DNA from: Phascolarctobacterium sp. ET69
Lineage (GTDB): Bacteria > Bacillota > Negativicutes > Acidaminococcales > Acidaminococcaceae
Direction: 5' to 3'
Length of the DNA: 64,000 nucleotides
NCBI RefSeq assembly: GCF_023336935.1
Contig: NZ_JAMBLR010000001.1
Coordinates: 310,001 to 374,000, forward strand
Under the pieces are notes generated by a model. It saw nothing but the letters and a program-made list of their open reading frames with translations, ran no database searches and was not told the origin of the DNA. Every line of letters starts with the position of its first letter. Position 1 is the first letter of the stretch. Position numbers and translations under genes: made by a program. Positions 1 to 64,000 of this stretch are shown one piece after another.

Positions 1-2
1 TT

Positions 3-671
3 ACCACCATTCAGATGGTTGATGTTGCAACCAAATGCGCAATGGGGCAGAGCATCCGCGAACAGGGTTACCGCCCGGGCCTGCAGCTCTTCCCGGATTA
101 CTATGCAGTTAAAGCACCGGTATTCTCCTTCAACAAGATGAGCAATGTTGATATTACCCTTGGGCCTGAAATGAAATCTACCGGTGAAGTAATGGCCATT
201 GACTACCAGTATTCGCGCGCACTGTATAAAGCCTGCATTGCTGCCGGCATCAATGTGCCGCATGAAGGCGCTATTCTTATTACCGTGGCCGATATGGATA
301 AAGAAGAAGCCTGCGAAATTGCAGCCGGTTTTGCAGACCTTGGTTATGAAATTGTAGCAACCGGCGGCACCGCGGAATATCTGAACAACCACGGTGTAAA
401 AGTAAGGGTTGCAACCAAAGTAAGTGAAGGCAGCCCGAATATTCTTGATGAAATTAAAGAAGGCCATATCAGTATGGTTATCAATACAACCAACCATGGC
501 CGTGATGCTGAACGCGACGGCTTTAAAATCCGCCGCTCGACGGTTGAGCATGCCATTGCCTGCCTGACATCCCTTGATACGGCACGCGAACTGCAGCATG
601 TAATGAGCGCTATGCGCCGCCGCCGTGTAGTAAGTATTGTTGCTTTGCAGGACCTTTCCTGGGAGGGCTGA
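3..671 (+). CDS. carB: Carbamoyl-phosphate synthase large subunit, C-terminal part (5' end outside window)
   Basis: This is the last ~220 residues of the large subunit that makes carbamoyl phosphate from bicarbonate, ATP and glutamine-derived ammonia for pyrimidine (and arginine) synthesis. The reading frame is open from the window edge (first complete codon at 3), so the gene is cut by the window, not truncated in nature. The visible part covers the end of the second ATP-grasp half (GYRPGLQLF, AVKAPVFSF, LGPEMKSTGEVM) and the C-terminal MGS-like allosteric domain (ILITVADMDK, EIVATGGTAEYL, MVINTTNHGRDAERDGFKIR), the region that binds UMP/IMP-type effectors in this family. pyrK follows 3 nt after the stop, which marks it as the pyrimidine-operon carB. 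Confidence 0.96.
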   Translation, partial: TTIQMVDVATKCAMGQSIREQGYRPGLQLFPDYYAVKAPVFSFNKMSNVDITLGPEMKSTGEVMAIDYQYSRALYKACIAAGINVPHEGAILITVADMDKEEACEIAAGFADLGYEIVATGGTAEYLNNHGVKVRVATKVSEGSPNILDEIKEGHISMVINTTNHGRDAERDGFKIRRSTVEHAIACLTSLDTARELQHVMSAMRRRRVVSIVALQDLSWEG

Positions 672-674
672 TAA

Positions 675-1442
675 ATGCCTAAGAAAATAGTTGAAGCTAA
701 AGTTATTGGGCAGCATGTTTTAAACAATTCAACAAAATTAATAGAAGTTTACGCACCGGAACTGGCAGAACTTGCCGTTCCGGGGCAGTTTGTAAACGTG
801 CAGGTATTTAACTGCACTGCGCCGCTTCTGCGCCGTCCTTTTGGTGTTGCTGCCGTTAATAAAAAAGAAGGCACCATTACCATGATTTACCGCATTATCG
901 GCGAAGCTACCAAACTGCTGGCAGAATATTGCAGCGGCGATAAATTAAGTATTGTGGGCCCGCTTGGGCGCGGTTTCGATATGAACGCGCAGCATCCGCT
1001 CATTGTCGGCGGCGGCCTTGGCCTTGCACCGCTTTTGTTCCTTGCTTCTGCTTTTGGAAAAGGCAAAGCGGAAATTGTTATGGGCGGGCGCTGTGCCGAC
1101 GAATTGTTCTGGACAAAACTCTATGAAGAATACTGCCCGATAATGCACCTGACTACAGATGACGGAAGCTGCGGCACCAAAGGTACGGTTATGGCCGTAC
1201 TGCCGGAACTTCTTGCCAGCGGCAGATATGACGCGCTGTATGTATGCGGCCCTGTGCCGATGATGAAAGCAGTTGCGGAAGCAGCTGAAAAATACGGCGT
1301 TAAATGCCAGGTTTCACTTGAAAAATACATGGCCTGCGGCCTTGGCGCATGCCTGTCCTGCTCTTGCAGCGGCATTGGCAAACGCCTTAAGGTTTGCACT
1401 GACGGCCCGGTATTCTGGGCTGAGGAGGTGGGAGAATGGTAA
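675..1442 (+). CDS. pyrK: Dihydroorotate dehydrogenase B, electron-transfer subunit
   Basis: PyrK carries electrons from the PyrD subunit to NAD+ in the class 1B dihydroorotate dehydrogenase. The 255-residue length is normal. The FAD-binding RRPFGV motif lies near residue 55, the nucleotide-binding [10 protein letters not shown] near residue 112, and the C-terminal cysteine cluster CGLGACLSC plus a further downstream Cys supplies the [2Fe-2S] ligands. The ATG follows a GGGAGGG ribosome site at the end of carB. The 3' end overlaps pyrD by 7 nt, so the two subunits are probably translationally coupled. Confidence 0.97.
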
Positions 1443-2401
1443 GCGCAAAATTGTATGACGGACGTCTGGCAGTTGACATTGCCGGTTTGAAAATGCAGAC
1501 TCCGGTTACCACCGCTTCCGGTACTTTTGGCTTTGGCCTTGAATTTACCGATTTTCTGGATTTGGAAAAAGTTGGGGCAGTATGCGTAAAAGGCACAACG
1601 CTTTTGCCGCGCGAAGGCAATAAAGGCCAGCGTGCTGTTGAAACACCTTCCGGCATGCTTAACTGCGTAGGTTTGGAAAACCCCGGCAGCGATTACTTTT
1701 TGAATGAAACACTGCCTAAACTGCGTAAATATGATGTGCCAGTAATTGTAAATATTGCGGCTTCTTCTCCCGAAGAATACGGCGAACTTGCTCATAAGCT
1801 TGATGTTGACGGTGTAGATGCGGTAGAAATTAATATTTCCTGCCCGAACGTTAAACAGGGCGGCATTGCTTTCGGTACATGCCCTGACAGTGCTGCTGCC
1901 GTTGTAGAGCAGGTAAAAAAACATTTTACCAAAACAGTTATTGCCAAACTTTCTCCTAACGTAACCAGCATTACGGAAATGGCACTGGCTGTTGAAAATG
2001 CAGGTACTGATGCAATTTCGTTAATTAATACGCTTATCGGCATGAAGATAGATATTGAACGCAAACGCCCGGTGCTTGGCAATATTACCGGCGGTTTAAG
2101 CGGCCCGGCAGTACGCCCGGTTGCGGTGCGCATGTGTTACGAAGTAGCGCAGAAGGTGCATGTGCCTATTATCGGCATGGGCGGTATCGAAATAGCCGAA
2201 GACGCCGTGGAATTTTTCCTCTGCGGTGCAAGTGCCATTGCAGTTGGTACGGCTAATTTCCGCAATCCCTGCATTGCCGAAACCATCAGCCACGGCATTT
2301 TAGACTATATGAACCGCCACGGCTACAATAAACTTACCGATATGATTGGCGCGGCTCTGCCGGAAGGCAGCTTTGCCCTGCGCAGCGGCAGGAAGGAGTA
2401 A
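1436..2401 (+). CDS. pyrD: Dihydroorotate dehydrogenase B, catalytic subunit
   Basis: This FMN enzyme oxidises dihydroorotate to orotate. At 321 residues it has family-1B length. The catalytic-loop motif [11 protein letters not shown] contains the active-site cysteine that distinguishes class 1 from the serine of class 2 enzymes. FMN phosphate contacts appear as GMGGIE and [12 protein letters not shown]. It has no N-terminal membrane segment, as expected for a cytosolic NAD-linked enzyme paired with PyrK just upstream. Its start lies inside pyrK behind a GAGGAGGTGGGAG ribosome site. Confidence 0.98.
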
Positions 2402-2404
2402 GCT

Positions 2405-3121
2405 ATGCAAAGTGATGAAAGATTAATAGTTGCGCTTGATTTCCCGACTGCTGATTTGGCCAAAAACTGTGTGGAAGAACTTGGCGATTCCGTATGCCAT
2501 TATAAAGTTGGTATGGAACTTTACTATGCCGCAGGCAGTGAAATCATCCGCTTTTTAAAAGAACATAACAAAAAAGTATTTTTGGATTTAAAACTGCATG
2601 ATATTCCCAACACTGTTGCCAGCGCACTGGCTGTGCTTACGGAGCTTGGCGCAGATATGATGAATGTGCATGCCATAGGCGGCAGAAAAATGATGCAGGA
2701 AGCTGTGAAAGCTGTGCATGCCAAAGCTGCTGAACTTGGCAGGCCTGCTCCTAAACTGATTGCCGTAACAATTCTTACCAGCATTAACGAAGAACAGTAT
2801 GCTGACCTTAATTACAAAACAGGCATTGCCGAACAGGTAATCGCTTTGGCAAAACTTGCCAAAGAAGCCGGTATGGACGGCGTTGTTGCTTCTCCGCAGG
2901 AAGCAGCTGCTATCCGCGAAGCGTGCGGCGAAGGCTTTTTAATTGTTACACCGGGAATCCGCCCGGCAGGCAGCGATGTTAACGATCAGAGCAGAATTGC
3001 CACGCCGTCAGGCGCACTGAAAAACGGTTCCACCCATATTGTAGTTGGCAGGCCCATTACGAAAGCTGAAGATAAAAAAGCTGCGGCACAAAGCATTGCA
3101 GCAGAAATAAGAGGTGTATAA
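2405..3121 (+). CDS. pyrF: Orotidine 5'-phosphate decarboxylase
   Basis: PyrF makes UMP from OMP in the last step of de novo pyrimidine synthesis. The 238-residue barrel shows LIVALDFPT at the N-terminus, the catalytic DLKLHDIPNTV motif with the Lys/Asp pair, and the phosphate-binding end IVVGRPITKA. It starts 3 nt after pyrD behind AAGGAGTA. The order pyrD-pyrF-pyrE is typical of Firmicutes. Confidence 0.98.
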   Translation: MQSDERLIVALDFPTADLAKNCVEELGDSVCHYKVGMELYYAAGSEIIRFLKEHNKKVFLDLKLHDIPNTVASALAVLTELGADMMNVHAIGGRKMMQEAVKAVHAKAAELGRPAPKLIAVTILTSINEEQYADLNYKTGIAEQVIALAKLAKEAGMDGVVASPQEAAAIREACGEGFLIVTPGIRPAGSDVNDQSRIATPSGALKNGSTHIVVGRPITKAEDKKAAAQSIAAEIRGV

Positions 3122-3125
3122 ACTT

Positions 3126-3701
3126 ATGATGCAGGAAAAAGAAGTAATGCAATTATTGGAAGAAACCCAGGCAGTGCTGCATGGACATTTTTTACTGACA
3201 AGCGGTTTGCACAGCCCGATGTACGTTGAAAAATTCAATGTGCTGCAGCATCCCAAATATACGGAAATGCTTTGCCAGGAACTGGCAGAACGCTATGCAG
3301 CCGATAATGTGGAGCTTGTTATAGGCCCTATGACCGGCGGCATTCTGCTTGCACATGAAGTAGGCAAGGCTCTTGGCACACGCGCTATTTTTACCGAACG
3401 TGAAAACGGCAAAATGACTTTGAAACGCGGCTTCCAGATTCCGGAAGGTACCCGTGTTTTGATTGTTGAAGATATTGTTACTACCGGCGGCAGCGTAAAA
3501 GAAGTTTTGGACGTTGTAAAAGAACACGGCGGCGTACCTGTTGGTATCGGCCTTTTGGTTGACCGCAGCGGCGGCAAAGTTGATTTTGGCATGCGCACCG
3601 AAGCATTGCTGCACCTGGACGTTCCCACTTACGACCCGAACGACTGCCCGCTCTGCAAAGAAGGCAAACCGTTTACAAAACGCGGACGTACCGGTAAATA
3701 A
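3126..3701 (+). CDS. pyrE: Orotate phosphoribosyltransferase
   Basis: PyrE joins orotate and PRPP to make OMP. The PRPP loop LIVEDIVTTGGSVKE is clear. The C-terminus ends in a CPLCKEGKP motif, seen in the longer clostridial type of PyrE. I chose the ATG at 3126 because AGAGGTG lies about 10 nt upstream; an in-frame GTG at 3114 would overlap pyrF and lacks a good site. It is the last gene of the pyr operon; a strong terminator follows. Confidence 0.96.
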   Translation: MMQEKEVMQLLEETQAVLHGHFLLTSGLHSPMYVEKFNVLQHPKYTEMLCQELAERYAADNVELVIGPMTGGILLAHEVGKALGTRAIFTERENGKMTLKRGFQIPEGTRVLIVEDIVTTGGSVKEVLDVVKEHGGVPVGIGLLVDRSGGKVDFGMRTEALLHLDVPTYDPNDCPLCKEGKPFTKRGRTGK

Positions 3702-3724
3702 AAAATTTAAAATTTAAAAGCTGC

Positions 3725-3763
3725 ATAACAGCGGATGCTTCTTGCGTCTGCTGTTATTTTTTT
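3725..3763 (+). terminator. Rho-independent terminator of the pyr operon
   Basis: A 14-bp stem (3725-3738 with 3744-3757, two G-U pairs) encloses a 5-nt loop and is followed by a run of seven T. It lies 24 nt after the pyrE stop. Confidence 0.92.
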
Positions 3764-3771
3764 GCTATAAT
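3742..3771 (+). promoter_or_regulatory. Putative promoter of the pilD operon, overlapping the pyr terminator
   Basis: TTGCGT (3742-3747) and TATAAT (3766-3771) are separated by 18 bp. The -35 element lies in the descending arm of the pyrE terminator and the -10 directly follows its T-run, leaving about 50 nt of leader before pilD. This is inferred from sequence only. Confidence 0.5.
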
Positions 3772-3827
3772 ATCAGGGTTGCGCTTTCTTTAAAGCAAAA
3801 AATTAAACTTATGGTGATTGAAAAAAT

Positions 3828-4583
3828 ATGTTTTACTGGCTGCTTTTTTATTTTTTTACAGGCAGTGTGCTTGGCAGTTTTTTAAACTTATATGCCTGCC
3901 GTCTGCCGCGTGGGCAATCCGTTGTTGCTGGCAGGTCAGCCTGTGATTCCTGCGGGAAAAAGCTGACGGTAACAGACCTCGTTCCCGTTTTAAGTTATTT
4001 ATTTTTAAAAGGCCGCTGCCGCTATTGTAGAGTTAATTATGGCATCAGCCATTTATTTGCGGAAGTTTTAACTGGTTTGGCTTTTGTTTTATGCGGAATG
4101 CAGACAGAATTCGGGCTTAAATTGCTGCTGCTTTTTATATTTTGCTGTGCAGTTATTTTAATAAGTTTAATTGATTACGAATTGCAAATTATACCTGACA
4201 GCTTAGTGCTTATACTTGCAGCAGGCGGGTTTCTTTACAGCAGTTTGTATTTGCCGGGAGGTTTGCTTAACGGACTTTACGGTTCTGTTTTTGCCTTTGC
4301 CTTAATGCTGGTAATTTTTTTAATCAGCCGCGGCGGCATGGGCGGAGGTGATGTTAAGCTGAGCGCTGCGGCAGGCTTATGGCTTGGTTTTGAAAATACC
4401 GTTATATTTTTATTGCTTTCTTTTATTAGCGGAGGAATTATAAGTATATTGTTAATAATAACAGGTGTAAAAAATAAGCAGGACGCTATACCGTTTGGGC
4501 CTTTTTTATGTGCCGGTGCTTTTGCCGCGCTATTATATGCCGGTTATTTGGCAAATTTTTATTGGAATTTATTTAATTTTTAG
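3828..4583 (+). CDS. pilD: Type IV prepilin peptidase (leader peptidase / N-methyltransferase)
   Basis: This polytopic inner-membrane aspartic protease cleaves and methylates prepilins. The 251-residue protein has the N-terminal cytoplasmic loop with two CxxC pairs (CDSCGKK, CRYCRVN; zinc site) around residues 40-67. The two catalytic aspartates lie in DYELQIIPD and GMGGGDVKL. Most of the rest is hydrophobic helices. It opens a three-gene pilus-assembly operon but no pilin, secretin or PilB/PilC gene is in the window, so its substrates are encoded elsewhere. Confidence 0.93.
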   Translation: MFYWLLFYFFTGSVLGSFLNLYACRLPRGQSVVAGRSACDSCGKKLTVTDLVPVLSYLFLKGRCRYCRVNYGISHLFAEVLTGLAFVLCGMQTEFGLKLLLLFIFCCAVILISLIDYELQIIPDSLVLILAAGGFLYSSLYLPGGLLNGLYGSVFAFALMLVIFLISRGGMGGGDVKLSAAAGLWLGFENTVIFLLLSFISGGIISILLIITGVKNKQDAIPFGPFLCAGAFAALLYAGYLANFYWNLFNF

Positions 4584-4594
4584 GGAAGTTGAGA

Positions 4595-6034
4595 ATGAAT
4601 TACAAAAACTTAAAAGAAAAATTATTGGCTAATAAATTTAAACATATTATTGCTGTTGATATTGCTTCCGATGTTATACGGATTGCGGTTGTAAATTGCA
4701 GTAAACGCATTAATATAGTTGAAAAACTGATATCAAAACAGCTGCCGCAGGAATTGGCAGCAGACGCTTATGTTTTTAATAAAGAAAAACTTGCTGCATT
4801 TATCAACGAAATTTTAAAAGAAGAAAATATCAGTAACGGCGTGCTTGTTTTTACTGCTGGTGCAGATAAAACAGCGTTGCTTAACTTACAGCTGCCATAT
4901 TTAAAAGAACAGGAATTGCGCGAAGCTGCAAAATGGGAAATTATACATGAGCTTGGCAGCAACGCAGAAGAATTTTGTTATGCGGCCGTTTATAACACAC
5001 ATTTAAAAGAAGAACTGAACAGAGTAACGGCCGTAGTTATGCCTGAAAATATTTATCAGGTTATGGAAGAAACGGCTGTAAAAACAGAACTGCCGCTTGG
5101 CGGAATTTTTCTGCGTTCTTTGGGCATTGAACAAACATTTGCCAAAAACTATACCGATTTTTTGTTATGTGATTATCTTGCGGATGATGAATGTGTATTA
5201 ACCGCTTTTGCTGGCGGCATGCCGGTATTACAAAAAACGGTTAATGTGTTTAACAGGGAAAGTTTTGCTGACGAAATAAAAACCGTAATAGCTGCGCTGC
5301 TGGATATTGAATTTAAACAGGTTGTTTTAAATTGTGATGACAGTTTAAAAAGCGATATTCTGTCATCTGAAATTGCATTGCCTGTAATTAAAAATGATAT
5401 TTCACATAGCGTTGGCTTTAACGAATGTTTAAAGGCTGAAAGTTTGCAGCATTTAAATTCTTTTGCGGCTGCAATAGGTGTAGCATTGTGCTTGGCAAAC
5501 AACAGCAAATTTAATTTGGCCGGGCATAATAAAAGCAGTTTCAGTCTGCCAAGGTGGAAAGTATACCGCGGTGCCGCTGTTTTTGCCGTTGTTTTTACGC
5601 TTGCCTTTTGGGCATGGCAATTAGCGGAACTTTTTATAGTGCAGCAGCAGTTAAAAGAAATTGACGGAAAAATTGCTGACTGTGCTGTTTGGCAGCAGCG
5701 TTATGAAGAAAGTGCCGCTTTAAATATGCAGATTAACAGGCGTTTAAAATTTGCTGAAAATATAAAAAAGCAAAATATTACATGGAATGAACTGTTAAAT
5801 GATATCAGCAGCGCCGTACCGCAGGGATGCTGGCTTGAAAGAATTGAGCAGCAGGAAAATAAAAAGCAGCTTACTGTTACCGGTTACGCCGCAAATATTG
5901 ATAAGGCCGTAGAATTTACCGAAATGCTCAACAGCAAAAAAGCCAATCTTAAAACAGAATTAACGGAACTTAAAACAGAAGAACTAAACGGCAAAAAATA
6001 TACTGCTTTTAATGTACTTATAGAAAGAAGGTAA
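4595..6034 (+). CDS. Fused PilM-PilN pilus assembly protein
   Basis: The N-terminal ~290 residues resemble PilM, the cytoplasmic actin-fold ATPase (VDIASDVIRIAVVN at the start; mixed alpha/beta throughout). Residues ~325-350 form one membrane segment (VFAVVFTLAFWAWQLAEL). The last ~130 residues resemble PilN: a short coiled-coil stretch, then a small periplasmic domain (WNELLNDISSAVPQGCWLERI). PilM and PilN are usually separate genes, so at 479 residues this reads as a natural fusion that joins the cytosolic ring to its membrane partner. I chose ATG 4595 behind AGGGA; an in-frame TTG lies at 4589. PilO follows 3 nt later. Confidence 0.78.
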   Translation: MNYKNLKEKLLANKFKHIIAVDIASDVIRIAVVNCSKRINIVEKLISKQLPQELAADAYVFNKEKLAAFINEILKEENISNGVLVFTAGADKTALLNLQLPYLKEQELREAAKWEIIHELGSNAEEFCYAAVYNTHLKEELNRVTAVVMPENIYQVMEETAVKTELPLGGIFLRSLGIEQTFAKNYTDFLLCDYLADDECVLTAFAGGMPVLQKTVNVFNRESFADEIKTVIAALLDIEFKQVVLNCDDSLKSDILSSEIALPVIKNDISHSVGFNECLKAESLQHLNSFAAAIGVALCLANNSKFNLAGHNKSSFSLPRWKVYRGAAVFAVVFTLAFWAWQLAELFIVQQQLKEIDGKIADCAVWQQRYEESAALNMQINRRLKFAENIKKQNITWNELLNDISSAVPQGCWLERIEQQENKKQLTVTGYAANIDKAVEFTEMLNSKKANLKTELTELKTEELNGKKYTAFNVLIERR

Positions 6035-6037
6035 AAA

Positions 6038-6604
6038 ATGCAGGATTTATATCTGCAATTGCAAAATTTAAAACGTACTGATAAATATTGCCTTATTTTT
6101 ATTGCGTCTTTATTTTTATGCCTGGCAATAAAAATTTTAGCCACAGACCCGCTTCAAAATTCCATTAATACAAGCAGAGAACTGCTTGAAGAAAAGCAGC
6201 AGAATCTTAATAATTATCTTGCTTTTGCAGAACAATATGAGGATTACAGCGCGCTGCAAAAACAGCAAAACGAGGCAGCTTTACTGGCAAATGAATTGCT
6301 GCCGCCGCAGATAACAACGGCAGAATTAATTAAAGAATATACTGCGCTTGCCGGTAAATATAACCTGCGTATTGAAAGCATTAAACCTGTTCAGCAGGAA
6401 AAGCAGAAAAAAGAAGCGTATACATCTGTAACGGTAAATATTGTGCTTACCGGCAGCTTTTATAAAGCGGCTGCTTTTTTAGATGATTTGCAGCAGCAAA
6501 AACGCCTTTCTGTACCTGCAAATGTTGTAATTGAACGAAGCAAAAACGGTTTTGCGGGCGATGTTGTTTTAACTGCCAGCCTTACTGCTTATGCTTTAAA
6601 ATAA
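6038..6604 (+). CDS. pilO: PilO-like pilus assembly protein
   Basis: This is a bitopic protein with one membrane helix at residues ~18-34 (YCLIFIASLFLCLAIKILA), a coiled-coil stretch rich in Gln and Glu (~45-85), and a periplasmic domain of ferredoxin-like pattern (~100-188). That layout matches PilO, which pairs with PilN to align the pilus machine. At 188 residues it is of normal size. The call rests on topology and position after the PilM-PilN fusion rather than on strong motifs. Confidence 0.72.
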   Translation: MQDLYLQLQNLKRTDKYCLIFIASLFLCLAIKILATDPLQNSINTSRELLEEKQQNLNNYLAFAEQYEDYSALQKQQNEAALLANELLPPQITTAELIKEYTALAGKYNLRIESIKPVQQEKQKKEAYTSVTVNIVLTGSFYKAAAFLDDLQQQKRLSVPANVVIERSKNGFAGDVVLTASLTAYALK

Positions 6605-6623
6605 AGCAAAGTAATTGAACTGC

Positions 6624-6653
6624 TTGCTATAAGCCTGCTCCAAGTTGTATAAT
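6624..6653 (+). promoter_or_regulatory. Putative promoter upstream of larB
   Basis: TTGCTA (6624-6629) and TATAAT (6648-6653) are 18 bp apart, about 48 bp before the larB start. It lies in the 97-bp gap after pilO, where no terminator hairpin is evident. Confidence 0.5.
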
Positions 6654-6701
6654 TAAATAGTTGGAAGAACTTATTTTTAAGAGTTAAAAGGATTGAAAAC
6701 T

Positions 6702-7457
6702 ATGGGATATAAAGAGCAGACTTATGAATTGCTTAAAGATTTTAAGCAGGGTTTAATTGATGACGAAACATTTTTAAAAAAGCTGCGCAGCAGCGAATAT
6801 ACCGATTTGGGTTTTGCCATGATAGACCACGAGCGCAGTTTGCGCCAGGGCTTTGCCGAAGTTGTTTACTGTGAAGGAAAAACGGCAGAGCAGACGGCGG
6901 CAATTATGAGCAGGCTGGCTGAGGTTCACAGCAATATAATCGGCACAAGGGCAAACGAGGAGAAATTTGCCGCTGTAAAAAAAGCAGTTCCTGATGCGGA
7001 ATATTATAAAGACGCAGGATTCATAAAAATTGAACGCAATCCTCTGCCAAAAGACGAAAAACGTTATATTGCCGTTGTAACTGCCGGTACCAGCGATTTG
7101 CCGGTATCTGAGGAAGCTGCACTTACGGCGGAAATTATGGGCAATACGGTTAAACGCGTGTATGATGTTGGTGTGGCAGGAATTCACCGTTTGTTTTCTA
7201 AAATTGATATTATACGCGATGCCAACGCGGTAATTGTTGTAGCCGGTATGGAAGGCGCACTGGCAAGCGTTGTGGGCGGGCTTGTAGACAAGCCTGTTAT
7301 TGCGGTTCCTACAAGTGTCGGTTATGGAGCAAACTTTAAAGGTTTATCCGCGCTTTTGGGCATGCTGAACAGCTGTTCGGCAGGCGTTGCCGTTGTAAAT
7401 ATCGACAACGGTTTTGGTGCAGGGCGTTTGGCAAGCATTATTAATCATATGAGGTGA
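6702..7457 (+). CDS. larB: Nickel-pincer cofactor biosynthesis protein LarB
   Basis: LarB is the AIR-carboxylase-like enzyme that carboxylates and hydrolyses nicotinate adenine dinucleotide to the biscarboxylated mononucleotide, the first step to the nickel-pincer nucleotide of lactate racemase and related enzymes. The PurE-like C-terminal half is clear: GTSDLPVSEEAALTAEIMGN, VVAGMEGALASVVGG and VIAVPTSVGYG. The N-terminal helix region (TYELLKDFKQG, EVVYCEGKT) is typical of LarB and absent from PurE. ATG 6702 follows AAAAGGA; a TTG at 6693 is in frame. larC follows 4 nt later. Confidence 0.93.
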   Translation: MGYKEQTYELLKDFKQGLIDDETFLKKLRSSEYTDLGFAMIDHERSLRQGFAEVVYCEGKTAEQTAAIMSRLAEVHSNIIGTRANEEKFAAVKKAVPDAEYYKDAGFIKIERNPLPKDEKRYIAVVTAGTSDLPVSEEAALTAEIMGNTVKRVYDVGVAGIHRLFSKIDIIRDANAVIVVAGMEGALASVVGGLVDKPVIAVPTSVGYGANFKGLSALLGMLNSCSAGVAVVNIDNGFGAGRLASIINHMR

Positions 7458-7461
7458 GAAC

Positions 7462-8847
7462 ATGAAAAAAGCACTTTACATAGAAGCATTTTCCGGTATC
7501 AGCGGCAACATGCTGCTTGGCGCATTGATTGACCTTGGCGCTGACGCTGCTTATATAGAAGCAGAACTTAAAAAGATGAACCTTGGAGAATATGAACTGA
7601 TTAATACGCGCGCAGATAAATGCGGCATAAATGCAGCTTATTTTAATGTCAAAATTCCGGGCGTAACGGAAGCAGCCGAAGCAGAAGAAGCACATCTTCA
7701 TGAACATCATGACGGGCATCACTGCCATCATCATGCCCACGGCTGCGAAGGTGAAGAACATCATCACCACCCTCATGAGGAGCATCATTGCTGCCATCAG
7801 CACTGTCATACTGCCGAAGAAGCACATGAACATCACTGCTGCCATGCGCATGAAGCAGGTGCGCACCATCATCATGAACACAGAAATTTTAACGACATCA
7901 AAACTATCATTGAAATTTCAGATTTAAGCACTAATATAAAAGATAAAGCGGTAAATGTTTTCCGTATGCTTGGCCTTGCCGAAGCAAAAGTTCACGGCAA
8001 AAGCCTTGAAGAAGTGCATTTTCATGAAGTAGGGGCAGTTGACACGATTATTGATATTGTCGGCAGCTGCCTGGCTTTGGAAAACCTCGGCATAGAAAAA
8101 ATTTATGTGTCTGAAATTAAAACCGGCTTCGGTTTTGTGCAGTGTGCGCACGGACTGATGCCCGTACCTGCACCGGCAACAGCCGAGCTTTTGGCGCATG
8201 GGCTGCTTTATGCCAAAGGAAACATTGAACGCGAACTGGCAACACCTACCGGAGCCGCATTAATGGCTGCACTTGCCGAACCTTCTGCTGATATGCCTAA
8301 AGGCTTCAGCGCAGAAAAAGTTGGTTATGGCGCAGGAACAAGAAACCTTGAAATTCCTAATGTGCTGCGTGCTACGCTTGGTACTGTTGAAGAAGTTAAA
8401 AGCCACGCTTTAACGGTTGCGGAATGCAATATTGACGACATGAGCGGCGAAGTATGGCCCTATGTGCAGGAAAAATTAATGGCCGCCGGTGCCCTTGATG
8501 CATGGATTACGCCTATAATTATGAAAAAAGGGCGCCCGGCGCAGATGCTTTCAGTTTTAATGCATCCGCAGGACTTGCCTGTGCTTGAAAAAATTATTTT
8601 AACCGAAACCACTACATTAGGCATGCGCTACTATGATGTTGCGCGCCATTGCAGCGAAAGAAGCTTTATAGAGGTTGCACTGCCGCAGGGAAGCGTAAAA
8701 GTTAAATTTTCGCAGGCCGGAGGGCAAATTTTAAACATAGCACCGGAATTTGAAGACTGCCGCAAGCTTGCCGAAGCAAGCAAAATGCCGCTGAAAAAAG
8801 TAATGCAGATGGCTGCGGCCGCTGCGGAGGCTCAGCTTGAACACTGA
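7462..8847 (+). CDS. larC: Nickel insertion protein LarC with a His/Cys-rich segment
   Basis: LarC (cyclometallase) inserts nickel into the pincer nucleotide. The N-terminal IEAFSGISGNMLLGALIDLG and the EEVHFHEVGAVDTIIDIVG block are signatures of the family, as is the C-terminal NIDDMSGEVWPYV. Residues 78-140 form an extreme metal-binding stretch with about 30 His and 7 Cys, likely a nickel store or loading site. In Lactiplantibacillus larC is split and needs a programmed frameshift; here it is a single uninterrupted frame of 461 codons. No larE or larA is in the window. It overlaps the next gene by 11 nt. Confidence 0.94.
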   Translation: MKKALYIEAFSGISGNMLLGALIDLGADAAYIEAELKKMNLGEYELINTRADKCGINAAYFNVKIPGVTEAAEAEEAHLHEHHDGHHCHHHAHGCEGEEHHHHPHEEHHCCHQHCHTAEEAHEHHCCHAHEAGAHHHHEHRNFNDIKTIIEISDLSTNIKDKAVNVFRMLGLAEAKVHGKSLEEVHFHEVGAVDTIIDIVGSCLALENLGIEKIYVSEIKTGFGFVQCAHGLMPVPAPATAELLAHGLLYAKGNIERELATPTGAALMAALAEPSADMPKGFSAEKVGYGAGTRNLEIPNVLRATLGTVEEVKSHALTVAECNIDDMSGEVWPYVQEKLMAAGALDAWITPIIMKKGRPAQMLSVLMHPQDLPVLEKIILTETTTLGMRYYDVARHCSERSFIEVALPQGSVKVKFSQAGGQILNIAPEFEDCRKLAEASKMPLKKVMQMAAAAAEAQLEH

Positions 8848-9754
8848 TTTTGGCACATATATTAAAGAATTAGTAAAAAAATTCAGGGAAAACGGTATAA
8901 GTGCTGAAGAAAAAAGCCTGCAATACGGCTGCCAGTTAGTGCTTGCCAAAGGTATAGATAAAGCTGTTTTATCCGTTTATAACGGCAAAAAAGGCATAAA
9001 ATTTGTTTGGAACGGCAAAAATGCAGCATTTACACAAGCCTGCAAAGATATACTGGCAGACGAAAGCAGCACAGGCACAAACTATTGCCTGCTGAAGGAT
9101 TTGCCGGGATTTAACGGTATCTGGGCAGGCAGTGACGAATCCGGCAAAGGCGATTTTTTCGGACCGCTTGTGGTTGCGGCAGTTGCCTGTGATGAGAAAA
9201 GCGCTTCAAGGCTTTTCAGTCTGGGCGTTAAAGACTGCAAAATTGTCAGTGATAAAGATGTGCTGAAAATGAAAGACGAAATCTGTTCTGCGGCACTGGC
9301 AGTATCTGTTTTAGCGCTGACGCCTAAAATGTATAACTACCGTTACAATCAGCTTAAAGCGGCAGGGCAGAATTTAAACCATTTATTAAGCAGCGGGCAC
9401 GCAGCAGCACTTACGGGGGTAATAGGCAAATGCCCAGGCTGTGGCTATGCCCTTGTAGACCGTTTTGCCGTGCATAATGATATAACGCAGCGCATTCATG
9501 AAAAATATCCCGCTGTTAAAGTTGTGCAGATGCCAAAAGCAGAAGCAGATATTGCCGTAGCAGCCGCCTCGGTATTGGCTCGCGCCGAGTTTCTTCGCAT
9601 TATGGCAGAATTGGAAGCACAGGCAGGCATACCGCTTCTAAAAGGCGGAAGTGACGCTGCAAGCAGTTGTGCACGCATAATTGCGGAAAAATTTGGCAAA
9701 GAAAGCCTTGCAAATTTTGTTAAATTGCATTTTGCCAATTATAAACGTATATAA
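8837..9754 (+). CDS. rnhC: Ribonuclease HIII
   Basis: RnhC removes RNA from RNA-DNA hybrids. The 305-residue protein has the N-terminal TBP-like substrate-binding domain (~1-85) that separates HIII from HII, then the catalytic core with GSDESGKGDFFGPLVVAAV (acidic residues of the DEDE/DEDS site), KDCKIVSDK and LVDRFAVHND. The start is a TTG within larC, placed 6 nt after GGAGG; no later ATG would keep the N-terminal domain. It is translationally linked to larC, though no functional link is evident. Confidence 0.94.
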   Translation: MNTDFGTYIKELVKKFRENGISAEEKSLQYGCQLVLAKGIDKAVLSVYNGKKGIKFVWNGKNAAFTQACKDILADESSTGTNYCLLKDLPGFNGIWAGSDESGKGDFFGPLVVAAVACDEKSASRLFSLGVKDCKIVSDKDVLKMKDEICSAALAVSVLALTPKMYNYRYNQLKAAGQNLNHLLSSGHAAALTGVIGKCPGCGYALVDRFAVHNDITQRIHEKYPAVKVVQMPKAEADIAVAAASVLARAEFLRIMAELEAQAGIPLLKGGSDAASSCARIIAEKFGKESLANFVKLHFANYKRI

Positions 9755-9765
9755 CCGGAGAATTT

Positions 9766-10611
9766 ATGAAAAAACTGATAATTAACGCCGATGATTTCGG
9801 TCTGCATCCATTGATTAATAAAGGAATTATAGAAGGGCACCAAAAAGGCATGATTACAAGCACATCTATCATGCCGGGCGCTCCTTATTTTAAGGAAGCG
9901 GCAAATCTTGCTGCCCAAAATCCTGAGCTGGGAATCGGAATTCATTTAACTCTTGTTGGCGGAGTTGCGCCTGTTTTAAAAAAAGGCGTAAATTCTTTGC
10001 TTACTTCGCTGGGAGTTTTTGCAGAAGATTATACAGTTTTTGCAAAAAAATGGTATACTGGTAGTATAAAGAGGAGTGAACTCGAACAGGAACTGCGCGC
10101 ACAAATAGAAAAAGTGCTGGAAGCCGGAATTAAGCCTACACATATCGACAGCCATCAGCATATGCATGTGCTGCCGGGCATTGCCGGTATGGTTATACGC
10201 TTATGCAGAGAATACGGAATAAGCAAAATAAGAATGCCGGAAGAAAGTATTTTCTGGACAGGCGGGTTTAGCGCCGGAGCCGGCAGAAAAATAGGCAGGG
10301 ACGGTTTGAGCTTTTGCAGCGCGCTGGCAAAAAGCAAGGCAAAAAAAGCAGGGCTTATTTACCCGCAGCACTTTTTTGGCATGCTGGCAGGCGGCAACTT
10401 AAATGAACTTCTGGTTAAAAACATTTTGCTTGGTTTGCCTGAGGGGACAAGTGAAATAATGACTCATCCTGGGGCAGATAATGTTTTGCTTGCACAAAAC
10501 TTCAAATGGGGTTATCATTGGCATGATGAGTTAAATGCTTTTTTGTCTGAAAGCAATAAAAACATTGCCCGTGAACAGGGAATAGAACTAATTAATTTTG
10601 GCAGGCTTTAA
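9766..10611 (+). CDS. ChbG/HpnK (YdjC) family carbohydrate deacetylase
   Basis: This family hydrolyses N-acetyl groups from sugars or glycolipids using a divalent metal. The N-terminal LIINADDFGLHPLIN gives the metal-binding Asp pair, and THIDSHQHMHVLPG supplies the metal His residues. The length of 281 residues is usual. It heads a cassette with a flippase-like protein, an epimerase and an ArnT-like transferase, so a lipid-linked sugar is the likely substrate, by analogy with HpnK in hopanoid loci. No hopanoid gene is in view, so that name should not be taken literally. Confidence 0.85.
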   Translation: MKKLIINADDFGLHPLINKGIIEGHQKGMITSTSIMPGAPYFKEAANLAAQNPELGIGIHLTLVGGVAPVLKKGVNSLLTSLGVFAEDYTVFAKKWYTGSIKRSELEQELRAQIEKVLEAGIKPTHIDSHQHMHVLPGIAGMVIRLCREYGISKIRMPEESIFWTGGFSAGAGRKIGRDGLSFCSALAKSKAKKAGLIYPQHFFGMLAGGNLNELLVKNILLGLPEGTSEIMTHPGADNVLLAQNFKWGYHWHDELNAFLSESNKNIAREQGIELINFGRL

Positions 10612-10613
10612 TT

Positions 10614-11615
10614 ATGAACAAAAAATTGATAGGCAGGCTGCTGCTGGTTTTTGTAATTATTGTCCTGATACCGGCAGCGGTTATCTACTTTACATTTGAT
10701 ATAAGGGCGCTTGAATATTTAACCATGTTCAAGCCGTGGAGCATTGCGGCAGCCTTCGGTATTTTGGCCGTTGGGCTTATTTTTGATGGCCTGAGGCTGA
10801 TGACTCTGGCGCGTGTAACGGATGAACGCCTGAGCATTAAAGAAGTTATCAATGTAGTTTTAAGCAATTATTTTCTGGCGGTGCTTACTCCCGGCGCCAG
10901 CGGTGGCGCAATAGCCCAGATTATGTTTATGAAAAGGGCGAATGTGCCTGTTGCCAAAGCAACGGTAATTGTTTTTGTGCGCACGATTATGTCGATAACT
11001 TTTTTAATTTTACTGGTGCCGTTTGTTTTGTATAATGACGCTTTTTTAAGCGAATGGATGCCGCCGGCAGTTATCGCAGCAGTATCCGTAATTTTTATTT
11101 CCATACCTGTGGCAGTGGTGCTGCTTATGCGCACGCGCTATCCGGAGTTCTGGCTGGTTGCGCTGACAGGCAAGCTGTCGCACGATTACAGGCGCAAATG
11201 CTTTAACAGTTATTATGAATTCAAAAAAGCATCGTTTATTATGGGCAGGCATCCTTTAATGATTCTGCGTGCTTTTATTGAATCGGGCATCAGCCTTTTG
11301 GGCATTTACGCTACTGTGCCGATGTTCTTTTTAGGCATGAATATTCAATTTGACTGGCTGCAGGTTATGGGCAGGATGGTGCTTTTAAACCTTGTTTTAT
11401 ATTTTTCACCTACTCCGGGCGGCAGCGGCATTGCCGAAGCAGGTTTTATCGTGCTGTTCGCGTCGCTTCTGCCGGAAGGCATGGTAGGCATTATGGCAGT
11501 GCTCTGGCGTTTTACGGCCGAGTATTTCCCGTTTTTGCTGGGTGCTTTTATTTCCATCCGCGCTTTTGGTTCAAACATTATTGCTGCCAATAATTTAAAA
11601 GAGAGAGAGAACTGA
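10614..11615 (+). CDS. UPF0104 / lysylphosphatidylglycerol synthase-type membrane protein (flippase-like)
   Basis: The protein has 333 residues and seven or eight predicted membrane helices, starting at residues ~6-24. The family signature FSPTPGGSGIAEAGFIVLF near residue 265 is the same motif found in the membrane part of MprF and in the AglD/GtrA-like flippase-type proteins. There is no cytosolic aminoacyltransferase domain, so it does not make lysyl-PG. Its place between a deacetylase and sugar-lipid enzymes suggests translocation of a lipid-linked intermediate. It overlaps the next gene by 1 nt. Confidence 0.85.
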   Translation: MNKKLIGRLLLVFVIIVLIPAAVIYFTFDIRALEYLTMFKPWSIAAAFGILAVGLIFDGLRLMTLARVTDERLSIKEVINVVLSNYFLAVLTPGASGGAIAQIMFMKRANVPVAKATVIVFVRTIMSITFLILLVPFVLYNDAFLSEWMPPAVIAAVSVIFISIPVAVVLLMRTRYPEFWLVALTGKLSHDYRRKCFNSYYEFKKASFIMGRHPLMILRAFIESGISLLGIYATVPMFFLGMNIQFDWLQVMGRMVLLNLVLYFSPTPGGSGIAEAGFIVLFASLLPEGMVGIMAVLWRFTAEYFPFLLGAFISIRAFGSNIIAANNLKEREN

Positions 11616-12550
11616 TGAAATTACTTGTTACAGGGGGAGCCGGTTTTATCGGCTCTCATCTTTTGGAATACCTTAATGCACAGCATGCGCATGAAACAGT
11701 TGTTTTCGACAATCTTTCCAGCGGTTCTGCTAAAAATGTACTGGCAAATATGAAGCTGTGCGTAGGAGATGTTTGTGACGAAGCAGCCGTTGATGCTCTG
11801 TTTGCCGCAGAACATTTTGACGCCGTTATTCATTTTGCCGCGCAGACAATGGTTCCGTATTCTTTGCAGCACCCGCAGGAGGACTGCAATGTTAATTTGC
11901 TGGGGCTGATTAATATTCTGGAATGCTGCCGCAAATACAATGTTAAATCTGTGGTATTTTCATCAAGCGCGGCCGTTTACGGAGATAACCCCAACATTCC
12001 TCTTACCGAAGATTTGCCGCTTTTGCCGACATCCTGCTACGGCATTACTAAAATGACATCCGAACATTATATGCGCGTTTACCACGATTTGTACGGCATT
12101 AACTGCACGGTGCTGCGCTTTGCCAACGTTTACGGCGAGCGTCAGGGTGAAGGGGGAGAAGGCGGCGTTATCAGTATCTTCTGCAAACTCCTTGTTCAGA
12201 ATAAGCCTTTGACAGTTTTCGGCAATGGCGAACAAACACGTGATTTTGTATATGCTGGCGATATTGCGCAGGCTGCGGCTAAAGCAGTTGCGCTTACCGG
12301 CTATAATGTTATTAATATTTCAACAGGAAAAGAAACCTCGCTCAACAGCCTGCTTGATGCTTTTAAATCTGCCTGCGGGCATGAACTTACTGTAAACTAT
12401 GCGCCAGCGCGCAGCGGTGATATTTTCCGTTCTGTTTTAAGCAACAAAAAACTGGAAGCTCTGCTTGGCTTTGTACCGCAAATGGATATAGAGCATGGCA
12501 TTCCGAAAACATATAACGACTACTTGGCACGCCGGAAGGAAGGTCTTTAA
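11615..12550 (+). CDS. NAD-dependent sugar-nucleotide epimerase (UDP-glucose 4-epimerase-like)
   Basis: This is an extended short-chain dehydrogenase of 311 residues. The Rossmann start VTGGAGFIGSHLLEYL binds NAD, VVFSSSAAVYGDN carries the catalytic Ser, and the YGITK pair (YxxxK) completes the active site. Closest by pattern are GalE-type C4 epimerases, including those acting on UDP-GlcNAc or UDP-GlcA; the substrate cannot be read from the sequence. Its stop overlaps the ArnT-like start (TAATG), so it probably feeds that cassette. Confidence 0.85.
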   Translation: MKLLVTGGAGFIGSHLLEYLNAQHAHETVVFDNLSSGSAKNVLANMKLCVGDVCDEAAVDALFAAEHFDAVIHFAAQTMVPYSLQHPQEDCNVNLLGLINILECCRKYNVKSVVFSSSAAVYGDNPNIPLTEDLPLLPTSCYGITKMTSEHYMRVYHDLYGINCTVLRFANVYGERQGEGGEGGVISIFCKLLVQNKPLTVFGNGEQTRDFVYAGDIAQAAAKAVALTGYNVINISTGKETSLNSLLDAFKSACGHELTVNYAPARSGDIFRSVLSNKKLEALLGFVPQMDIEHGIPKTYNDYLARRKEGL

Positions 12551-14100
12551 TGAAAAATTTAAATCTCCAAAGCCTGATTATTATTGCAGTTTTAGCTTTA
12601 GTAACCATTTTGTGGGGAATAGGTTCCGTACCGCTTTTTGACCCGGACGAACCGGTTTATGCGGAAACCGCACGTGAAATGATTAAGTACAACGATTACT
12701 TATCGCCGCGTATTTTTGACAATTTCTGGTATGACAAGCCGCCGATGTATTACTGGCTGGTAGCTGCTTCAATAGGCCTTTTTGGCGACGGGGAAGCGGC
12801 AGCGCGTTTTCCGGCGGCGTTAATGGCCGTTGCAACTTCGGTAATGCTTTATTTTTCGGTAAGCAATATTTTTTCGGAACGTGCCGGATTCTGGGCATCC
12901 ATTGTTTTAACTACCTGCGTGGAGTTTTTCTATCTTGGCAAGGCCGCAGTTACCGATACAACTTTATTGTTTTTTATGACAGCCGCGCTTTTATGTTACC
13001 AGCACAAATGGTACTGGGTAATGTATATTGCCATGGCTCTGGCCACTGTAACCAAAGGCCCCATCGGCATAGTTTTTCCCGGTGCGATTATTTTCCTGCA
13101 TCTGCTTTTTACCGGTAATTTACGTGAAATTTTAAAGATGCACGTTATTCGCGGGCTTGTTGTTTACTTTGCCATTGCCGCACCGTGGTATTATTTGATG
13201 TATCAGGCGCACGGCATGGAATTTATCAATACTTTTCTTGGTTTTCATAATCTTACGCGTTTTACTACGCCGGAACACCCCGACCGTGTTTTGTGGTGGT
13301 ATTATCTGCCGGTAATAATTTTGGGCATGTTCCCATGGACTGGCCTGCTATTGCAGTCAATCCGTGCTTCCATATCCGAAGCAAGCAGCGAAGAACTTGT
13401 TAAAATGTCATTTTTCAATATCTGGTGGGTGTTTGTGCTGCTGTTTTTTAGTATTTCACAAACCAAACTTGTTTCTTATATTCTGCCTATGTTTCCGGCA
13501 CTTGCAATTATTATCGGCTGGAATCTTGCAAGGCTTGAAAAGCAGCGCGGAGAATCACTGCTTTCGTGGGTTATTGGCACAGTAATTATGTTCGGGCTTT
13601 TGGGTGCCGGCTGGCTTATCGGCGGCAATCAGCTGCCGGAAGCGTTCCTGGAAGCGTCTGTGCTCAGCGGCACAACTTTTGTGGTAGGTTTGGTAATTAT
13701 ATGGTTTTTATGGCGCGAGCGCGATGTTATCTTTGCCGGTTATCTGCATGCGGCAATGGGCTTTTTAACAATGCTGATTGCATTTTCGTTTATTTTGCCG
13801 CCGGTTGCAGACCGTTTCAGCGTAAAAACAATGGCTGCCGAGTTTGTGGCGGGCTGTGATACATCCAAGCCGCTTTATGTAGATAAGTTTTTGCGCCCCG
13901 GCTTTATGTATTACACCGGTATTGCCGGTGAGGAAATGCTGCCGAAAACGGATGCTCTGCAAAAAGCCGTCAGCGATGCAGCGCCAAAATATGTGGTTGT
14001 ACGCAGGCTGGAATTTAAACGCCTGCAAAATCCCGAGGCAATCCAAAATCTGCGCATTGTTAAAGAAAAAGACGGAATTATGATTTTGGAAAAATATTGA
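12550..14100 (+). CDS. ArnT-like glycosyltransferase family 39 (lipid-A/lipid sugar transferase)
   Basis: This polytopic enzyme transfers sugar from a polyprenyl carrier to an acceptor on the outer face of the inner membrane. The first periplasmic loop holds the conserved acidic motif FDPDEPVYAETAREM (~35-50), followed by FDNFWYDKPPMYYWL, both typical of ArnT/PMT proteins. About ten to twelve hydrophobic helices follow, then a soluble C-terminal region (~430-516). Together with the upstream deacetylase, flippase-like and epimerase genes it suggests decoration of lipid A or another membrane lipid. A terminator follows at once. Confidence 0.88.
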   Translation: MKNLNLQSLIIIAVLALVTILWGIGSVPLFDPDEPVYAETAREMIKYNDYLSPRIFDNFWYDKPPMYYWLVAASIGLFGDGEAAARFPAALMAVATSVMLYFSVSNIFSERAGFWASIVLTTCVEFFYLGKAAVTDTTLLFFMTAALLCYQHKWYWVMYIAMALATVTKGPIGIVFPGAIIFLHLLFTGNLREILKMHVIRGLVVYFAIAAPWYYLMYQAHGMEFINTFLGFHNLTRFTTPEHPDRVLWWYYLPVIILGMFPWTGLLLQSIRASISEASSEELVKMSFFNIWWVFVLLFFSISQTKLVSYILPMFPALAIIIGWNLARLEKQRGESLLSWVIGTVIMFGLLGAGWLIGGNQLPEAFLEASVLSGTTFVVGLVIIWFLWRERDVIFAGYLHAAMGFLTMLIAFSFILPPVADRFSVKTMAAEFVAGCDTSKPLYVDKFLRPGFMYYTGIAGEEMLPKTDALQKAVSDAAPKYVVVRRLEFKRLQNPEAIQNLRIVKEKDGIMILEKY

Positions 14101-14108
14101 GTATAACG

Positions 14109-14142
14109 AACCTCTCAAAATTTTTTGAGAGGTTTAATTTTT
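14109..14142 (+). terminator. Rho-independent terminator after the glycolipid cassette
   Basis: Arms 14109-14120 and 14123-14134 are perfectly complementary (12 bp; the innermost A-T pairs probably open to form the loop), followed by TTAATTTTT. It ends the larB-to-ArnT gene run. Confidence 0.88.
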
Positions 14143-14225
14143 ACGCAGCGTTATAAATCTTTATTTTAAAGCTTAAATATGGTATGATTAGATGATAAAT
14201 GCTGAATAAAATTAAGGAGTTTTTT

Positions 14226-14879
14226 GTGAAAATAAAGGGAGTTTTATTTGACCTTGACGGCACATTGATTAATACAACGCCGCTGATTCTGGAATCGTTC
14301 CGCCATACTTTTGTGGAGTTTGGGCTGCCGGTTCCGTCAAAAGAAGCGCTTGTTGCAGGTTTCGGACTGCCGCTGCGCACCGCAGCAAAAGCCTATATGC
14401 CCGAAAGCATGATAGAAGATTTTTGCACTGCTTACAGTGATTACCACCGCAGCCAGCACGATAAGCTTATTCAGCCGTTTGACGGCGTTAGCGAAGCACT
14501 GGCACAGCTTGCAGGGCGCGGCATAAAAATGGCTGTGGTAACATCTAAAAAACGGCCGATGACTCTGCGCGGGCTTGCCTGTTACGGGCTTGATAAATAT
14601 ATTGAAACTGTTGTTACCTGCCAGGACTGTGAAGAACATAAGCCCCTTCCGGCACCGAGCCTGATGGCTTTAAAAAGCTTAAAGCTGAACGGCTGTGACT
14701 GTATCGGTGTGGGCGACAGCCCTTATGATTTGCAAAGTGCCAAAGGCGCTGGCTGTTTAACGGCAGCCGTGCGTTATACTAGTTTTGACTGGAATTTTAT
14801 TTTGAATGAAGGCAAACCGGATTACGTTTTAAACAAAATGGATGATTTGGTTAAACTGATAGACAGACTCAATAATTAG
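14226..14879 (+). CDS. HAD-superfamily phosphatase (PpaX/Gph-like)
   Basis: The nucleophile motif GVLFDLDGTLINTTPLI opens the protein, followed by a helical cap, the motif-II Thr in AVVTSKKRPM, and the motif-IV GVGDSPYDLQSAKGAG. This places it with PpaX pyrophosphatase and phosphoglycolate phosphatase. The GTG at 14226 lies 6 nt after AAGGAG and is preferred over an in-frame ATG at 14199 that has no site. It precedes mtnP by 9 nt, so it probably belongs to the methylthio salvage operon; whether it acts on one of those intermediates is unknown. Confidence 0.85.
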   Translation: MKIKGVLFDLDGTLINTTPLILESFRHTFVEFGLPVPSKEALVAGFGLPLRTAAKAYMPESMIEDFCTAYSDYHRSQHDKLIQPFDGVSEALAQLAGRGIKMAVVTSKKRPMTLRGLACYGLDKYIETVVTCQDCEEHKPLPAPSLMALKSLKLNGCDCIGVGDSPYDLQSAKGAGCLTAAVRYTSFDWNFILNEGKPDYVLNKMDDLVKLIDRLNN

Positions 14880-14888
14880 GAGGTTATT

Positions 14889-15686
14889 ATGCGCAAAATA
14901 GCTATTATCGGCGGTACCGGGGTTTACAGCCCTGACGCACTTGGAGGATTTGAAGAAAAGGTTATTATAACGCCTTACGGCGATGCGCTTTGCAAAATGG
15001 GCTCGCTGTACGGCAATCAGGTTGTGTTTATTACCCGCCACGGTGCAGGGCACAGTGTTCCGCCGCATAAAGTAAATTACCGTGCCAATATCTGGGCTTT
15101 AAAAAGCCTTGGCACAGAAGAAATTTTTGCAACCACGGCTGTCGGTTCTTTAAATAAAGATATGAAAGCAGGGCATTTTGTTGTTTGTGACCAGGCGATT
15201 GATTTTACCAAAAGCCGAGTTAACACTTTTTATGATACTCCTGAGCGCGGAGTAGCTCATGTGGATTTTACCAATCCGTACTGCCCGCGCCTGCGTGCAA
15301 AGGTTATTAAATGCCTTGAAAGAACGGACATTCCGTTCCATAAAACCGGTTGTTATGTCTGCACCGAAGGCCCTCGTTTTGAAACCGCGGCAGAAATTAA
15401 AATGTTCGCCATGCTGGGCGGCGACCTTGTAGGCATGACCAATATTCCGGAATCCTTACTGGCACGCGAAGCGGAAATGTGCTATACAAACTGCAGCATT
15501 GTAACCAACATGGCTGCAGGTATTTCGCCGACACCGCTTTCTCACAGCGAAGTTGTTGAAGCAATGGCGCAAAGCGGTAAAAACATGGCCCGCCTGATTG
15601 AAGCCTTTATTGCCGATAACGGTGCTGATGAAACAGAATGCGGCTGTGCGCACTGCATGGCAGAATTTGGCGGTTTTAAATTGTAA
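14889..15686 (+). CDS. mtnP: Methylthioadenosine/methylthioinosine phosphorylase family
   Basis: The protein of 265 residues has the trimeric MTAP/PNP family pattern: GGTGVYSPDAL, RHGAGHSVPPHKVNYRANIW, CTEGPRFETAAEI and VGMTNIPESLLAREAE. The purine-base position reads VTN (Asn207). Human MTAP has Asp there (for 6-amino purines) and purine nucleoside phosphorylases that use 6-oxo purines have Asn, so this enzyme may prefer methylthioinosine or another 6-oxo nucleoside. That is inference, but it fits the MTA/SAH deaminase gene in the same operon. The C-terminus has an unusual Cys cluster (CGCAHC). AGGAGG precedes the ATG. Confidence 0.88.
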   Translation: MRKIAIIGGTGVYSPDALGGFEEKVIITPYGDALCKMGSLYGNQVVFITRHGAGHSVPPHKVNYRANIWALKSLGTEEIFATTAVGSLNKDMKAGHFVVCDQAIDFTKSRVNTFYDTPERGVAHVDFTNPYCPRLRAKVIKCLERTDIPFHKTGCYVCTEGPRFETAAEIKMFAMLGGDLVGMTNIPESLLAREAEMCYTNCSIVTNMAAGISPTPLSHSEVVEAMAQSGKNMARLIEAFIADNGADETECGCAHCMAEFGGFKL

Positions 15687-15695
15687 GAGGCTGTT

Positions 15696-16760
15696 ATGGT
15701 TAAGACAATGGAATGGCAGCATAACGCACTGGAAATTTTAGACCAGACTAAACTGCCTGTAGAAATCAGTTTTATAAAATGCGGTACTTACAGCCGCGTG
15801 GGCGAAGCAATAAAAAAACTGGAAGTCCGCGGCGCACCTGCAATCGGCGCAGCAGCCGGTTTTGCCATGGTTTTGGGCTGGCAGCAGCTTATGGCGGAAA
15901 ACCGCTGCAATTTGCCTGCTTACGAAGAAATAAAAAATGAACTTATTGCAGCACGCCCTACGGCAGTAAACCTTGCCTGGGCTGCCAATAAGCTTTACGC
16001 TGAGGCAGAACGCCTGACAAGGCAAAGCAAAACGCAGAGCGAAATTGCCTGCGCTTTGGAAAAACTGGCACAGCAAATTTACACTGATGACATTGAATGC
16101 AATAAAAAAATGGGCAGGTACGGCGCTGAACTTTTGCCGCCGCATACCCGTATTTTAACGCACTGCAACGCAGGCGCACTGGCAACCTGCGGGTGGGGCA
16201 CGGCTCTCGGCGTTATCCGCGAAGCCTTTGCCCAGGGTAAAATAGACATGGTTTACGCCGATGAAACGCGCCCGCTTCTGCAGGGCGCCCGCCTTACGGT
16301 ATGGGAGCTTATGGAAGATAAAATTCCCGTTACCGTTATTACCGATAACATGGCAGCATGGGCCATGCAGCAAAAAGGCATTAACGCCGTTGTTACCGGG
16401 GCGGACCGTATTGCCTTAAACGGCGATACCGCCAACAAAATAGGCACCTTTGGCGTAGCTTTGGCCGCAAAATACCACGGTATACCGTTTTATATTGCCG
16501 CACCTGTAAGCACGTTTGATTTTTCCATTCCAGACGGCAGCGGGATTCCGATAGAAGAACGCAGCGCACAGGAAGTAAAAACATTGCAGGGGGTTGTTAC
16601 CGCGCCGCCCGAAGCATTAGCCTACAACCCTGCTTTTGATGTTGCACCGGCCGCTCTTATCAGCGGCATTATTACCGAATACGGCGTTATTAAACCGCCT
16701 TATCGGGAGAATATAAAAAAATTGCAGCTTAAAATCAAGGAGGAAATTTTTAATGAATAG
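15696..16760 (+). CDS. mtnA: Methylthioribose-1-phosphate isomerase
   Basis: MtnA converts 5-methylthioribose-1-phosphate to the ribulose form. Signatures are RGAPAIGAAAGFAMVLG near the start, the catalytic-Cys motif THCNAGALATCGWGTALG, YADETRPLLQGARLT and VTGADRIALNGDTANKIGT (catalytic Asp). The full length of 354 residues separates it from the related eIF2B-type proteins. It sits 9 nt after mtnP and overlaps ahcY by 8 nt. With the aldolase two genes on, its product could be split to DHAP and methylthioacetaldehyde. Confidence 0.96.
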   Translation: MVKTMEWQHNALEILDQTKLPVEISFIKCGTYSRVGEAIKKLEVRGAPAIGAAAGFAMVLGWQQLMAENRCNLPAYEEIKNELIAARPTAVNLAWAANKLYAEAERLTRQSKTQSEIACALEKLAQQIYTDDIECNKKMGRYGAELLPPHTRILTHCNAGALATCGWGTALGVIREAFAQGKIDMVYADETRPLLQGARLTVWELMEDKIPVTVITDNMAAWAMQQKGINAVVTGADRIALNGDTANKIGTFGVALAAKYHGIPFYIAAPVSTFDFSIPDGSGIPIEERSAQEVKTLQGVVTAPPEALAYNPAFDVAPAALISGIITEYGVIKPPYRENIKKLQLKIKEEIFNE

Positions 16761-17997
16761 CATGATTAAAGACATTGCCCTTGCGCCTACCGGGCATCAG
16801 AAAATTGCCTGGGTTAAAGAGCACATGCCGCTGCTTAACATTTTAAACGAACGTTATGCAGAAAAGAAAATTTTTAACGGTTTAAATATGGTTGTAACCA
16901 TTCATCTGGAAGCAAAAACCGCATATCTTGCCCAGACCCTTAAAAACTGCGGCGCAAACGTAGTTGTTACCGGCAGCAACCCGCTTTCCACGCAGGACGA
17001 CGTTGCCGCAGCTCTTGCTGACAGCGGAATTACCGTTTTTGCCACCCATGCCTGCTCGCAGGAAGAATACGACTTATATTTAAGCAAAGCGCTTGATACC
17101 AAACCTTCGCTTATTATCGACGACGGCGGCGACCTTGTTAATATGCTGCACAGCACACGCCGCGAGCTGATTCCGAACCTTATCGGCGGCAGCGAAGAAA
17201 CCACTACCGGCGTACACCGCTTAAAAGCACTTAACGAAGCCGGCAAACTGGCTTTCCCAATGATTGCCGTTAACGACGCTTACTGCAAATATCTGTTCGA
17301 TAACAGATACGGCACCGGCCAATCTTCCTGGGACGGCATTATGCGTACCACCAACCTTGCCGTTGCAGGCAAAACCGTTGTTGTTGCAGGCTACGGCTGG
17401 TGCGGCAAAGGCGTTGCCATGCGTGCCAAAGGTTTGGGCGCAAACGTTATCGTCACCGAAATTGACCCGATTAAAGGCATTGAAGCAGTATTTGACGGTT
17501 TCCGGGTAATGCCGATGCGTGAAGCAGCAAAATACGGTGATTTCTTTGTAACCGTAACCGGCTGCAAAGATGTAATTACCAAAGAACACTTCCCGCTGAT
17601 GAAAGACGGTGCAGTTCTTGCCAACGCAGGCCATTTTGACGTTGAAATTAATGTTAAAGACCTGGAAGCAATGACCGTTGAACCTGCTTACGAAGTACGC
17701 AAAAACATTACAACCTACACCATGCCTAATGGCAAAAAAATCAACCTGCTGGGCGAAGGCCGCCTTGTAAACCTTGCATGCGGCGACGGCCATCCGGTAG
17801 AAGTTATGGACCTTTCTTTCGCCATGCAGTTCCTTGCCATGAAATATCTGCTGGAGCATAAAGGCGAACTGCAAAATAACCTTTATGTACTGCCGGAAGA
17901 ACTGAATACGGAAATTGCTGCGCTGAAACTTGAAGCAATGGGCGCAGGCATTGATACCTTAACTCCGGAACAATACGCTTACCTGCACGCCGAATAA
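16753..17997 (+). CDS. ahcY: Adenosylhomocysteinase, short archaeal/thermophile type
   Basis: AhcY reversibly cleaves S-adenosylhomocysteine to homocysteine and adenosine with bound NAD. Visible sites: HLEAKTAYL, DDGGDLVNMLH, the Glu in GGSEETTTGVHRL, the Lys/Asp pair in NDAYCKYLFDNRYGTGQS, and the NAD loop VVAGYGWCGKG. At 414 residues it lacks the ~40-residue insertion of many bacterial forms and ends LTPEQYAYLHAE without the usual C-terminal KPxxYRY tail that completes the neighbouring NAD site. Enzymes of this short type in Methanocaldococcus prefer S-inosylhomocysteine, which is relevant because a deaminase gene lies downstream. The site AAGGAGG lies inside mtnA. Confidence 0.95.
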   Translation: MNSMIKDIALAPTGHQKIAWVKEHMPLLNILNERYAEKKIFNGLNMVVTIHLEAKTAYLAQTLKNCGANVVVTGSNPLSTQDDVAAALADSGITVFATHACSQEEYDLYLSKALDTKPSLIIDDGGDLVNMLHSTRRELIPNLIGGSEETTTGVHRLKALNEAGKLAFPMIAVNDAYCKYLFDNRYGTGQSSWDGIMRTTNLAVAGKTVVVAGYGWCGKGVAMRAKGLGANVIVTEIDPIKGIEAVFDGFRVMPMREAAKYGDFFVTVTGCKDVITKEHFPLMKDGAVLANAGHFDVEINVKDLEAMTVEPAYEVRKNITTYTMPNGKKINLLGEGRLVNLACGDGHPVEVMDLSFAMQFLAMKYLLEHKGELQNNLYVLPEELNTEIAALKLEAMGAGIDTLTPEQYAYLHAE

Positions 17998-17999
17998 TT

Positions 18000-18668
18000 A
18001 TGGAAAACGAAGCTGTTGAAAAAGCAAGGGCACAAATTGTTAAAGCTGCGCAAAAAATGGCAGGTCAGAACATGCTGCCGGGTTCGTGGGGCAACATAAG
18101 CATTAAAATAAACAAAAATGCTTATGCAATAACTCCTTCCGGCCGCGGTTATGACAATTTAACGCCCGATGATATAACCATAGTTGACGCAGCAGGACAA
18201 ACGCTTGACGGATCATTAATACCAAGCAGCGAACTGCCTTTGCACCTGGCAATATATAAAGCGCTGCCGGAAGCAAATGCCGTTGTGCACACGCACAGCA
18301 TTTATGCCAGTGCCTGTGCCGCAGCACGCAGAGATATCCCGCCGCTTATTGAAGACATGGTGCAGATAATGGGCGGCGCGGTGCATTGTGCCGAATATGC
18401 CCTGCCGGGTACGGAAACGCTTGCTCAAAACGTAATAAAAGCCATGAACGGCAAACGTGCGGCGCTTTTGGCAAACCACGGCGTTGCTGCATGGGGAGTA
18501 ACGCTTGACGAAGCCATGATGGTAGCGGGAATAGTTGAAAAAGCCGCTCAGCTTTATTGCATTGCGCAGAGCCTTGGCGGAGCAGTGCTGCTGCCTCAGA
18601 GCGATATTGACGCCATGCACGGTTTTTACGAAGCCCATTACCGCAAACGTCAGTTAGGAGAAGAATAA
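18000..18668 (+). CDS. Class II aldolase (likely methylthioribulose-1-phosphate aldolase)
   Basis: This is a zinc aldolase/adducin-fold protein of 222 residues. Motifs: GSWGNISIK (phosphate loop), TPSGRGYDNLTPDDI, the catalytic-type Glu78 in SSELPLH, zinc ligands His97 and His99 in VVHTHS, and His160 in LLANHG. In a methylthio operon it could be MtnB (dehydratase) or an Ald2-type aldolase giving DHAP plus methylthioacetaldehyde. No mtnC, mtnD, mtnE or mtnW gene is near, so the aldolase (DHAP shunt) role is favoured. It starts 2 nt after ahcY with no clear ribosome site, suggesting coupling. Confidence 0.82.
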   Translation: MENEAVEKARAQIVKAAQKMAGQNMLPGSWGNISIKINKNAYAITPSGRGYDNLTPDDITIVDAAGQTLDGSLIPSSELPLHLAIYKALPEANAVVHTHSIYASACAAARRDIPPLIEDMVQIMGGAVHCAEYALPGTETLAQNVIKAMNGKRAALLANHGVAAWGVTLDEAMMVAGIVEKAAQLYCIAQSLGGAVLLPQSDIDAMHGFYEAHYRKRQLGEE

Positions 18669-19948
18669 TGGCGAAAACACTTATTAAAAACGCTGAAATT
18701 ATTACCGCAAAAGATACGGATAAATATTATATCGGTATTTTAAACGACACCATTCAGGTAATATCCAAAGAATTGCCGCAAGGATATGAAGACGCGCAGG
18801 TTATTGATGCCGAAGGTAAAATTGCCGTGCCGGGCATGGTAAACACCCATACCCACGCAGCAATGACGCTGCTGCGCAGCTATGCCGATGATATGGTACT
18901 GATGGACTGGCTGCAAAATAAAATCTGGCCTGCCGAAGACGGTCTTACGGATGACGATATTTACTGGGGCACAATGCTTTCCATTGCCGAAATGCTTAAA
19001 ACCGGCACAACCTGTTTTGCCGATATGTATTTTGCAATGAACCGCGTTGCCGATGCCGTTGAAGAAACAGGCATCAGGGCTGCATTAAGCCGCGGCTTAA
19101 CCGGATTCAGTGACGAAAATTATGCAAAACTTGAAGAAAATGCAGCGCTCTTTAAAGAACGCCATAACAGTGCAGGCGGGCGTATTCATGTAATGCTCGG
19201 GCCGCATGCCCCGTATACCTGCTCTGTTGAATACCTGAAAAATGTTATTGCCAAAGCTCAGCAGCTTGGCAGTGAAATTCATATTCACCTTTGCGAAACC
19301 AAAGGCGAAGTTGACAACTGCATTAAAGAACACGGCATGAGCCCGATAAAACTCATGGACAGCCTTGGCATGTTTGAATGCGGCACATTAGCAGCTCACA
19401 GCGTACATGTAGATGAAGAAGACATGGCAATTATGGCAGCCAAACATGTGCGTGTTGCCCATAACCCGCAAAGCAATCTTAAACTTGCCAGCGGCATTGC
19501 ACCGGTACCGGCAATGTTAAAGCACGGCATTACGGTCGGCTTTGGCACTGACGGCACCAGCAGCAACAACAACCTTGATATGCTGGAAGAATGCCGCCTC
19601 GCCGCAATGCTGCATAAAAACATGACAGGCGACCCGGAAATTATACCGGCAGCACAGGCACTTGCCATGGCTACAAGCGAAGGTGCCAAAGCGCTTGGCT
19701 TTGCTGACGTTGGCAAAATTGAAGCAGGGCAGAAAGCCGATATTGTCCTTTATAACATGAATAAACCTTACTGGCATCCGCGCAACGACAGAACTTCGCT
19801 GTTTGTATATGCGGCAAACGCCAATGAAGCAGATACCGTACTTGTTAACGGCAAAGTTCTTATGCAAAACGGCGAACTGCTTTACATAGACCTGGAGAAA
19901 GTTTATGCCGAAGCAGACGCGCGCGCACGCCGCTTAACCAATAAATAA
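18668..19948 (+). CDS. mtaD: 5-methylthioadenosine/S-adenosylhomocysteine deaminase
   Basis: This metal-dependent amidohydrolase converts MTA to methylthioinosine and SAH to S-inosylhomocysteine. Metal ligands: His61 and His63 in NTHTHAAM, His207 in HIHLCE, Asp295 in GFGTDGTSSNN; Glu210 is the catalytic base and HAPYT (His180) a substrate contact, as in the Thermotoga enzyme. Length is the usual 426. The start overlaps the aldolase stop (TAATG) behind TTAGGAG. Its presence with an Asn-type phosphorylase and short AhcY argues for deamination before cleavage. Confidence 0.93.
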   Translation: MAKTLIKNAEIITAKDTDKYYIGILNDTIQVISKELPQGYEDAQVIDAEGKIAVPGMVNTHTHAAMTLLRSYADDMVLMDWLQNKIWPAEDGLTDDDIYWGTMLSIAEMLKTGTTCFADMYFAMNRVADAVEETGIRAALSRGLTGFSDENYAKLEENAALFKERHNSAGGRIHVMLGPHAPYTCSVEYLKNVIAKAQQLGSEIHIHLCETKGEVDNCIKEHGMSPIKLMDSLGMFECGTLAAHSVHVDEEDMAIMAAKHVRVAHNPQSNLKLASGIAPVPAMLKHGITVGFGTDGTSSNNNLDMLEECRLAAMLHKNMTGDPEIIPAAQALAMATSEGAKALGFADVGKIEAGQKADIVLYNMNKPYWHPRNDRTSLFVYAANANEADTVLVNGKVLMQNGELLYIDLEKVYAEADARARRLTNK

Positions 19949-19973
19949 CAAAAATTTTGGGAGGGAAACACAA

Positions 19974-20816
19974 GTGGCTAAAATTTTATTTAAAAGTAAT
20001 TTAGCACCTTCTGTTTACGAATTTTTAGTAGACGCACCCCTGATTGCACATAAATGCCAACCGGGGCAGTTTGTAATGATACGCACCGATGAAGACAGCG
20101 AACGTATTCCGCTCACGATTGCCGATTTTGACCGCGAAAAAGGCACTATTACCTTAATCGTTCAGGCAGTAGGCAATACCACAAAACATCTTTGCGAAAC
20201 TTTTGAAGAAGGCGACGACATTCTCGACGTTGTCGGTCCGCTCGGCCATCCGTCGGAAATGGGCAGGTTTGGCACGGTTGTCTGCGTAGGCGGCGGTATC
20301 GGCGTTGCGCCGGTATACCCGATTGCCCGTGCTTACCACGAGCTCGGCAACAAAGTAATTTCCATTGTCGGCGCACGCAGCAAAGATTTAATTATCTGGC
20401 GTGATAAAATGCAGGCAATCAGCGATGAGCTTATTATAACCACGGATGACGGCAGCGAAGGGCATAAAGGCTTTGTAACCGACCCGCTGCGCGAAATGCT
20501 GGAAAAAGGCGAAAAGATTGACCTGGTACTTGCCATTGGCCCGGTAATTATGATGAAAAACGTTGCTGCAACAACCAAACCTTTCGGCACCAAAACAACC
20601 GTAAGCCTTAACACCATTATGGTAGACGGCACCGGCATGTGCGGCGGCTGCCGTGTAATGGTGGGCAACGAAAATAAATTTGCCTGTGTTGACGGTCCGG
20701 AATTTGACGGGCATCTGGTTGACTTTGCCAACTTAATGCAGCGCCAGATGATGTACAAAGACCAGGAATCTATTGAATACAGCTGCGGAGGTCATTGCAA
20801 ATGCGTGGAGGAATGA
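19974..20816 (+). CDS. nfnA: NfnA: ferredoxin-NADP+ reductase subunit alpha
   Basis: NfnA is the small subunit of the electron-bifurcating NADH-dependent reduced ferredoxin:NADP+ oxidoreductase. The FAD site is RIPLTIADFD, the NAD site VCVGGGIGVAPVYPIA, and the C-terminal CGGCRVMVG with a following Cys binds the [2Fe-2S] cluster. The start is GTG after GGGAGGG. It follows mtaD by 25 nt in the same direction with no terminator between, so it may share the salvage transcript. The pair with the next gene makes the assignment firm. Confidence 0.94.
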   Translation: MAKILFKSNLAPSVYEFLVDAPLIAHKCQPGQFVMIRTDEDSERIPLTIADFDREKGTITLIVQAVGNTTKHLCETFEEGDDILDVVGPLGHPSEMGRFGTVVCVGGGIGVAPVYPIARAYHELGNKVISIVGARSKDLIIWRDKMQAISDELIITTDDGSEGHKGFVTDPLREMLEKGEKIDLVLAIGPVIMMKNVAATTKPFGTKTTVSLNTIMVDGTGMCGGCRVMVGNENKFACVDGPEFDGHLVDFANLMQRQMMYKDQESIEYSCGGHCKCVEE

Positions 20817-22192
20817 GAAACCCTATGCCGGAACAGCCGGCTGATGTAAGAAATAAAAACTTTAAAGAAGTTGCTCTCGGCTATGATATGAAAACCGCTG
20901 TTGATGAAGCAGAGCGCTGCCTGCATTGCCCGAAACCGCTGTGCGTAAGCGGCTGCCCTGTTAATGTTGAAATTCCGGCTTTTATTCAGGCTGTAAAAGA
21001 AGGCAACATGCAGGAAGCCATTAAGATTTTAAAACGCAAAAACAGCCTTCCGGCAGTCTGCGGCCGCGTGTGCCCGCAGGAAAACCAGTGCGAATCAAAA
21101 TGCGTGCTCGGCATTAAAGGTCAGTCCGTTGCTATCGGCCGTCTGGAACGCTTTGTAGCAGATTATGCACGTGAACACGGCTTAGATAACGTAGATAACG
21201 AAAAAGCTGCTCCTAACGGCAAAAAAGTTGCCATTGTAGGCAGCGGCCCTTCCGGCCTTACCGCAGCAGGCGACCTTGCCAAAATGGGCTATGACGTTAC
21301 CATTTTTGAAGCACTGCACGCACCGGGCGGCGTTTTAATGTATGGCATTCCTGAATTCCGCCTGCCGAAAGAAATTGTGCAGCACGAAATTGACGCGCTG
21401 AAAAAGCTTGGCGTTAAAATTATGGTAGACGCTGTTATCGGCCGTTTGTTTACCATTCAGGAACTTTTTGAAGAAGAAGGCTTCGACGCCATTTATGTAG
21501 GCACAGGCGCAGGTCTGCCGCACTTTATGAATATTGAAGGCGAAAACCTTAACGGCGTATATTCTGCCAACGAATTTTTAACGCGCGTTAACTTAATGCG
21601 TGCTTATCAGTTCCCGAAAGTTGCAACACCGGTTTACATCGGTAAAAAAGTTGCCGTTGTCGGCGCGGGCAATGTTGCTATGGACGCAGCACGTACCGCA
21701 AAACGCCTCGGCGCAGAACAGGTTTATATTGTTTACCGCCGCAGCGAAGAAGAAATGCCTGCCCGCAAGGAAGAAATCGGCCATGCAAGAGAAGAAGGCA
21801 TTGAGCTCCGTCTTTTGAACAACCCTGTACGTATTTTAGGCAACGAAAAAGGCTGGGTTAATGGCATGGAATGCATTAAAATGGAGCTTGGCGAACCTGA
21901 TGCCAGCGGACGCCGCAGCCCGGTAGCTATTAAAGACAGTGAATACGTGCTTGACGTTGACATGGTTGTAATGGCGATAGGGCAGGGGCCTAATCCTCTG
22001 TTAAAGCAAACCACGCACGATTTGGAAACCAACAAACGCGGCAACATCGTTGCAGATGAAAACGGCGCAACCTCTATTCCCGGCGTATTTGCAGGCGGCG
22101 ACATTGTAACCGGCGCAGCAACCGTAATTTCTGCCATGGGCGCAGGCAAAAAAGCCGCTCAGGCCATTGATGAGTATTTAAAGAATAAATAA
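20801..22192 (+). CDS. nfnB: NfnB: NADPH-dependent glutamate-synthase-like subunit
   Basis: NfnB holds the bifurcating FAD, two [4Fe-4S] clusters and the NADP(H) site. The N-terminal cysteines appear in CLHCPKPLCVSGCPVNVE and CGRVCPQENQCESKC. FAD binds at VGSGPSGLTAAGDLA, NADPH at VGAGNVAMDAARTAKRLG, and the end GVFAGGDIVTGAATVI is typical. At ~463 residues it lacks glutamate synthase partners. The start is ambiguous: ATG 20801 has GGAGG 9 nt upstream, while ATG 20813 forms an ATGA overlap with the nfnA stop; both keep all domains. Confidence 0.94.
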   Translation: MRGGMRNPMPEQPADVRNKNFKEVALGYDMKTAVDEAERCLHCPKPLCVSGCPVNVEIPAFIQAVKEGNMQEAIKILKRKNSLPAVCGRVCPQENQCESKCVLGIKGQSVAIGRLERFVADYAREHGLDNVDNEKAAPNGKKVAIVGSGPSGLTAAGDLAKMGYDVTIFEALHAPGGVLMYGIPEFRLPKEIVQHEIDALKKLGVKIMVDAVIGRLFTIQELFEEEGFDAIYVGTGAGLPHFMNIEGENLNGVYSANEFLTRVNLMRAYQFPKVATPVYIGKKVAVVGAGNVAMDAARTAKRLGAEQVYIVYRRSEEEMPARKEEIGHAREEGIELRLLNNPVRILGNEKGWVNGMECIKMELGEPDASGRRSPVAIKDSEYVLDVDMVVMAIGQGPNPLLKQTTHDLETNKRGNIVADENGATSIPGVFAGGDIVTGAATVISAMGAGKKAAQAIDEYLKNK

Positions 22193-22196
22193 AAAT

Positions 22197-22240
22197 AAAA
22201 GCTTACTTTAGAGTATTTTCTAAAGTAAGCTTTTATAATA
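22197..22240. terminator. Bidirectional terminator between nfnB and the GIY-YIG gene
   Basis: A perfect 16-bp stem (22197-22212 with 22219-22234) encloses a 6-nt loop. On the plus strand it ends CTTTTATAAT; on the minus strand it ends in CTTTTATTTTTATTT. It separates convergent genes. Confidence 0.92.
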
Positions 22241-22245
22241 TAAAG

Positions 22246-23133
22246 CTAAATATTATTTTCTAAATCTTTTAATTTTATACCGTCTTTTGTTTTCCATACA
22301 TCTAAACCATTACTGTTATAACCTAATACAAATACTGCGGCATAAGAAGGACTGGAAAAAAGAATATCTTCTTGTAATATATTGTTTTCATCAATTTTTG
22401 CAAATTTACGTCTTTTCTTCATACTTTCATTAAGATATTCTGCATCATTTCTTTCAATGTGACTTCCTCGTAATACAACAAAGCCTTCATTTGTTTGTTT
22501 ACAATATGCTTCTATTAGTTGGCCAGTTTTTTTATTTTTTCTAGTCAAAAAGAGTGGTATATCTTTAGAAGAATTATCTAAATTATTATTGTCAGTAATC
22601 GTTAAAGGAATTAGTAGTCTATGACCTAAAACAACCATAACTGTTTTAGCATATTCTATAAATTCTTCCATATCAGATTCCGTTTCTTCGGTTTGATTTC
22701 CAAAAGAAGGGGTATTTCCATTTTTTATTATATAACGATTTGCATTAATCGCTAATTCACAGAATTTATTTTCTAAATAATTTAATTCAGTTGAACCTAA
22801 CGAATTATTAGATGTAGTAAAAACTATTGCTTCGTTCCAATAGTCTTTTTCTGGATTGCGTTTATGTTCTTCCAAACGGTTTAAAATACCTCTGCCATTT
22901 TGGCGCATATTAGCTTGACCTATGTAGGCAATATATTTATCTAAATCGTTAGATATACCAAACAAGAAATAAATTCCGCTTTTATTTAAATCATCGCGGT
23001 CTTTTAAATTTTCTATTTCTTTTCTAGGAATTCTATAGGCAATACCAGTCCAGTTTTTTAAAGTACATTTTACACAGCCATTTACATCTCCGTTAATTAA
23101 AAACATATTTATGCTTTTTCCACGTTTTATCAT
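22246..23133 (-). CDS. GIY-YIG nuclease-family protein with C-terminal DUF4357
   Basis: Residues ~50-130 show the GIY-YIG pattern: SGIYFLFGISND, KYIAYIGQA, an Arg in RLEEH, and a late Glu in ELNYLENKF. The end (SYAAVFVLGYNSNGLDVWKTKDG) matches the DUF4357 pattern that often follows such nucleases. The exact DNA target and role are unknown; relatives occur near restriction and mobile loci. The gene is visibly more AT-rich than its neighbours, stands alone against the local direction, and has its own AAGGTGAG site, all of which suggest recent acquisition. Confidence 0.8.
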   Translation of the reverse strand: MIKRGKSINMFLINGDVNGCVKCTLKNWTGIAYRIPRKEIENLKDRDDLNKSGIYFLFGISNDLDKYIAYIGQANMRQNGRGILNRLEEHKRNPEKDYWNEAIVFTTSNNSLGSTELNYLENKFCELAINANRYIIKNGNTPSFGNQTEETESDMEEFIEYAKTVMVVLGHRLLIPLTITDNNNLDNSSKDIPLFLTRKNKKTGQLIEAYCKQTNEGFVVLRGSHIERNDAEYLNESMKKRRKFAKIDENNILQEDILFSSPSYAAVFVLGYNSNGLDVWKTKDGIKLKDLENNI

Positions 23134-23230
23134 AAATTAACTCACCTTAAATATATATTTTTATGCCAATAATTATATAATAAATTATCTGTTTATTCAA
23201 TTAAATTATAGAGTAAGCACGTATTTATAA

Positions 23231-23240
23231 TTGTATACAA
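23231..23240. promoter_or_regulatory. Palindromic operator candidate upstream of the pduL promoter
   Basis: TTGTATACAA is a perfect 10-bp palindrome 10 bp upstream of the pduL -35 element. Its form resembles operators of FadR-type GntR regulators; no such regulator is encoded in the window. The binding protein is unknown. Confidence 0.4.
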
Positions 23241-23250
23241 CCAAAACAAA

Positions 23251-23279
23251 ATGACATCTGCCTGTATTTGGTGTATAAT
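23251..23279 (+). promoter_or_regulatory. Promoter of pduL
   Basis: ATGACA (23251-23256, one mismatch to consensus) and TATAAT (23274-23279) are 17 bp apart, giving a leader of about 40 nt before the pduL start. Confidence 0.72.
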
Positions 23280-23327
23280 AAATAATGATATGGTTTACAA
23301 TAATTAAAATTTTACGAGGTGAATTAT

Positions 23328-23903
23328 ATGCGTTTTAAATTAAGAATGGGCGTTTCAGGGCGTCATTGCCATTTAAAAAGAGAAGATATGGATATTTTGT
23401 TCGGTAAAGGCAGCGAGCTGCACCCGATAAAACCGATTGTGCAGCCCGGTCAGTTTACCTGCGAAGAAAAAATTATTCTGGTAACGGATAAAGGCGAAAT
23501 GCCGCTGCGCGTTATCGGGCCGCTGCGTCCTTATACGCAAATCGAGCTTGCCAAAACAGATGCCCGTCAGCTTGGGCTGAACCCGCCGATTTGCTTCTCC
23601 GGTTATCTTGACGGCTCGCTCGGCGGCAAAATCGTCGGCCCTGAAGGCGAAGTTATTTTAAAAGAGGGCATTATGCTTGTACAGCGCCATATTCATTTGT
23701 GCCCGGAAACTGCAGCCAAATATCATTTAAAGAACCATGATATTGTTGCCATGGAAACCACAGGCTCACGTGCACTGCGTTTTGAGCACGTTTATGTAAG
23801 AACCGGCCCGGAGCATGCGGATGAAATTCATATTGATACCGACGAAGGCAATGCATGCGGGCTTGAAAACGGCGCTTTGGTTGATATTGTAACCAGGCTT
23901 TAA
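23328..23903 (+). CDS. pduL: PduL-type phosphate acyltransferase
   Basis: PduL swaps CoA for phosphate on acetyl- or propionyl-CoA, allowing ATP formation through acyl phosphate. The two-lobed protein has the zinc motifs SGRHCHL (start) and QRHIHL (middle) and the late HIDTDEGNACG. At 191 residues it has no N-terminal encapsulation tail, and no microcompartment shell genes are present, so it probably acts as a soluble Pta substitute in fermentation. ATG 23328 follows CGAGGTG; an in-frame GTG lies at 23319. Confidence 0.93.
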   Translation: MRFKLRMGVSGRHCHLKREDMDILFGKGSELHPIKPIVQPGQFTCEEKIILVTDKGEMPLRVIGPLRPYTQIELAKTDARQLGLNPPICFSGYLDGSLGGKIVGPEGEVILKEGIMLVQRHIHLCPETAAKYHLKNHDIVAMETTGSRALRFEHVYVRTGPEHADEIHIDTDEGNACGLENGALVDIVTRL

Positions 23904-23922
23904 TTGTTATTGAGGAAGAACA

Positions 23923-25239
23923 ATGCGCAAAATATTGTTTTTTATGCTGTTGTTAGTGCAGCTAACTGCGGCAACGGCGTTTGCGTATACCAATAAAGAG
24001 GACGGTTTTAAAACACAAAGTCCGTCCTCTGCTAATTACGTAGAGGCTGTTGGCAAACATTTTTACGGTTTTATTGACGATAACGGTGCTGCGGCAGGGT
24101 ATACCGAATGTTTAAGCAGTGAACAGGCTTCTAAATTTTTAGGAGTCCCGTTCAGCACAGCAGCGTTTGATAAAACTTACAGCGATATTCTACTTTTACA
24201 GCGTAACGGAATCAGCAACGAACGTATTAATCAGCTTGTAGCTGAACCGGTTGTTTCACCGCTTTTTGCTTTTGCAGAAAATGAAGAACCGGATTACCTG
24301 ATTTCGGCGCAAAAGTTTGGCTCAAACAAGTATATTGCCGTTACTTTTAACGTAAATCCGGAAACTGAACCTGTAACAATTTATTATACTTCTGCTAATG
24401 ATAAGCTTTATATGCTTATGGCAGAGCAGCAAACGGCTGTTTCCAACGCTGTTGAAAACCGGCCGGAAAATACCATTGGCGTTATTGGCGGTGCCGATGG
24501 CCCGACAGACATTTACGTTAAAGATAATGTTTTGGCTAAAGAAACCAACAAGACTTTTCTGAAAAAGTTTAAAACCGTTAAGCCGGTTGATAAAAACACT
24601 GTGTTTACCTTTGGCGAAAAAACAGCCAATGTAAAAGTAACCCTTCCGGATGACTGGTTTTACGTGCAGTTAGCAGACAGCAGATATAATGAAGAAGCTG
24701 TCGGTATAACGGTTGCCATGCCTCAGGAAGCTATGGCGCTGATTCTTAAAGAAGCGCTTGATATTGGCGTTACCGATATAGAATCGGCAGTTATTGCATC
24801 GCAGGCCGCTGCGGCTGATAAAAGCATAAGCGCTGAATTAACAGATAAAAAAGATGATATAATGGATATTTTCCGTCATGGCATTATAATATTATCTGTT
24901 AAAGCCACCGATAAAAGTTTTTCGGATTTTGTATTTGATAACCCCAATAAAACGGCTTACGGCGTAAATGAAGCGTTGGAAGATATAAAAGCCGCCCTTA
25001 TTGAGCAGGGAACGGAATTTAAAACCTTTGCTTATAATACGGATTTTAAAGACGGGCAGGGGAGCTTTAGCCTGCAAACTGAATTGAAGCCTGCTGAAAC
25101 TGATTTTTATTACACTTTAGTTGCCGAAGGCAAAGTTATTGGCAAAGCTGCTTATCTGGCTTTTGTATTTGACCGTAACGGTGATGATGAAAATACGGCA
25201 CTTAAATTTTGGAACGGCAAAACACTTTTAAAAGATTAA
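23923..25239 (+). CDS. Secreted protein of unknown function with an IGGADGPT motif
   Basis: I do not recognise the whole protein. An N-terminal signal peptide (KILFFMLLLVQLTAATAFA, cut near AFA-YT) precedes 415 mostly polar residues, so it is exported. Residues 185-199 read IGVIGGADGPTDIYV, a stretch that resembles the conserved IGGADGPT motif of sodium-pumping decarboxylase beta subunits, though the rest has no transporter helices. A later VTLPDDWFYVQLADSRY segment has a weak counterpart in the next gene. GAGGAAG precedes the ATG, 19 nt after pduL. Confidence 0.8.
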   Translation: MRKILFFMLLLVQLTAATAFAYTNKEDGFKTQSPSSANYVEAVGKHFYGFIDDNGAAAGYTECLSSEQASKFLGVPFSTAAFDKTYSDILLLQRNGISNERINQLVAEPVVSPLFAFAENEEPDYLISAQKFGSNKYIAVTFNVNPETEPVTIYYTSANDKLYMLMAEQQTAVSNAVENRPENTIGVIGGADGPTDIYVKDNVLAKETNKTFLKKFKTVKPVDKNTVFTFGEKTANVKVTLPDDWFYVQLADSRYNEEAVGITVAMPQEAMALILKEALDIGVTDIESAVIASQAAAADKSISAELTDKKDDIMDIFRHGIIILSVKATDKSFSDFVFDNPNKTAYGVNEALEDIKAALIEQGTEFKTFAYNTDFKDGQGSFSLQTELKPAETDFYYTLVAEGKVIGKAAYLAFVFDRNGDDENTALKFWNGKTLLKD

Positions 25240-25276
25240 TGTCCACATTCGTACTTAAAGTAAAAAGAGGGTACAG

Positions 25277-26959
25277 ATGATGAAAAAATTATATGCTGAT
25301 ATTTTAATGACAGGTTTGATGTGCAGCGTTGCTCTTACGGCTAATGCCTTTGAATATGTAAGCAGTGGAGCAGGTTTTTCCGTTAACATTCCAGATCAGA
25401 ACATTATGCTGATAGGCGAAAATATGTTTGCTGCCGAAAACCGTGTTTTTGACCTTGACAAAAAACTTGTAAAAACCAACGGCATGCACTTTGTTACCGG
25501 GCTTAACCACGAACAGCTTGAACAAAATTTTAATACCGCTTTTACAACGGAAAAATTTACTGCTGACCTCAATAATATTAAAAAAGCTTTAAAAAGCGGC
25601 ACTGCTGCTGACGTTTTGCAAAGCAGCAGCTATAAATACCTTACCGAAGCCGCGGCTGGCGCTTATGTAAATTACAGCGGCGAAAGCGAAGACCTTGCCG
25701 GTTTATTGGAATTAAACAAACAATTTGCCGGTATGGCGAACATAAAAAAGGCATCCGTTGAAAATATTAAAGGCAAAGATGCTTTAATGATAGAATCGGA
25801 TATTGAAAATATAACATTTGAGTTAAAGCTGCCGCTGAAAAAATCGGAATTATTGCCGCAAGAATCAGTTGATGAAGAAAACCTGAAAGACCAGGGCTTT
25901 AAATTTGAATTTGCTGATGACGGTTATTTAGTTACTAAAATAGCAAATTTATATAATATTACAGAAAAAACTTATTTATTATCGGCCAATGACAACCTGT
26001 ATACGGTAACGAGCCTGTTTGCTTCAACTAACGAATTGCCTGACGATGTCGACAGCCTTTATAAACTTGATAATAAAGGATTTAATAAATTAAGCAAACA
26101 GCTGGTTAACAGTTTAAAATTTACGGAACCTCAGAAAAACGGCAATAAACCGCTTACAATCAATGATAATATCAGCGGACGCAAACTGCAATTGCCGGAA
26201 AAATGGCTGTATACAAGAACTGATTTCAGCAGCATTTACGGTATTAATAAAGGCGGCTTTGGGCTTACTGCTTACAGCGCTTTGCCGGAAACTTCACTTG
26301 ATGCTGCAAATAACGCAATTAAAACCTTTGGTATAAGTTTTGATAACAGCAAAAATACCTTGAAAATGGATTTGTCGCAGTTTACAATGCCGGATTTACT
26401 AAATTTGTTTGATGAAGGCATTGTTATGGCCAGTGGTAATTTTAATAATGTTGCCCAAATTGAGCCTGATTTCAGCAAGTATGTAAACGAATATAAAACT
26501 ATTTTTGATAATCCGGAATTAACAAAATTTATCTTCCACAATAGTATGAACCAGCTTTTTAACAGCCTGCGCCCGGAAGATATTGCAGCCATAGAAAAAT
26601 ACCTGAAAGCAGAAAACTTTAACTATACTTTTGACATCAATAATTACAATGCACGCTTCAATTGTGATGCTGACTTAAAGGCTCACATACCAGACATATT
26701 TAAAGTTCTGCAGGAAGCAAATGTTATTGCCGGAAACGCCGCTGACGCAGATGAAGTGCGCAGCAGCCTGAGTAAAGATAAAGTTTTTGCCATGCTGGAT
26801 ACCAATCTGATACCGTTTAACTGCTATTTTAAAAACCAGCTTTATTTTGACAGAAGTCAGCGCTTTAATAACCTGTTATATTTTACAAAAGGCGATAAGG
26901 CTGCTGCCAACCAGCAAATTATGAAGCAGTTTAATACAACCGATTTATATCTTTACTGA
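25277..26959 (+). CDS. Secreted protein of unknown function
   Basis: I do not recognise this 560-residue protein. The first ~24 residues form a signal peptide (ILMTGLMCSVALTANA). The mature part is rich in Asn, Lys and Leu with no membrane segment and no cysteines apart from two near the end. The N-terminal FEYVSSGAGFSVNIP and the mid-protein LQLPEKWLYTRTDF recall GFKTQ and TLPDDWFYVQL of the preceding gene, so the two may be distant paralogues. It starts at ATG 25277 or 25280 behind AGAGGG, 37 nt after its neighbour, and a terminator follows. Confidence 0.8.
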   Translation: MMKKLYADILMTGLMCSVALTANAFEYVSSGAGFSVNIPDQNIMLIGENMFAAENRVFDLDKKLVKTNGMHFVTGLNHEQLEQNFNTAFTTEKFTADLNNIKKALKSGTAADVLQSSSYKYLTEAAAGAYVNYSGESEDLAGLLELNKQFAGMANIKKASVENIKGKDALMIESDIENITFELKLPLKKSELLPQESVDEENLKDQGFKFEFADDGYLVTKIANLYNITEKTYLLSANDNLYTVTSLFASTNELPDDVDSLYKLDNKGFNKLSKQLVNSLKFTEPQKNGNKPLTINDNISGRKLQLPEKWLYTRTDFSSIYGINKGGFGLTAYSALPETSLDAANNAIKTFGISFDNSKNTLKMDLSQFTMPDLLNLFDEGIVMASGNFNNVAQIEPDFSKYVNEYKTIFDNPELTKFIFHNSMNQLFNSLRPEDIAAIEKYLKAENFNYTFDINNYNARFNCDADLKAHIPDIFKVLQEANVIAGNAADADEVRSSLSKDKVFAMLDTNLIPFNCYFKNQLYFDRSQRFNNLLYFTKGDKAAANQQIMKQFNTTDLYLY

Positions 26960-26982
26960 TTTGTGTTATAATAATAAAGTAT

Positions 26983-27025
26983 TAAGAGGCTTATGCAGAA
27001 AATGCCTGAGCCTCTTATATTTTTG
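26983..27025 (+). terminator. Rho-independent terminator after the secreted-protein pair
   Basis: Arms 26983-26991 and 27009-27017 form a 9-bp stem (TAAGAGGCT/AGCCTCTTA) with a 17-nt loop, followed by TATTTTTGT. Confidence 0.85.
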
Positions 27026-27433
27026 TAATTATACTGTAAAAGTCACCCACATAAATTGGTTGTAACAAATTTTAAAACACATGCGCATATAAATTAACGT
27101 GTTTATTATAAAAACGCCTTAAAACGCAAATATAAAGGCGTAAATAAAAGATTCATCTAAAATCAATGAGAGTATTGATTAGAATAGGTAAAATTAGTCA
27201 AAAATTAATATAGAATTTATCGTCTGGTATAATTTGTTAAGTAAAATGGTGAATGTGAACTCATGCAAAACCATGTCATATATTTTGGCTGGTTTTGCGT
27301 TCGGCTTCAATTTGTAAATTTTACATAATATATATTATCGGACGTTATTTTTATATATTTATCTTTCCTTTAAACTTCTGTTTTATCTCATCTTCCAATA
27401 TTAAAATCAAAATTAAACTAATACAGCGAACAG
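27026..27433. other. Gene-free AT-rich interval upstream of lexA, possible small RNA
   Basis: No convincing protein gene is visible here. It contains three stem-loops: 27114-27141 (7 bp), 27161-27180 (7 bp perfect) and 27265-27298 (9 bp perfect, GCAAAACCA/TGGTTTTGC). An extended -10 element (TGGTATAAT, 27225-27233) points rightward just before the third stem. A 23-codon frame from 27246 lacks a ribosome site. A small RNA starting near 27241 is possible but unproven. Confidence 0.35.
27225..27233 (+). promoter_or_regulatory. Extended -10 promoter element in the gene-free interval
   Basis: TGGTATAAT fits the TGnTATAAT extended -10 pattern; a weak TTAATA lies 17 bp upstream of the hexamer. The next downstream feature is the 9-bp stem-loop at 27265-27298. 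Confidence 0.4.
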
Positions 27434-27474
27434 CAAACAAATGTTTTGACTCCTTCTTAATTAACTGTTATAAT
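27434..27474 (+). promoter_or_regulatory. lexA promoter with overlapping LexA box
   Basis: TTGACT (27446-27451) and TATAAT (27469-27474) are 17 bp apart. CAAAC-AAAT-GTTTT (27434-27447) overlaps the -35 and matches the box in the recA promoter. This implies autorepression by LexA. The form CAAAC-N4-GTTT differs by one base per arm from the Bacillus CGAAC-N4-GTTCG box. Confidence 0.78.
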
Positions 27475-27511
27475 AGAATTATATAAAATCTATTTCGGGA
27501 GGCTTTTATTA

Positions 27512-28171
27512 ATGGCCAGACATAAACGCTTTTCTAATTTTGAAGGACAAATTACTGAAGAAATGCTTACTGACCGTCAGCGTCAGATTTTAGAATATAT
27601 TCGCAAATGTGTTAAAGATAAAGGTTATCCTCCGGCTGTGCGCGAAATCGGCAAAGCTGTAGGATTATCTTCAAGCGCCAGTGTTCATAATCACCTGCAC
27701 AAATTAGAAGAATACGGTTTTTTGCAGCGTGACCCTTCCAAGCCACGCGCACTTGAATTGACCCAGGACGCTGAATGGCGTCAGAAAACTGTTGTGCCCG
27801 TTCCGCTTGTTGGCCGTGTAACGGCGGGCGTTCCTATTCTGGCTGTTGAAAACATTGAAGAAACATACCCCATTCCGCTTGATTTGTTGGGCTGCTCCGA
27901 TGATGTTTTCATGCTTTCCGTAAGCGGTGACAGCATGATTAAGGCCGGTATTTTAGACCATGACTATATTGTTGTGCGCAAGCAAAATTTTGCCAACAAC
28001 GGCGATATAGTTGTTGCTTTAATCGACGGCGAAGAAACTACTGTAAAACGCTATTTCCGTGAACTCCGCTGCGTACGCTTACAGCCTGAAAACGATGCTT
28101 ATCAGCCTATTGTAGGCGGCGATAATATTCAGGTTATCGGTAAAGTAATTGCCGTTTTTAGAATGCTTTAA
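27512..28171 (+). CDS. lexA: SOS response repressor LexA
   Basis: LexA represses DNA-damage genes and cuts itself when RecA filaments form. The winged-helix N-terminus shows LTDRQRQILEYIRK and SSASVHNHLHKLEE. The Ala-Gly cleavage site is in GRVTAGVP, the catalytic Ser in SVSGDSMIKAG and the Lys in TTVKRYF. Length is 219. GGGAGG precedes the ATG. The gene converges with the hflX-ynbB operon, a common neighbourhood for lexA in Firmicutes, and carries its own LexA box. Confidence 0.97.
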   Translation: MARHKRFSNFEGQITEEMLTDRQRQILEYIRKCVKDKGYPPAVREIGKAVGLSSSASVHNHLHKLEEYGFLQRDPSKPRALELTQDAEWRQKTVVPVPLVGRVTAGVPILAVENIEETYPIPLDLLGCSDDVFMLSVSGDSMIKAGILDHDYIVVRKQNFANNGDIVVALIDGEETTVKRYFRELRCVRLQPENDAYQPIVGGDNIQVIGKVIAVFRML

Positions 28172-28311
28172 TATTTTAAAATTCTCATCAATTGTATTAA
28201 AATAAAATTATTTCAGTTTTATACAAGCACTATAAAAATATTATATTAACTTCTAAATGACATCATAATAATTTCAAAAATCAAAACCATATACAATACT
28301 TAATAAAAATT

Positions 28312-28350
28312 AAAGGACTTGCTCTGATACAGAACAAGTCTCCTTTTTAT
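28312..28350. terminator. Bidirectional terminator between lexA and the small membrane protein gene
   Basis: AAAGGACTTG (28312-28321) pairs with CAAGT..CCTTT (28335-28346, 2-nt bulge), with an inner TCTG/CAGA stem. T-runs lie on both sides, so it can end lexA transcripts and the minus-strand operon. Confidence 0.75.
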
Positions 28351-28372
28351 ATGCAATTTAGTACTGTTGCAG

Positions 28373-28477
28373 TTAATTTAAAACAATGCTGTAAATAGTA
28401 TTGGACAGAACTACAGCTATTACAAGCACGATTGCAAATATTATAAAAAACCTTAAAATTCTAAAAAACTTCTTCAT
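28373..28477 (-). CDS. Small single-pass membrane protein, 34 residues
   Basis: An ATG at 28477 opens a 34-codon frame. It starts MKKFFRILRFF, has a hydrophobic core (FIIFAIVLVIAVVL) and a short polar end. A GGGAAGAG ribosome site lies about 10 nt upstream. It follows the thioesterase gene by 24 nt and precedes a terminator, as a last gene of the operon would. The basic N-terminus predicts a cytosolic N-end with one membrane helix. No function can be assigned, and chance cannot be excluded at this length. Confidence 0.5.
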   Translation of the reverse strand: MKKFFRILRFFIIFAIVLVIAVVLSNTIYSIVLN

Positions 28478-28501
28478 AATAATAACTCTTCCCATAAAAA
28501 T

Positions 28502-28939
28502 TTACCATTTTTCAGGTATACTTTCAAACTTCCCTATAACATACATTGTGCCAAGCATTTCCGTAAGCAGCGTGCCTTCATTATTAAAGGTTTCTACTTT
28601 TATAATAATTATTTTATGCCCGCGCTGAATTACCGTGCCAACAGCAGTAGCTACATCTCCGGCATGGAGGTTTTTTATAAAGTTTATCGTGTAATTAATA
28701 GTTACTACTCTGGCCCCTACACTTGCGCTTGCCATCCCCAGCGCAGTATCTGCAAGTGCTGCCAGTGAACCGCCGTGGGCAACTTCATATAAATTGGTGT
28801 GCTTGGCTGCGTCAATAGGCATTGCAAGTGTTACCATGCCGCATTCAACGTCAACAAGCTCCATGCCGCACAGTTTAACGAAACTATTAATACTATATAC
28901 ATCTTTGATAATTTGTGTATATTCTTCTTTTGCACTCAT
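28502..28939 (-). CDS. PaaI-family hotdog thioesterase
   Basis: The protein is a 145-residue hotdog-fold acyl-CoA thioesterase. The key motif VAHGGSLAALADTALGMAS holds the HGG and the acidic active-site residue of the PaaI/YbgC-like group. The rest follows the one-helix, five-strand pattern (ARVVTINYTINFIKNL, VIQRGHKIIIIKVE). The acyl-CoA substrate is unknown. I chose ATG 28939, 7 nt after GGGAGGT; a TTG one codon earlier is also in frame. It lies 26 nt after ynbB. Confidence 0.9.
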   Translation of the reverse strand: MSAKEEYTQIIKDVYSINSFVKLCGMELVDVECGMVTLAMPIDAAKHTNLYEVAHGGSLAALADTALGMASASVGARVVTINYTINFIKNLHAGDVATAVGTVIQRGHKIIIIKVETFNNEGTLLTEMLGTMYVIGKFESIPEKW

Positions 28940-28965
28940 CAACTTTACCTCCCTACCGGTACAAT

Positions 28966-30204
28966 TTATTCTTTGGGGCCTACCATACGAGCTGCGCTCA
29001 TAATGGCAATACGGCCATGTTCAAAAGTCAGCCCGCCCTGGAAATACACATTATATGGCTCACGGCACGGACCGTCAGCACTTAATTCGATAGAAGCGCC
29101 CTGTACGAATGTTCCTGCTGCCATAATAATTTCATTCTGATAACCCGGAATCATGGCAGGAACAGGCTCTACATGAGCGTCAACCGGAGAATTTGTCTGG
29201 ATTGCAACACAGAAATTGCATAATTTTTCACGTGTTTCCAAACGTATAGCCTGAATAATATCGCTGCGCACTTCTTCCGGCAGCGGTTTTACCGAATAAC
29301 CAAGGTTTTTAAAAACAGCCGAAGCGAAAATTGCAGTTTTTACGGCCTGCGTTACAACATGAGGCGCAATAAACAAGCCCTGATAAAATTCGCGTGCCGT
29401 ATCACCCAATGTTGCCCCCATCTCGCCGCCTAATCCCGGAGCTGTAAGACGGTATGAAGCAAGTTCCACCAAATCGGAGCGCCCGGCTATATAGCCGCCA
29501 GTAGGAGCAAAACCGCCGCCCATATTTTTTATAAGAGAACCTGCAAGCAAGTCCGCGCCGACTTCCGTGGGTTCCTGTTTTTCAATAAATTCGCCGTAGC
29601 AGTTATCTACAAAGCAGATAACATCAGGCTTAACCTTTTTTACGGCTGCGCATATCTCGCCTATTTGCGCTACATTAAGCGTTTTACGCACACTGCTGTA
29701 ACCGCAGGAACGCTGAATATGTATTAAGCGCGTTTTATCTGTAATAGCACTGGAAATTGCCTCTAAATCCGGCTTGTCGTCTTGCATGGGAATTTCTTTA
29801 TAAATAACGCCTAAATCTACAAGCGAACCCGGCGTTTTTACAGGGCTGCCGATAATGGTCTGCATGGTATCATACGGTGTTCCGGTTGCAGCTATCATCT
29901 CGTCACCTGCACGCAGTACACCCAAAAGAGCTACTGCCAGCGCATGTGTGCCGCTTACAAACTGTGAACGTACCAGCGCTGCTTCCGTATGGAAAATTTC
30001 TGCGTAAATTGCGTCAAGGTTCTCTCGCCCAACATCGGAATAAGCATAACCGGTTGTAGGTTTTAAGTAATAATCTGAAACCATGTGGTTACGGAAAGCC
30101 TTCATTACTTTTTCTGTGTTAAATAAGGCGGCTTCTTCATATATTTTAGAATATTTTTCTACATCATTAAGTGCTGTTTTTTCAATTTCTGCAAAGTCTA
30201 CCAT
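28966..30204 (-). CDS. ynbB: PLP-dependent methionine gamma-lyase-like protein (YnbB, aluminium-resistance family)
   Basis: This is a fold-type I PLP enzyme of 412 residues. The PLP Lys lies in GSLIKNMGGGFAPTGGYIAG, the Asp that holds the pyridine nitrogen in CFVDNCYGEF, and the Ser/Gly/Thr phosphate site in VSGTHALAVALLG. The family is labelled methionine gamma-lyase or aluminium-resistance protein, but its true reaction is not settled. It follows hflX by 9 nt, the same order as in Bacillus (hfq-hflX-ynbB). Confidence 0.9.
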   Translation of the reverse strand: MVDFAEIEKTALNDVEKYSKIYEEAALFNTEKVMKAFRNHMVSDYYLKPTTGYAYSDVGRENLDAIYAEIFHTEAALVRSQFVSGTHALAVALLGVLRAGDEMIAATGTPYDTMQTIIGSPVKTPGSLVDLGVIYKEIPMQDDKPDLEAISSAITDKTRLIHIQRSCGYSSVRKTLNVAQIGEICAAVKKVKPDVICFVDNCYGEFIEKQEPTEVGADLLAGSLIKNMGGGFAPTGGYIAGRSDLVELASYRLTAPGLGGEMGATLGDTAREFYQGLFIAPHVVTQAVKTAIFASAVFKNLGYSVKPLPEEVRSDIIQAIRLETREKLCNFCVAIQTNSPVDAHVEPVPAMIPGYQNEIIMAAGTFVQGASIELSADGPCREPYNVYFQGGLTFEHGRIAIMSAARMVGPKE

Positions 30205-30213
30205 TTAAATCAT

Positions 30214-32028
30214 TCACTCGCTTTTTAAAATATATTCATTGTATGCTTCCAAATCTTCTACCGGCAGAATAACTTTCATTACTGCGCCATTTTCGGTATA
30301 TTCCTGCTCTAAAACATTAGCTGTTTCATGAAGCTGGGCAGCTTTGGCTGTTTCCGCATAAGGAATACACAAAGTAACTTCCACGGCTTTGCTTTTAAGA
30401 TGTGATTCTATCATCTGCTGCAAAGTTTCAAGGTTTAACTTTTTAGCTGCCGATATACAAACAGTATCTTCTTCCAGTGCTAATCTGTCAGCCAGTTTGC
30501 TATCCGGAGGCAGTCTATCTATTTTATTATAAACCGTAATAACCGGCTTTGTTTCTGCGCCGATTTCCTTTAAAACTTCGTGTACCGCCGCGGCCTGTTC
30601 TTTGTAAAGCTCGTGGCTTACGTCGATAACATGCACCAGTAAATCCGCTTCCGTTACAACTTCAAGCGTAGAACGGAAAGCGGCAATCAGCTGATGCGGC
30701 AGGCGCTGAATAAAACCAACCGTATCGGTTATGATTATTTCCTGCTTATTGGGAAGCGTTAGCTGGCGTGTAGTTGGGTCTAACGTTGCAAAAAGCTGGT
30801 CTTTGGCATAAATATCAGAATTTGTAAGTGTATTAAGTAGTGTTGATTTGCCGGCATTGGTATAACCTACAAGGCTCACTTCAAATACATTGTTCTTTTT
30901 GCGCTTGCTGCGGTGCAACGAACGTACTGCTTTAACCTTTTCAATCTGGTCCTTAATAAAAGCAATGCGGTCGCGGATTCTGCGGCGGTCAACTTCAAGT
31001 TTCGTTTCACCAGGGCCGCGTGTGCCAATACCGCCGCCGAGCCTGGAAAGCATAAGGCCTTTGCCCATAATACGCGGCAGCGTATATTGCAGCTGTGCCA
31101 GTTCAACCTGTAATTTGCCTTCGTTGGTACGTGCGCGCTGGGCAAAAATATCAAGAATGAGCGCTGTTCTGTCCAAAATTCTGATGCCCATAACACTTTC
31201 GATATTGCGCTGCTGTGCCGGGGAAAGTTCATCGTCAAAAATACATAAGTCGATATTTTCCTGCTGGGCATATAAAGCAAGCTCCTGCACTTTGCCTCTG
31301 CCTATAAAAAATGCCGGGTCAGGCTTGGGGCGTTTTTGTATAAACTTCTTTATTACAGTTGCACCTGCCGTATCGGCAAGCTGTTTTAATTCTTCGAGTG
31401 AATCGTCAACAGTCCACAGCGAATCGTTTCTTCCCCACTCCATGCCTATTAAAATGGCTCTTTCAGACATAACCTGCAAAGAGGCAGTTCCGGTCTGCTT
31501 GTCGAGTATGCGCTCTATCGTGCTTACGGTATTAACAAAGTTAATGTTTTCAGCGTCTTCTATACTATACGGGCCGTAACATTCAGCAGTGTAATTTTCA
31601 TTGCTGTCTATGCCGGTTATCAGCCCGAAAGTCAGTTCAGATTTGGTAAAATCCGGCGAAGCAACGCCGATGGCAACCATGGCATCGTATTTATTGTTTT
31701 TTAAAGCAGAAATATCAACGCCGCTTAAATACGGATTGCCGCCCGGATGCGTATGTATGCAGCGTATACCGCTTAGGCGTCCTGCTCCGCGCCTGCCGCT
31801 GAAGGTTGGCAATTCCACGGTAGCATTGTCACCCACTGCAATTTCTATAATCTGGCCGCTGCGTGTAATATAAACGGAAATTTCCCTGTTTATATACTCT
31901 GTAATATCCGCAAGTTTAACAGCAAGTTCCTGCGAAACAAGCTGCGGCGACTGCATATCGTACAGTTTCTGCAGTTCTGCTATAACGCTGTCGCGTATGC
32001 CTTTTATATTACCTTTAATTTCACGCAT
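30214..32028 (-). CDS. hflX: GTPase HflX with a JAMM-motif N-terminal extension
   Basis: HflX is a ribosome-splitting GTPase active in stress. Residues ~190-604 are the usual protein: the HflX glycine-rich domain (FIGRGKVQELALYA), coiled coil, then the G domain with VGYTNAGKSTLLN, DTVGFIQRLP and YNKIDRL. The first ~180 residues are extra. They contain HTHPGGNPYLSGVD at 92-105, an exact HxHx7Sx2D metal motif of JAB/MPN-type isopeptidases and RadC, with a candidate upstream Glu49. At 604 residues it is much longer than E. coli HflX. The function of this domain is unknown. Confidence 0.94.
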   Translation of the reverse strand: MREIKGNIKGIRDSVIAELQKLYDMQSPQLVSQELAVKLADITEYINREISVYITRSGQIIEIAVGDNATVELPTFSGRRGAGRLSGIRCIHTHPGGNPYLSGVDISALKNNKYDAMVAIGVASPDFTKSELTFGLITGIDSNENYTAECYGPYSIEDAENINFVNTVSTIERILDKQTGTASLQVMSERAILIGMEWGRNDSLWTVDDSLEELKQLADTAGATVIKKFIQKRPKPDPAFFIGRGKVQELALYAQQENIDLCIFDDELSPAQQRNIESVMGIRILDRTALILDIFAQRARTNEGKLQVELAQLQYTLPRIMGKGLMLSRLGGGIGTRGPGETKLEVDRRRIRDRIAFIKDQIEKVKAVRSLHRSKRKKNNVFEVSLVGYTNAGKSTLLNTLTNSDIYAKDQLFATLDPTTRQLTLPNKQEIIITDTVGFIQRLPHQLIAAFRSTLEVVTEADLLVHVIDVSHELYKEQAAAVHEVLKEIGAETKPVITVYNKIDRLPPDSKLADRLALEEDTVCISAAKKLNLETLQQMIESHLKSKAVEVTLCIPYAETAKAAQLHETANVLEQEYTENGAVMKVILPVEDLEAYNEYILKSE

Positions 32029-32041
32029 AATTATACCTCAA

Positions 32042-32068
32042 AGAGCAGACAGTATTTCTGCCTGCTCT
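32042..32068 (-). other. Stem-loop in the helicase-hflX gap
   Basis: An 11-bp stem (32042-32052 with 32058-32068, one G-U) and 5-nt loop lie just before the hflX ribosome site (GAGG). There is no T-run, so it is more likely an RNA processing or stability element than a terminator. Confidence 0.5.
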
Positions 32069-32085
32069 CTTTCATAAACAAAATT

Positions 32086-33678
32086 TTACTGACGGCTGCG
32101 TGCCGGCTCAACATTAACTTTATAGCCTTTAATGGTGTTGCGGTGCATTACGCCAAGCACTTTTTCGGCAACATCCTCCGGCACTTCAACAAATGTAAAT
32201 TTATCATAAATATTAATTTTGCCAATATCTTTGGCCGGTATATCGGCTTCAATAGCAATGGTACGCACAATATCCTGCACGCTTATTTTCTGGCTGCGGC
32301 CGATATTCATAAAGAAACGCACCATGCCGGGGCGTCCGCCGGTATTGGTTAAATCTTTGGACAAGCCTTCTTCTTTCGGCGCTTCAAGTGCTTTGTTGCC
32401 TTCCTGCATTAATTTTAAGGCAGCGGCGATAATGTCTTCCGAAGCATAGTCCTGCAACAGTGTTTCAGCAATAGGCATATAATCATGGTAATGGTTAAGC
32501 TCCAGAACCGCCTGCATGCGGGAAATAATAATTTCGCGCTGGCGTTCAACAACGTTTGCCGTTGTAGGCAGCTGACGGCGCATAATTTTAGTATTTGCTG
32601 CGCGTTCGATAAGTTTAAGCTGCCTGAATTCACGCGGGGTAATAAAGGTCATGGCAGTACCGGTATTGCCTGCCCTGCCTGTACGGCCAATACGGTGTAC
32701 ATAACTTTCAGGGTCCTGCGGAATATCAAAATTAATAACATGGGTAATATTATCAATATCAATGCCGCGTGCCGCAACGTCGGTTGCAATCAAAATATCA
32801 GCCGTGCCTTCGCGGAATTTCTTCATAACACGGTCACGCTGAGTCTGGCTTAAATCGCCGTGCAGGCCTTCTGCCATATAACCGCGGCTGGCAAGTGCGA
32901 TTGCCAAATCATCAACGCCTTTTTTGGTGCGGCAAAAAATAATAATCTTGCCGTCAATTTCAGCATCGAGCAAACGGCACAGGCCTTCTACCTTGTCTTT
33001 GGTTTCAAAATAATACTGCTCAATCAAAGGTACGGTCAGTTCTTCCTTGCTGACGGTAACATTTTTAGGAGCTTTCATGTATTTTTTGGTAAGGCTCAAA
33101 ATCGGGCGCGGCATGGTTGCGGAAAAGAGCAGCGTCTGCCTTTCCGCAGGCAGGTTGCGCATAATTTCTTCCATATCGTCAACAAAGCCCATATCAAGCA
33201 TTTCATCAGCTTCGTCTAATACTAAAAACTTAATATGGTCAAGTTTGATGGTGTTGCGGTTAATATGGTCAATTAAACGACCCGGAGTGCCTATTACAAT
33301 CTGTACTCCGCTTTTTAAGGCACGAATCTGTCTTTCAATAGGCTGGCCACCGTAAACAGGCAGAGCCTTAATACGCGAAGTACGGCCGATTTTACCTACT
33401 TCTTCGGCAACCTGAATGGCAAGTTCGCGGGTCGGCGTCATAATAAGTGCCTGAATATGCTTATGGTCGGTAATGCTCTGAACCAGCGGAATGCCGAAAG
33501 CAGCAGTTTTACCAGTACCGGTCTGTGCCTGGCCGATAACGTCGTAGCCATCCAGCACCAGAGGAATGGTTTGCTCCTGTATCGGTGAAGGTTCTTCAAA
33601 GCCCATGTCTGTTAAAGCTGTAACTATTTTTTTATCCAGCAGCAGGCTGCCGAACATCTCTTTTTGATTTGTTGTCAT
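32086..33678 (-). CDS. DEAD-box RNA helicase (CshA/DbpA-like)
   Basis: This ATP-dependent RNA helicase has all core motifs: AQTGTGKTAAFG, PTRELA, DEADEMLDMGF, SAT, and HRIGRTGRAG. The C-terminal ~80 residues (MVRFFMNIGRSQKISVQDIV onward) are a DbpA-type RNA-binding domain, as in CshA and DeaD. It is 530 residues long. It overlaps cinA by 4 nt (ATGA) and is followed by hflX, so RNA remodelling and ribosome rescue genes share a transcript. RNase J is encoded upstream in the same direction; CshA joins the RNA degradosome in Bacillus. Confidence 0.95.
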   Translation of the reverse strand: MTTNQKEMFGSLLLDKKIVTALTDMGFEEPSPIQEQTIPLVLDGYDVIGQAQTGTGKTAAFGIPLVQSITDHKHIQALIMTPTRELAIQVAEEVGKIGRTSRIKALPVYGGQPIERQIRALKSGVQIVIGTPGRLIDHINRNTIKLDHIKFLVLDEADEMLDMGFVDDMEEIMRNLPAERQTLLFSATMPRPILSLTKKYMKAPKNVTVSKEELTVPLIEQYYFETKDKVEGLCRLLDAEIDGKIIIFCRTKKGVDDLAIALASRGYMAEGLHGDLSQTQRDRVMKKFREGTADILIATDVAARGIDIDNITHVINFDIPQDPESYVHRIGRTGRAGNTGTAMTFITPREFRQLKLIERAANTKIMRRQLPTTANVVERQREIIISRMQAVLELNHYHDYMPIAETLLQDYASEDIIAAALKLMQEGNKALEAPKEEGLSKDLTNTGGRPGMVRFFMNIGRSQKISVQDIVRTIAIEADIPAKDIGKINIYDKFTFVEVPEDVAEKVLGVMHRNTIKGYKVNVEPARSRQ

Positions 33679-34937
33679 TTGTCTTTATTCTCCGTTTCTT
33701 TTTCCTTTATTCTGTCAATAACCATCGAAATCGCGGTTAATGCACTGCGCATTTTATTATCGGTACGTGTACCGCCAAAAACATGTTTGGCCCATTTTAC
33801 GCCGTCAGCATCGGCAACGGCCATATATACCAGCCCGACAGGTTTATCTTCTGTTGCTCCGCCCGGACCTGCTATGCCTGTTATGCCAACGCCATAAGTT
33901 GTGCCGAACAGTTCACGCACGCCCTGTGCCATTTCGCAGGCAACCTGCCAGCTGACTGCGCCATAGGCTTCAAGGCTTTCTTCCGATACATTTATCAGTT
34001 TATGTTTAGCCATGTTGCTGTAAGTAACGGCACTGCCCAAAAGGTATTCGCTGCTGCCCGGAACATCCGTTACAAGGCTGCTGGCAAGGCCGCCTGTGCA
34101 GGATTCGGCAAAAGCTATTGTGCTTTTTGTTCTTAACAGTTCCTTGCCAAGATAAGAAGCAAGTGTTTCGTCATCCGTACCGTAGATAAACTGCTTTAAT
34201 CTGGTATTTACCAGAGCTTCCATTGCAGCAATTAAGGTTTTGGCCTCGTTAACTTCCATACATTTTGCGGTAATGCGGATAATTATTTCTCCCCTGCGGG
34301 CATAAATAGCAATGGTAGGATTGGTTTGTGAAGTTATAATATCGTCCAGCTTTTCGGCAACGGCGCTTTCGCCAATGCCGCGCAGCCTGATAATATGCGA
34401 ATAAATAATTCCCTGTTTGGTAAAATGGTTTATCAAAAAAGGTTCCAGCTGCTTTTCATATACATGCTGCATTTCAGAAGGCGGGCCGGGCAAAAGCACA
34501 ATCAGTTTGCCTTCATGCCTGATGGCAAGCCCGGGAGCAGTGCCAACTTCGTTAGTTAAAATTTCGGCTCCCACGGGTATCATGGCCTGCTTTTCGTTAT
34601 TGCCGGACATGCACAGCCCTCTTTTGCAAAAATAGTTATTAATGCGGTTCCATGTGTCCAGGTCAAGATAAGTGCCTAAATTAAGCGTTTCGCATAAAAC
34701 TTCTTTGGTAATATCGCCGCGGGTAGGGCCAAGACCGCCGGTGGTAATAATAATGTCAGCACGCTCCAGAGCATTTTTAAACACATCTTTTAAGCGCCCG
34801 GCATTATCGCCGACAGTAGTCTGATAAAGTACATCAAAACCAAGTTTATTCAGCTGTCTGGATAAATACTGAAAATTTGTATTTAAAATTTCACCCAGCA
34901 AAAGCTCTGTACCAGTATTGATAACTTCAACTTTCAT
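33675..34937 (-). CDS. cinA: CinA: competence/damage-inducible protein with NMN deamidase domain
   Basis: The N-terminal molybdopterin-binding-like domain (TGTELLLGEILNTNFQYLS, TTGGLGPTRGDITKEVL) and the C-terminal PncC domain (AESCTGGLASSLVTDVPGSS, GITGIAGPGG) match CinA. The C-terminal domain recycles the pyridine nucleotide by-product NMN to nicotinate mononucleotide. The length of 420 is normal. In many Firmicutes cinA lies directly before recA; here recA lies about 10 kb away in another operon. Confidence 0.96.
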   Translation of the reverse strand: MKVEVINTGTELLLGEILNTNFQYLSRQLNKLGFDVLYQTTVGDNAGRLKDVFKNALERADIIITTGGLGPTRGDITKEVLCETLNLGTYLDLDTWNRINNYFCKRGLCMSGNNEKQAMIPVGAEILTNEVGTAPGLAIRHEGKLIVLLPGPPSEMQHVYEKQLEPFLINHFTKQGIIYSHIIRLRGIGESAVAEKLDDIITSQTNPTIAIYARRGEIIIRITAKCMEVNEAKTLIAAMEALVNTRLKQFIYGTDDETLASYLGKELLRTKSTIAFAESCTGGLASSLVTDVPGSSEYLLGSAVTYSNMAKHKLINVSEESLEAYGAVSWQVACEMAQGVRELFGTTYGVGITGIAGPGGATEDKPVGLVYMAVADADGVKWAKHVFGGTRTDNKMRSALTAISMVIDRIKEKETENKDK

Positions 34938-34955
34938 GGTCCTTCCCCCTTTAGT

Positions 34956-36299
34956 TTATATTCTTTCGCCTACAGATTCGTAAGTGAAGCCTTGCAGAAT
35001 ATTAACCTTTACAAAACAGCCGGGTTTAATATCTCCCGGATTTTCAATAAATACCAGTCCGTCGATATCTGGAGCTTCACGGTAGGAACGCCCGTAATGC
35101 AGGCCCGAACCGTCTTCTTCAATGCCTTCAACCAGAACTTCAAGAGTCTGTCCTTCGGTATCCTTATGAATTTCTTCGGAAATCTGTGCCTGCAAAGCCA
35201 TTAATTCATGGTAACGTTCCTGTTTTATTTCATCAGGAATCTGATTGGGCATAGCTCCGGCAACAGTGCCTTCCTCCTGAGAATAGGCAAAAACACCGGC
35301 ATTTTCAAAACGCTGCTGTTCCACAAATTCTTTTAATTCTTCAAAATCGGCATCCGTTTCACCGGGAAAACCTACTATAAAAGTAGTTCTTATAACAATT
35401 CCGGGAATACGTTTACGCAGCTTTGCAAGAAGCGTTTCCACTTCTTCCCTGGTATCATATCTGTTCATTGAAGCCAGCAGCCTGTTGCTTGCATGCTGCA
35501 GCGGCAGGTCAACATACTTGCATACCTTATCCAAAGATGCAAAGGTTTCTATAAGCTCATCCGTAAAATTATTGGGGTAACAATACATTACCCTAATCCA
35601 CTTCAAGCTTTCAATTTTATTTAACTCTTTTAATAAATCAGCTAAAAGCAGTTTGCCTCCCGGTAAATCTTCACCATAGCGGGTTGTATCCTGCGCTACT
35701 ACAATCAGCTCTTTTACGCCGTTATCGGCCAGTGCTTTTGCTTCTTTAAGCACCTGTTCCATTGGCTTGCTGCGGTATGGCCCGCGGATTTTCGGTATTG
35801 CGCAATAAGAACAGCAATTATCGCAGCCTTCGGCAATTTTTAAGTAAGCCGTATATGAAGGAGTTGTTAAAATACGCGGCAGAAAAGTTTCTTTGCTGGT
35901 ATATATAACATCTGGTTTGCTGCGTTCAAGCATTATAAAGCGTTCGCCGTTCATAACACGTTTTATAATGCTGCCTATTTCGTCATACACTTCCACACCG
36001 GCAATGGCATCTGCCTCAGGCAGTTCGTTAAAAAGTTCTTCAGCATAACGCTGGCTTAAACAGCCGGTTACAATAATATATTTGCAGCTGCCGGATTTTT
36101 TATATTCTACCATCTGCAAAATGGTATTAATAGACTCTTCTTTGGCAGATTCGATAAATCCGCAGGTATTTACTATAATTATTTCCGCTTCTGACGGGTC
36201 ATTGGTAATTTCATATTTTTCTTCGTGAATCAGCCCTAACATGGTTTCAGAATCGACCAGATTTTTAGGGCAGCCCAAACTTACTATACCTATTTTCAC
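34956..36299 (-). CDS. rimO: Ribosomal protein S12 methylthiotransferase RimO
   Basis: RimO is a radical-SAM enzyme that methylthiolates an Asp of ribosomal protein S12. The N-terminal UPF0004 domain begins GIVSLGCPKNLVDSE, the radical-SAM motif is EGCDNCCSYCAIPKIRGP (Cx3Cx2C), and a C-terminal TRAM domain closes the protein. The start is GTG behind GCGGAGG. At 447 residues it is full length. Confidence 0.97.
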   Translation of the reverse strand: MKIGIVSLGCPKNLVDSETMLGLIHEEKYEITNDPSEAEIIIVNTCGFIESAKEESINTILQMVEYKKSGSCKYIIVTGCLSQRYAEELFNELPEADAIAGVEVYDEIGSIIKRVMNGERFIMLERSKPDVIYTSKETFLPRILTTPSYTAYLKIAEGCDNCCSYCAIPKIRGPYRSKPMEQVLKEAKALADNGVKELIVVAQDTTRYGEDLPGGKLLLADLLKELNKIESLKWIRVMYCYPNNFTDELIETFASLDKVCKYVDLPLQHASNRLLASMNRYDTREEVETLLAKLRKRIPGIVIRTTFIVGFPGETDADFEELKEFVEQQRFENAGVFAYSQEEGTVAGAMPNQIPDEIKQERYHELMALQAQISEEIHKDTEGQTLEVLVEGIEEDGSGLHYGRSYREAPDIDGLVFIENPGDIKPGCFVKVNILQGFTYESVGERI

Positions 36300-36314
36300 T
36301 GTATATCCTCCGCT

Positions 36315-37298
36315 TTAATTTTCAAACCGTACGGTTTCAAGCCATTTGTTTATAAGTTTATCAGCTTTTTCCTGCTGTAAATATGCTGTGTTCAGCCACA
36401 GTTTTTGCATATCTGTCTTATCATCCATTAAAGTTTCAAGCCCTGTATTCTGCTGCAGCAAAATACGCTTAATTTCTTTTTCCGTTAAAAGCCAGCGGCA
36501 AAAATCCTGTGCTGCCATATTCTCCCCGCTTTCAGCGGCAATGGCGACGCCATAAAGATTTACCGGCGTACCTTCTACCGGTTTTGCAACATAAGCAGGA
36601 AAAGAATTTTCAAGATATTGGAAAATAAAACTGCTGCGGGTTATAGCAATATCAGCATCGCCGGTTGCTGCCATTCTTATTGAAGTGAACGGAAATTTGG
36701 CATACTGGGGAATATTTTTGTGTAGCTCACGCAAATAACCCAAAGCATTATCTTCGCCCCAATGGCTGGCAAAGGCATATAAAAAGCTGCGCGTACTTTC
36801 CGTATCGCTTAAATTTTCAAGCGCAATACGGATACCGCGGATTTTCAACAAATCTTCCCATGTACGAATATTTTCCTGACCGGCACGGCGGGCAAAATTC
36901 TGGTTTACCAAAAGAACTGCCGGGTCATAAAAAACACCGTACCAGCAGCCGTTTTGGCTTTTAAATGCTTCCGGCAATATTGCAGTTTCTGGTATTTCAA
37001 ATTTGAGCAGTTTATTCTGCTGCTCCAAATTTACCAGTTTGCTGAATTCCAGCAAATAAATATCGGGCTGCTTCTGCCCTTTTCCGGTATTTTCTTCTGC
37101 AAGCCAGACTTTATATTTGCTTTGGGAAGCATTATATTCTTCTGCCAGCGCCTGAAGCAGCATTCTGTTCTGGTCTGATGCAAGAATTGCTTCGTTATCA
37201 TTTTTTAAATGTACAACATCATCAAAAAAAGAACAGCCTGCAATACAAATTACTGAAATAAAAGCTAAACAGGCCGTTACAAGCCTTTTTAAAGCCAT
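36315..37298 (-). CDS. Orphan extracellular solute-binding lipoprotein
   Basis: The signal sequence ends in a lipobox (ICIAGC), so the protein is anchored as a lipoprotein. The mature part follows the family-1 solute-binding pattern: an early AEEYNASQSKYKV segment, GVFYDPAVLLVNQNFA, TWEDLLK and a C-terminal AQDFCRWLLTEKEI. No permease or ATPase gene is nearby, so its transport partner is elsewhere or it serves another role. ATG 37298 is preferred (ATGAGGA 6 nt upstream) over ATG 37310, which overlaps the preceding gene. The substrate is unknown. Confidence 0.82.
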   Translation of the reverse strand: MALKRLVTACLAFISVICIAGCSFFDDVVHLKNDNEAILASDQNRMLLQALAEEYNASQSKYKVWLAEENTGKGQKQPDIYLLEFSKLVNLEQQNKLLKFEIPETAILPEAFKSQNGCWYGVFYDPAVLLVNQNFARRAGQENIRTWEDLLKIRGIRIALENLSDTESTRSFLYAFASHWGEDNALGYLRELHKNIPQYAKFPFTSIRMAATGDADIAITRSSFIFQYLENSFPAYVAKPVEGTPVNLYGVAIAAESGENMAAQDFCRWLLTEKEIKRILLQQNTGLETLMDDKTDMQKLWLNTAYLQQEKADKLINKWLETVRFEN

Positions 37299-37306
37299 AA
37301 AATTCC

Positions 37307-39154
37307 TCATCTTTTTTTAGTTTTGCTTCTGCTGTTTTTACCGGCAGGTTTAGCTTTATAGCCGGTATTTATTTTCAGCAGGCATTTATCTCCGCTGCCG
37401 ATAAGGTCATTGCGGCCCGCTTTAAGCAAAGCCTCTTTAACAAGCATACGGTTACGCGGATTTTTATACTGCATTAATGCCCTTTGCATTGCTTTTTCAT
37501 GCGGGTTGCGTGCTACAAATATTTCGCGCCCTGTTTCCGGGTTGCAGCCGGAATAATACATAGCCGTTGAAAGGCTGCCCGGTGTCGGAATGAAATCCTG
37601 CACCTGTTCCGGCTGATGGCCTATATCACGCAAAAATTCCGCAAGCTCTATTGCGTCATCAAGCGTGCAGCCCGGATGGCTGGAAATGAAATACGGCACT
37701 AAAAATTGTTTTAAACCGATTTCTTTGTTCTTCTTAGAAAAGGCACGCATGAATTTCAGATAAACTTCTTTACCCGGCTTGCCCATATTTTTCAGGGCGC
37801 GCGGCGCTACATGCTCCGGAGCTATTTTTAACTGGCCGCTTACATGGTAACGGCAAAGTTCGTCCAAAAATTCCCCCGTTTTTTCTTCCAGCAAATAATC
37901 ATAACGGATGCCGGAACGGATGAAAACTTTTTTTATGCCGGGAATAGCCCTTATTTTACGCAAAAGCTCTATATAATCACTGTGGCTGCTGTCCAAATTG
38001 GGGCACGGTTTTGGAAAAAGGCACTGCCTGTCGCGGCAGGCTCCAACTTTAAGCTGTTTGGCACATGCCGGATGCCGGAAATTAGCTGTAGGCCCGCCAA
38101 CATCATGAATGTAGCCCTTAAAATCAGGCATAGCCGCAATAATTTTTGCTTCTTTTAAAATTGATTCATGGCTTCTTGACTGGATAATACGCCCCTGATG
38201 GCTGTGAATGGCGCAGAATGAACAACTGCCGAAACAGCCGCGGCAGCTGATAATGCTGAAACGCACTTCTTCAATAGCCGGGACTCCGCCCAAAGCTTCA
38301 TAGCTTGGATGATAGGTACGCTGGTAATCAAGGTCATAAATAGCGTCCATTTCCTGCTGTGTAAGCGGATACGGTGCAGGATTTTGGACAAGGTATTTAC
38401 TGCCGTTTTTCTGCACCACTATTTTGCCGTAAAACGGGTCCTGCTCTTTGCTTTGCAGGTAGTGCGCTTTGGCAAACAGCTTTTTGTTTTTAAGGCACGC
38501 TTCATAAGAAGGTATTTCCACATAGTCATCAATACCTTCCAGCGAATCAGCAAGATACGCCGTTCCGCGGATATAGTGCATATCCTGCATAGAAGCACCG
38601 CCGCTTAAATAGTCGGCAGCTTCCGTAATCTGCTTTTCGCCCATGCCGTAAATTAAAAGGTCAGCATGGCTGTCTGCCAGAATGGACGGCAGAAGTTTGC
38701 CTTCCCAATAATCATAATGTGCGAAACGCCTCAGGCTTGCTTCGATGCCGCCTATAATAACCGGCATATCATGCCAGAGTTTTTTTATTTGCTGTGAATA
38801 TACAACCGTTGCGTGGTCGGGGCGTTTACCCATTTCGCCGCCCGGCGTGTAATTATCTTTTTTGCGTTCTTTTTTTGCCGCCGTATAATGGCAGAGCATG
38901 GAATCAAGATTGCCGCCTGAAATAAGCACTGCAAGGCGCGGTTTGCCTAAAACGGCAAAGTTCTCCGGTTTGCGCCAGTCGGGCTGGCACAAAAGAGCCA
39001 CCTTGTATCCCTGCGCTTCAAGTACACGGCAAATAACGGCAGGGCCAAATGATGGATGATCCACATAAGCATCGCCGCTTACAAACAAAAAATCCAACTG
39101 TTCCCAACCGCGTTCTTTAATTTCTTCTATTGAAATTGGCAGAAAATCTTTCAT
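37307..39154 (-). CDS. YgiQ-family radical SAM protein
   Basis: The 615-residue protein has the UPF0313 N-terminal domain (FLFVSGDAYVDHPSFG), a radical-SAM core with CRGCFGSCSFCAIHSHQGR (Cx3Cx2C), HDVGGPTANFR, and the C-terminal region ending in a basic tail. The family is widespread, but its reaction is not known. It lies between rodZ and the solute-binding lipoprotein, both separated by short gaps. Confidence 0.92.
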   Translation of the reverse strand: MKDFLPISIEEIKERGWEQLDFLFVSGDAYVDHPSFGPAVICRVLEAQGYKVALLCQPDWRKPENFAVLGKPRLAVLISGGNLDSMLCHYTAAKKERKKDNYTPGGEMGKRPDHATVVYSQQIKKLWHDMPVIIGGIEASLRRFAHYDYWEGKLLPSILADSHADLLIYGMGEKQITEAADYLSGGASMQDMHYIRGTAYLADSLEGIDDYVEIPSYEACLKNKKLFAKAHYLQSKEQDPFYGKIVVQKNGSKYLVQNPAPYPLTQQEMDAIYDLDYQRTYHPSYEALGGVPAIEEVRFSIISCRGCFGSCSFCAIHSHQGRIIQSRSHESILKEAKIIAAMPDFKGYIHDVGGPTANFRHPACAKQLKVGACRDRQCLFPKPCPNLDSSHSDYIELLRKIRAIPGIKKVFIRSGIRYDYLLEEKTGEFLDELCRYHVSGQLKIAPEHVAPRALKNMGKPGKEVYLKFMRAFSKKNKEIGLKQFLVPYFISSHPGCTLDDAIELAEFLRDIGHQPEQVQDFIPTPGSLSTAMYYSGCNPETGREIFVARNPHEKAMQRALMQYKNPRNRMLVKEALLKAGRNDLIGSGDKCLLKINTGYKAKPAGKNSRSKTKKR

Positions 39155-39176
39155 TATTTATGAAAGCCCTCCAAAA

Positions 39177-39908
39177 TTATTTTTTATATGTTCTTACAAC
39201 CGAACCGACTTCCGGGTCTTTAGGCAGAGTTTCTCCGTTAACGGTTATTTCCATGGCACCAATGTTGCCATAATGCACACTGATATTCTCTTTTGCTTTA
39301 AAAGACTGCTGCTGGCCTTCTTCCATTATGCCGCTGAAAACAATCTCGCCATCAGCAGTTACTTCCATCCAGCAGCGGTCAGTTACGCATTTTAAAGCAA
39401 GGTTAACGCCATCATACACAGGTTTGGGCACTGCTTTTTCTTCGGCAGGCACGCTGTTTTCCACTGCGGCGGGTTCCGATACCAGATTCTGCGAAGAATC
39501 GGTATTCATAAACCAGGCTATGCCGCCTGCAACAACGATAACCAAAGCCAATACCACAATATAACTCAGCCAATTGCCGGAGGATACCCTTTCCGGCTTT
39601 ATCTGGGGAGAAATACTGATTTTTTCAACCATTCTGATAGGCTTGGGCGCTACCGCTTCCTTGGTAAGGCCGCTGTTCTGTGCTTTATAAATGTTGACGA
39701 GGTCCGGCCCGTTAAGCCCCAAAAAATTACCGTACGTGCGGATAATGCCTTTGGTAAAAACATCACCGGGAATTTTGTCAAATTCACCTTCTTCTACCGC
39801 ATCCAGGTAAAGTTTACGGATACTGGTAGCCGCTTCTGCCTCTTCCAGCGACAACCCTTTGGCCAGACGTGCTTCTTTAAGCATTTTGCTGACATTATCC
39901 ATATCCAT
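39177..39908 (-). CDS. rodZ: RodZ-like cytoskeletal protein
   Basis: RodZ links MreB to the membrane in rod-shaped cells. The N-terminal helix-turn-helix (LKEARLAKGLSLEEAEAAT, residues ~10-75), a single membrane segment (IVVLALVIVVAGGIAWFM) and a C-terminal DUF4115 domain (DRCWMEVTADGEIVFSG) are in the usual order. I chose ATG 39908, 8 nt after GGAGG, over ATG 39923 directly at the ftsK stop, which has no site. Its place after ftsK is conserved in Firmicutes. Confidence 0.9.
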   Translation of the reverse strand: MDMDNVSKMLKEARLAKGLSLEEAEAATSIRKLYLDAVEEGEFDKIPGDVFTKGIIRTYGNFLGLNGPDLVNIYKAQNSGLTKEAVAPKPIRMVEKISISPQIKPERVSSGNWLSYIVVLALVIVVAGGIAWFMNTDSSQNLVSEPAAVENSVPAEEKAVPKPVYDGVNLALKCVTDRCWMEVTADGEIVFSGIMEEGQQQSFKAKENISVHYGNIGAMEITVNGETLPKDPEVGSVVRTYKK

Positions 39909-39923
39909 AACCGTTTCCTCCAT

Positions 39924-42509
39924 TTAATTATTAGTTGTAAAAAATTTATCTTCTATTACGGCTTTAGGCATAATAAGTTCGCGCGGTTTACTGCCGGCAG
40001 CGTGGCTGATAATGCCCAAATCTTCCATGCAGTCCACAAGCCTTGCGGCTCTTGTATAACCAATACGGAATTTGCGCTGCAGCATGGATGAAGATGCCTG
40101 CCCTGTATCCATAACAAGCCTTACTGCATCTTCAAATAATTCGTCGCGCTCGTTGTCAAATCCTGCTGTCTGCCCGGCAGCATTCTTATCGCTTTCCAAT
40201 GCCTGTTCCGTTACTTCACTGCTGTATTCAACAGGAATAGCCTGCTCTTTTATGAAATCAACAACACGGTTGATTTCATCATCACTTACAAAAGCGCCCT
40301 GAACCCTTACCGGCTTGTTAATGCCAATGGGATAAAAGAGCATATCGCCCTTACCAAGCAGTTTTTCAGCACCGCCCATATCCAAAATAGTACGCGAATC
40401 GGTCTGCGAAGAAACGGCAAACGCAATACGCGACGGAATATTGGCCTTTACTATGCCGGTAATAACATCTACCGAAGGACGCTGCGTTGCCAGTATAAGA
40501 TGTATTCCGGCTGCCCTTGCCTTTTGCGCAAGGCGGAGAATTGCATCTTCCACATCAACCTTAGCAACCATCATTAAATCGGCAAGTTCGTCGATAATGA
40601 TAACAATGAACGGCATTTTTTCTTCTGCGTGCTCATTAAAGCTGCTGATGTCGCGCACATGGCTTTCTGCAAAAGCCTTATACCTGCGCTCCATTTCGGC
40701 AACCGCCCAGTGCAGGGCAGAAGCAGCTTTTTTACTGTCGGTAACAACCGGCGTTAAAAGATGCGGTATGCCGTTATAATTAGAAAGCTCAACAACTTTC
40801 GGGTCAACAAGAATAAGCTTTACATAATCTGGAGAATACTTGTATAACAAACCTGCTATGATTGTGTTGATACATACAGACTTACCGGAGCCGGTTGAGC
40901 CTGCAACCAGCAAATGCGGCATTTTGCTCAAATCAGCAGTAATAATGTTGCCGCTGATATCCTTGCCCAAACCAATAGCCAGCTTGCCGGAAGAATTTTT
41001 AACGGCTTCGCAGTCAACAACCTCTTTAAAAAATACAGTATCATTTTTTAAGTTAGGCACTTCAATGCCTATTGCAGCCTTGCCCGGTATTGGTGCTTCA
41101 ATACGCACGCCGGGGGCGGCAAGTTTTAACGCAATATCATCTGCAAGATTAACTACCGAACTTACTTTTACTCCGGGAGCCGGTTCAAGCTCAAACCTGG
41201 TTACAGAAGGACCGCGCGTAACGGCAACAACAGAAGCTCTTACCTTAAAATCAGACAAAGTCTGTTCCAGAATACCGCATTGATGGCGTATTCCTTCTTC
41301 AAGGTTATGGTCTTTAGTAACAGTCGGCGTATTAAGTAAAGATAACGGCGGGAATTTATACCCGGGAGCGTTATCTTTTTCGGAAGGTTCGGCTTCTTCT
41401 TCCGTTTTAACAACTGCCTGCTCCTCTGATTTTTCTTTAACCAGATCAGCACTGTCAGCAATATTAAGCGGTTTATTTAAAGTAAAATCATCTTTGGTTT
41501 CAGGTTTTGCAAATATCTTTTCGGAAGGTATTTCTTCATCCGAAAAATCAATTGCTTTCTGTCTGTACGGGTTTAAAAAGCTGCCAGCAGGCGCCATATC
41601 CTGCTCAGGTTTAACAAATTTTTCCAAAACAGGTTTGCTTTCCTGTTTAACAGCAGGTTTTTCAGCCGCAAATTCTTCCGGAGCGGCAAAAAACGCCTGC
41701 GTTGCTTGCGTAGTATTTTCCTGTTTCTGCTCATCATCCTGCAAATAAGCATCGTAAGCATCATCTTCATAGGCTTCGCTGCTGTAATTTACAAGGTGTT
41801 CGCTGATTGAAGTCTTTTTGGTTTTTCCAAAAATTCTTTTAAAAGCGCCAGGTTTTTCAAGCCCTTCCGTAAATTTGGAAAATTCTCCGTCACGGTAAGG
41901 ATTAAAAGTATTTTCTTTAGAAACGGTAATATTTTTTTGCTTTACAGGCTGTGAATATTCAGTTCTGCGTAAATCTTTTTTATTTTCTCTTTTGCTAATG
42001 CCGGAAAAGGAATTTTTAATTTTCACAAACAAAAGCTGTAAAGAAATTCTGCTCAATAAAAGTACGCTTGCTAAGCCAAGCACAACCAAAATAATCAGTG
42101 CTCCAGCTGTACCGGCAATTTTACGCAAAGTCCATAAAATTATACCGCCAATAAAACCTCCGCCTTCCGGAAATGAATATAAATCCAGTTCCTGCCCGGC
42201 AGGAGTAAAAAGATGATGTGCAAGGCCCAAAAAGCATATAAGCAGCAAAACAAACGCAGCCACGCGGCGCGAAATACTGAAACGCCCGGAAAAAGCCAGC
42301 AGGTAAATGCCGCAGATAATAAGGGCAAGCGGAACCAGAAACGCCCCCAGCCCCAGTAAATATGCAGACATTTCCGACCAGAAACTGCTTGTAACGCCAA
42401 TATCCGACGCCGCAACAAGCAGCCCTGCCAAAAGCATAAAAATGCCTGCAATTTTTCTTTTGCGGCCTTTATTCTTTTGTTCATCTGCAACTTTTTTATA
42501 TCTTGGCAA
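39924..42509 (-). CDS. ftsK: DNA translocase FtsK/SpoIIIE
   Basis: FtsK pumps DNA at the division septum. The 861-residue protein has four N-terminal membrane helices (~20-170), a long polar Glu/Lys/Pro-rich linker (~175-390), the motor with Walker [15 protein letters not shown] and Walker [13 protein letters not shown], and the C-terminal winged-helix gamma domain ([20 protein letters not shown]) that reads polar DNA motifs. The start is a TTG, 7 nt after GAGGTG; no in-frame ATG lies nearby. Confidence 0.96.
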
Positions 42510-42531
42510 CTACTGGCACCTCTTTATTTAA

Positions 42532-44196
42532 TCAAACTTCCATAATAATCGGTAAAATCATCGGGCGGCGGCGTGTTCTTTCATACAAAAAGCGCCCGAG
42601 GCTGTCGCGGATAGCGCCTTTAAGAACGCTCCACTCCGTTACATTATTTTCGGCACATTTATCAAGTGCCTGTTCCACTTTTTCTTTGGCTGTTTCCATA
42701 AGGTCTTCGGCTTCGCGCACATACACAAAACCACGGGAAACAATATCCGGGCCGGAAACAATATTGCAGGTATTTTTTTCGATTGTTACAACAACAATCA
42801 TAATGCCGTCCTGCGAAAGCTGGCGGCGGTCACGCAGTACGATATTGCCGACATCGCCAACGCCAAGGCCGTCTACCAGAATTTTACCGGCAGGAACACG
42901 GCCGGAAATACCTATACTGTTGCGCGTAAGTTCAATTACAGCGCCGTTTTCGCCGATAACGATATTTTCGCGCGGCATACCCAGCGACTGGGCAAGCTGT
43001 GCATGTTTAACCAGATGGCGGTATTCTCCGTGCACCGGCATAAAGAATTTCGGGCGCACCAGATTGTGCATCATTTTAATTTCTTCCTGACTGGCATGGC
43101 CGGAAACATGAACGCCGTTGCTTTTTTCGTAAATAACATCGGCGCCGAGTTTATAAAGGTTATCAATTGTGCGTGATACGAGTTTTTCGTTGCCGGGAAT
43201 AGGCGTTGCCGAAATAATAACGGTATCGCCCGGAAGAATTTCAACCTTTTTATGGTCATTATTGGCCATACGGGTTAAGGCAGACATAGGTTCGCCCTGG
43301 CTGCCGGTAGTAATAATTACAATCTGGCTGGGCTGGTAGTTAGATGTTTCATCAACATCAATCAGTACGCCTTCCGGCATTTTCAAATACCCCAGTTCAA
43401 TGGAAATATTAACAACATTAACCATGCTGCGGCCGATAACGGCAACTTTGCGTTTATATCTTACAGCGCTGTCAACAATCTGCTGAATGCGGTGAACATT
43501 GGACGAGAAAGTTGCCACGATAATACGGTTTTTAGCATAGCGGAACTCATCGTCAAAAGTCTGGCCTACCATTTTTTCACTTGGCGTATAGCCCGGGCGT
43601 TCGGCATTGGTGCTGTCTGCCATAAGCAAAAGCACGCCCTCATCGCCATATTCCGCAAAGCGGTTAAATTCAGTTACCTGTCCGTCAACCGGCGTCTGGT
43701 CAAATTTAAAGTCGCCGGTGTGAATAATAAGCCCGACAGGCGTACGGATAGCCAGTGCTATTGCATCAGGAATGCTGTGGTTGACACGCATGAAACCAAG
43801 CTTAAAAGCACCGGCAGATATTTTATCTCCGGGCTTGATTACATGGCAGTTATCGGCACTTACACCGTTTTCTTTCAAGCGTCCCTGCAAAATGCCCAAA
43901 GTAAGGGCGGTGCCGTAAACAGGCACATTAATCTGCTTCATAACATACGGCAAAGCGCCGATATGGTCTTCATGGCCGTGAGTTAAAAAAATCGCCCTAA
44001 CCTTATCTTTGTTTTCCAAAAGATAAGTTATATCAGGAATAACCAAATCTATTCCAAGCATATCCTCCTCAGGGAACATTAAACCGGCATCGACAAGTAT
44101 AATATCATCGCCATAACGGAAAGCCGTCATGTTCTTGCCGATTTCGCCAAGTCCTCCGAGCGGAATAATATTTACTTTATGTTGTGTTTTACTCAA
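42532..44196 (-). CDS. rnj: Ribonuclease J
   Basis: RNase J is a metallo-beta-lactamase-fold 5'-3' exonuclease and endonuclease. The zinc motif THGHEDHIGALPYV, the upstream GGLGEIGKNM, the beta-CASP signature SGHASQEE and the C-terminal domain are all present over 554 residues. The start is a TTG, about 10 nt after GGAGG. It opens the large minus-strand run towards ftsK, with its own promoter. Confidence 0.96.
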   Translation of the reverse strand: MSKTQHKVNIIPLGGLGEIGKNMTAFRYGDDIILVDAGLMFPEEDMLGIDLVIPDITYLLENKDKVRAIFLTHGHEDHIGALPYVMKQINVPVYGTALTLGILQGRLKENGVSADNCHVIKPGDKISAGAFKLGFMRVNHSIPDAIALAIRTPVGLIIHTGDFKFDQTPVDGQVTEFNRFAEYGDEGVLLLMADSTNAERPGYTPSEKMVGQTFDDEFRYAKNRIIVATFSSNVHRIQQIVDSAVRYKRKVAVIGRSMVNVVNISIELGYLKMPEGVLIDVDETSNYQPSQIVIITTGSQGEPMSALTRMANNDHKKVEILPGDTVIISATPIPGNEKLVSRTIDNLYKLGADVIYEKSNGVHVSGHASQEEIKMMHNLVRPKFFMPVHGEYRHLVKHAQLAQSLGMPRENIVIGENGAVIELTRNSIGISGRVPAGKILVDGLGVGDVGNIVLRDRRQLSQDGIMIVVVTIEKNTCNIVSGPDIVSRGFVYVREAEDLMETAKEKVEQALDKCAENNVTEWSVLKGAIRDSLGRFLYERTRRRPMILPIIMEV

Positions 44197-44283
44197 AAAA
44201 AATACACCTCCAAATTATTTATTTTCCGATCAAGTATCACACAGATTAACGCAAGTATTAACCGTACACTTACTCTACCGTAT

Positions 44284-44312
44284 ATTATACATTAAAGTGA
44301 GTTTAAAAACAA
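44284..44312 (-). promoter_or_regulatory. Promoter of rnj
   Basis: On the minus strand TTGTTT (44307-44312) and TATAAT (44284-44289) are 17 bp apart, leaving a leader of about 80 nt before the TTG start. Confidence 0.65.
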
Positions 44313-44370
44313 ATGTTTCCCCTTTGAAAAACTTTATTTTTGTAAATATTTCGTGAAAGAATGTTTATAT

Positions 44371-44403
44371 AAAACAAAAACGCCCCTTAACGGAGCGTTT
44401 TTT
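44371..44403 (-). terminator. Rho-independent terminator of rny
   Basis: On the minus strand AACGCTCC-GTTAA-GGGGCGTT forms an 8-bp stem followed by TTTTTGTTTT, starting about 15 nt after the rny stop. A T-run on the other side makes it potentially bidirectional. Confidence 0.88.
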
Positions 44404-44413
44404 ATATTCAAAA

Positions 44414-45958
44414 TTATTTTGCGTAGTCAACTGCGCGCGTTTCGCGGATGATAACTACTTTTATCTGGCCGGGATATTCCATCTCGGCTTCAATCTTTTT
44501 GGCAACATCACGCGCCAAAAGTATTGCCGAAGCATCATCAACCTGTTCGGGTTTAACCATGATGCGGATTTCCCTGCCGGCCTGTACGGCATAACATTTT
44601 TCAACGCCATCGAACGATTCAGAAATTTCTTCCAATCGGGTCAATCGTTTCAAATAGCTTTCCAAAGTTTCCCTGCGTGCACCCGGGCGTGCTGCCGATA
44701 CGGCATCGCATGCCGAAATAAGCACTGCCTCAACGCTTTTCGGCTCGGTATCGCCATGATGGGCTGCAATAGCATTGATAACAAGGTCGGATTCACGGTA
44801 TTTCTTGGCAATTTCCACGCCAAGTTCAACATGGGAACCTTCAACTTCATGGTCAACTGCTTTGCCTATATCGTGCAAAAGGCCTGCACGTTTGGCAAGG
44901 TTAACGTCCACACCAAGTTCAGAAGCCATAATTGTTGCCAGATGGGCAACTTCAACAGAATGGTTAAGAACATTCTGGCCGTAACTTGTACGGTATTTCA
45001 AACGTCCCAAAAGTTTAACCATTTCCGGATGCAAACCGTGCACCCCAACCGAGAACATAGCCTGTTCACCGGCTTCTTTAATTCTCTGTTCAACTTCTTT
45101 TTGTGCTTTCTCTACCATTTCTTCAATGCGGGACGGATGAATACGCCCGTCATTGATGAGTTTTTCAAGAGCTATACGTGCAACTTCACGCCTTACAGGG
45201 TCAAACCCCGAAATAATAACCGCTTCCGGAGTATCGTCTATAATAAGATCTATGCCTGTCAGTGTTTCCAATGTTCTGATGTTTCTGCCCTCGCGGCCGA
45301 TAATGCGGCCTTTCATTTCATCATTCGGCAGTGCCACAACAGAAACAGTGGTTTCGGCAACATGGTCTGCGGCACAGCGCTGAATAGCAAGGGAAATGAT
45401 TTCACGGGCTTTTCTGTCCGCTTCATCTTTAGCCTGCTGTTCAAGCTCTTTAATCATCATTGCAGATTCATGCTTAACTTCTTCTTCCACAGACAACAGC
45501 AATTCTTTTTTTGCATCTTCGGTTGACAAACCGGATAATCTTTCCAGTTCACCCAATTGTTTCTGGTATAACTCGTCCACCTTGGCCTGGCTTTCGTTAA
45601 GTTTGGTTTCTTTTAAAGCCAGATGTTCCTCTTTTTTCTCAAAGGAATCAATTTTTCTGTCAAGGTTTTCTTCTTTTTGCAGGAGTCTGCGCTCCTGACG
45701 CTGCAAATCGCTGCGGCGTTCTTTATTTTCACGTTCCATTTCGCTGCGCATACGATGGATTTCTTCTTTAGCTTCCATCAGCGCTTCTTTGCGTTTGGTT
45801 TCACCGGCCTGCTCGGCATCCTGAATAATGCGGATAGCAGTTTCTTCGGCAGTGGCTATTTTGCTTTCGGCAACATTTTTGCGGACAAAATAACCGACAA
45901 TGCCGCCTGCCGCACCAGCACCGGCTATTGTAATGAACAACTCTAAAATGGTACTCAC
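44414..45958 (-). CDS. rny: Ribonuclease Y
   Basis: RNase Y is the membrane-anchored endonuclease that starts mRNA decay in Firmicutes. It has an N-terminal membrane helix, a long coiled coil (~30-200), a KH domain ([15 protein letters not shown]) and an HD domain ([12 protein letters not shown]). The start is odd: the outermost GTG at 45958 directly abuts AAGGAG, too close to use. ATT at 45949 is 8 nt after the GGAGG core, and TTG at 45940 is 17 nt away. I give the outermost limit; the true start is unresolved. Confidence 0.95.
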
Positions 45959-45975
45959 CTCCTTAGTAAAATTCT

Positions 45976-46006
45976 AAAAAAAATGAGGCAACCTGCTAGT
46001 CGCCTC
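45976..46006 (-). terminator. Terminator-like hairpin in the rny leader (attenuator candidate)
   Basis: On the minus strand a 9-bp stem GAGGCGACT/GGTTGCCTC (45985-46006, two G-U) with a tetraloop is followed by ATTTTTTTT. It lies between the rny promoter and the rny ribosome site, so it would stop rny transcripts unless bypassed. Confidence 0.75.
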
Positions 46007-46046
46007 GTGGTTAACATTGAATCTCTTAACACGATTGGATAATATA

Positions 46047-46075
46047 ATTTTAAATGGATTTTAACTAAAAGTCAA
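46047..46075 (-). promoter_or_regulatory. Promoter of rny
   Basis: On the minus strand TTGACT (46070-46075) and TAAAAT (46047-46052) are 17 bp apart, just after the recX stop. The transcript would begin near 46040 and carry the hairpin at 45985-46006. Confidence 0.68.
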
Positions 46076-46085
46076 GTTTGTATCA

Positions 46086-46604
46086 CTAATCATAATTATC
46101 CACACCGGAATAACTTATTTTTTCTGCAATAGTTTTCTTTATCAAATCAACAGAAAAACCTCTTGCAAATAAAAACCTTCCTAATCCGGCTTTAACTTTC
46201 ATCGCGTCTTCAAAACTGTTTATTTTTTTCTTTTTTATGTAGCTGTCGGCAGCAGCGCAGCAGCGCTCAATTTCAACATCTGCTTCAACAAGTCCGGCAA
46301 CTTCGTTAATTATTTCGTCATCAACACTGCGTTTCTGCAAAGTATTTTTTAAATAACCTTTGCCGTAATATTTTTTGGCAAGCCAGCTGTCATAAACGCG
46401 CAGTGCATAGCGTTTTTCATCCAAAAAACCATATCCGCACAGCTTATCAGTTACAGCTTTAATATCGGCATCCGATACGGAACACTTTTTTAATTTTGCC
46501 TGCATTTCCGCTATGCTGTAATCACGGTAATTTAAAAGCGTCAGCGCGTAATTATAAGCATCCTTTTCGTTATCAAAGGTTTTATTATTCTTCCTGCGCA
46601 GCAC
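46086..46604 (-). CDS. recX: Regulatory protein RecX
   Basis: RecX binds RecA filaments and tempers recombination. The ~172-residue protein is made of three-helix repeats typical of the family: [39 protein letters not shown] and [14 protein letters not shown]. The start lies inside recA: GTG 46604 has GAAGGTG 9 nt upstream; GTG 46616 is also possible. It overlaps the recA end by about 20 nt, which ensures joint translation. Confidence 0.92.
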
Positions 46605-47628
46605 TTTCGGTTTCACCTTCGGGGGCAGCCTGTTTAATGGTCATGGCACGGATTTTATTTTCTATCTCCTGCAAAAGTTCAGGGTTATCCTTCAGATATT
46701 CTTTGGCTTTTTCCTTACCCTGCCCTAAACGTACATCACCGTATGAATACCATGCGCCGCTCTTGGTAATTAATTCAAGCTCAACGCCAAGGTCAACAAT
46801 GCAGCCTTCATGAGAAATGCCTTCTCCGTACATAATGTCGAATTCAGCCTGTTTAAACGGAGGCGCCACTTTGTTTTTAACAATTTTAACGCGGGTACGA
46901 CTGCCAATCATATCGTTGCCGTTTTTCAATGTTTCAACACGGCGCACGTCCATGCGCACGGTTGCATAAAACTTTAAAGCACGGCCGCCAGTAGTGGTTT
47001 CCGGGTTGCCAAACATAACGCCTACTTTTTCGCGGATTTGGTTAATAAATACGGTTGCACATTTGGATTTTGCAATTAAGCCGGTCAGTTTGCGCAGTGC
47101 CTGGCTCATCAGGCGCGCCTGCAAGCCAACGTGGGAATCGCCCATCTCGCCTTCAATTTCCGCGCGGGGAACAAGCGCTGCAACAGAGTCTATAACGATA
47201 ATGTCGATAGCGCCGCTGCGTACCAGAGCATCGGCAATTTCCAGTGCCTGTTCGCCGTTATCAGGCTGGGAAATCAAAAGATTGTCAACATCTACGCCAA
47301 GGCGGCGGGCATATTCCGGGTCAAGTGCATGTTCGGCATCAATAAAAGCCGCATAACCGCCGAGTTTTTGCGCTTCGGCAATCATATGCAGGGCAACAGT
47401 CGTTTTACCAGAAGATTCAGGGCCGTAAATTTCTATAACCCTTCCTCTCGGTATGCCGCCAACGCCCAAAGCAATATCAAGCGACAAAGCACCGGTCGGA
47501 ATAACTTCTATATTCATTTTGCTGCTTGCTTCGCCAAGTTTCATAATGGAACCTTTGCCGAAATCTTTTTCAATCTGGCGCATGGCAAGGTCAAGCGCTT
47601 TCATTTTATCTATGTTTTCAGATGCCAT
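46585..47628 (-). CDS. recA: Recombinase RecA
   Basis: RecA drives strand exchange and LexA self-cleavage. Walker A is [14 protein letters not shown], loop L2 carries the family [19 protein letters not shown] pattern, and the MAW-type hexamer region is present. I chose ATG 47628 (MASENIDKM), 8 nt after GGAGG. A frame extending to 47676 begins inside the promoter and is not used. The promoter carries a LexA box. Confidence 0.98.
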
Positions 47629-47667
47629 AAATTTTACCTCCACCGTTGTATCTGCTCTTCTAAAAAC

Positions 47668-47696
47668 ATTATACAAACAGTTGTTTGCTTTGTCAA
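47668..47696 (-). promoter_or_regulatory. Consensus recA promoter with LexA box in the spacer
   Basis: On the minus strand TTGACA (47691-47696), a 17-bp spacer and TATAAT (47668-47673) form a perfect promoter. The spacer ends in CAAAC-AACT-GTTTG (47674-47687), a perfect dyad touching the -10. Bound LexA would block RNA polymerase. Confidence 0.88.
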
Positions 47697-47702
47697 GCAG
47701 TT

Positions 47703-48557
47703 TTAATTTGTTTTAAGCTGCTTCAGTTCTTCACTACTGAAATGATATACCTTGTTGCAATACTGGCAATGCACTTCCGTATCAGGCTGCTCTGTCAGAT
47801 AATCAATATCATCCTTGCTTAAAGCCGCAAGCATGTTCAGTATTTTATCTTTAGAACACCCGCAGGAAAACTTAACGGGCATGCTTTCTTTTATATCAAA
47901 TTCCAGTCCTCTGGCAAGCACTTCAATAATTTTTTCGGGCGTATAGCCAAGTTCCAGCAACTGCGTTACATAGGGCGTAACGGCTACATTATTGCCCAGT
48001 TTTTCCAGCACTTCTTCATCGCAGCCGGGCATAGCCTGAATAAAATAACCGCCTGCGGCAAGCACTTTACCTTCCTTGTCAACCAGTACGCCAAGCGCAA
48101 CCGATGATGGAGTCTGCTCGGACATATAAAGATAATTGGTAATATCGGTTGCAATTTCACCGTCGGCAAGTTCTGCATGCCCTGTAAACGATTCACCGTT
48201 CTGCAGATAACGGGTAAGGGTAATTGTGCCCTGCCCAAGCGCGCCGCCGATATCGAGCTTGCCGTTTTTTAAAGGCATAAACACATCCGGCTCGCCAACA
48301 TATCCGCGCACGGAAGTTCCCTGCGCTTCGGCGACAACCTCTCCTAGCGGTCCGTCGCCTTTAAGTTTTAAAAGAATACGTTCGCCGTCTTTCATTGTTG
48401 CGGCAAGCATTAAAGCACCGCTCATGGCTCTGCCGAGCGCGGCCGTTGCCAAATGGCTTGTATGATGGCGGTCAGCAGCTTCCTGCACCAGATTTTTGGT
48501 TGTAATGGCGTAAATGCGCACGCCTTCCGCCGTAGCAATAGTTAAAGTATCTTCCAT
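47703..48557 (-). CDS. hslO: Redox-regulated chaperone Hsp33
   Basis: Hsp33 is switched on by oxidation. The N-terminal substrate domain ([33 protein letters not shown]) is typical, and the C-terminal zinc switch has CGCSKDK and CQYCNK cysteines. The length of 284 is normal. It follows ribH by 9 nt with a GAGG site and no terminator between, so it appears to be the last gene of the riboflavin operon. Confidence 0.96.
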
Positions 48558-48566
48558 AAAAACCTC

Positions 48567-49028
48567 TTACATTTCACGCATTAAATTTACCATTTCAATA
48601 GCGCACATTGCCGCATCAGTACCTTTGTTGCCTGCTTTGGTGCCTGCACGTTCAACAGCCTGTTCAATATTATCGGTTGTTAAAACGCCGAAAGCAACCG
48701 GTACGCCGGTTTCAAGGCTTACATGGGCAATGCCTTTGGAGGCTTCTGCGCATACATAATCAAAATGCGGCGTTGCTCCGCGGATTACAGCGCCAACGCA
48801 TACAACGGCATCATATTTGCCGCTTTTGGCAAGTTTTTGCGCAGCCAGCGGAATTTCAAACGCGCCGGGAACCCATACAAGCGTTAAATCTTCGCCTTCT
48901 GCCCCATGGCGAAGCAGGCAGTCTTCCGCGCCGCCGATAAGTTTGCTGGTAATAAATTCGTTAAAACGGGATGCTACAATAGCAACTTTCATGCCTTTTG
49001 CTGTTAATTTGCCTTCTAAAACTTTCAT
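48567..49028 (-). CDS. ribH: 6,7-dimethyl-8-ribityllumazine synthase
   Basis: RibH condenses the ribitylamino-uracil with dihydroxybutanone phosphate to make lumazine. Motifs: [46 protein letters not shown] chose ATG 49028, 7 nt after GGAGG; ATG 49034 is too close to the site. Confidence 0.97.
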
Positions 49029-49042
49029 TTTCATTCCTCCAA

Positions 49043-50251
49043 TTATTTTTCGTGTAATTTGTGTCCCATTTTTTCTTCTTTAACATCAAGATAATGTTCG
49101 TTATAGCAGTTTGCCTCCATAATGATGGGCACCCTGCCGGTAACGGTAATGCCGTAGCCTGTAAGCCCTGCGCGTTTGGCCGGGTTATTGGTAATCAGGC
49201 GGATTGTTGAAAGCCCCAAATCGGCAAGAATCTGTGCGCCGATACCGTAATCACGCAAATCGGGTGCAAAGCCGAGTTTTATGTTTGCTTCAACGGTATC
49301 AAGCCCCTGGTCCTGCAAGGCATAAGCACGTATTTTATTGGCAAGGCCAATTCCGCGCCCTTCCTGACGCATATAAACAACTACGCCGCAGCCTTCTTTT
49401 TCAATCATTTTCAATGCGGTTGCCAGCTGGTCGCCGCAGTCGCAGCGCAGCGAACCAAGCGCATCGCCTGTAAGACATTCGGAATGTACGCGTACCATAA
49501 CATCCTTTTTACCGGCAATATCGCCCTTTACAATGGCAACATGGCACTGGCTGTCAAGGTCATTTTCATAAGCGATAATGCGGAAATTGCCGTATTTGCT
49601 CGGCAGTGCTGCTTCCGCTACGCGGTGAACCATTTTTTCGTGCTTTTTACGGTAAGCAACAAGCGCGGCAACGGTTATAAATACCAGATTATGTTTTTTG
49701 GCAAATTCAATAAGCTCCGGAGTGCGTGCCATATTGCCGTCGTCGCTCATAATTTCGCAGCAAATGCCAACAGGTGTCAGTCCTGCCAAACGGCATAAAT
49801 CAGTAGTTGCTTCGGTGTGCCCGGTACGCCTTAAAACGCCGCCGTTTCTGCTGCGGAGCGGAAATACATGCCCCGGGCGGCGGAAATCCTGCGGCTGAGA
49901 AGCAGGGTCGGCGCATTTGCGCATGGTATAGGCGCGTTCATAGGCAGAAATACCGGTAGTGGTGTCAACATGGTCGATAGAAACCGAAAAAGCCGTTTCG
50001 TGGTTATCGGTATTATTGGCAACCATTGCGCCGAACTGCAGTTTATCCATAATCTGCGGGTCGGCAGGCATGCAAATCAATCCGCGGGCGTATTTTGCCA
50101 TAAAGTTTACGTCGTCGCCGGTGCAAAACTGCGCTGCCATAATAAGGTCGCCTTCATTTTCGCGGTCTTCGTCGTCCGTAACCAAAACCATTTTGCCGTT
50201 TTTTATGGCTTCAATGGCTTCTTCAACAGTATTAAACTTAAAATTATCCAT
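49043..50251 (-). CDS. ribBA: Bifunctional DHBP synthase / GTP cyclohydrolase II
   Basis: The N-terminal RibB domain (~1-200; [37 protein letters not shown]) makes dihydroxybutanone phosphate from ribulose 5-phosphate. The C-terminal RibA domain (~205-402; [20 protein letters not shown] with zinc cysteines, [13 protein letters not shown]) opens the imidazole ring of GTP. The fusion is usual in Firmicutes. It lies between ribE and ribH. Confidence 0.97.
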
Positions 50252-50263
50252 AATTGCCTCCTT

Positions 50264-50920
50264 TTATATAAAACCATTTTCAAAAAGAAGTGATTTTGTT
50301 AAAGTATTTTTATTTTCCGCATCGGCGGATGTTTTAAAATTAAGCAGATGTTCGACATATTTGCCGATAATATCTGTTTCCAGGTTTACTTCATCGCCGG
50401 GCTTTTTAAAGCCGAGCGTTGTTTCTTTGGCGGTATGCGGAATAAGCGATACGTTGAAACCGCTGCCAGTAACTTCCGTTACGGTAAGGCTGATGCCGTC
50501 AATAGCAATGCTGCCTTTTTTTATTATATATTTTAAAAGCTGCGGCGGTGTTTTAACGGTTACAATTTCGGCAATGCCCTCTGCCTTTTTGGACGTAATA
50601 ACGCCAATACCTTCAACATGGCCGCTTACGATATGCCCGTCAAGCCCGTCACTTAGTTTTAAAGTGCGTTCAAGATTTACCTTATCGCCGCTTTTTAAAT
50701 TGCGCAGATTAGTAAGTTTAACCGTTTCCGGCATAACATCGGCAGTAAAGGCGCTGCCGATGATTTTTACTACCGTAAGGCAGGCACCGTTAACGGCAAT
50801 GCTGTCTCCGATTTTAAGGTTCTCCAAAACCTTCTGTGCTTTTACAGTAATATTATAACTTTGTTTAAGCGGTTTTAACTCCGTTACAGTGCCAAGTTCC
50901 GCTACAAGTCCTGTAAACAT
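50264..50920 (-). CDS. ribE: Riboflavin synthase alpha subunit
   Basis: RibE dismutates two lumazines to riboflavin. The protein has two tandem lumazine-binding barrels: GDSIAVNGACLTV in the first and GSIAIDGISLTV in the second, after the standard start MFTGLVAELG. ATG 50920 directly follows the ribD stop; a GTG three codons earlier is also in frame. GGAG lies about 10 nt upstream. Confidence 0.96.
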   Translation of the reverse strand: MFTGLVAELGTVTELKPLKQSYNITVKAQKVLENLKIGDSIAVNGACLTVVKIIGSAFTADVMPETVKLTNLRNLKSGDKVNLERTLKLSDGLDGHIVSGHVEGIGVITSKKAEGIAEIVTVKTPPQLLKYIIKKGSIAIDGISLTVTEVTGSGFNVSLIPHTAKETTLGFKKPGDEVNLETDIIGKYVEHLLNFKTSADAENKNTLTKSLLFENGFI

Positions 50921-50921
50921 G

Positions 50922-52016
50922 TCAGTCACGCTCCGTTCTGCCGGTAATTAAAAGGTCGCATCCGAGCTCTTTATGTTCAATATCCGTAAGGCACAGCGCT
51001 TTGCCCATATCCTTACAGCCATTGCCGCCCACCGGGGAAAGGGCATTCCTGCCGCCGATAATTTTAGGGGCAATAAACGCATATACTCTTTCGGCAAATC
51101 CGGCATCCAAAAACGCACCGTGTACTTCGCTGCCGCCTTCCACAAGCAGGCTGGTAATTTCCTGCTCTGCAAGGTACTTCATTAAAGCATTAAGGTCAAG
51201 CTTGCCGTCATGCTCCGGCAATTTTATAATTTCCACATTTTTTAAAAGTTTCACCGCATTAAGGTTGGTAAGTGAAGGTTCTTCACCTACTGCGACAATC
51301 GTTCGCGCTTCACCATTTAAAATTTTGGAATTCACCGGCAGGCTGCATTTGCTGTCCAGCACAATTCTTACAGGATTTTTGCCTTCCACCATACGGGTAG
51401 TAAGTTCGCAGTCATCATGCAGAACCGTATTTTTGCCGACTATTACGGCGTCATGCGTTTTACGCAGGTAATGCGCATAAGTTCTGGCTTCCACACCGGT
51501 AATCCATTTGGAATCGCCGCCGTCGGCAGCAATTTTGCCGTCCAGAGTCATGGCATATTTAAGAGATACAAACGGCCGTTTATGGGTAATCCAAAAGAAA
51601 AACTTTTCATTTAATTTTCTCGCTTCGTCCTCGCAAATGCCGTTTACAACTTCAATACCGGCTTCACGCAAACGGTTTAAACCACGCCCTGCTACAAGCG
51701 GGTTGGGGTCTGTAACAGCGCTGACAACTTTTTTTACGCCTGCTTTAATAAGCGCTTCGCAGCATGGGCCAGTTCTTCCGTAATGCGAACATGGTTCAAG
51801 CGTAACATAAACGGTTGCGCCCTTTGCCTTATCGCCGGCCGCTGCCAGAGCATTTATTTCAGCATGTGGCTGGCCTGCTTTATGATGATAGCCTTCGCCG
51901 ACAATGTTGCCGGAACTGTCTGTAATAACGGCGCCGACCATGGGATTGGGGCTTGTATCGCCTTCCGCCATCTTTGCCAGTTCCAAAGCACGGCGCATAC
52001 ATTTAATATCGTCCAT
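50922..52016 (-). CDS. ribD: Bifunctional riboflavin deaminase-reductase RibD
   Basis: The N-terminal deaminase (~1-145) has the zinc motif HAEINAL and PCSHYGRTGPCCEAL. The C-terminal reductase (~150-364) starts VSLKYAMTLDGKIAADGGDS and has LLVEGGSEVHGAF. I chose ATG 52016 with AAGGTGAG 5 nt upstream. A frame extending to 52133 runs through the riboswitch and is not coding. It is the first gene of the riboflavin operon. Confidence 0.97.
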   Translation of the reverse strand: MDDIKCMRRALELAKMAEGDTSPNPMVGAVITDSSGNIVGEGYHHKAGQPHAEINALAAAGDKAKGATVYVTLEPCSHYGRTGPCCEALIKAGVKKVVSAVTDPNPLVAGRGLNRLREAGIEVVNGICEDEARKLNEKFFFWITHKRPFVSLKYAMTLDGKIAADGGDSKWITGVEARTYAHYLRKTHDAVIVGKNTVLHDDCELTTRMVEGKNPVRIVLDSKCSLPVNSKILNGEARTIVAVGEEPSLTNLNAVKLLKNVEIIKLPEHDGKLDLNALMKYLAEQEITSLLVEGGSEVHGAFLDAGFAERVYAFIAPKIIGGRNALSPVGGNGCKDMGKALCLTDIEHKELGCDLLITGRTERD

Positions 52017-52034
52017 TAACTCACCTTCTTTATA

Positions 52035-52068
52035 AACAAAAACAGCCAAAACCTCCGGGGTTTCAGCT
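52035..52068 (-). terminator. Terminator of the FMN riboswitch expression platform
   Basis: On the minus strand AGCTGAAACC and GGTTTTGGCT (52044-52068) form a 10-bp stem, followed by GTTTTTGTTT. It lies between the aptamer and ribD. Confidence 0.9.
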
Positions 52069-52082
52069 GTAAAAATTCTTTT

Positions 52083-52189
52083 GCCTTTTCTCATCCAGAC
52101 TTTACTGTCGGTACCGGAATTGCACCGGTTCATGCTTAACGCTCGCGGACTTTACCGCCGGTTGGGAAACTAACCCTACCCCAAAGGCC
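52083..52189 (-). ncRNA. FMN riboswitch (RFN element)
   Basis: The minus strand carries the RFN core: closing helix GCCTTT/AAAAGGC, GGGGTAGGGTTAG, CCAACCGGCGGTAAAGTCCG, GAACCGGTGCAATTCCGGTA, CCGACAGTAAAGTCTGGATG. Bound FMN would favour the downstream terminator and shut off ribD-ribE-ribBA-ribH (and probably hslO). Confidence 0.97.
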
Positions 52190-52208
52190 TGTATTAAATT
52201 ACAAAAAC

Positions 52209-52237
52209 AATATAGCACAAAACCATGCGCCCGTCAA
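52209..52237 (-). promoter_or_regulatory. Promoter of the riboflavin operon
   Basis: On the minus strand TTGACG (52232-52237), 17-bp spacer, TATATT (52209-52214). The start would fall just before the riboswitch. The -35 overlaps the stop codon of the upstream nudF gene. Confidence 0.78.
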
Positions 52238-52797
52238 ATGAAGTTTTTGTTAACTAACTGCATCATACATAAAGCACTTAAAGTCTTGGCATCAAAAATT
52301 TCTTCATCAAGCAGCATCCGGCGCACTTCTTCCGGTTTTACTGCTTCAATGTCTATAAACTCGTCTTCGTCAGTATGCTGGTCAAACTTCTTCAGGCCTC
52401 TGGCCAGATATAAATGTATTACTTCATCAGTAAAACCCGGAGTAGTTACAATGCTTGTAAGTTTCTGCCATTCGGCGGCTTCATAGCCAGTTTCTTCCGA
52501 AAGTTCGCGTTTGGCGCAATCCAGTGGATCTTCGTTGGGATGGTCTAGCTTTCCGGCAGGAAGTTCATACAAAACGCTGCCCACTGCATAACGGTATTGT
52601 TTTACAAAAATAATGCTGCCGTCGTCAAGCACCGGCACAACACATACTGCCCCCGGGTGGGCAATTATTTCGCGCGTGGTTTGCCTGCCGTTTGGCAAAG
52701 TAACGGTATCAACCATAACTTTTAAAAGGCGTCCGTCAAAGCCCTGCCTGCGGCTGACGAATTTTTCGTCCAGATTATCCTGATGAATTTTCTTCAT
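52234..52797 (-). CDS. nudF: NUDIX hydrolase, ADP-ribose pyrophosphatase type
   Basis: The protein hydrolyses ADP-ribose-like nucleoside diphosphates. The Nudix box runs from GKLDHPNED to RELSEETGYE (Gx5Ex7REUxEExGU), preceded by YELPAG. The family length of ~190 residues fits. I chose ATG 52797, next to the recN stop, with AGGGTG 5 nt upstream; a frame to 52812 overlaps recN. It appears to be the last gene of the asp23-recN run. Confidence 0.92.
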   Translation of the reverse strand: MKKIHQDNLDEKFVSRRQGFDGRLLKVMVDTVTLPNGRQTTREIIAHPGAVCVVPVLDDGSIIFVKQYRYAVGSVLYELPAGKLDHPNEDPLDCAKRELSEETGYEAAEWQKLTSIVTTPGFTDEVIHLYLARGLKKFDQHTDEDEFIDIEAVKPEEVRRMLLDEEIFDAKTLSALCMMQLVNKNFI

Positions 52798-52801
52798 AAT
52801 A

Positions 52802-54484
52802 TCACCCTGCATTTTTAAATTCTGCTGCTTTATTTAAAAGTTCTTCGGCATTACGGTGCGCAGCCTCGCTTATATTGTCGCCCGCCGTCATGCGCATTAA
52901 TTCTTCAATGCGTCCGTTATTATCAAGCACATTTAAAACGGTTTGCGTGCGTCCGTCCGCACTTACTTTGTTAATCTTAATATGCCTGTCGGCAAAGCTC
53001 GCTATCTGCGGCAAATGCGTTATGCAGATAACCTGCCCCGTACGCGAAATAACGGCAATTTTTTCCGCCATTTTCTGCGCAGTAACACCGCCTATGCCGG
53101 TATCTATTTCATCAAAAATCATTGTAGGTACGCCAAGTTCATTAAACAAAACCGTTTTAACAGCCAGCGCAATACGCGACAATTCACCGCCGGAAGCAAC
53201 TTTTGTAATTTCCATCAGCGGCTCTCCGGCATTGGCCGAAAACATAAATACCATATCATCACAGCCGGTTTTGCCGAAATCTTCTTTAACGGCAAACTGA
53301 ATGGTGAACTTGCCCTGCGGCATGGCTAAATCGGCAATATGTTTTGTAATTTCACCGGCAAGCATTCCCGCATATTTTTTGCGCAGCTCTGTTAATTTAC
53401 CAGCAAATTCTTTCAGTTCAGCCTGATTTTTTAAAAGTTCCTTATTTTTAACGGCAATGCTGCGGTCAATTTCCTGTAACTGTCCGGCTTCCTGTTTAAT
53501 TTTTTCAAGATATTCGTTTATGGCTTCGTAATCAGCACCGTATTTTTTCTGCAGTTTATACCATAAATCCAAACGCTGTTCAACATAAGCGGAACGCTCC
53601 GCGTCAAACTCACTGTTTTCCAGATAATCAAGCAGGTTTTTATGGCATTCCTCCACTGTCAGCCAGCATGTTTCCAGCATTTCGGAATTTTCCGAAAGCC
53701 CGGCATCATATCTTGCCGCCGTTTCAATTCTGCTTTTCGCCTCAGCCAAAGCGTCCAGAACGCTGAACTTGCCGTCCAAAATTTCACCGGCATCACTTAC
53801 AGCCTGCATTATTTTGCCGCTGTTCTGAATACGTTTCCATTCTTCCTGCAAGTCTTCGAGTTCGCCTTTTTGCAGCCCGGCGTTGGTTATTTCTTCAATT
53901 TCCCATTCCAGACGGTCTAAAATACGTTCACGGTCCTGCCCTATGCTTTGCAGATGCTCAAGTTCGCTTTTGGTTTTATTGTAATTATCAAAAGCGCGGC
54001 TATATTCATTAAGCACTGGCATAATAAGGCTTTGTCCGTACAAATCTGTAAGCTGCTGCGGAAAACCGGCTTTTAAAAGCGCCTGGTTCTCATGCTGGCC
54101 ATGAATATCCACAAGCACAGCCGCAAAAGAGCGCAGAACAGCCAGCGGAACCTGCACTCCGTTTACCGTAGCCTGGCTTTTGCCGGAAGCGGTTATGCGG
54201 CGGCGCAAAAAAAGCCCGTCCTCATAATCAATACCCTGTTCTTCCAAAAGTTTTAAGGCTGCCGGGCAATCATCAATATCAAAAATTGCCTGTACCGTTA
54301 AAGCATCCGTGCCGCTGCGCACATAATCTGCCGAAGCCCTTGCTCCCAAAGCGATGCTGAACGCATCTATAAGAATGGATTTGCCTGCGCCGGTTTCACC
54401 GGTAAAAACATTAAAGCCGCCGGTAAATTCAACTTTAGCATCTTCTATTAAAGCAAAATTATGTACATGTAAAGCCTGAAGCAT
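52802..54484 (-). CDS. recN: DNA repair protein RecN
   Basis: RecN is an SMC-like ATPase that acts early at double-strand breaks. The Walker A is TGETGAGKSILIDAF, the central ~170-370 region is coiled coil, and the C-terminal Walker B/D-loop reads DEIDTGIGGVTAQKMAE with CITHLPQIASFAD. The length is 560. argR lies 11 nt upstream, the common argR-recN order. No LexA-type box is seen before it. Confidence 0.96.
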   Translation of the reverse strand: MLQALHVHNFALIEDAKVEFTGGFNVFTGETGAGKSILIDAFSIALGARASADYVRSGTDALTVQAIFDIDDCPAALKLLEEQGIDYEDGLFLRRRITASGKSQATVNGVQVPLAVLRSFAAVLVDIHGQHENQALLKAGFPQQLTDLYGQSLIMPVLNEYSRAFDNYNKTKSELEHLQSIGQDRERILDRLEWEIEEITNAGLQKGELEDLQEEWKRIQNSGKIMQAVSDAGEILDGKFSVLDALAEAKSRIETAARYDAGLSENSEMLETCWLTVEECHKNLLDYLENSEFDAERSAYVEQRLDLWYKLQKKYGADYEAINEYLEKIKQEAGQLQEIDRSIAVKNKELLKNQAELKEFAGKLTELRKKYAGMLAGEITKHIADLAMPQGKFTIQFAVKEDFGKTGCDDMVFMFSANAGEPLMEITKVASGGELSRIALAVKTVLFNELGVPTMIFDEIDTGIGGVTAQKMAEKIAVISRTGQVICITHLPQIASFADRHIKINKVSADGRTQTVLNVLDNNGRIEELMRMTAGDNISEAAHRNAEELLNKAAEFKNAG

Positions 54485-54495
54485 TCTGCCAACCT

Positions 54496-54969
54496 CTATT
54501 TTTTACAAAATCTGCCAATAAATACATCCGTATTTTCGGGTTTATCAACAGCTACAAAAATCGTATCGTCACCGGCAACGGTTCCCAAAACCTCCGGCCA
54601 CTTCATATAATCGAGAGCAAGCGCTACCGAAGACGCAGCTCCCGGCAGGCTGTGTATTACCACCAAATTGCCGCCTGCCCTCAGGTTTAAAACCGAATCC
54701 TGCAAAATACGTTCCATTCTGCCGGAGTTTAAAAGAGCATTCTGGTCTTTCGGAAAAGCGTAATAATAACGCCCGGCAGCATCGGGAACTTTAATCAGCA
54801 TTAATTCTTTAATATCGCGCGAAACGGTTGCCTGCGTAACTTCTATGCCGCTGGCGCGCAAAGCTGCCGCAAGTTCGTCCTGGGTTTCAATTTTCTGCGA
54901 TTCAATTATGCTTTTAATTTTAGCATGGCGGTTTGTTTTTAATTGTTTAACGGATACTTCTTCGTTCAT
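54496..54969 (-). CDS. argR: Arginine repressor ArgR
   Basis: ArgR is a hexameric regulator that senses arginine. The N-terminal winged helix has VTQATVSRDIKELML; the C-terminal domain has SVALALDYMKWPEVLGTVAGDDTIFVAV with the arginine-binding Asp pair. The length of 157 is typical. Its ATG overlaps the nadK stop (ATGA). No arginine genes lie in the window. Confidence 0.95.
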   Translation of the reverse strand: MNEEVSVKQLKTNRHAKIKSIIESQKIETQDELAAALRASGIEVTQATVSRDIKELMLIKVPDAAGRYYYAFPKDQNALLNSGRMERILQDSVLNLRAGGNLVVIHSLPGAASSVALALDYMKWPEVLGTVAGDDTIFVAVDKPENTDVFIGRFCKK

Positions 54970-55841
54970 TTTGCTTCCTCATTTCTGCAGGTACGCATCA
55001 ATTTTTGCTGCCAGGTTTCATAATAGCTTCTTCCGTTTAAACGGATTAACCTGACGGGTTCGGGATTCTTTTCTATGCGGATAATATCATCTTCGGCAAC
55101 TGCCGCCGTAATTTCACCGTCTGCCGAAAGCAGCAGTTCTTCATAGGGCGGCACTGCCGTGATTTCTATTAAATTATTTCCTGGTATAATCAGCGGGCGT
55201 GTATATAAAGCATGCGCGCAAATCGGAGTGATTATGGACACATCAAGGCTTGGGTGTACCATTGGCCCGCCTGCCGACAGCGAATACGCTGTTGAACCGG
55301 TTGCGGTTGCCACAATCAACCCGTCGGCGGCATAAATGCCGGAATGTTTGCCGTTAATTTTAAGTTCCAGATGCGCAAGTTTGGAAATATGCCCTTTAGC
55401 CACAACCATGTCATTAAGCGCATGAGCCTGCACAGTTACCCTGCCGTTTTTTACAACGCTTGCTTTCAGCTGGCTGCGTTCTTCCAGTTCAAATTCATGC
55501 CCGGCAAGTTTTTGCAGCGCTTTTTCAAAATCGCTCATTTCGGTTTCTGCCAAAAAGCCAAGTTTGCCAAAGTTTACGCCAAACACGGGTATTTTTAAAG
55601 GTGAAAGATGCCGCGCCATTTGCAGAAAAGTACCGTCGCCGCCGAGCGAAATACCGGCGTCCATCTGCGCCAGTGATTCTGCTTCTTTGCTGTAATAACC
55701 GGCTGCTTTAAAGTTTTTCATATCTTCCGGCAGCAGCGTTTTTAAGCCGTATTTCCGCAAAAGTGCCAAAATATCCGGCAGGCAGTCACGCACTTTGTCT
55801 TTCTGCATATTGGGAAACAGCCCTATTGTTGATACGGACAT
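54966..55841 (-). CDS. nadK: NAD kinase
   Basis: NadK makes NADP+. The conserved SLGGDGTFLQMAR (GGDG) and the NDMVVAKGH and TATGSTAYSLSAGGP motifs are present over 291 residues. The position between tlyA and argR-recN is conserved in Firmicutes. Confidence 0.97.
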   Translation of the reverse strand: MSVSTIGLFPNMQKDKVRDCLPDILALLRKYGLKTLLPEDMKNFKAAGYYSKEAESLAQMDAGISLGGDGTFLQMARHLSPLKIPVFGVNFGKLGFLAETEMSDFEKALQKLAGHEFELEERSQLKASVVKNGRVTVQAHALNDMVVAKGHISKLAHLELKINGKHSGIYAADGLIVATATGSTAYSLSAGGPMVHPSLDVSIITPICAHALYTRPLIIPGNNLIEITAVPPYEELLLSADGEITAAVAEDDIIRIEKNPEPVRLIRLNGRSYYETWQQKLMRTCRNEEAK

Positions 55842-55853
55842 TTTTACACCTTC

Positions 55854-56666
55854 TTATTTTCCGCTTGTATCAAGTGTTAAATGCGATTTTTTTACTGTTT
55901 CATCAGGGTCTACGGCAATTTCCTCCGCATCTGCGGCATTTTTTAAATACAAAAGATATTCAATATTGCCTTCCGGCCCTTTAACCGGCGAATAATCAAG
56001 CCCGGCAATTTTAAAGCCAAGTTCCCTGGCTGTTGCAATAACATTGTTTATTACCGTTAAATGCACCTGCGGGTCACGCACAACGCCTTTTTTGCCTACA
56101 TTTTCCTTACCGGCTTCAAACTGCGGTTTTATAAGCGCAATAACAATGCAGTCATCTGCAATTATTTTCTTTACCGCAGGCAAAACCTTGTCAAGAGAAA
56201 TAAAGGCAACGTCAATGGTAGCAACATCCACCTTTTCCGGCAGGCTGTCAGCTTCCAGATAGCGTACGTTGGTGCGTTCCATATTAACGACACGTTCGTC
56301 GCTGCGCAGCTTCCATGCCAACTGCCCGTAGCCAACATCTATGGCATACACACGCGCAGCACCATTTTGCAGGGCGCAATCAGTAAAACCGCCGGTTGAA
56401 GCGCCGATATCGGCAGCAATTTTGCCTGTCAAATCAAGGTTAAAACAGCTTACTGCCTTTTCAAGCTTCAGCCCGCCGCGGCTTACATATTTAAGGTCGC
56501 CGCCCAAAAGGCGTATTGCGGCATCAGGCGCTACCTGCGTGCCTGTCTTATCAATCTTCTGTTCGTTTACAAGAACCTGCCCGGCCATAATAGCCGCCTG
56601 CGCGCGTGAACGCGATTCAAAAAATCCGCGCTGCACAAGCAGGGTATCCAAACGTTCTTTCTTCAC
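55854..56666 (-). CDS. tlyA: TlyA-family rRNA 2'-O-methyltransferase
   Basis: The N-terminal S4 RNA-binding domain (ERLDTLLVQRGFFESRSRAQ) is followed by an FtsJ-like methyltransferase with ADIGASTGGFTDCALQNGA for SAM binding. In other bacteria TlyA methylates 16S and/or 23S rRNA and affects capreomycin sensitivity. The start is GTG, 7 nt after GGAG at the dxs end. Confidence 0.94.
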   Translation of the reverse strand: MKKERLDTLLVQRGFFESRSRAQAAIMAGQVLVNEQKIDKTGTQVAPDAAIRLLGGDLKYVSRGGLKLEKAVSCFNLDLTGKIAADIGASTGGFTDCALQNGAARVYAIDVGYGQLAWKLRSDERVVNMERTNVRYLEADSLPEKVDVATIDVAFISLDKVLPAVKKIIADDCIVIALIKPQFEAGKENVGKKGVVRDPQVHLTVINNVIATARELGFKIAGLDYSPVKGPEGNIEYLLYLKNAADAEEIAVDPDETVKKSHLTLDTSGK

Positions 56667-56667
56667 A

Positions 56668-58554
56668 TTAATCTCCGTTACTTAAAAATTCTTTAATACG
56701 TTTTACAACGCTTTCATGGTCAAGGCCGATATCACGCATCAGCAAAGGCTTTGCCCCATGGGGAATATATTTATCGGGTATGCCTAAATTAAGCACTTTT
56801 ACGCTTTGAAGCATACCGTTTTCATTAAGCACTTCCAGCACGGCGCTGCCTGCGCCGCCTTTTAAAGAGCCTTCTTCCATAGTTACTATATTTTTATACT
56901 GCTGCGCCGTTTTTACAAGCAGCTCACTGTCAAACGGTTTAACAAAGCGCATGTTTACAACCCCGGCGCTGACGCCGTCTTCTTCAAGAGCAGCTGCTGC
57001 TTTCATTGCTTCGTCAACCATGCTGCCAACGGCCCAGATGCATACATCGCTGCCCTGTTTTAATTCTTCGGCTTTGCCGATTGGCAAGGTATGCAGCAGT
57101 TCTGAAATATCAACACCTAAGCCGCTGCCGCGCGGATAGCGCAAAGCAACAGGACCGTTAAATTTTACCGCGGTAGCCAGCATATGCCGGAGCTCGTTTT
57201 CGTCTTTCGGCGCCATAATGGTAATCTGCGGTATCAAACGTAAGTATGAAAAATCAAAAACGCCGTGGTGCGTATAGCCGTCGTCACCAACAAGCCCGGC
57301 TCTGTCGAGGCCAAGTACTACTGGCAAATTCTGCATGGCAATATCGTGCAGCACGGAATCATACGCTCTTTGCAAAAAGGTTGAATAAACAGCAACAACC
57401 GGGTGCAGCCCCGCCGCTGCCATACCTGCGGCCGAAGTTACTGCGTGCTGTTCGGCAATGCCTACATCAAAAAATCTGTCCGGGTAAGCATCGGCAAAAT
57501 AATTCAAGCCTGTACCGTCCGGCATGGCAGCCGTAATGGCAACAATTTTTTTATCTTCTTTGGCAAGCTGCACCAGCGTTTTGCCAAAAACTTCGGTATA
57601 GCTCACCGGCGCATCAGGGCTAGTAATTTTTTTGCCGGTTTTTATTTCAAAAGGCCCGGTACCGTGAAATTTATTCGGGCTTTTTTCCGCAGGTTCATAT
57701 CCCTTGCCCTTTTTGGTAATAACATGAATGATAACAGGGCCGGTAGTTTGTTTAGCGGTTTCAAAAACTTCCACAAGATGTTCCAGATTATGCCCATCAA
57801 CAGGGCCATAGTATTTAAAGCCCAGATGTTCAAAAACAGAACCCGGCACAAGCAGATATTTAACGCTGCCTTTAACGCGGCGGACAATATTTATAATATT
57901 TTCGCCGTAGTTTTTATGTTTAAGCCAGCCTTCCAAATCCTTTTTTATGCGGGTATATGTTTTTGCCGTGCGCAGCTGGTACAGATAATCGCTCATAGCG
58001 CCGACGTTTTTGGCGATTGACATCTCATTGTCATTAAGCACAACAATCAGCTTTTTCTGCAAATCACCGGCGTTGTTCAGCGCTTCATAAGCCATGCCGC
58101 CCGTCATGGAGCCGTCGCCGATAACGGCAACCACTTCATTATCTTCGCCCTTCAGGTCACGCGCAATCGCCATGCCCAAAGCAGCCGATATCGAAGTGCT
58201 GGAATGACCTGTTCCAAATGCGTCATACTTGCTTTCCTGAATTTTAGGAAAGCCTGAAATTCCGTTATACTGGCGCAGCGTTTTAAAGGCTTCGCGCCGC
58301 CCGGTAATTATTTTGTGAATGTATGACTGATGCCCTACGTCCCAGATAATTTTATCCTTCGGGCAGTTAAAAACCTTATGCAGGGCCAGCGTCAGCTCCA
58401 CAACGCCCAAATTAGGGGCAAGATGCCCGCCGTTTTTGGAGATGACTTCAATCATATACTCGCGTATTTCGGCAGCCAGTTCGTTTAACGCTTCATAATT
58501 AAGTTTTTTTATATCTTCAGGTGAATCAATCTTTTTTAATAATCCGGCTGTCAT
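56668..58554 (-). CDS. dxs: 1-deoxy-D-xylulose-5-phosphate synthase
   Basis: DXS opens the MEP isoprenoid pathway by joining pyruvate and glyceraldehyde-3-phosphate with thiamine diphosphate. The TPP motif GDGSMTGGMAYEALNN, the active-site HQSYIHKIITGR, GTGHSSTSISAALG and the DRAGLVGDDG segment of the second domain are present. At 628 residues it is full length. The neighbour ispA uses its downstream products. Confidence 0.97.
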   Translation of the reverse strand: MTAGLLKKIDSPEDIKKLNYEALNELAAEIREYMIEVISKNGGHLAPNLGVVELTLALHKVFNCPKDKIIWDVGHQSYIHKIITGRREAFKTLRQYNGISGFPKIQESKYDAFGTGHSSTSISAALGMAIARDLKGEDNEVVAVIGDGSMTGGMAYEALNNAGDLQKKLIVVLNDNEMSIAKNVGAMSDYLYQLRTAKTYTRIKKDLEGWLKHKNYGENIINIVRRVKGSVKYLLVPGSVFEHLGFKYYGPVDGHNLEHLVEVFETAKQTTGPVIIHVITKKGKGYEPAEKSPNKFHGTGPFEIKTGKKITSPDAPVSYTEVFGKTLVQLAKEDKKIVAITAAMPDGTGLNYFADAYPDRFFDVGIAEQHAVTSAAGMAAAGLHPVVAVYSTFLQRAYDSVLHDIAMQNLPVVLGLDRAGLVGDDGYTHHGVFDFSYLRLIPQITIMAPKDENELRHMLATAVKFNGPVALRYPRGSGLGVDISELLHTLPIGKAEELKQGSDVCIWAVGSMVDEAMKAAAALEEDGVSAGVVNMRFVKPFDSELLVKTAQQYKNIVTMEEGSLKGGAGSAVLEVLNENGMLQSVKVLNLGIPDKYIPHGAKPLLMRDIGLDHESVVKRIKEFLSNGD

Positions 58555-58599
58555 TAAGGCATCTATCCTTCCTGTAATTATTAAACCGGCAAATAATTA

Positions 58600-59475
58600 T
58601 TAAGATTTACGTCCGCACATCATTTTTGTAATCCGGCGCAGCGGTTCGGCTTTTTCGCCAAAGCTGTCCAGGCACTCCAGTGCTTCGGCAACTGTTTTTT
58701 CCGCCAGTGCCTTGGCGCCGGCAAGCGTATATAAACTTACATAGGTAGATTTATGTTTTTTCTCATCGCTGCCTGCGCTCTTGCCCATTTCGGCAGGATC
58801 GCCTTCAACGTCAAGAATATCGTCAGTAATCTGGAAAGCAAGGCCCAAAAGGTCGGCAAAATGCGTCAGCGCCAGCAGCTGGTCGTTTGTTGCACCGGCA
58901 AGATGCGCGCCGCCGCGTACTGCCGCAATAAACATAGCGCCGGTTTTGCCGGAATGCAGTTTGCGCAGTTCGGCTTCGCTGATTTGTTTGCCTTCTGCGT
59001 CAAGGTCAAGCGCCTGGCCGCCAACCATGCCAAAATTACCGGCACACATGGCAACTTCGCGCACAACTTCAACCAGAACTTCCGGCGGCACATTTTTTTG
59101 CTCCAGCATAACTTCAAAAGCCAGTGTTAAAAGGCCGTCGCCTGCCAAAAGCGCCATTGCCTCGCCGAAAACCTTATGGTTTGTATATTTGCCGCGGCGG
59201 TAATCATCATCATCCATGCACGGCAAATCATCATGAATCAAAGAATATGTATGAATCATTTCCAGCCCGGCGGCAACTGGCAAAAAATTATAGCCATTTG
59301 CACCAACGGCGTCGGCAGTAGCCATTAAAAGAATCGGGCGTATGCGCTTGCCGCCTGCAAAAAGGCTGTATGCCATGGCTTCATCCACGCGGGAAATGCC
59401 TTTTTTCTGCATTCTTTTTTCCAAAAAATTGTTAATCAGTTTTTGCCTGTCAGAATAATATTTTTCAAAATCCAT
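58600..59475 (-). CDS. ispA: Farnesyl/geranyl diphosphate synthase (IspA type)
   Basis: This prenyltransferase elongates isoprenoid diphosphates. The first Asp-rich motif reads DDLPCMDDDDYRRG (DDx4D, bacterial short-chain type) and the second QITDDILDVEGD. The protein has 291 residues. It directly follows xseB and precedes dxs. Confidence 0.95.
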   Translation of the reverse strand: MDFEKYYSDRQKLINNFLEKRMQKKGISRVDEAMAYSLFAGGKRIRPILLMATADAVGANGYNFLPVAAGLEMIHTYSLIHDDLPCMDDDDYRRGKYTNHKVFGEAMALLAGDGLLTLAFEVMLEQKNVPPEVLVEVVREVAMCAGNFGMVGGQALDLDAEGKQISEAELRKLHSGKTGAMFIAAVRGGAHLAGATNDQLLALTHFADLLGLAFQITDDILDVEGDPAEMGKSAGSDEKKHKSTYVSLYTLAGAKALAEKTVAEALECLDSFGEKAEPLRRITKMMCGRKS

Positions 59476-59721
59476 CTATTCATCAATCTCCTCAAAAGGT
59501 TTTGTTGTATAACCGCTGCTTGTTTCCATAATCTGTTCAACTGTCTGCCTTGCGGTATCAAGCCTGCCTGCGCAGATTTTGCTCAGCTCAATGCCTTCCT
59601 TAAAAACCTCCAGCGATTCTTCAAGCGGCAAATTACCTTCTTCAAGAAGTTTTACCTTTTCTTCAAGCATTGCCAGTGCTTCATCAAATTTTAAATTTTT
59701 AAGTGATTTTTTTACTGCCAT
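59476..59721 (-). CDS. xseB: Exodeoxyribonuclease VII small subunit
   Basis: The 81-residue helical protein has the family core FDEALAMLEEKVKLLEEGNLPLEESL. It partners XseA in degrading single-stranded DNA. It begins 3 nt after xseA behind GGAAGG. Confidence 0.95.
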   Translation of the reverse strand: MAVKKSLKNLKFDEALAMLEEKVKLLEEGNLPLEESLEVFKEGIELSKICAGRLDTARQTVEQIMETSSGYTTKPFEEIDE

Positions 59722-59724
59722 GTT

Positions 59725-60930
59725 TTACCGACCTTCCGTATGCTGAACCACCGAAATAACGTTGCCGTCGCCGACCTGCGTTACTATTTCATCACCCCAG
59801 CGTACATCAGCTATACTTCTGATAATTTTTCCATCCATATTTTCCGTAACACTGTACCCGCGAGCAAGCACGGTAAGCGGGCTGAGCGCGTCGAGCTTTG
59901 CCGCCAGCACGCCGCAGCTGTGCTGTTTCTGCGTAAGGGCAGCATTAAAAACCTGCTCAAGCCGTACCGAAGCAAAATCAAATCTTTGCATTCTGCTTTC
60001 AAGCATGCGCTGCGGATTTGATAACGCCCATGAATTTTGCAGGCGTTCCAGCGTAGTTTCCGATAAGGCAAGCCGTTTTAAGACCGTGTTTTTTAAACGT
60101 TTTTCCAGTTCCGCAACGCTGTTTAAATAAGCATTGGCGTCGACAACAACAATTTCCGCAGCCTGCGAAGGGGTTGCCGCGCGTTTATCCGCCGCAAAAT
60201 CCGTTAAAGTAAAATCCGTTTCGTGCCCAACTGCCGAAACAACAGGTATCTCCGACGCAGCAACTGCACGGACGGTCTGTTCTTCATTAAAGGCCCACAA
60301 TTCTTCAATAGAACCGCCTCCGCGGCCTACAATCAAAACATCAGCCATTTTGTTTCTGTTCATAAACTCAATAGCATGGGCAATTTCAGCCGGTGCTTCC
60401 TTGCCCTGTACGCGAACCGGGTAAAGCAACAGCTTTATGCCCTTGTTGCGCCTGCGCGATACGGTAATTAAATCGCGCACTGCCGCGCCGGAAGGCGATG
60501 TAATGATGCCAACTGTTTTGGGGTTTACCGGCAGCTGCTTTTTTCTGCTTTCATCAAACAGGCCTTCGTTTAACAGTTTTTGTTTAAGCTGCTCAAATGC
60601 CAGCATTAAATCGCCGGTGCCTTCGGGTATCATTAAATCGGTATAAAGCTGGTAAACGCCGTCACGTTCATAAACACTTATGCGTCCAACAGCAATAACC
60701 GTATCACCGTTTTGAGGTTCAAAACGCAAAGTACGCGCTGCCGTTTTAAACATTACAGCTTTTAAAACGCCGCCTGCATCTTTTAACGTAAAATAGCAAT
60801 GGCCGCTGCTGTAACGCTTAAAATTGGAAATTTCACCGCGCACCTGAATATTGGCGAAACGCCGTTCACCTTCAACAAGCGCTTTAATAAGTTTATTTAC
60901 TTGGCTGACGGAATAAACATCATCATACAC
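59725..60930 (-). CDS. xseA: Exodeoxyribonuclease VII large subunit
   Basis: The N-terminal OB fold (SVSQVNKLIKALVEGER, VRGEISNFKRYSSGHCYFTL) is followed by the catalytic domain (ITSPSGAAVRDL, VGRGGGSIEELWAFNEE, VSAVGHETDFTL) and a coiled coil. I favour GTG 60930, 6 nt after AAGGGTG; GTG 60939 is in frame too. Both overlap the end of the upstream gene. Confidence 0.95.
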   Translation of the reverse strand: MYDDVYSVSQVNKLIKALVEGERRFANIQVRGEISNFKRYSSGHCYFTLKDAGGVLKAVMFKTAARTLRFEPQNGDTVIAVGRISVYERDGVYQLYTDLMIPEGTGDLMLAFEQLKQKLLNEGLFDESRKKQLPVNPKTVGIITSPSGAAVRDLITVSRRRNKGIKLLLYPVRVQGKEAPAEIAHAIEFMNRNKMADVLIVGRGGGSIEELWAFNEEQTVRAVAASEIPVVSAVGHETDFTLTDFAADKRAATPSQAAEIVVVDANAYLNSVAELEKRLKNTVLKRLALSETTLERLQNSWALSNPQRMLESRMQRFDFASVRLEQVFNAALTQKQHSCGVLAAKLDALSPLTVLARGYSVTENMDGKIIRSIADVRWGDEIVTQVGDGNVISVVQHTEGR

Positions 60931-61879
60931 TTTTTTCACCCTTTAAAACTGCAAAAGCGGCACAGCCGCAGGCATTATCGCAGCTAAAGCGTGCCTGAGG
61001 GTGCCAAAGTGATATTTTTCTGCCTGTAAGTTTATTATGTAAATATTCTCTTATGTAAGTATTGCTGGCAACGCCGCCGGCAATTAGTACGCTTTTGGTA
61101 TTATATTCCCTGCATGCGTTATAAATAAGCCTGTAAAAGGTTTCTGCAAGCACTTTTTGCACGCCCAGCGCTATGCCGGCCGGTTCTGCCCCTGCCGCCA
61201 GTTTGCGCTCTGCCGCAGTTGCAGGCCCTGAAAGGCTTGCTTTGCAGCCTTTAACGGAAACAGGCAATTCAACAGGCCCGGCAGCTGCTCCGGCAAATTT
61301 TTCAAGCGCCGGCCCTGCCGGAAATTGCAGCCCAAGGCTTACGCCTATGCGGTCAATAAACTGCCCGGCATGCAAATCAATGCTGCCGCCGATTTCCGTC
61401 AATTTATAACTGCCACTGCCGTCTTTTTCGGCTGTAAGCAAATCCGTTGTGCCGCCGGAAGCATGCAGAAACAAAAAGCGTTCATCATCCGGCCCGCCTG
61501 CCGACCATTTTCCGGCCAGCAGATGGTTTTCCTGATGACTGATAAGCCACAGCGGAATATTATTAAGCACCGAAACAGAACGCGCTAGACCTGCGCCAAC
61601 CAAAAAAGCCGGCATATAAGAATCCGGCAGGGGACGCGGATAACCGGAAGCGCAAACGCCAATAATTTTTGCGCCCCGTGGCATTGCGTTTGTTATCATT
61701 TCCGGCAAGTTGCGTGTATGCTGAAAAACCATTTCGGATTGCTGCAAGCCGCATTTGCCTTCGTGTACTTTTAAAATCTGCCTGCTTTCCCCAACAAGGT
61801 TAGCCTGCCTGTCCATAAAAGCAACCGAAGTTGTGTAGCAGCTTGTATCAATGCCAAGGTAAACTTCAAGTTCACTCAT
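60923..61879 (-). CDS. Kae1/TsaD-like protein (TsaD paralogue)
   Basis: This 318-residue ASKHA-fold protein resembles the tRNA-threonylcarbamoyl enzyme TsaD: an N-terminal YLGIDTSCYTTSVA nucleotide loop, a metal-type HQENH (HxxxH), HASGGTTDLL and LIAGGVASNTYIREYL. It differs from true TsaD in several motifs and lacks the usual TsaB/TsaE neighbours, so it is probably a paralogue of unknown role. ATG 61879 overlaps the nusB stop by 8 nt with AGGA upstream; a frame extending to 62014 inside nusB is not used. Confidence 0.85.
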   Translation of the reverse strand: MSELEVYLGIDTSCYTTSVAFMDRQANLVGESRQILKVHEGKCGLQQSEMVFQHTRNLPEMITNAMPRGAKIIGVCASGYPRPLPDSYMPAFLVGAGLARSVSVLNNIPLWLISHQENHLLAGKWSAGGPDDERFLFLHASGGTTDLLTAEKDGSGSYKLTEIGGSIDLHAGQFIDRIGVSLGLQFPAGPALEKFAGAAAGPVELPVSVKGCKASLSGPATAAERKLAAGAEPAGIALGVQKVLAETFYRLIYNACREYNTKSVLIAGGVASNTYIREYLHNKLTGRKISLWHPQARFSCDNACGCAAFAVLKGEKSV

Positions 61880-62282
61880 TGTTCCTGACCATTTTGCCAA
61901 GCAGCCCGTTAATAAAGCGCGGGCTGTCTTCCGAACCGTAAATTTTTGCAATTTCCACGGCTTCGTTAATTGCAATGCCGGCAGGAATTTTTTCTTCCGC
62001 AAAATAAATTTCATAAACTGCCAGGCGTAAAATATTACGGTCTACGGCAGGCATGCGGCTTACTTCCCAGTCAATGGAAAATTCCGTAATTTTTGCATCA
62101 ATTTCTGCCAGCGAATTTAAAATGCCGTTTAAAGCAATCTGTGCATAGTTCTGCGCTTTCAGCGCATTTTTGCTGTTTTGTTCTTCAACTGCCGCATTTA
62201 AAGCTTCTTCTGCGCTGCAGGCGGAAAAATCTATTTGGAATAAACTTTGTACTACAAGTTCTCTTGATATTCTGCGAATCAT
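61872..62282 (-). CDS. nusB: Transcription antitermination factor NusB
   Basis: NusB joins the antitermination complex on rRNA operons. The all-helical 136-residue protein shows ISRELVVQSLFQIDF at the start and YEIYFAEEKIPAGIAINEAVEIAKIYG with FINGLLGK at the end. GAGG precedes the ATG. Confidence 0.95.
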   Translation of the reverse strand: MIRRISRELVVQSLFQIDFSACSAEEALNAAVEEQNSKNALKAQNYAQIALNGILNSLAEIDAKITEFSIDWEVSRMPAVDRNILRLAVYEIYFAEEKIPAGIAINEAVEIAKIYGSEDSPRFINGLLGKMVRNNE

Positions 62283-62302
62283 GTTTAACCTCGTTCTTTT
62301 AG

Positions 62303-62530
62303 TTATTTATGGTAGCCTGGAGGCAGCAGCCTGTCCAGCCATTCAAGCAGGTCTTCCTTTTTATCAATTTTGTTGCCGATAAAAAAGCCTGCCGAAATAC
62401 AAATCAGTAAAAATATAGTTTGCAAAAAACCCAAAATTAAAAACATGGCCCCGATAAACAGGCCGAACACAGAGCCTAAAAGACGGCCGCGATATACTCT
62501 CCACAAATCATTGAGAATTTCATTCCACAT
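62303..62530 (-). CDS. DUF2273 small membrane protein
   Basis: The 75-residue protein has a membrane hairpin (GSVFGLFIGAMFLILGFLQT, IFLLICISAGFFIG) followed by a basic-acidic tail. It lies with amaP and asp23 as in many Firmicutes, and probably belongs to the same envelope-stress assembly. Confidence 0.9.
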   Translation of the reverse strand: MWNEILNDLWRVYRGRLLGSVFGLFIGAMFLILGFLQTIFLLICISAGFFIGNKIDKKEDLLEWLDRLLPPGYHK

Positions 62531-62546
62531 CGCCTGTGCCCCCTTC

Positions 62547-63065
62547 CTAATTCTTGGCCTTAATCTGTTTAAAGAACAATTCTATTTCTTTAATTTCCAT
62601 GCCCAATACTTTTTTTATGGTATCACGCACATTGTATTTTATTTCTTCCGTTGTTTCCGGAATGTTTATGCCCGGCTCTATCGAAGCGTTAATGCGCACG
62701 CTGATGCTTTCATCATCAAGCTTGGTATCACATTTTACGTTGTAAACACCGTAAACTTCCTGTGCAATTTCACAAATATAATCTTCAATAGCGTTTTTGC
62801 CTACAAAAATTTTACCGGCATCGCTGCTTTTTAAAATTAAGGAGCTAACACCGGTTGCGCCTATACCGGCAATTAAAAGGCGCAGGCTTACCAAAAGTAT
62901 TATAATGCCGCCGACGGCATACTCCCAGTTGCCGGGAATGGTTGCCAGAAACTGATTGATTGCAGCCTGCGAAATAATGCTGAGGCTACATAAAACTACA
63001 AGTACGGCAACGACCGCCATTAAAAATGTATATAATGTCAAAATTATTCTGTCAGGAATTCCCAT
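62547..63065 (-). CDS. amaP: Alkaline shock response membrane anchor protein AmaP
   Basis: AmaP anchors Asp23 at the membrane. Two N-terminal helices (LTLYTFLMAVVAVLVVLCSL and the VGGIIILLVSLRLLIAGIGA region) precede a cytosolic Asp23-like domain (~75-172; VGKNAIEDYICEIAQEVYGV, VRINASIEPGINIPE). The length is 172. Confidence 0.9.
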   Translation of the reverse strand: MGIPDRIILTLYTFLMAVVAVLVVLCSLSIISQAAINQFLATIPGNWEYAVGGIIILLVSLRLLIAGIGATGVSSLILKSSDAGKIFVGKNAIEDYICEIAQEVYGVYNVKCDTKLDDESISVRINASIEPGINIPETTEEIKYNVRDTIKKVLGMEIKEIELFFKQIKAKN

Positions 63066-63086
63066 TGATTTTCCCTCCCAATGAGT

Positions 63087-63533
63087 TTAATTATTATCAG
63101 ACGCTTCAAGGCTCTGTTCAAGTTCCGTTTTATGGCGGCGCTGCACGCCCTGCACATGTACGTCAACAATTTTAACTTCGTATCCTGTCATGTCTTCAAT
63201 GGCTTCGCGTACTTTTTCCTGAATTTCCAAAGCTATTTCCGGTATGCAGCCGCCGTATTCAATGTTTACATACACTTCAACACTTACAACATGCCCTTCT
63301 ACCGTAACGCGCACGCCTTTTGAGACATTTTTATTGCCTAAAAATTCACTCAAATCTCCGGCAAAACCGCCGTTCATGCCTGCCACGCCTTCAACTTCCT
63401 GGGCAGCAAGGCTTGCCACAATGCTCAGCACCTCATCGGCAATCTGCACGTCGCCTATTTCTTCAGGTGCTGCTCCGCCTGCGGCTTCTTCGTTAGCCTT
63501 TTCGTTGGCCTGCAAAATTTCCTTATCAGCCAT
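63087..63533 (-). CDS. Asp23/Gls24-family envelope stress response protein
   Basis: This soluble protein coats the inner membrane through AmaP. The family core is VQIADEVLSIVASLAAQEVEGV, VEVYVNIEYGGCIPEIALEIQ and VKIVDVHVQGV. The 148-residue protein starts at ATG 63533 behind GGAGGATG. It is the first gene of a long operon that reaches recN and nudF. Confidence 0.95.
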   Translation of the reverse strand: MADKEILQANEKANEEAAGGAAPEEIGDVQIADEVLSIVASLAAQEVEGVAGMNGGFAGDLSEFLGNKNVSKGVRVTVEGHVVSVEVYVNIEYGGCIPEIALEIQEKVREAIEDMTGYEVKIVDVHVQGVQRRHKTELEQSLEASDNN

Positions 63534-63592
63534 GCCACATCCTCCAATGCTGCAAGACTTACTGTCTTTGCTTACAGTTTACTATCTTTTAT

Positions 63593-63601
63593 ATTATAAC
63601 A
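63593..63601 (-). promoter_or_regulatory. Extended -10 promoter of the asp23 operon
   Basis: On the minus strand TGTTATAAT fits TGnTATAAT. No good -35 lies 17 bp upstream, as is often so for extended -10 promoters. The leader is about 55 nt and contains a short AAGAC/GTCTT stem. Confidence 0.62.
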
Positions 63602-63625
63602 TACCTGTACGTTAAATACCACGCC

Positions 63626-63643
63626 GCAGGTTTTAAAACCTGC
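63626..63643. other. Perfect 18-bp palindrome between thrC and asp23
   Basis: GCAGGTTTTAAAACCTGC is a perfect inverted repeat without a loop, 24 bp upstream of the asp23 -10 element. It could be an operator for the asp23 operon or a cruciform/hairpin at the thrC end. Confidence 0.5.
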
Positions 63644-63644
63644 A

Positions 63645-63682
63645 TAAAAATAAAATGGCACGGCCGCAAAGGGCAATGCCAT
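63645..63682 (-). terminator. Rho-independent terminator of thrC
   Basis: On the minus strand ATGGCA...TGCCAT (63655-63682, with an inner 3-bp GCC/GGC continuation) is followed by TTTATTTTTAT. Confidence 0.72.
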
Positions 63683-63689
63683 AATAAAA

Positions 63690-64000
63690 CTAAATGCTGT
63701 TTTTAACTGCTTCCGCCATGTTTCCCGGCTCAATAACTTCTTTATGAAGAACCGGCATATTTTCAAGCTGAAGCATTTTTTCCGGCACAGGCACACCGGT
63801 AAGCTCGTGCAGTTTATGCAAAGCGTCAAAAGATTGTAATTCTTCGCCGCCGTTTTTAACCGCTTCATAAACGCTGCCGCTGAACTTATACGGGCTTGCG
63901 GTTGAAACAACAACTGCATATCTGTCATCGCTTGTTACAAGGCGGTATTTTTCACATGCTCTCCAGGCAACGGCGGTATGTGGGTCAAGCAGGTATTTGC
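63690..64000 (-). CDS. thrC: Threonine synthase, C-terminal part (5' end outside window)
   Basis: The frame is open to the window edge. The first visible residues, YLLDPHTAVAWRACEKY, match the conserved C-terminal region of the longer type of threonine synthase (PLP enzyme, phosphohomoserine to threonine). VVVSTASPYKFSGSVYEAV follows, also typical. About 102 residues are visible; the PLP Lys lies outside. The call rests on these motifs only. Confidence 0.85.
   Translation of the reverse strand, partial: KYLLDPHTAVAWRACEKYRLVTSDDRYAVVVSTASPYKFSGSVYEAVKNGGEELQSFDALHKLHELTGVPVPEKMLQLENMPVLHKEVIEPGNMAEAVKNSI

Follow-up and report, generated by a model that had tools for sequence, protein, structure and literature searches.

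The JAMM-HflX gene and its surroundings

The window (the whole 64-kb stretch of DNA that was analysed, from a gut bacterium) carries on its minus strand a gene for HflX, which in bacteria splits stalled ribosomes and makes cells tolerant of several antibiotics, and in this gene the HflX frame is preceded by a domain with the predicted fold of JAMM/MPN proteins. The features of the gene, here called JAMM-HflX, are as follows.

30214..32028, minus strand: JAMM-HflX open reading frame, 604 amino acids (TIGR03156, 496 bits; full-length model matches 50S-bound HflX)
31486..32028, minus strand: N-terminal JAMM/MPN domain, residues 1-181, as predicted from an AlphaFold2 model, structural alignments and a 42-member alignment
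31882..31884, minus strand: Glu49, predicted catalytic base (invariant in the 42-member alignment; aligns with the RadC Glu)
31714..31755, minus strand: HTHPGGNPYLSGVD, residues 92-105, with His92, His94 and Asp105 as predicted metal ligands and Ser102 as predicted oxyanion residue
31465..31485, minus strand: short linker, residues 182-188 (low model confidence, about 50-60 pLDDT)
30214..31464, minus strand: canonical HflX core (ND1, helical domain, GTPase and C-terminal domain), residues 189-604
32035..32039, minus strand: GAGGT Shine-Dalgarno-like site, 6 nt 5' of the ATG (read from the sequence)

The TIGR03156 match covers residues 190-543 and passes the curated cut-off of 216.75 bits, the core is about 40% identical to ribosome-bound HflX structures, and the full-length model (pTM 0.53) matches 50S-bound HflX with an E-value of 4e-42. 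Residues 189-604 are thus canonical HflX with GTPase motifs, like the HflX structures 5ady, 8uua and 8vki; the usual HflX, however, is about 420-460 amino acids long and lacks the 181-residue JAMM domain. Since the HflX-specific models begin only at residue 189-190 (TIGR03156; Pfam GTP-bdg_N matches from residue 209), residues 1-181 are additional to HflX. The frame starts at an ATG at 32026-32028, and relatives with as little as 32% identity keep the N-terminal domain in frame with HflX; this and the Shine-Dalgarno-like GAGGT argue that the extension is not an annotation artefact. The open reading frame and its extension are as described in an earlier, sequence-only reading of this DNA, which had noted about 180 extra N-terminal residues. 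That reading placed the domain at 31700-32028, where it does lie, but its extent is larger, from 31486 to 32028.

Ten nucleotides downstream of hflX lies a gene (28966..30204, minus strand) that by inspection probably encodes a PLP-dependent enzyme. In 57 of the named loci a group of related genes, most of them downstream of hflX, is found again; by inspection of their sequences, the recurrent neighbours in the named loci look like the downstream PLP enzyme, a LexA-like repressor, a DEAD-box helicase and CinA. This is an ordinary context with no obvious substrate among the recurrent neighbours of the named loci, and the idea of a partner gene beside hflX was rejected.

Predicted fold and active site of the N-terminal domain

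An AlphaFold2 model of the N-terminal domain, built with 42 homologues (pLDDT 84.3, pTM 0.77), has the order helix-helix-strand (50-55)-strand-strand (88-94, with the HxH)-helix (103-112)-strand-strand-strand-helix, and the topology of this model is that of JAMM/MPN domains, in agreement with the JAB/MPN likeness proposed from the sequence and not with an unrelated fold. Glu49 is indeed upstream of the HxH, but it stands immediately before the predicted strand 50-55 and not within a strand as had been thought. The leading Foldseek matches include CSN5, RadC and Mov34 (best E-value 0.0035, none below 0.001). When Foldseek's candidates were re-aligned with VIA-align, the best 50 rows were all apparently of the JAMM/MPN fold, from the proteasome, signalosome, EMC, BRISC, AMSH/Sst2 and archaeal JAMM proteins. 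The best of these is PfJAMM1 (5ld9; Z 7.9, 3.3 Å over 109 residues), followed by Rpn11 (Z 6.7), RadC (6.6) and AF2198 (6.4), with CSN5 within Z 6.4-6.6, where Z differences of less than 1 count as ties. All of these Z values are below 8 and middling taken alone; the whole list of rows is one fold family.

PfJAMM1, Rpn11, CSN5, AMSH, BRCC36 and AF2198 share with the JAMM-HflX domain its predicted fold and the complete signature of Glu plus HxHx7Sx2D, but identity to such JAMM/MPN+ metallopeptidases is about 9-18%, and the domain studied here has extra N-terminal helices and is fused to a GTPase. The Prok-JAB model (PF14464) gives 15.8 bits with the window's domain, below its gathering threshold of 25 bits, and matches 24 of the 42 relatives weakly (E up to 0.1; best E 6e-4). 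For RadC (PF04002) the Pfam profile search at the gathering threshold listed no match to the window's protein, and eight of the 42 relatives match weakly (E up to 0.1; best E 0.0019). An hhalign comparison with a profile of 18 RadC proteins brings the Glu and HxH...S..D columns of the two JAMM folds into register at a modest 69% probability (P 4e-5), and the RadC motif is HNHPSGDPxPS where that of the JAMM-HflX domain is HTHPxGxxxLS. The earlier label "RadC-type" is therefore partly apt: PfJAMM1 and Rpn11 rank highest with RadC not far below them, and in the profile comparison RadC gives a supportive but weaker match. A separate RadC is also encoded in the Phascolarctobacterium sp. ET69 genome.

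The neighbours of this fold include a bacterial Ubl-deubiquitinase complex (8tyx) and Cap3 (9ild), which would fit a domain that removes a ubiquitin-like modifier, in the manner of BilC or Cap3 of bacterial conjugation systems. We consider this very improbable, as inspection of the named loci found no Ubl-, E1- or E2-like recurrent neighbour within 4 kb of hflX.

The exact HxHx7Sx2D motif reported by the sequence-only reading is present at residues 92-105. Translating the 64-kb window in all six frames yields this pattern twice, once by chance, so the motif by itself is weak evidence and was rejected as the sole evidence for a JAMM domain. It is raised above chance by the predicted fold and by conservation in the 42 relatives, which were chosen by whole-domain similarity without use of the motif: Glu49, His92, His94, Ser102 and Asp105 are invariant in all 42, and of the 180 positions only 16 are invariant, these five included (hypergeometric probability 3e-6).

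Distribution and conservation of JAMM-HflX

The phylum sample of 398 Bacillota genomes contains a clear HflX in 305 and gave 74 profile matches to the domain. One of these, a 239-amino-acid frame in genome G397 (E 7e-5), lies outside any long HflX frame and, judged by its length and weak score, may be RadC-like; without it, 73 of the 398 genomes have the JAMM domain on HflX. Apart from the G397 frame and short frames on broken contigs, no stand-alone domain was found in this sample. In every carrier of the sample in which a whole HflX core was found, JAMM-HflX is the only HflX. Among genomes of the window's class, the Negativicutes, 166 of 300 carry the domain; HflX scores above the cut-off in 90 of 120 class genomes, in 84 of which its frame is at least 562 amino acids long, the others having four short HflX and two broken frames. 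The JAMM-bearing form is the usual HflX in this class (84 of the 90 genomes with HflX). About one quarter of the sampled class genomes (G003, G035, G039, G043, G047, G050 and others) have no HflX above the cut-off. One class genome has two long HflX copies.

The domain is also present in Clostridia-type Bacillota, and named carriers include Phascolarctobacterium, Succiniclasticum, Pelosinus, Sporomusa, Propionispira, Megamonas, Acetivibrio and Pseudobacteroides. Fusobacterium animalis WP_016339937 has the same architecture, with HTHPGGNPHLSSVD, and its record is annotated only as "GTPase HflX". Fusobacterium JAMM-HflX (L281) occurs on two records filed as plasmids (NZ_CP077186.1 and NZ_CP084075.1; 219 kb and 2.1 Mb), the larger of which is likely mislabelled because it has the size of a chromosome. 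No JAMM-HflX match was found in phage records; one 15-kb IMG/VR contig (L280) encodes the protein, but it may be flanking bacterial DNA or a contaminant.

On the HflX-core tree, cores with and without the domain are interspersed, with 12 changes of which at least five are forced and among which gain and loss are not distinguishable; gain, loss or transfer of the domain has thus happened more than once. The short HflX of genome G109 (L191) groups with a carrier with full support and is closely related to the carrier-type core L136 (G077); this JAMM-less HflX is likely a recent loss.

Of the 73 carriers in the phylum sample, 60 have an intact HxHx7Sx2D motif; the 13 that have lost it belong to three families. 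In a pooled set of 138 distinct loci, 129 retain the five active-site residues, but this set is not independent, as a search pattern that included HTH was used to retrieve part of it. With these counts and the 42 invariant relatives, conservation of the motif in long HflX proteins is as the sequence-only reading anticipated. Long HflX proteins that retain the domain without the motif are found at L165-L170, L177, L178, L180, L275-L277 and L279. L185, a fourth degenerate case among long HflX proteins, escaped the profile search.

Since these three families keep the domain without the motif, not every long HflX requires catalysis. A viable rival to an enzymatic role, the main one, is therefore that the domain is a non-catalytic, MPN minus-like module whose surface acts as a wedge or dock, aiding splitting or blocking reassociation of the subunits. 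It has a parallel in mycobacterial HflX, where, according to a review (PMC12493154), an unrelated and short N-terminal extension promotes ribosome splitting without any enzyme. A scaffold, however, would need none of the five active-site residues, catalytic Glu included, that are invariant in 42 diverse relatives, and we regard this rival as rather unlikely. The "dead binding domain" of the earlier reading is accordingly disfavoured for the window's protein but fits a minority of lineages.

A possible proteolytic step at the ribosome

We favour the reading, at a probability of roughly 60%, that the protein is an HflX with an N-terminal JAMM (MPN+) metallopeptidase which is placed at the ribosome and cuts a peptide or isopeptide bond of a protein there. 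The parts of this explanation with direct support are the fusion itself, the fold as predicted and the conservation of the active-site residues. Because the full active site is conserved an enzyme is favoured, and judged from sequence and model JAMM-HflX is most likely an active, ribosome-tethered metallo-(iso)peptidase, which suggests that something on the ribosome is cut during rescue. The HflX core would bind the 50S/70S and split stalled ribosomes as in other bacteria, and the short linker would tie the JAMM domain to ND1 and so place it at the subunit interface. By analogy, its side may be the one where, according to PMC12493154, the mycobacterial extension contacts uL16 and rRNA helix 38 and reaches the H69-71 junction; that extension is also an N-terminal addition, but of 39-58 amino acids and not a 181-residue enzyme-like domain. 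The predicted ligands His92, His94 and Asp105 would hold a zinc ion, with Glu49 activating water and Ser102 stabilising the intermediate, and the peptide or isopeptide bond that is cut would belong to a protein exposed on a ribosome that has stalled or been split. As classes of substrate we consider most likely the tail of a ribosomal protein, a factor bound to the ribosome, or a peptide that is nascent or was aborted. The domain probably has a docking or wedge role as well, since some lineages have lost catalysis and yet kept it.

The domain might instead act on HflX itself or on its GTPase cycle, by self-processing or metal-dependent regulation; the two domains are joined by a short linker that is poorly ordered in the model, and fused peptidase domains do sometimes process themselves. 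The linker sequence varies, however, and no conserved cleavage-site-like motif was seen in it, and we think this improbable. A specific target would be bL27, whose N-terminal extension is removed in Firmicutes and which is a close neighbour of uL16 beside the peptidyl-transferase centre, the region in which the N-terminus of HflX should lie. This candidate is weakened by the presence in the same genome of the dedicated bL27 protease Prp (PF04327, E 5e-23), and many Bacillota are entirely without the JAMM domain; maturation of bL27 by JAMM-HflX was rejected as most improbable.

JAMM-HflX is a new domain architecture made from two known families. We found no description of a fusion of HflX with a JAMM, RadC or metalloprotease domain in the open-access literature, judged mostly by titles and abstracts, and the pairing may already be implicit in database annotations; the passages of PMC12493154 consulted here mention N-terminal HflX extensions in some Clostridium and Paenibacillus and make no JAMM identification. 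With one copy of the domain on the only HflX detected in a carrier genome (phylum sample), a single point mutant can test its role. On the ribosome-tethered peptidase reading, and as a tentative extension of it to which we give slightly less than even weight, Negativicutes, other anaerobic Bacillota and Fusobacteria may have a rescue pathway in which HflX splits the stalled ribosome and the JAMM domain, in a coupled step, cuts at a specific site and so marks or edits the ribosome or the nascent chain. If the peptidase is active, a large group of anaerobes would rescue ribosomes with the help of a proteolytic step that apparently nobody has looked for.
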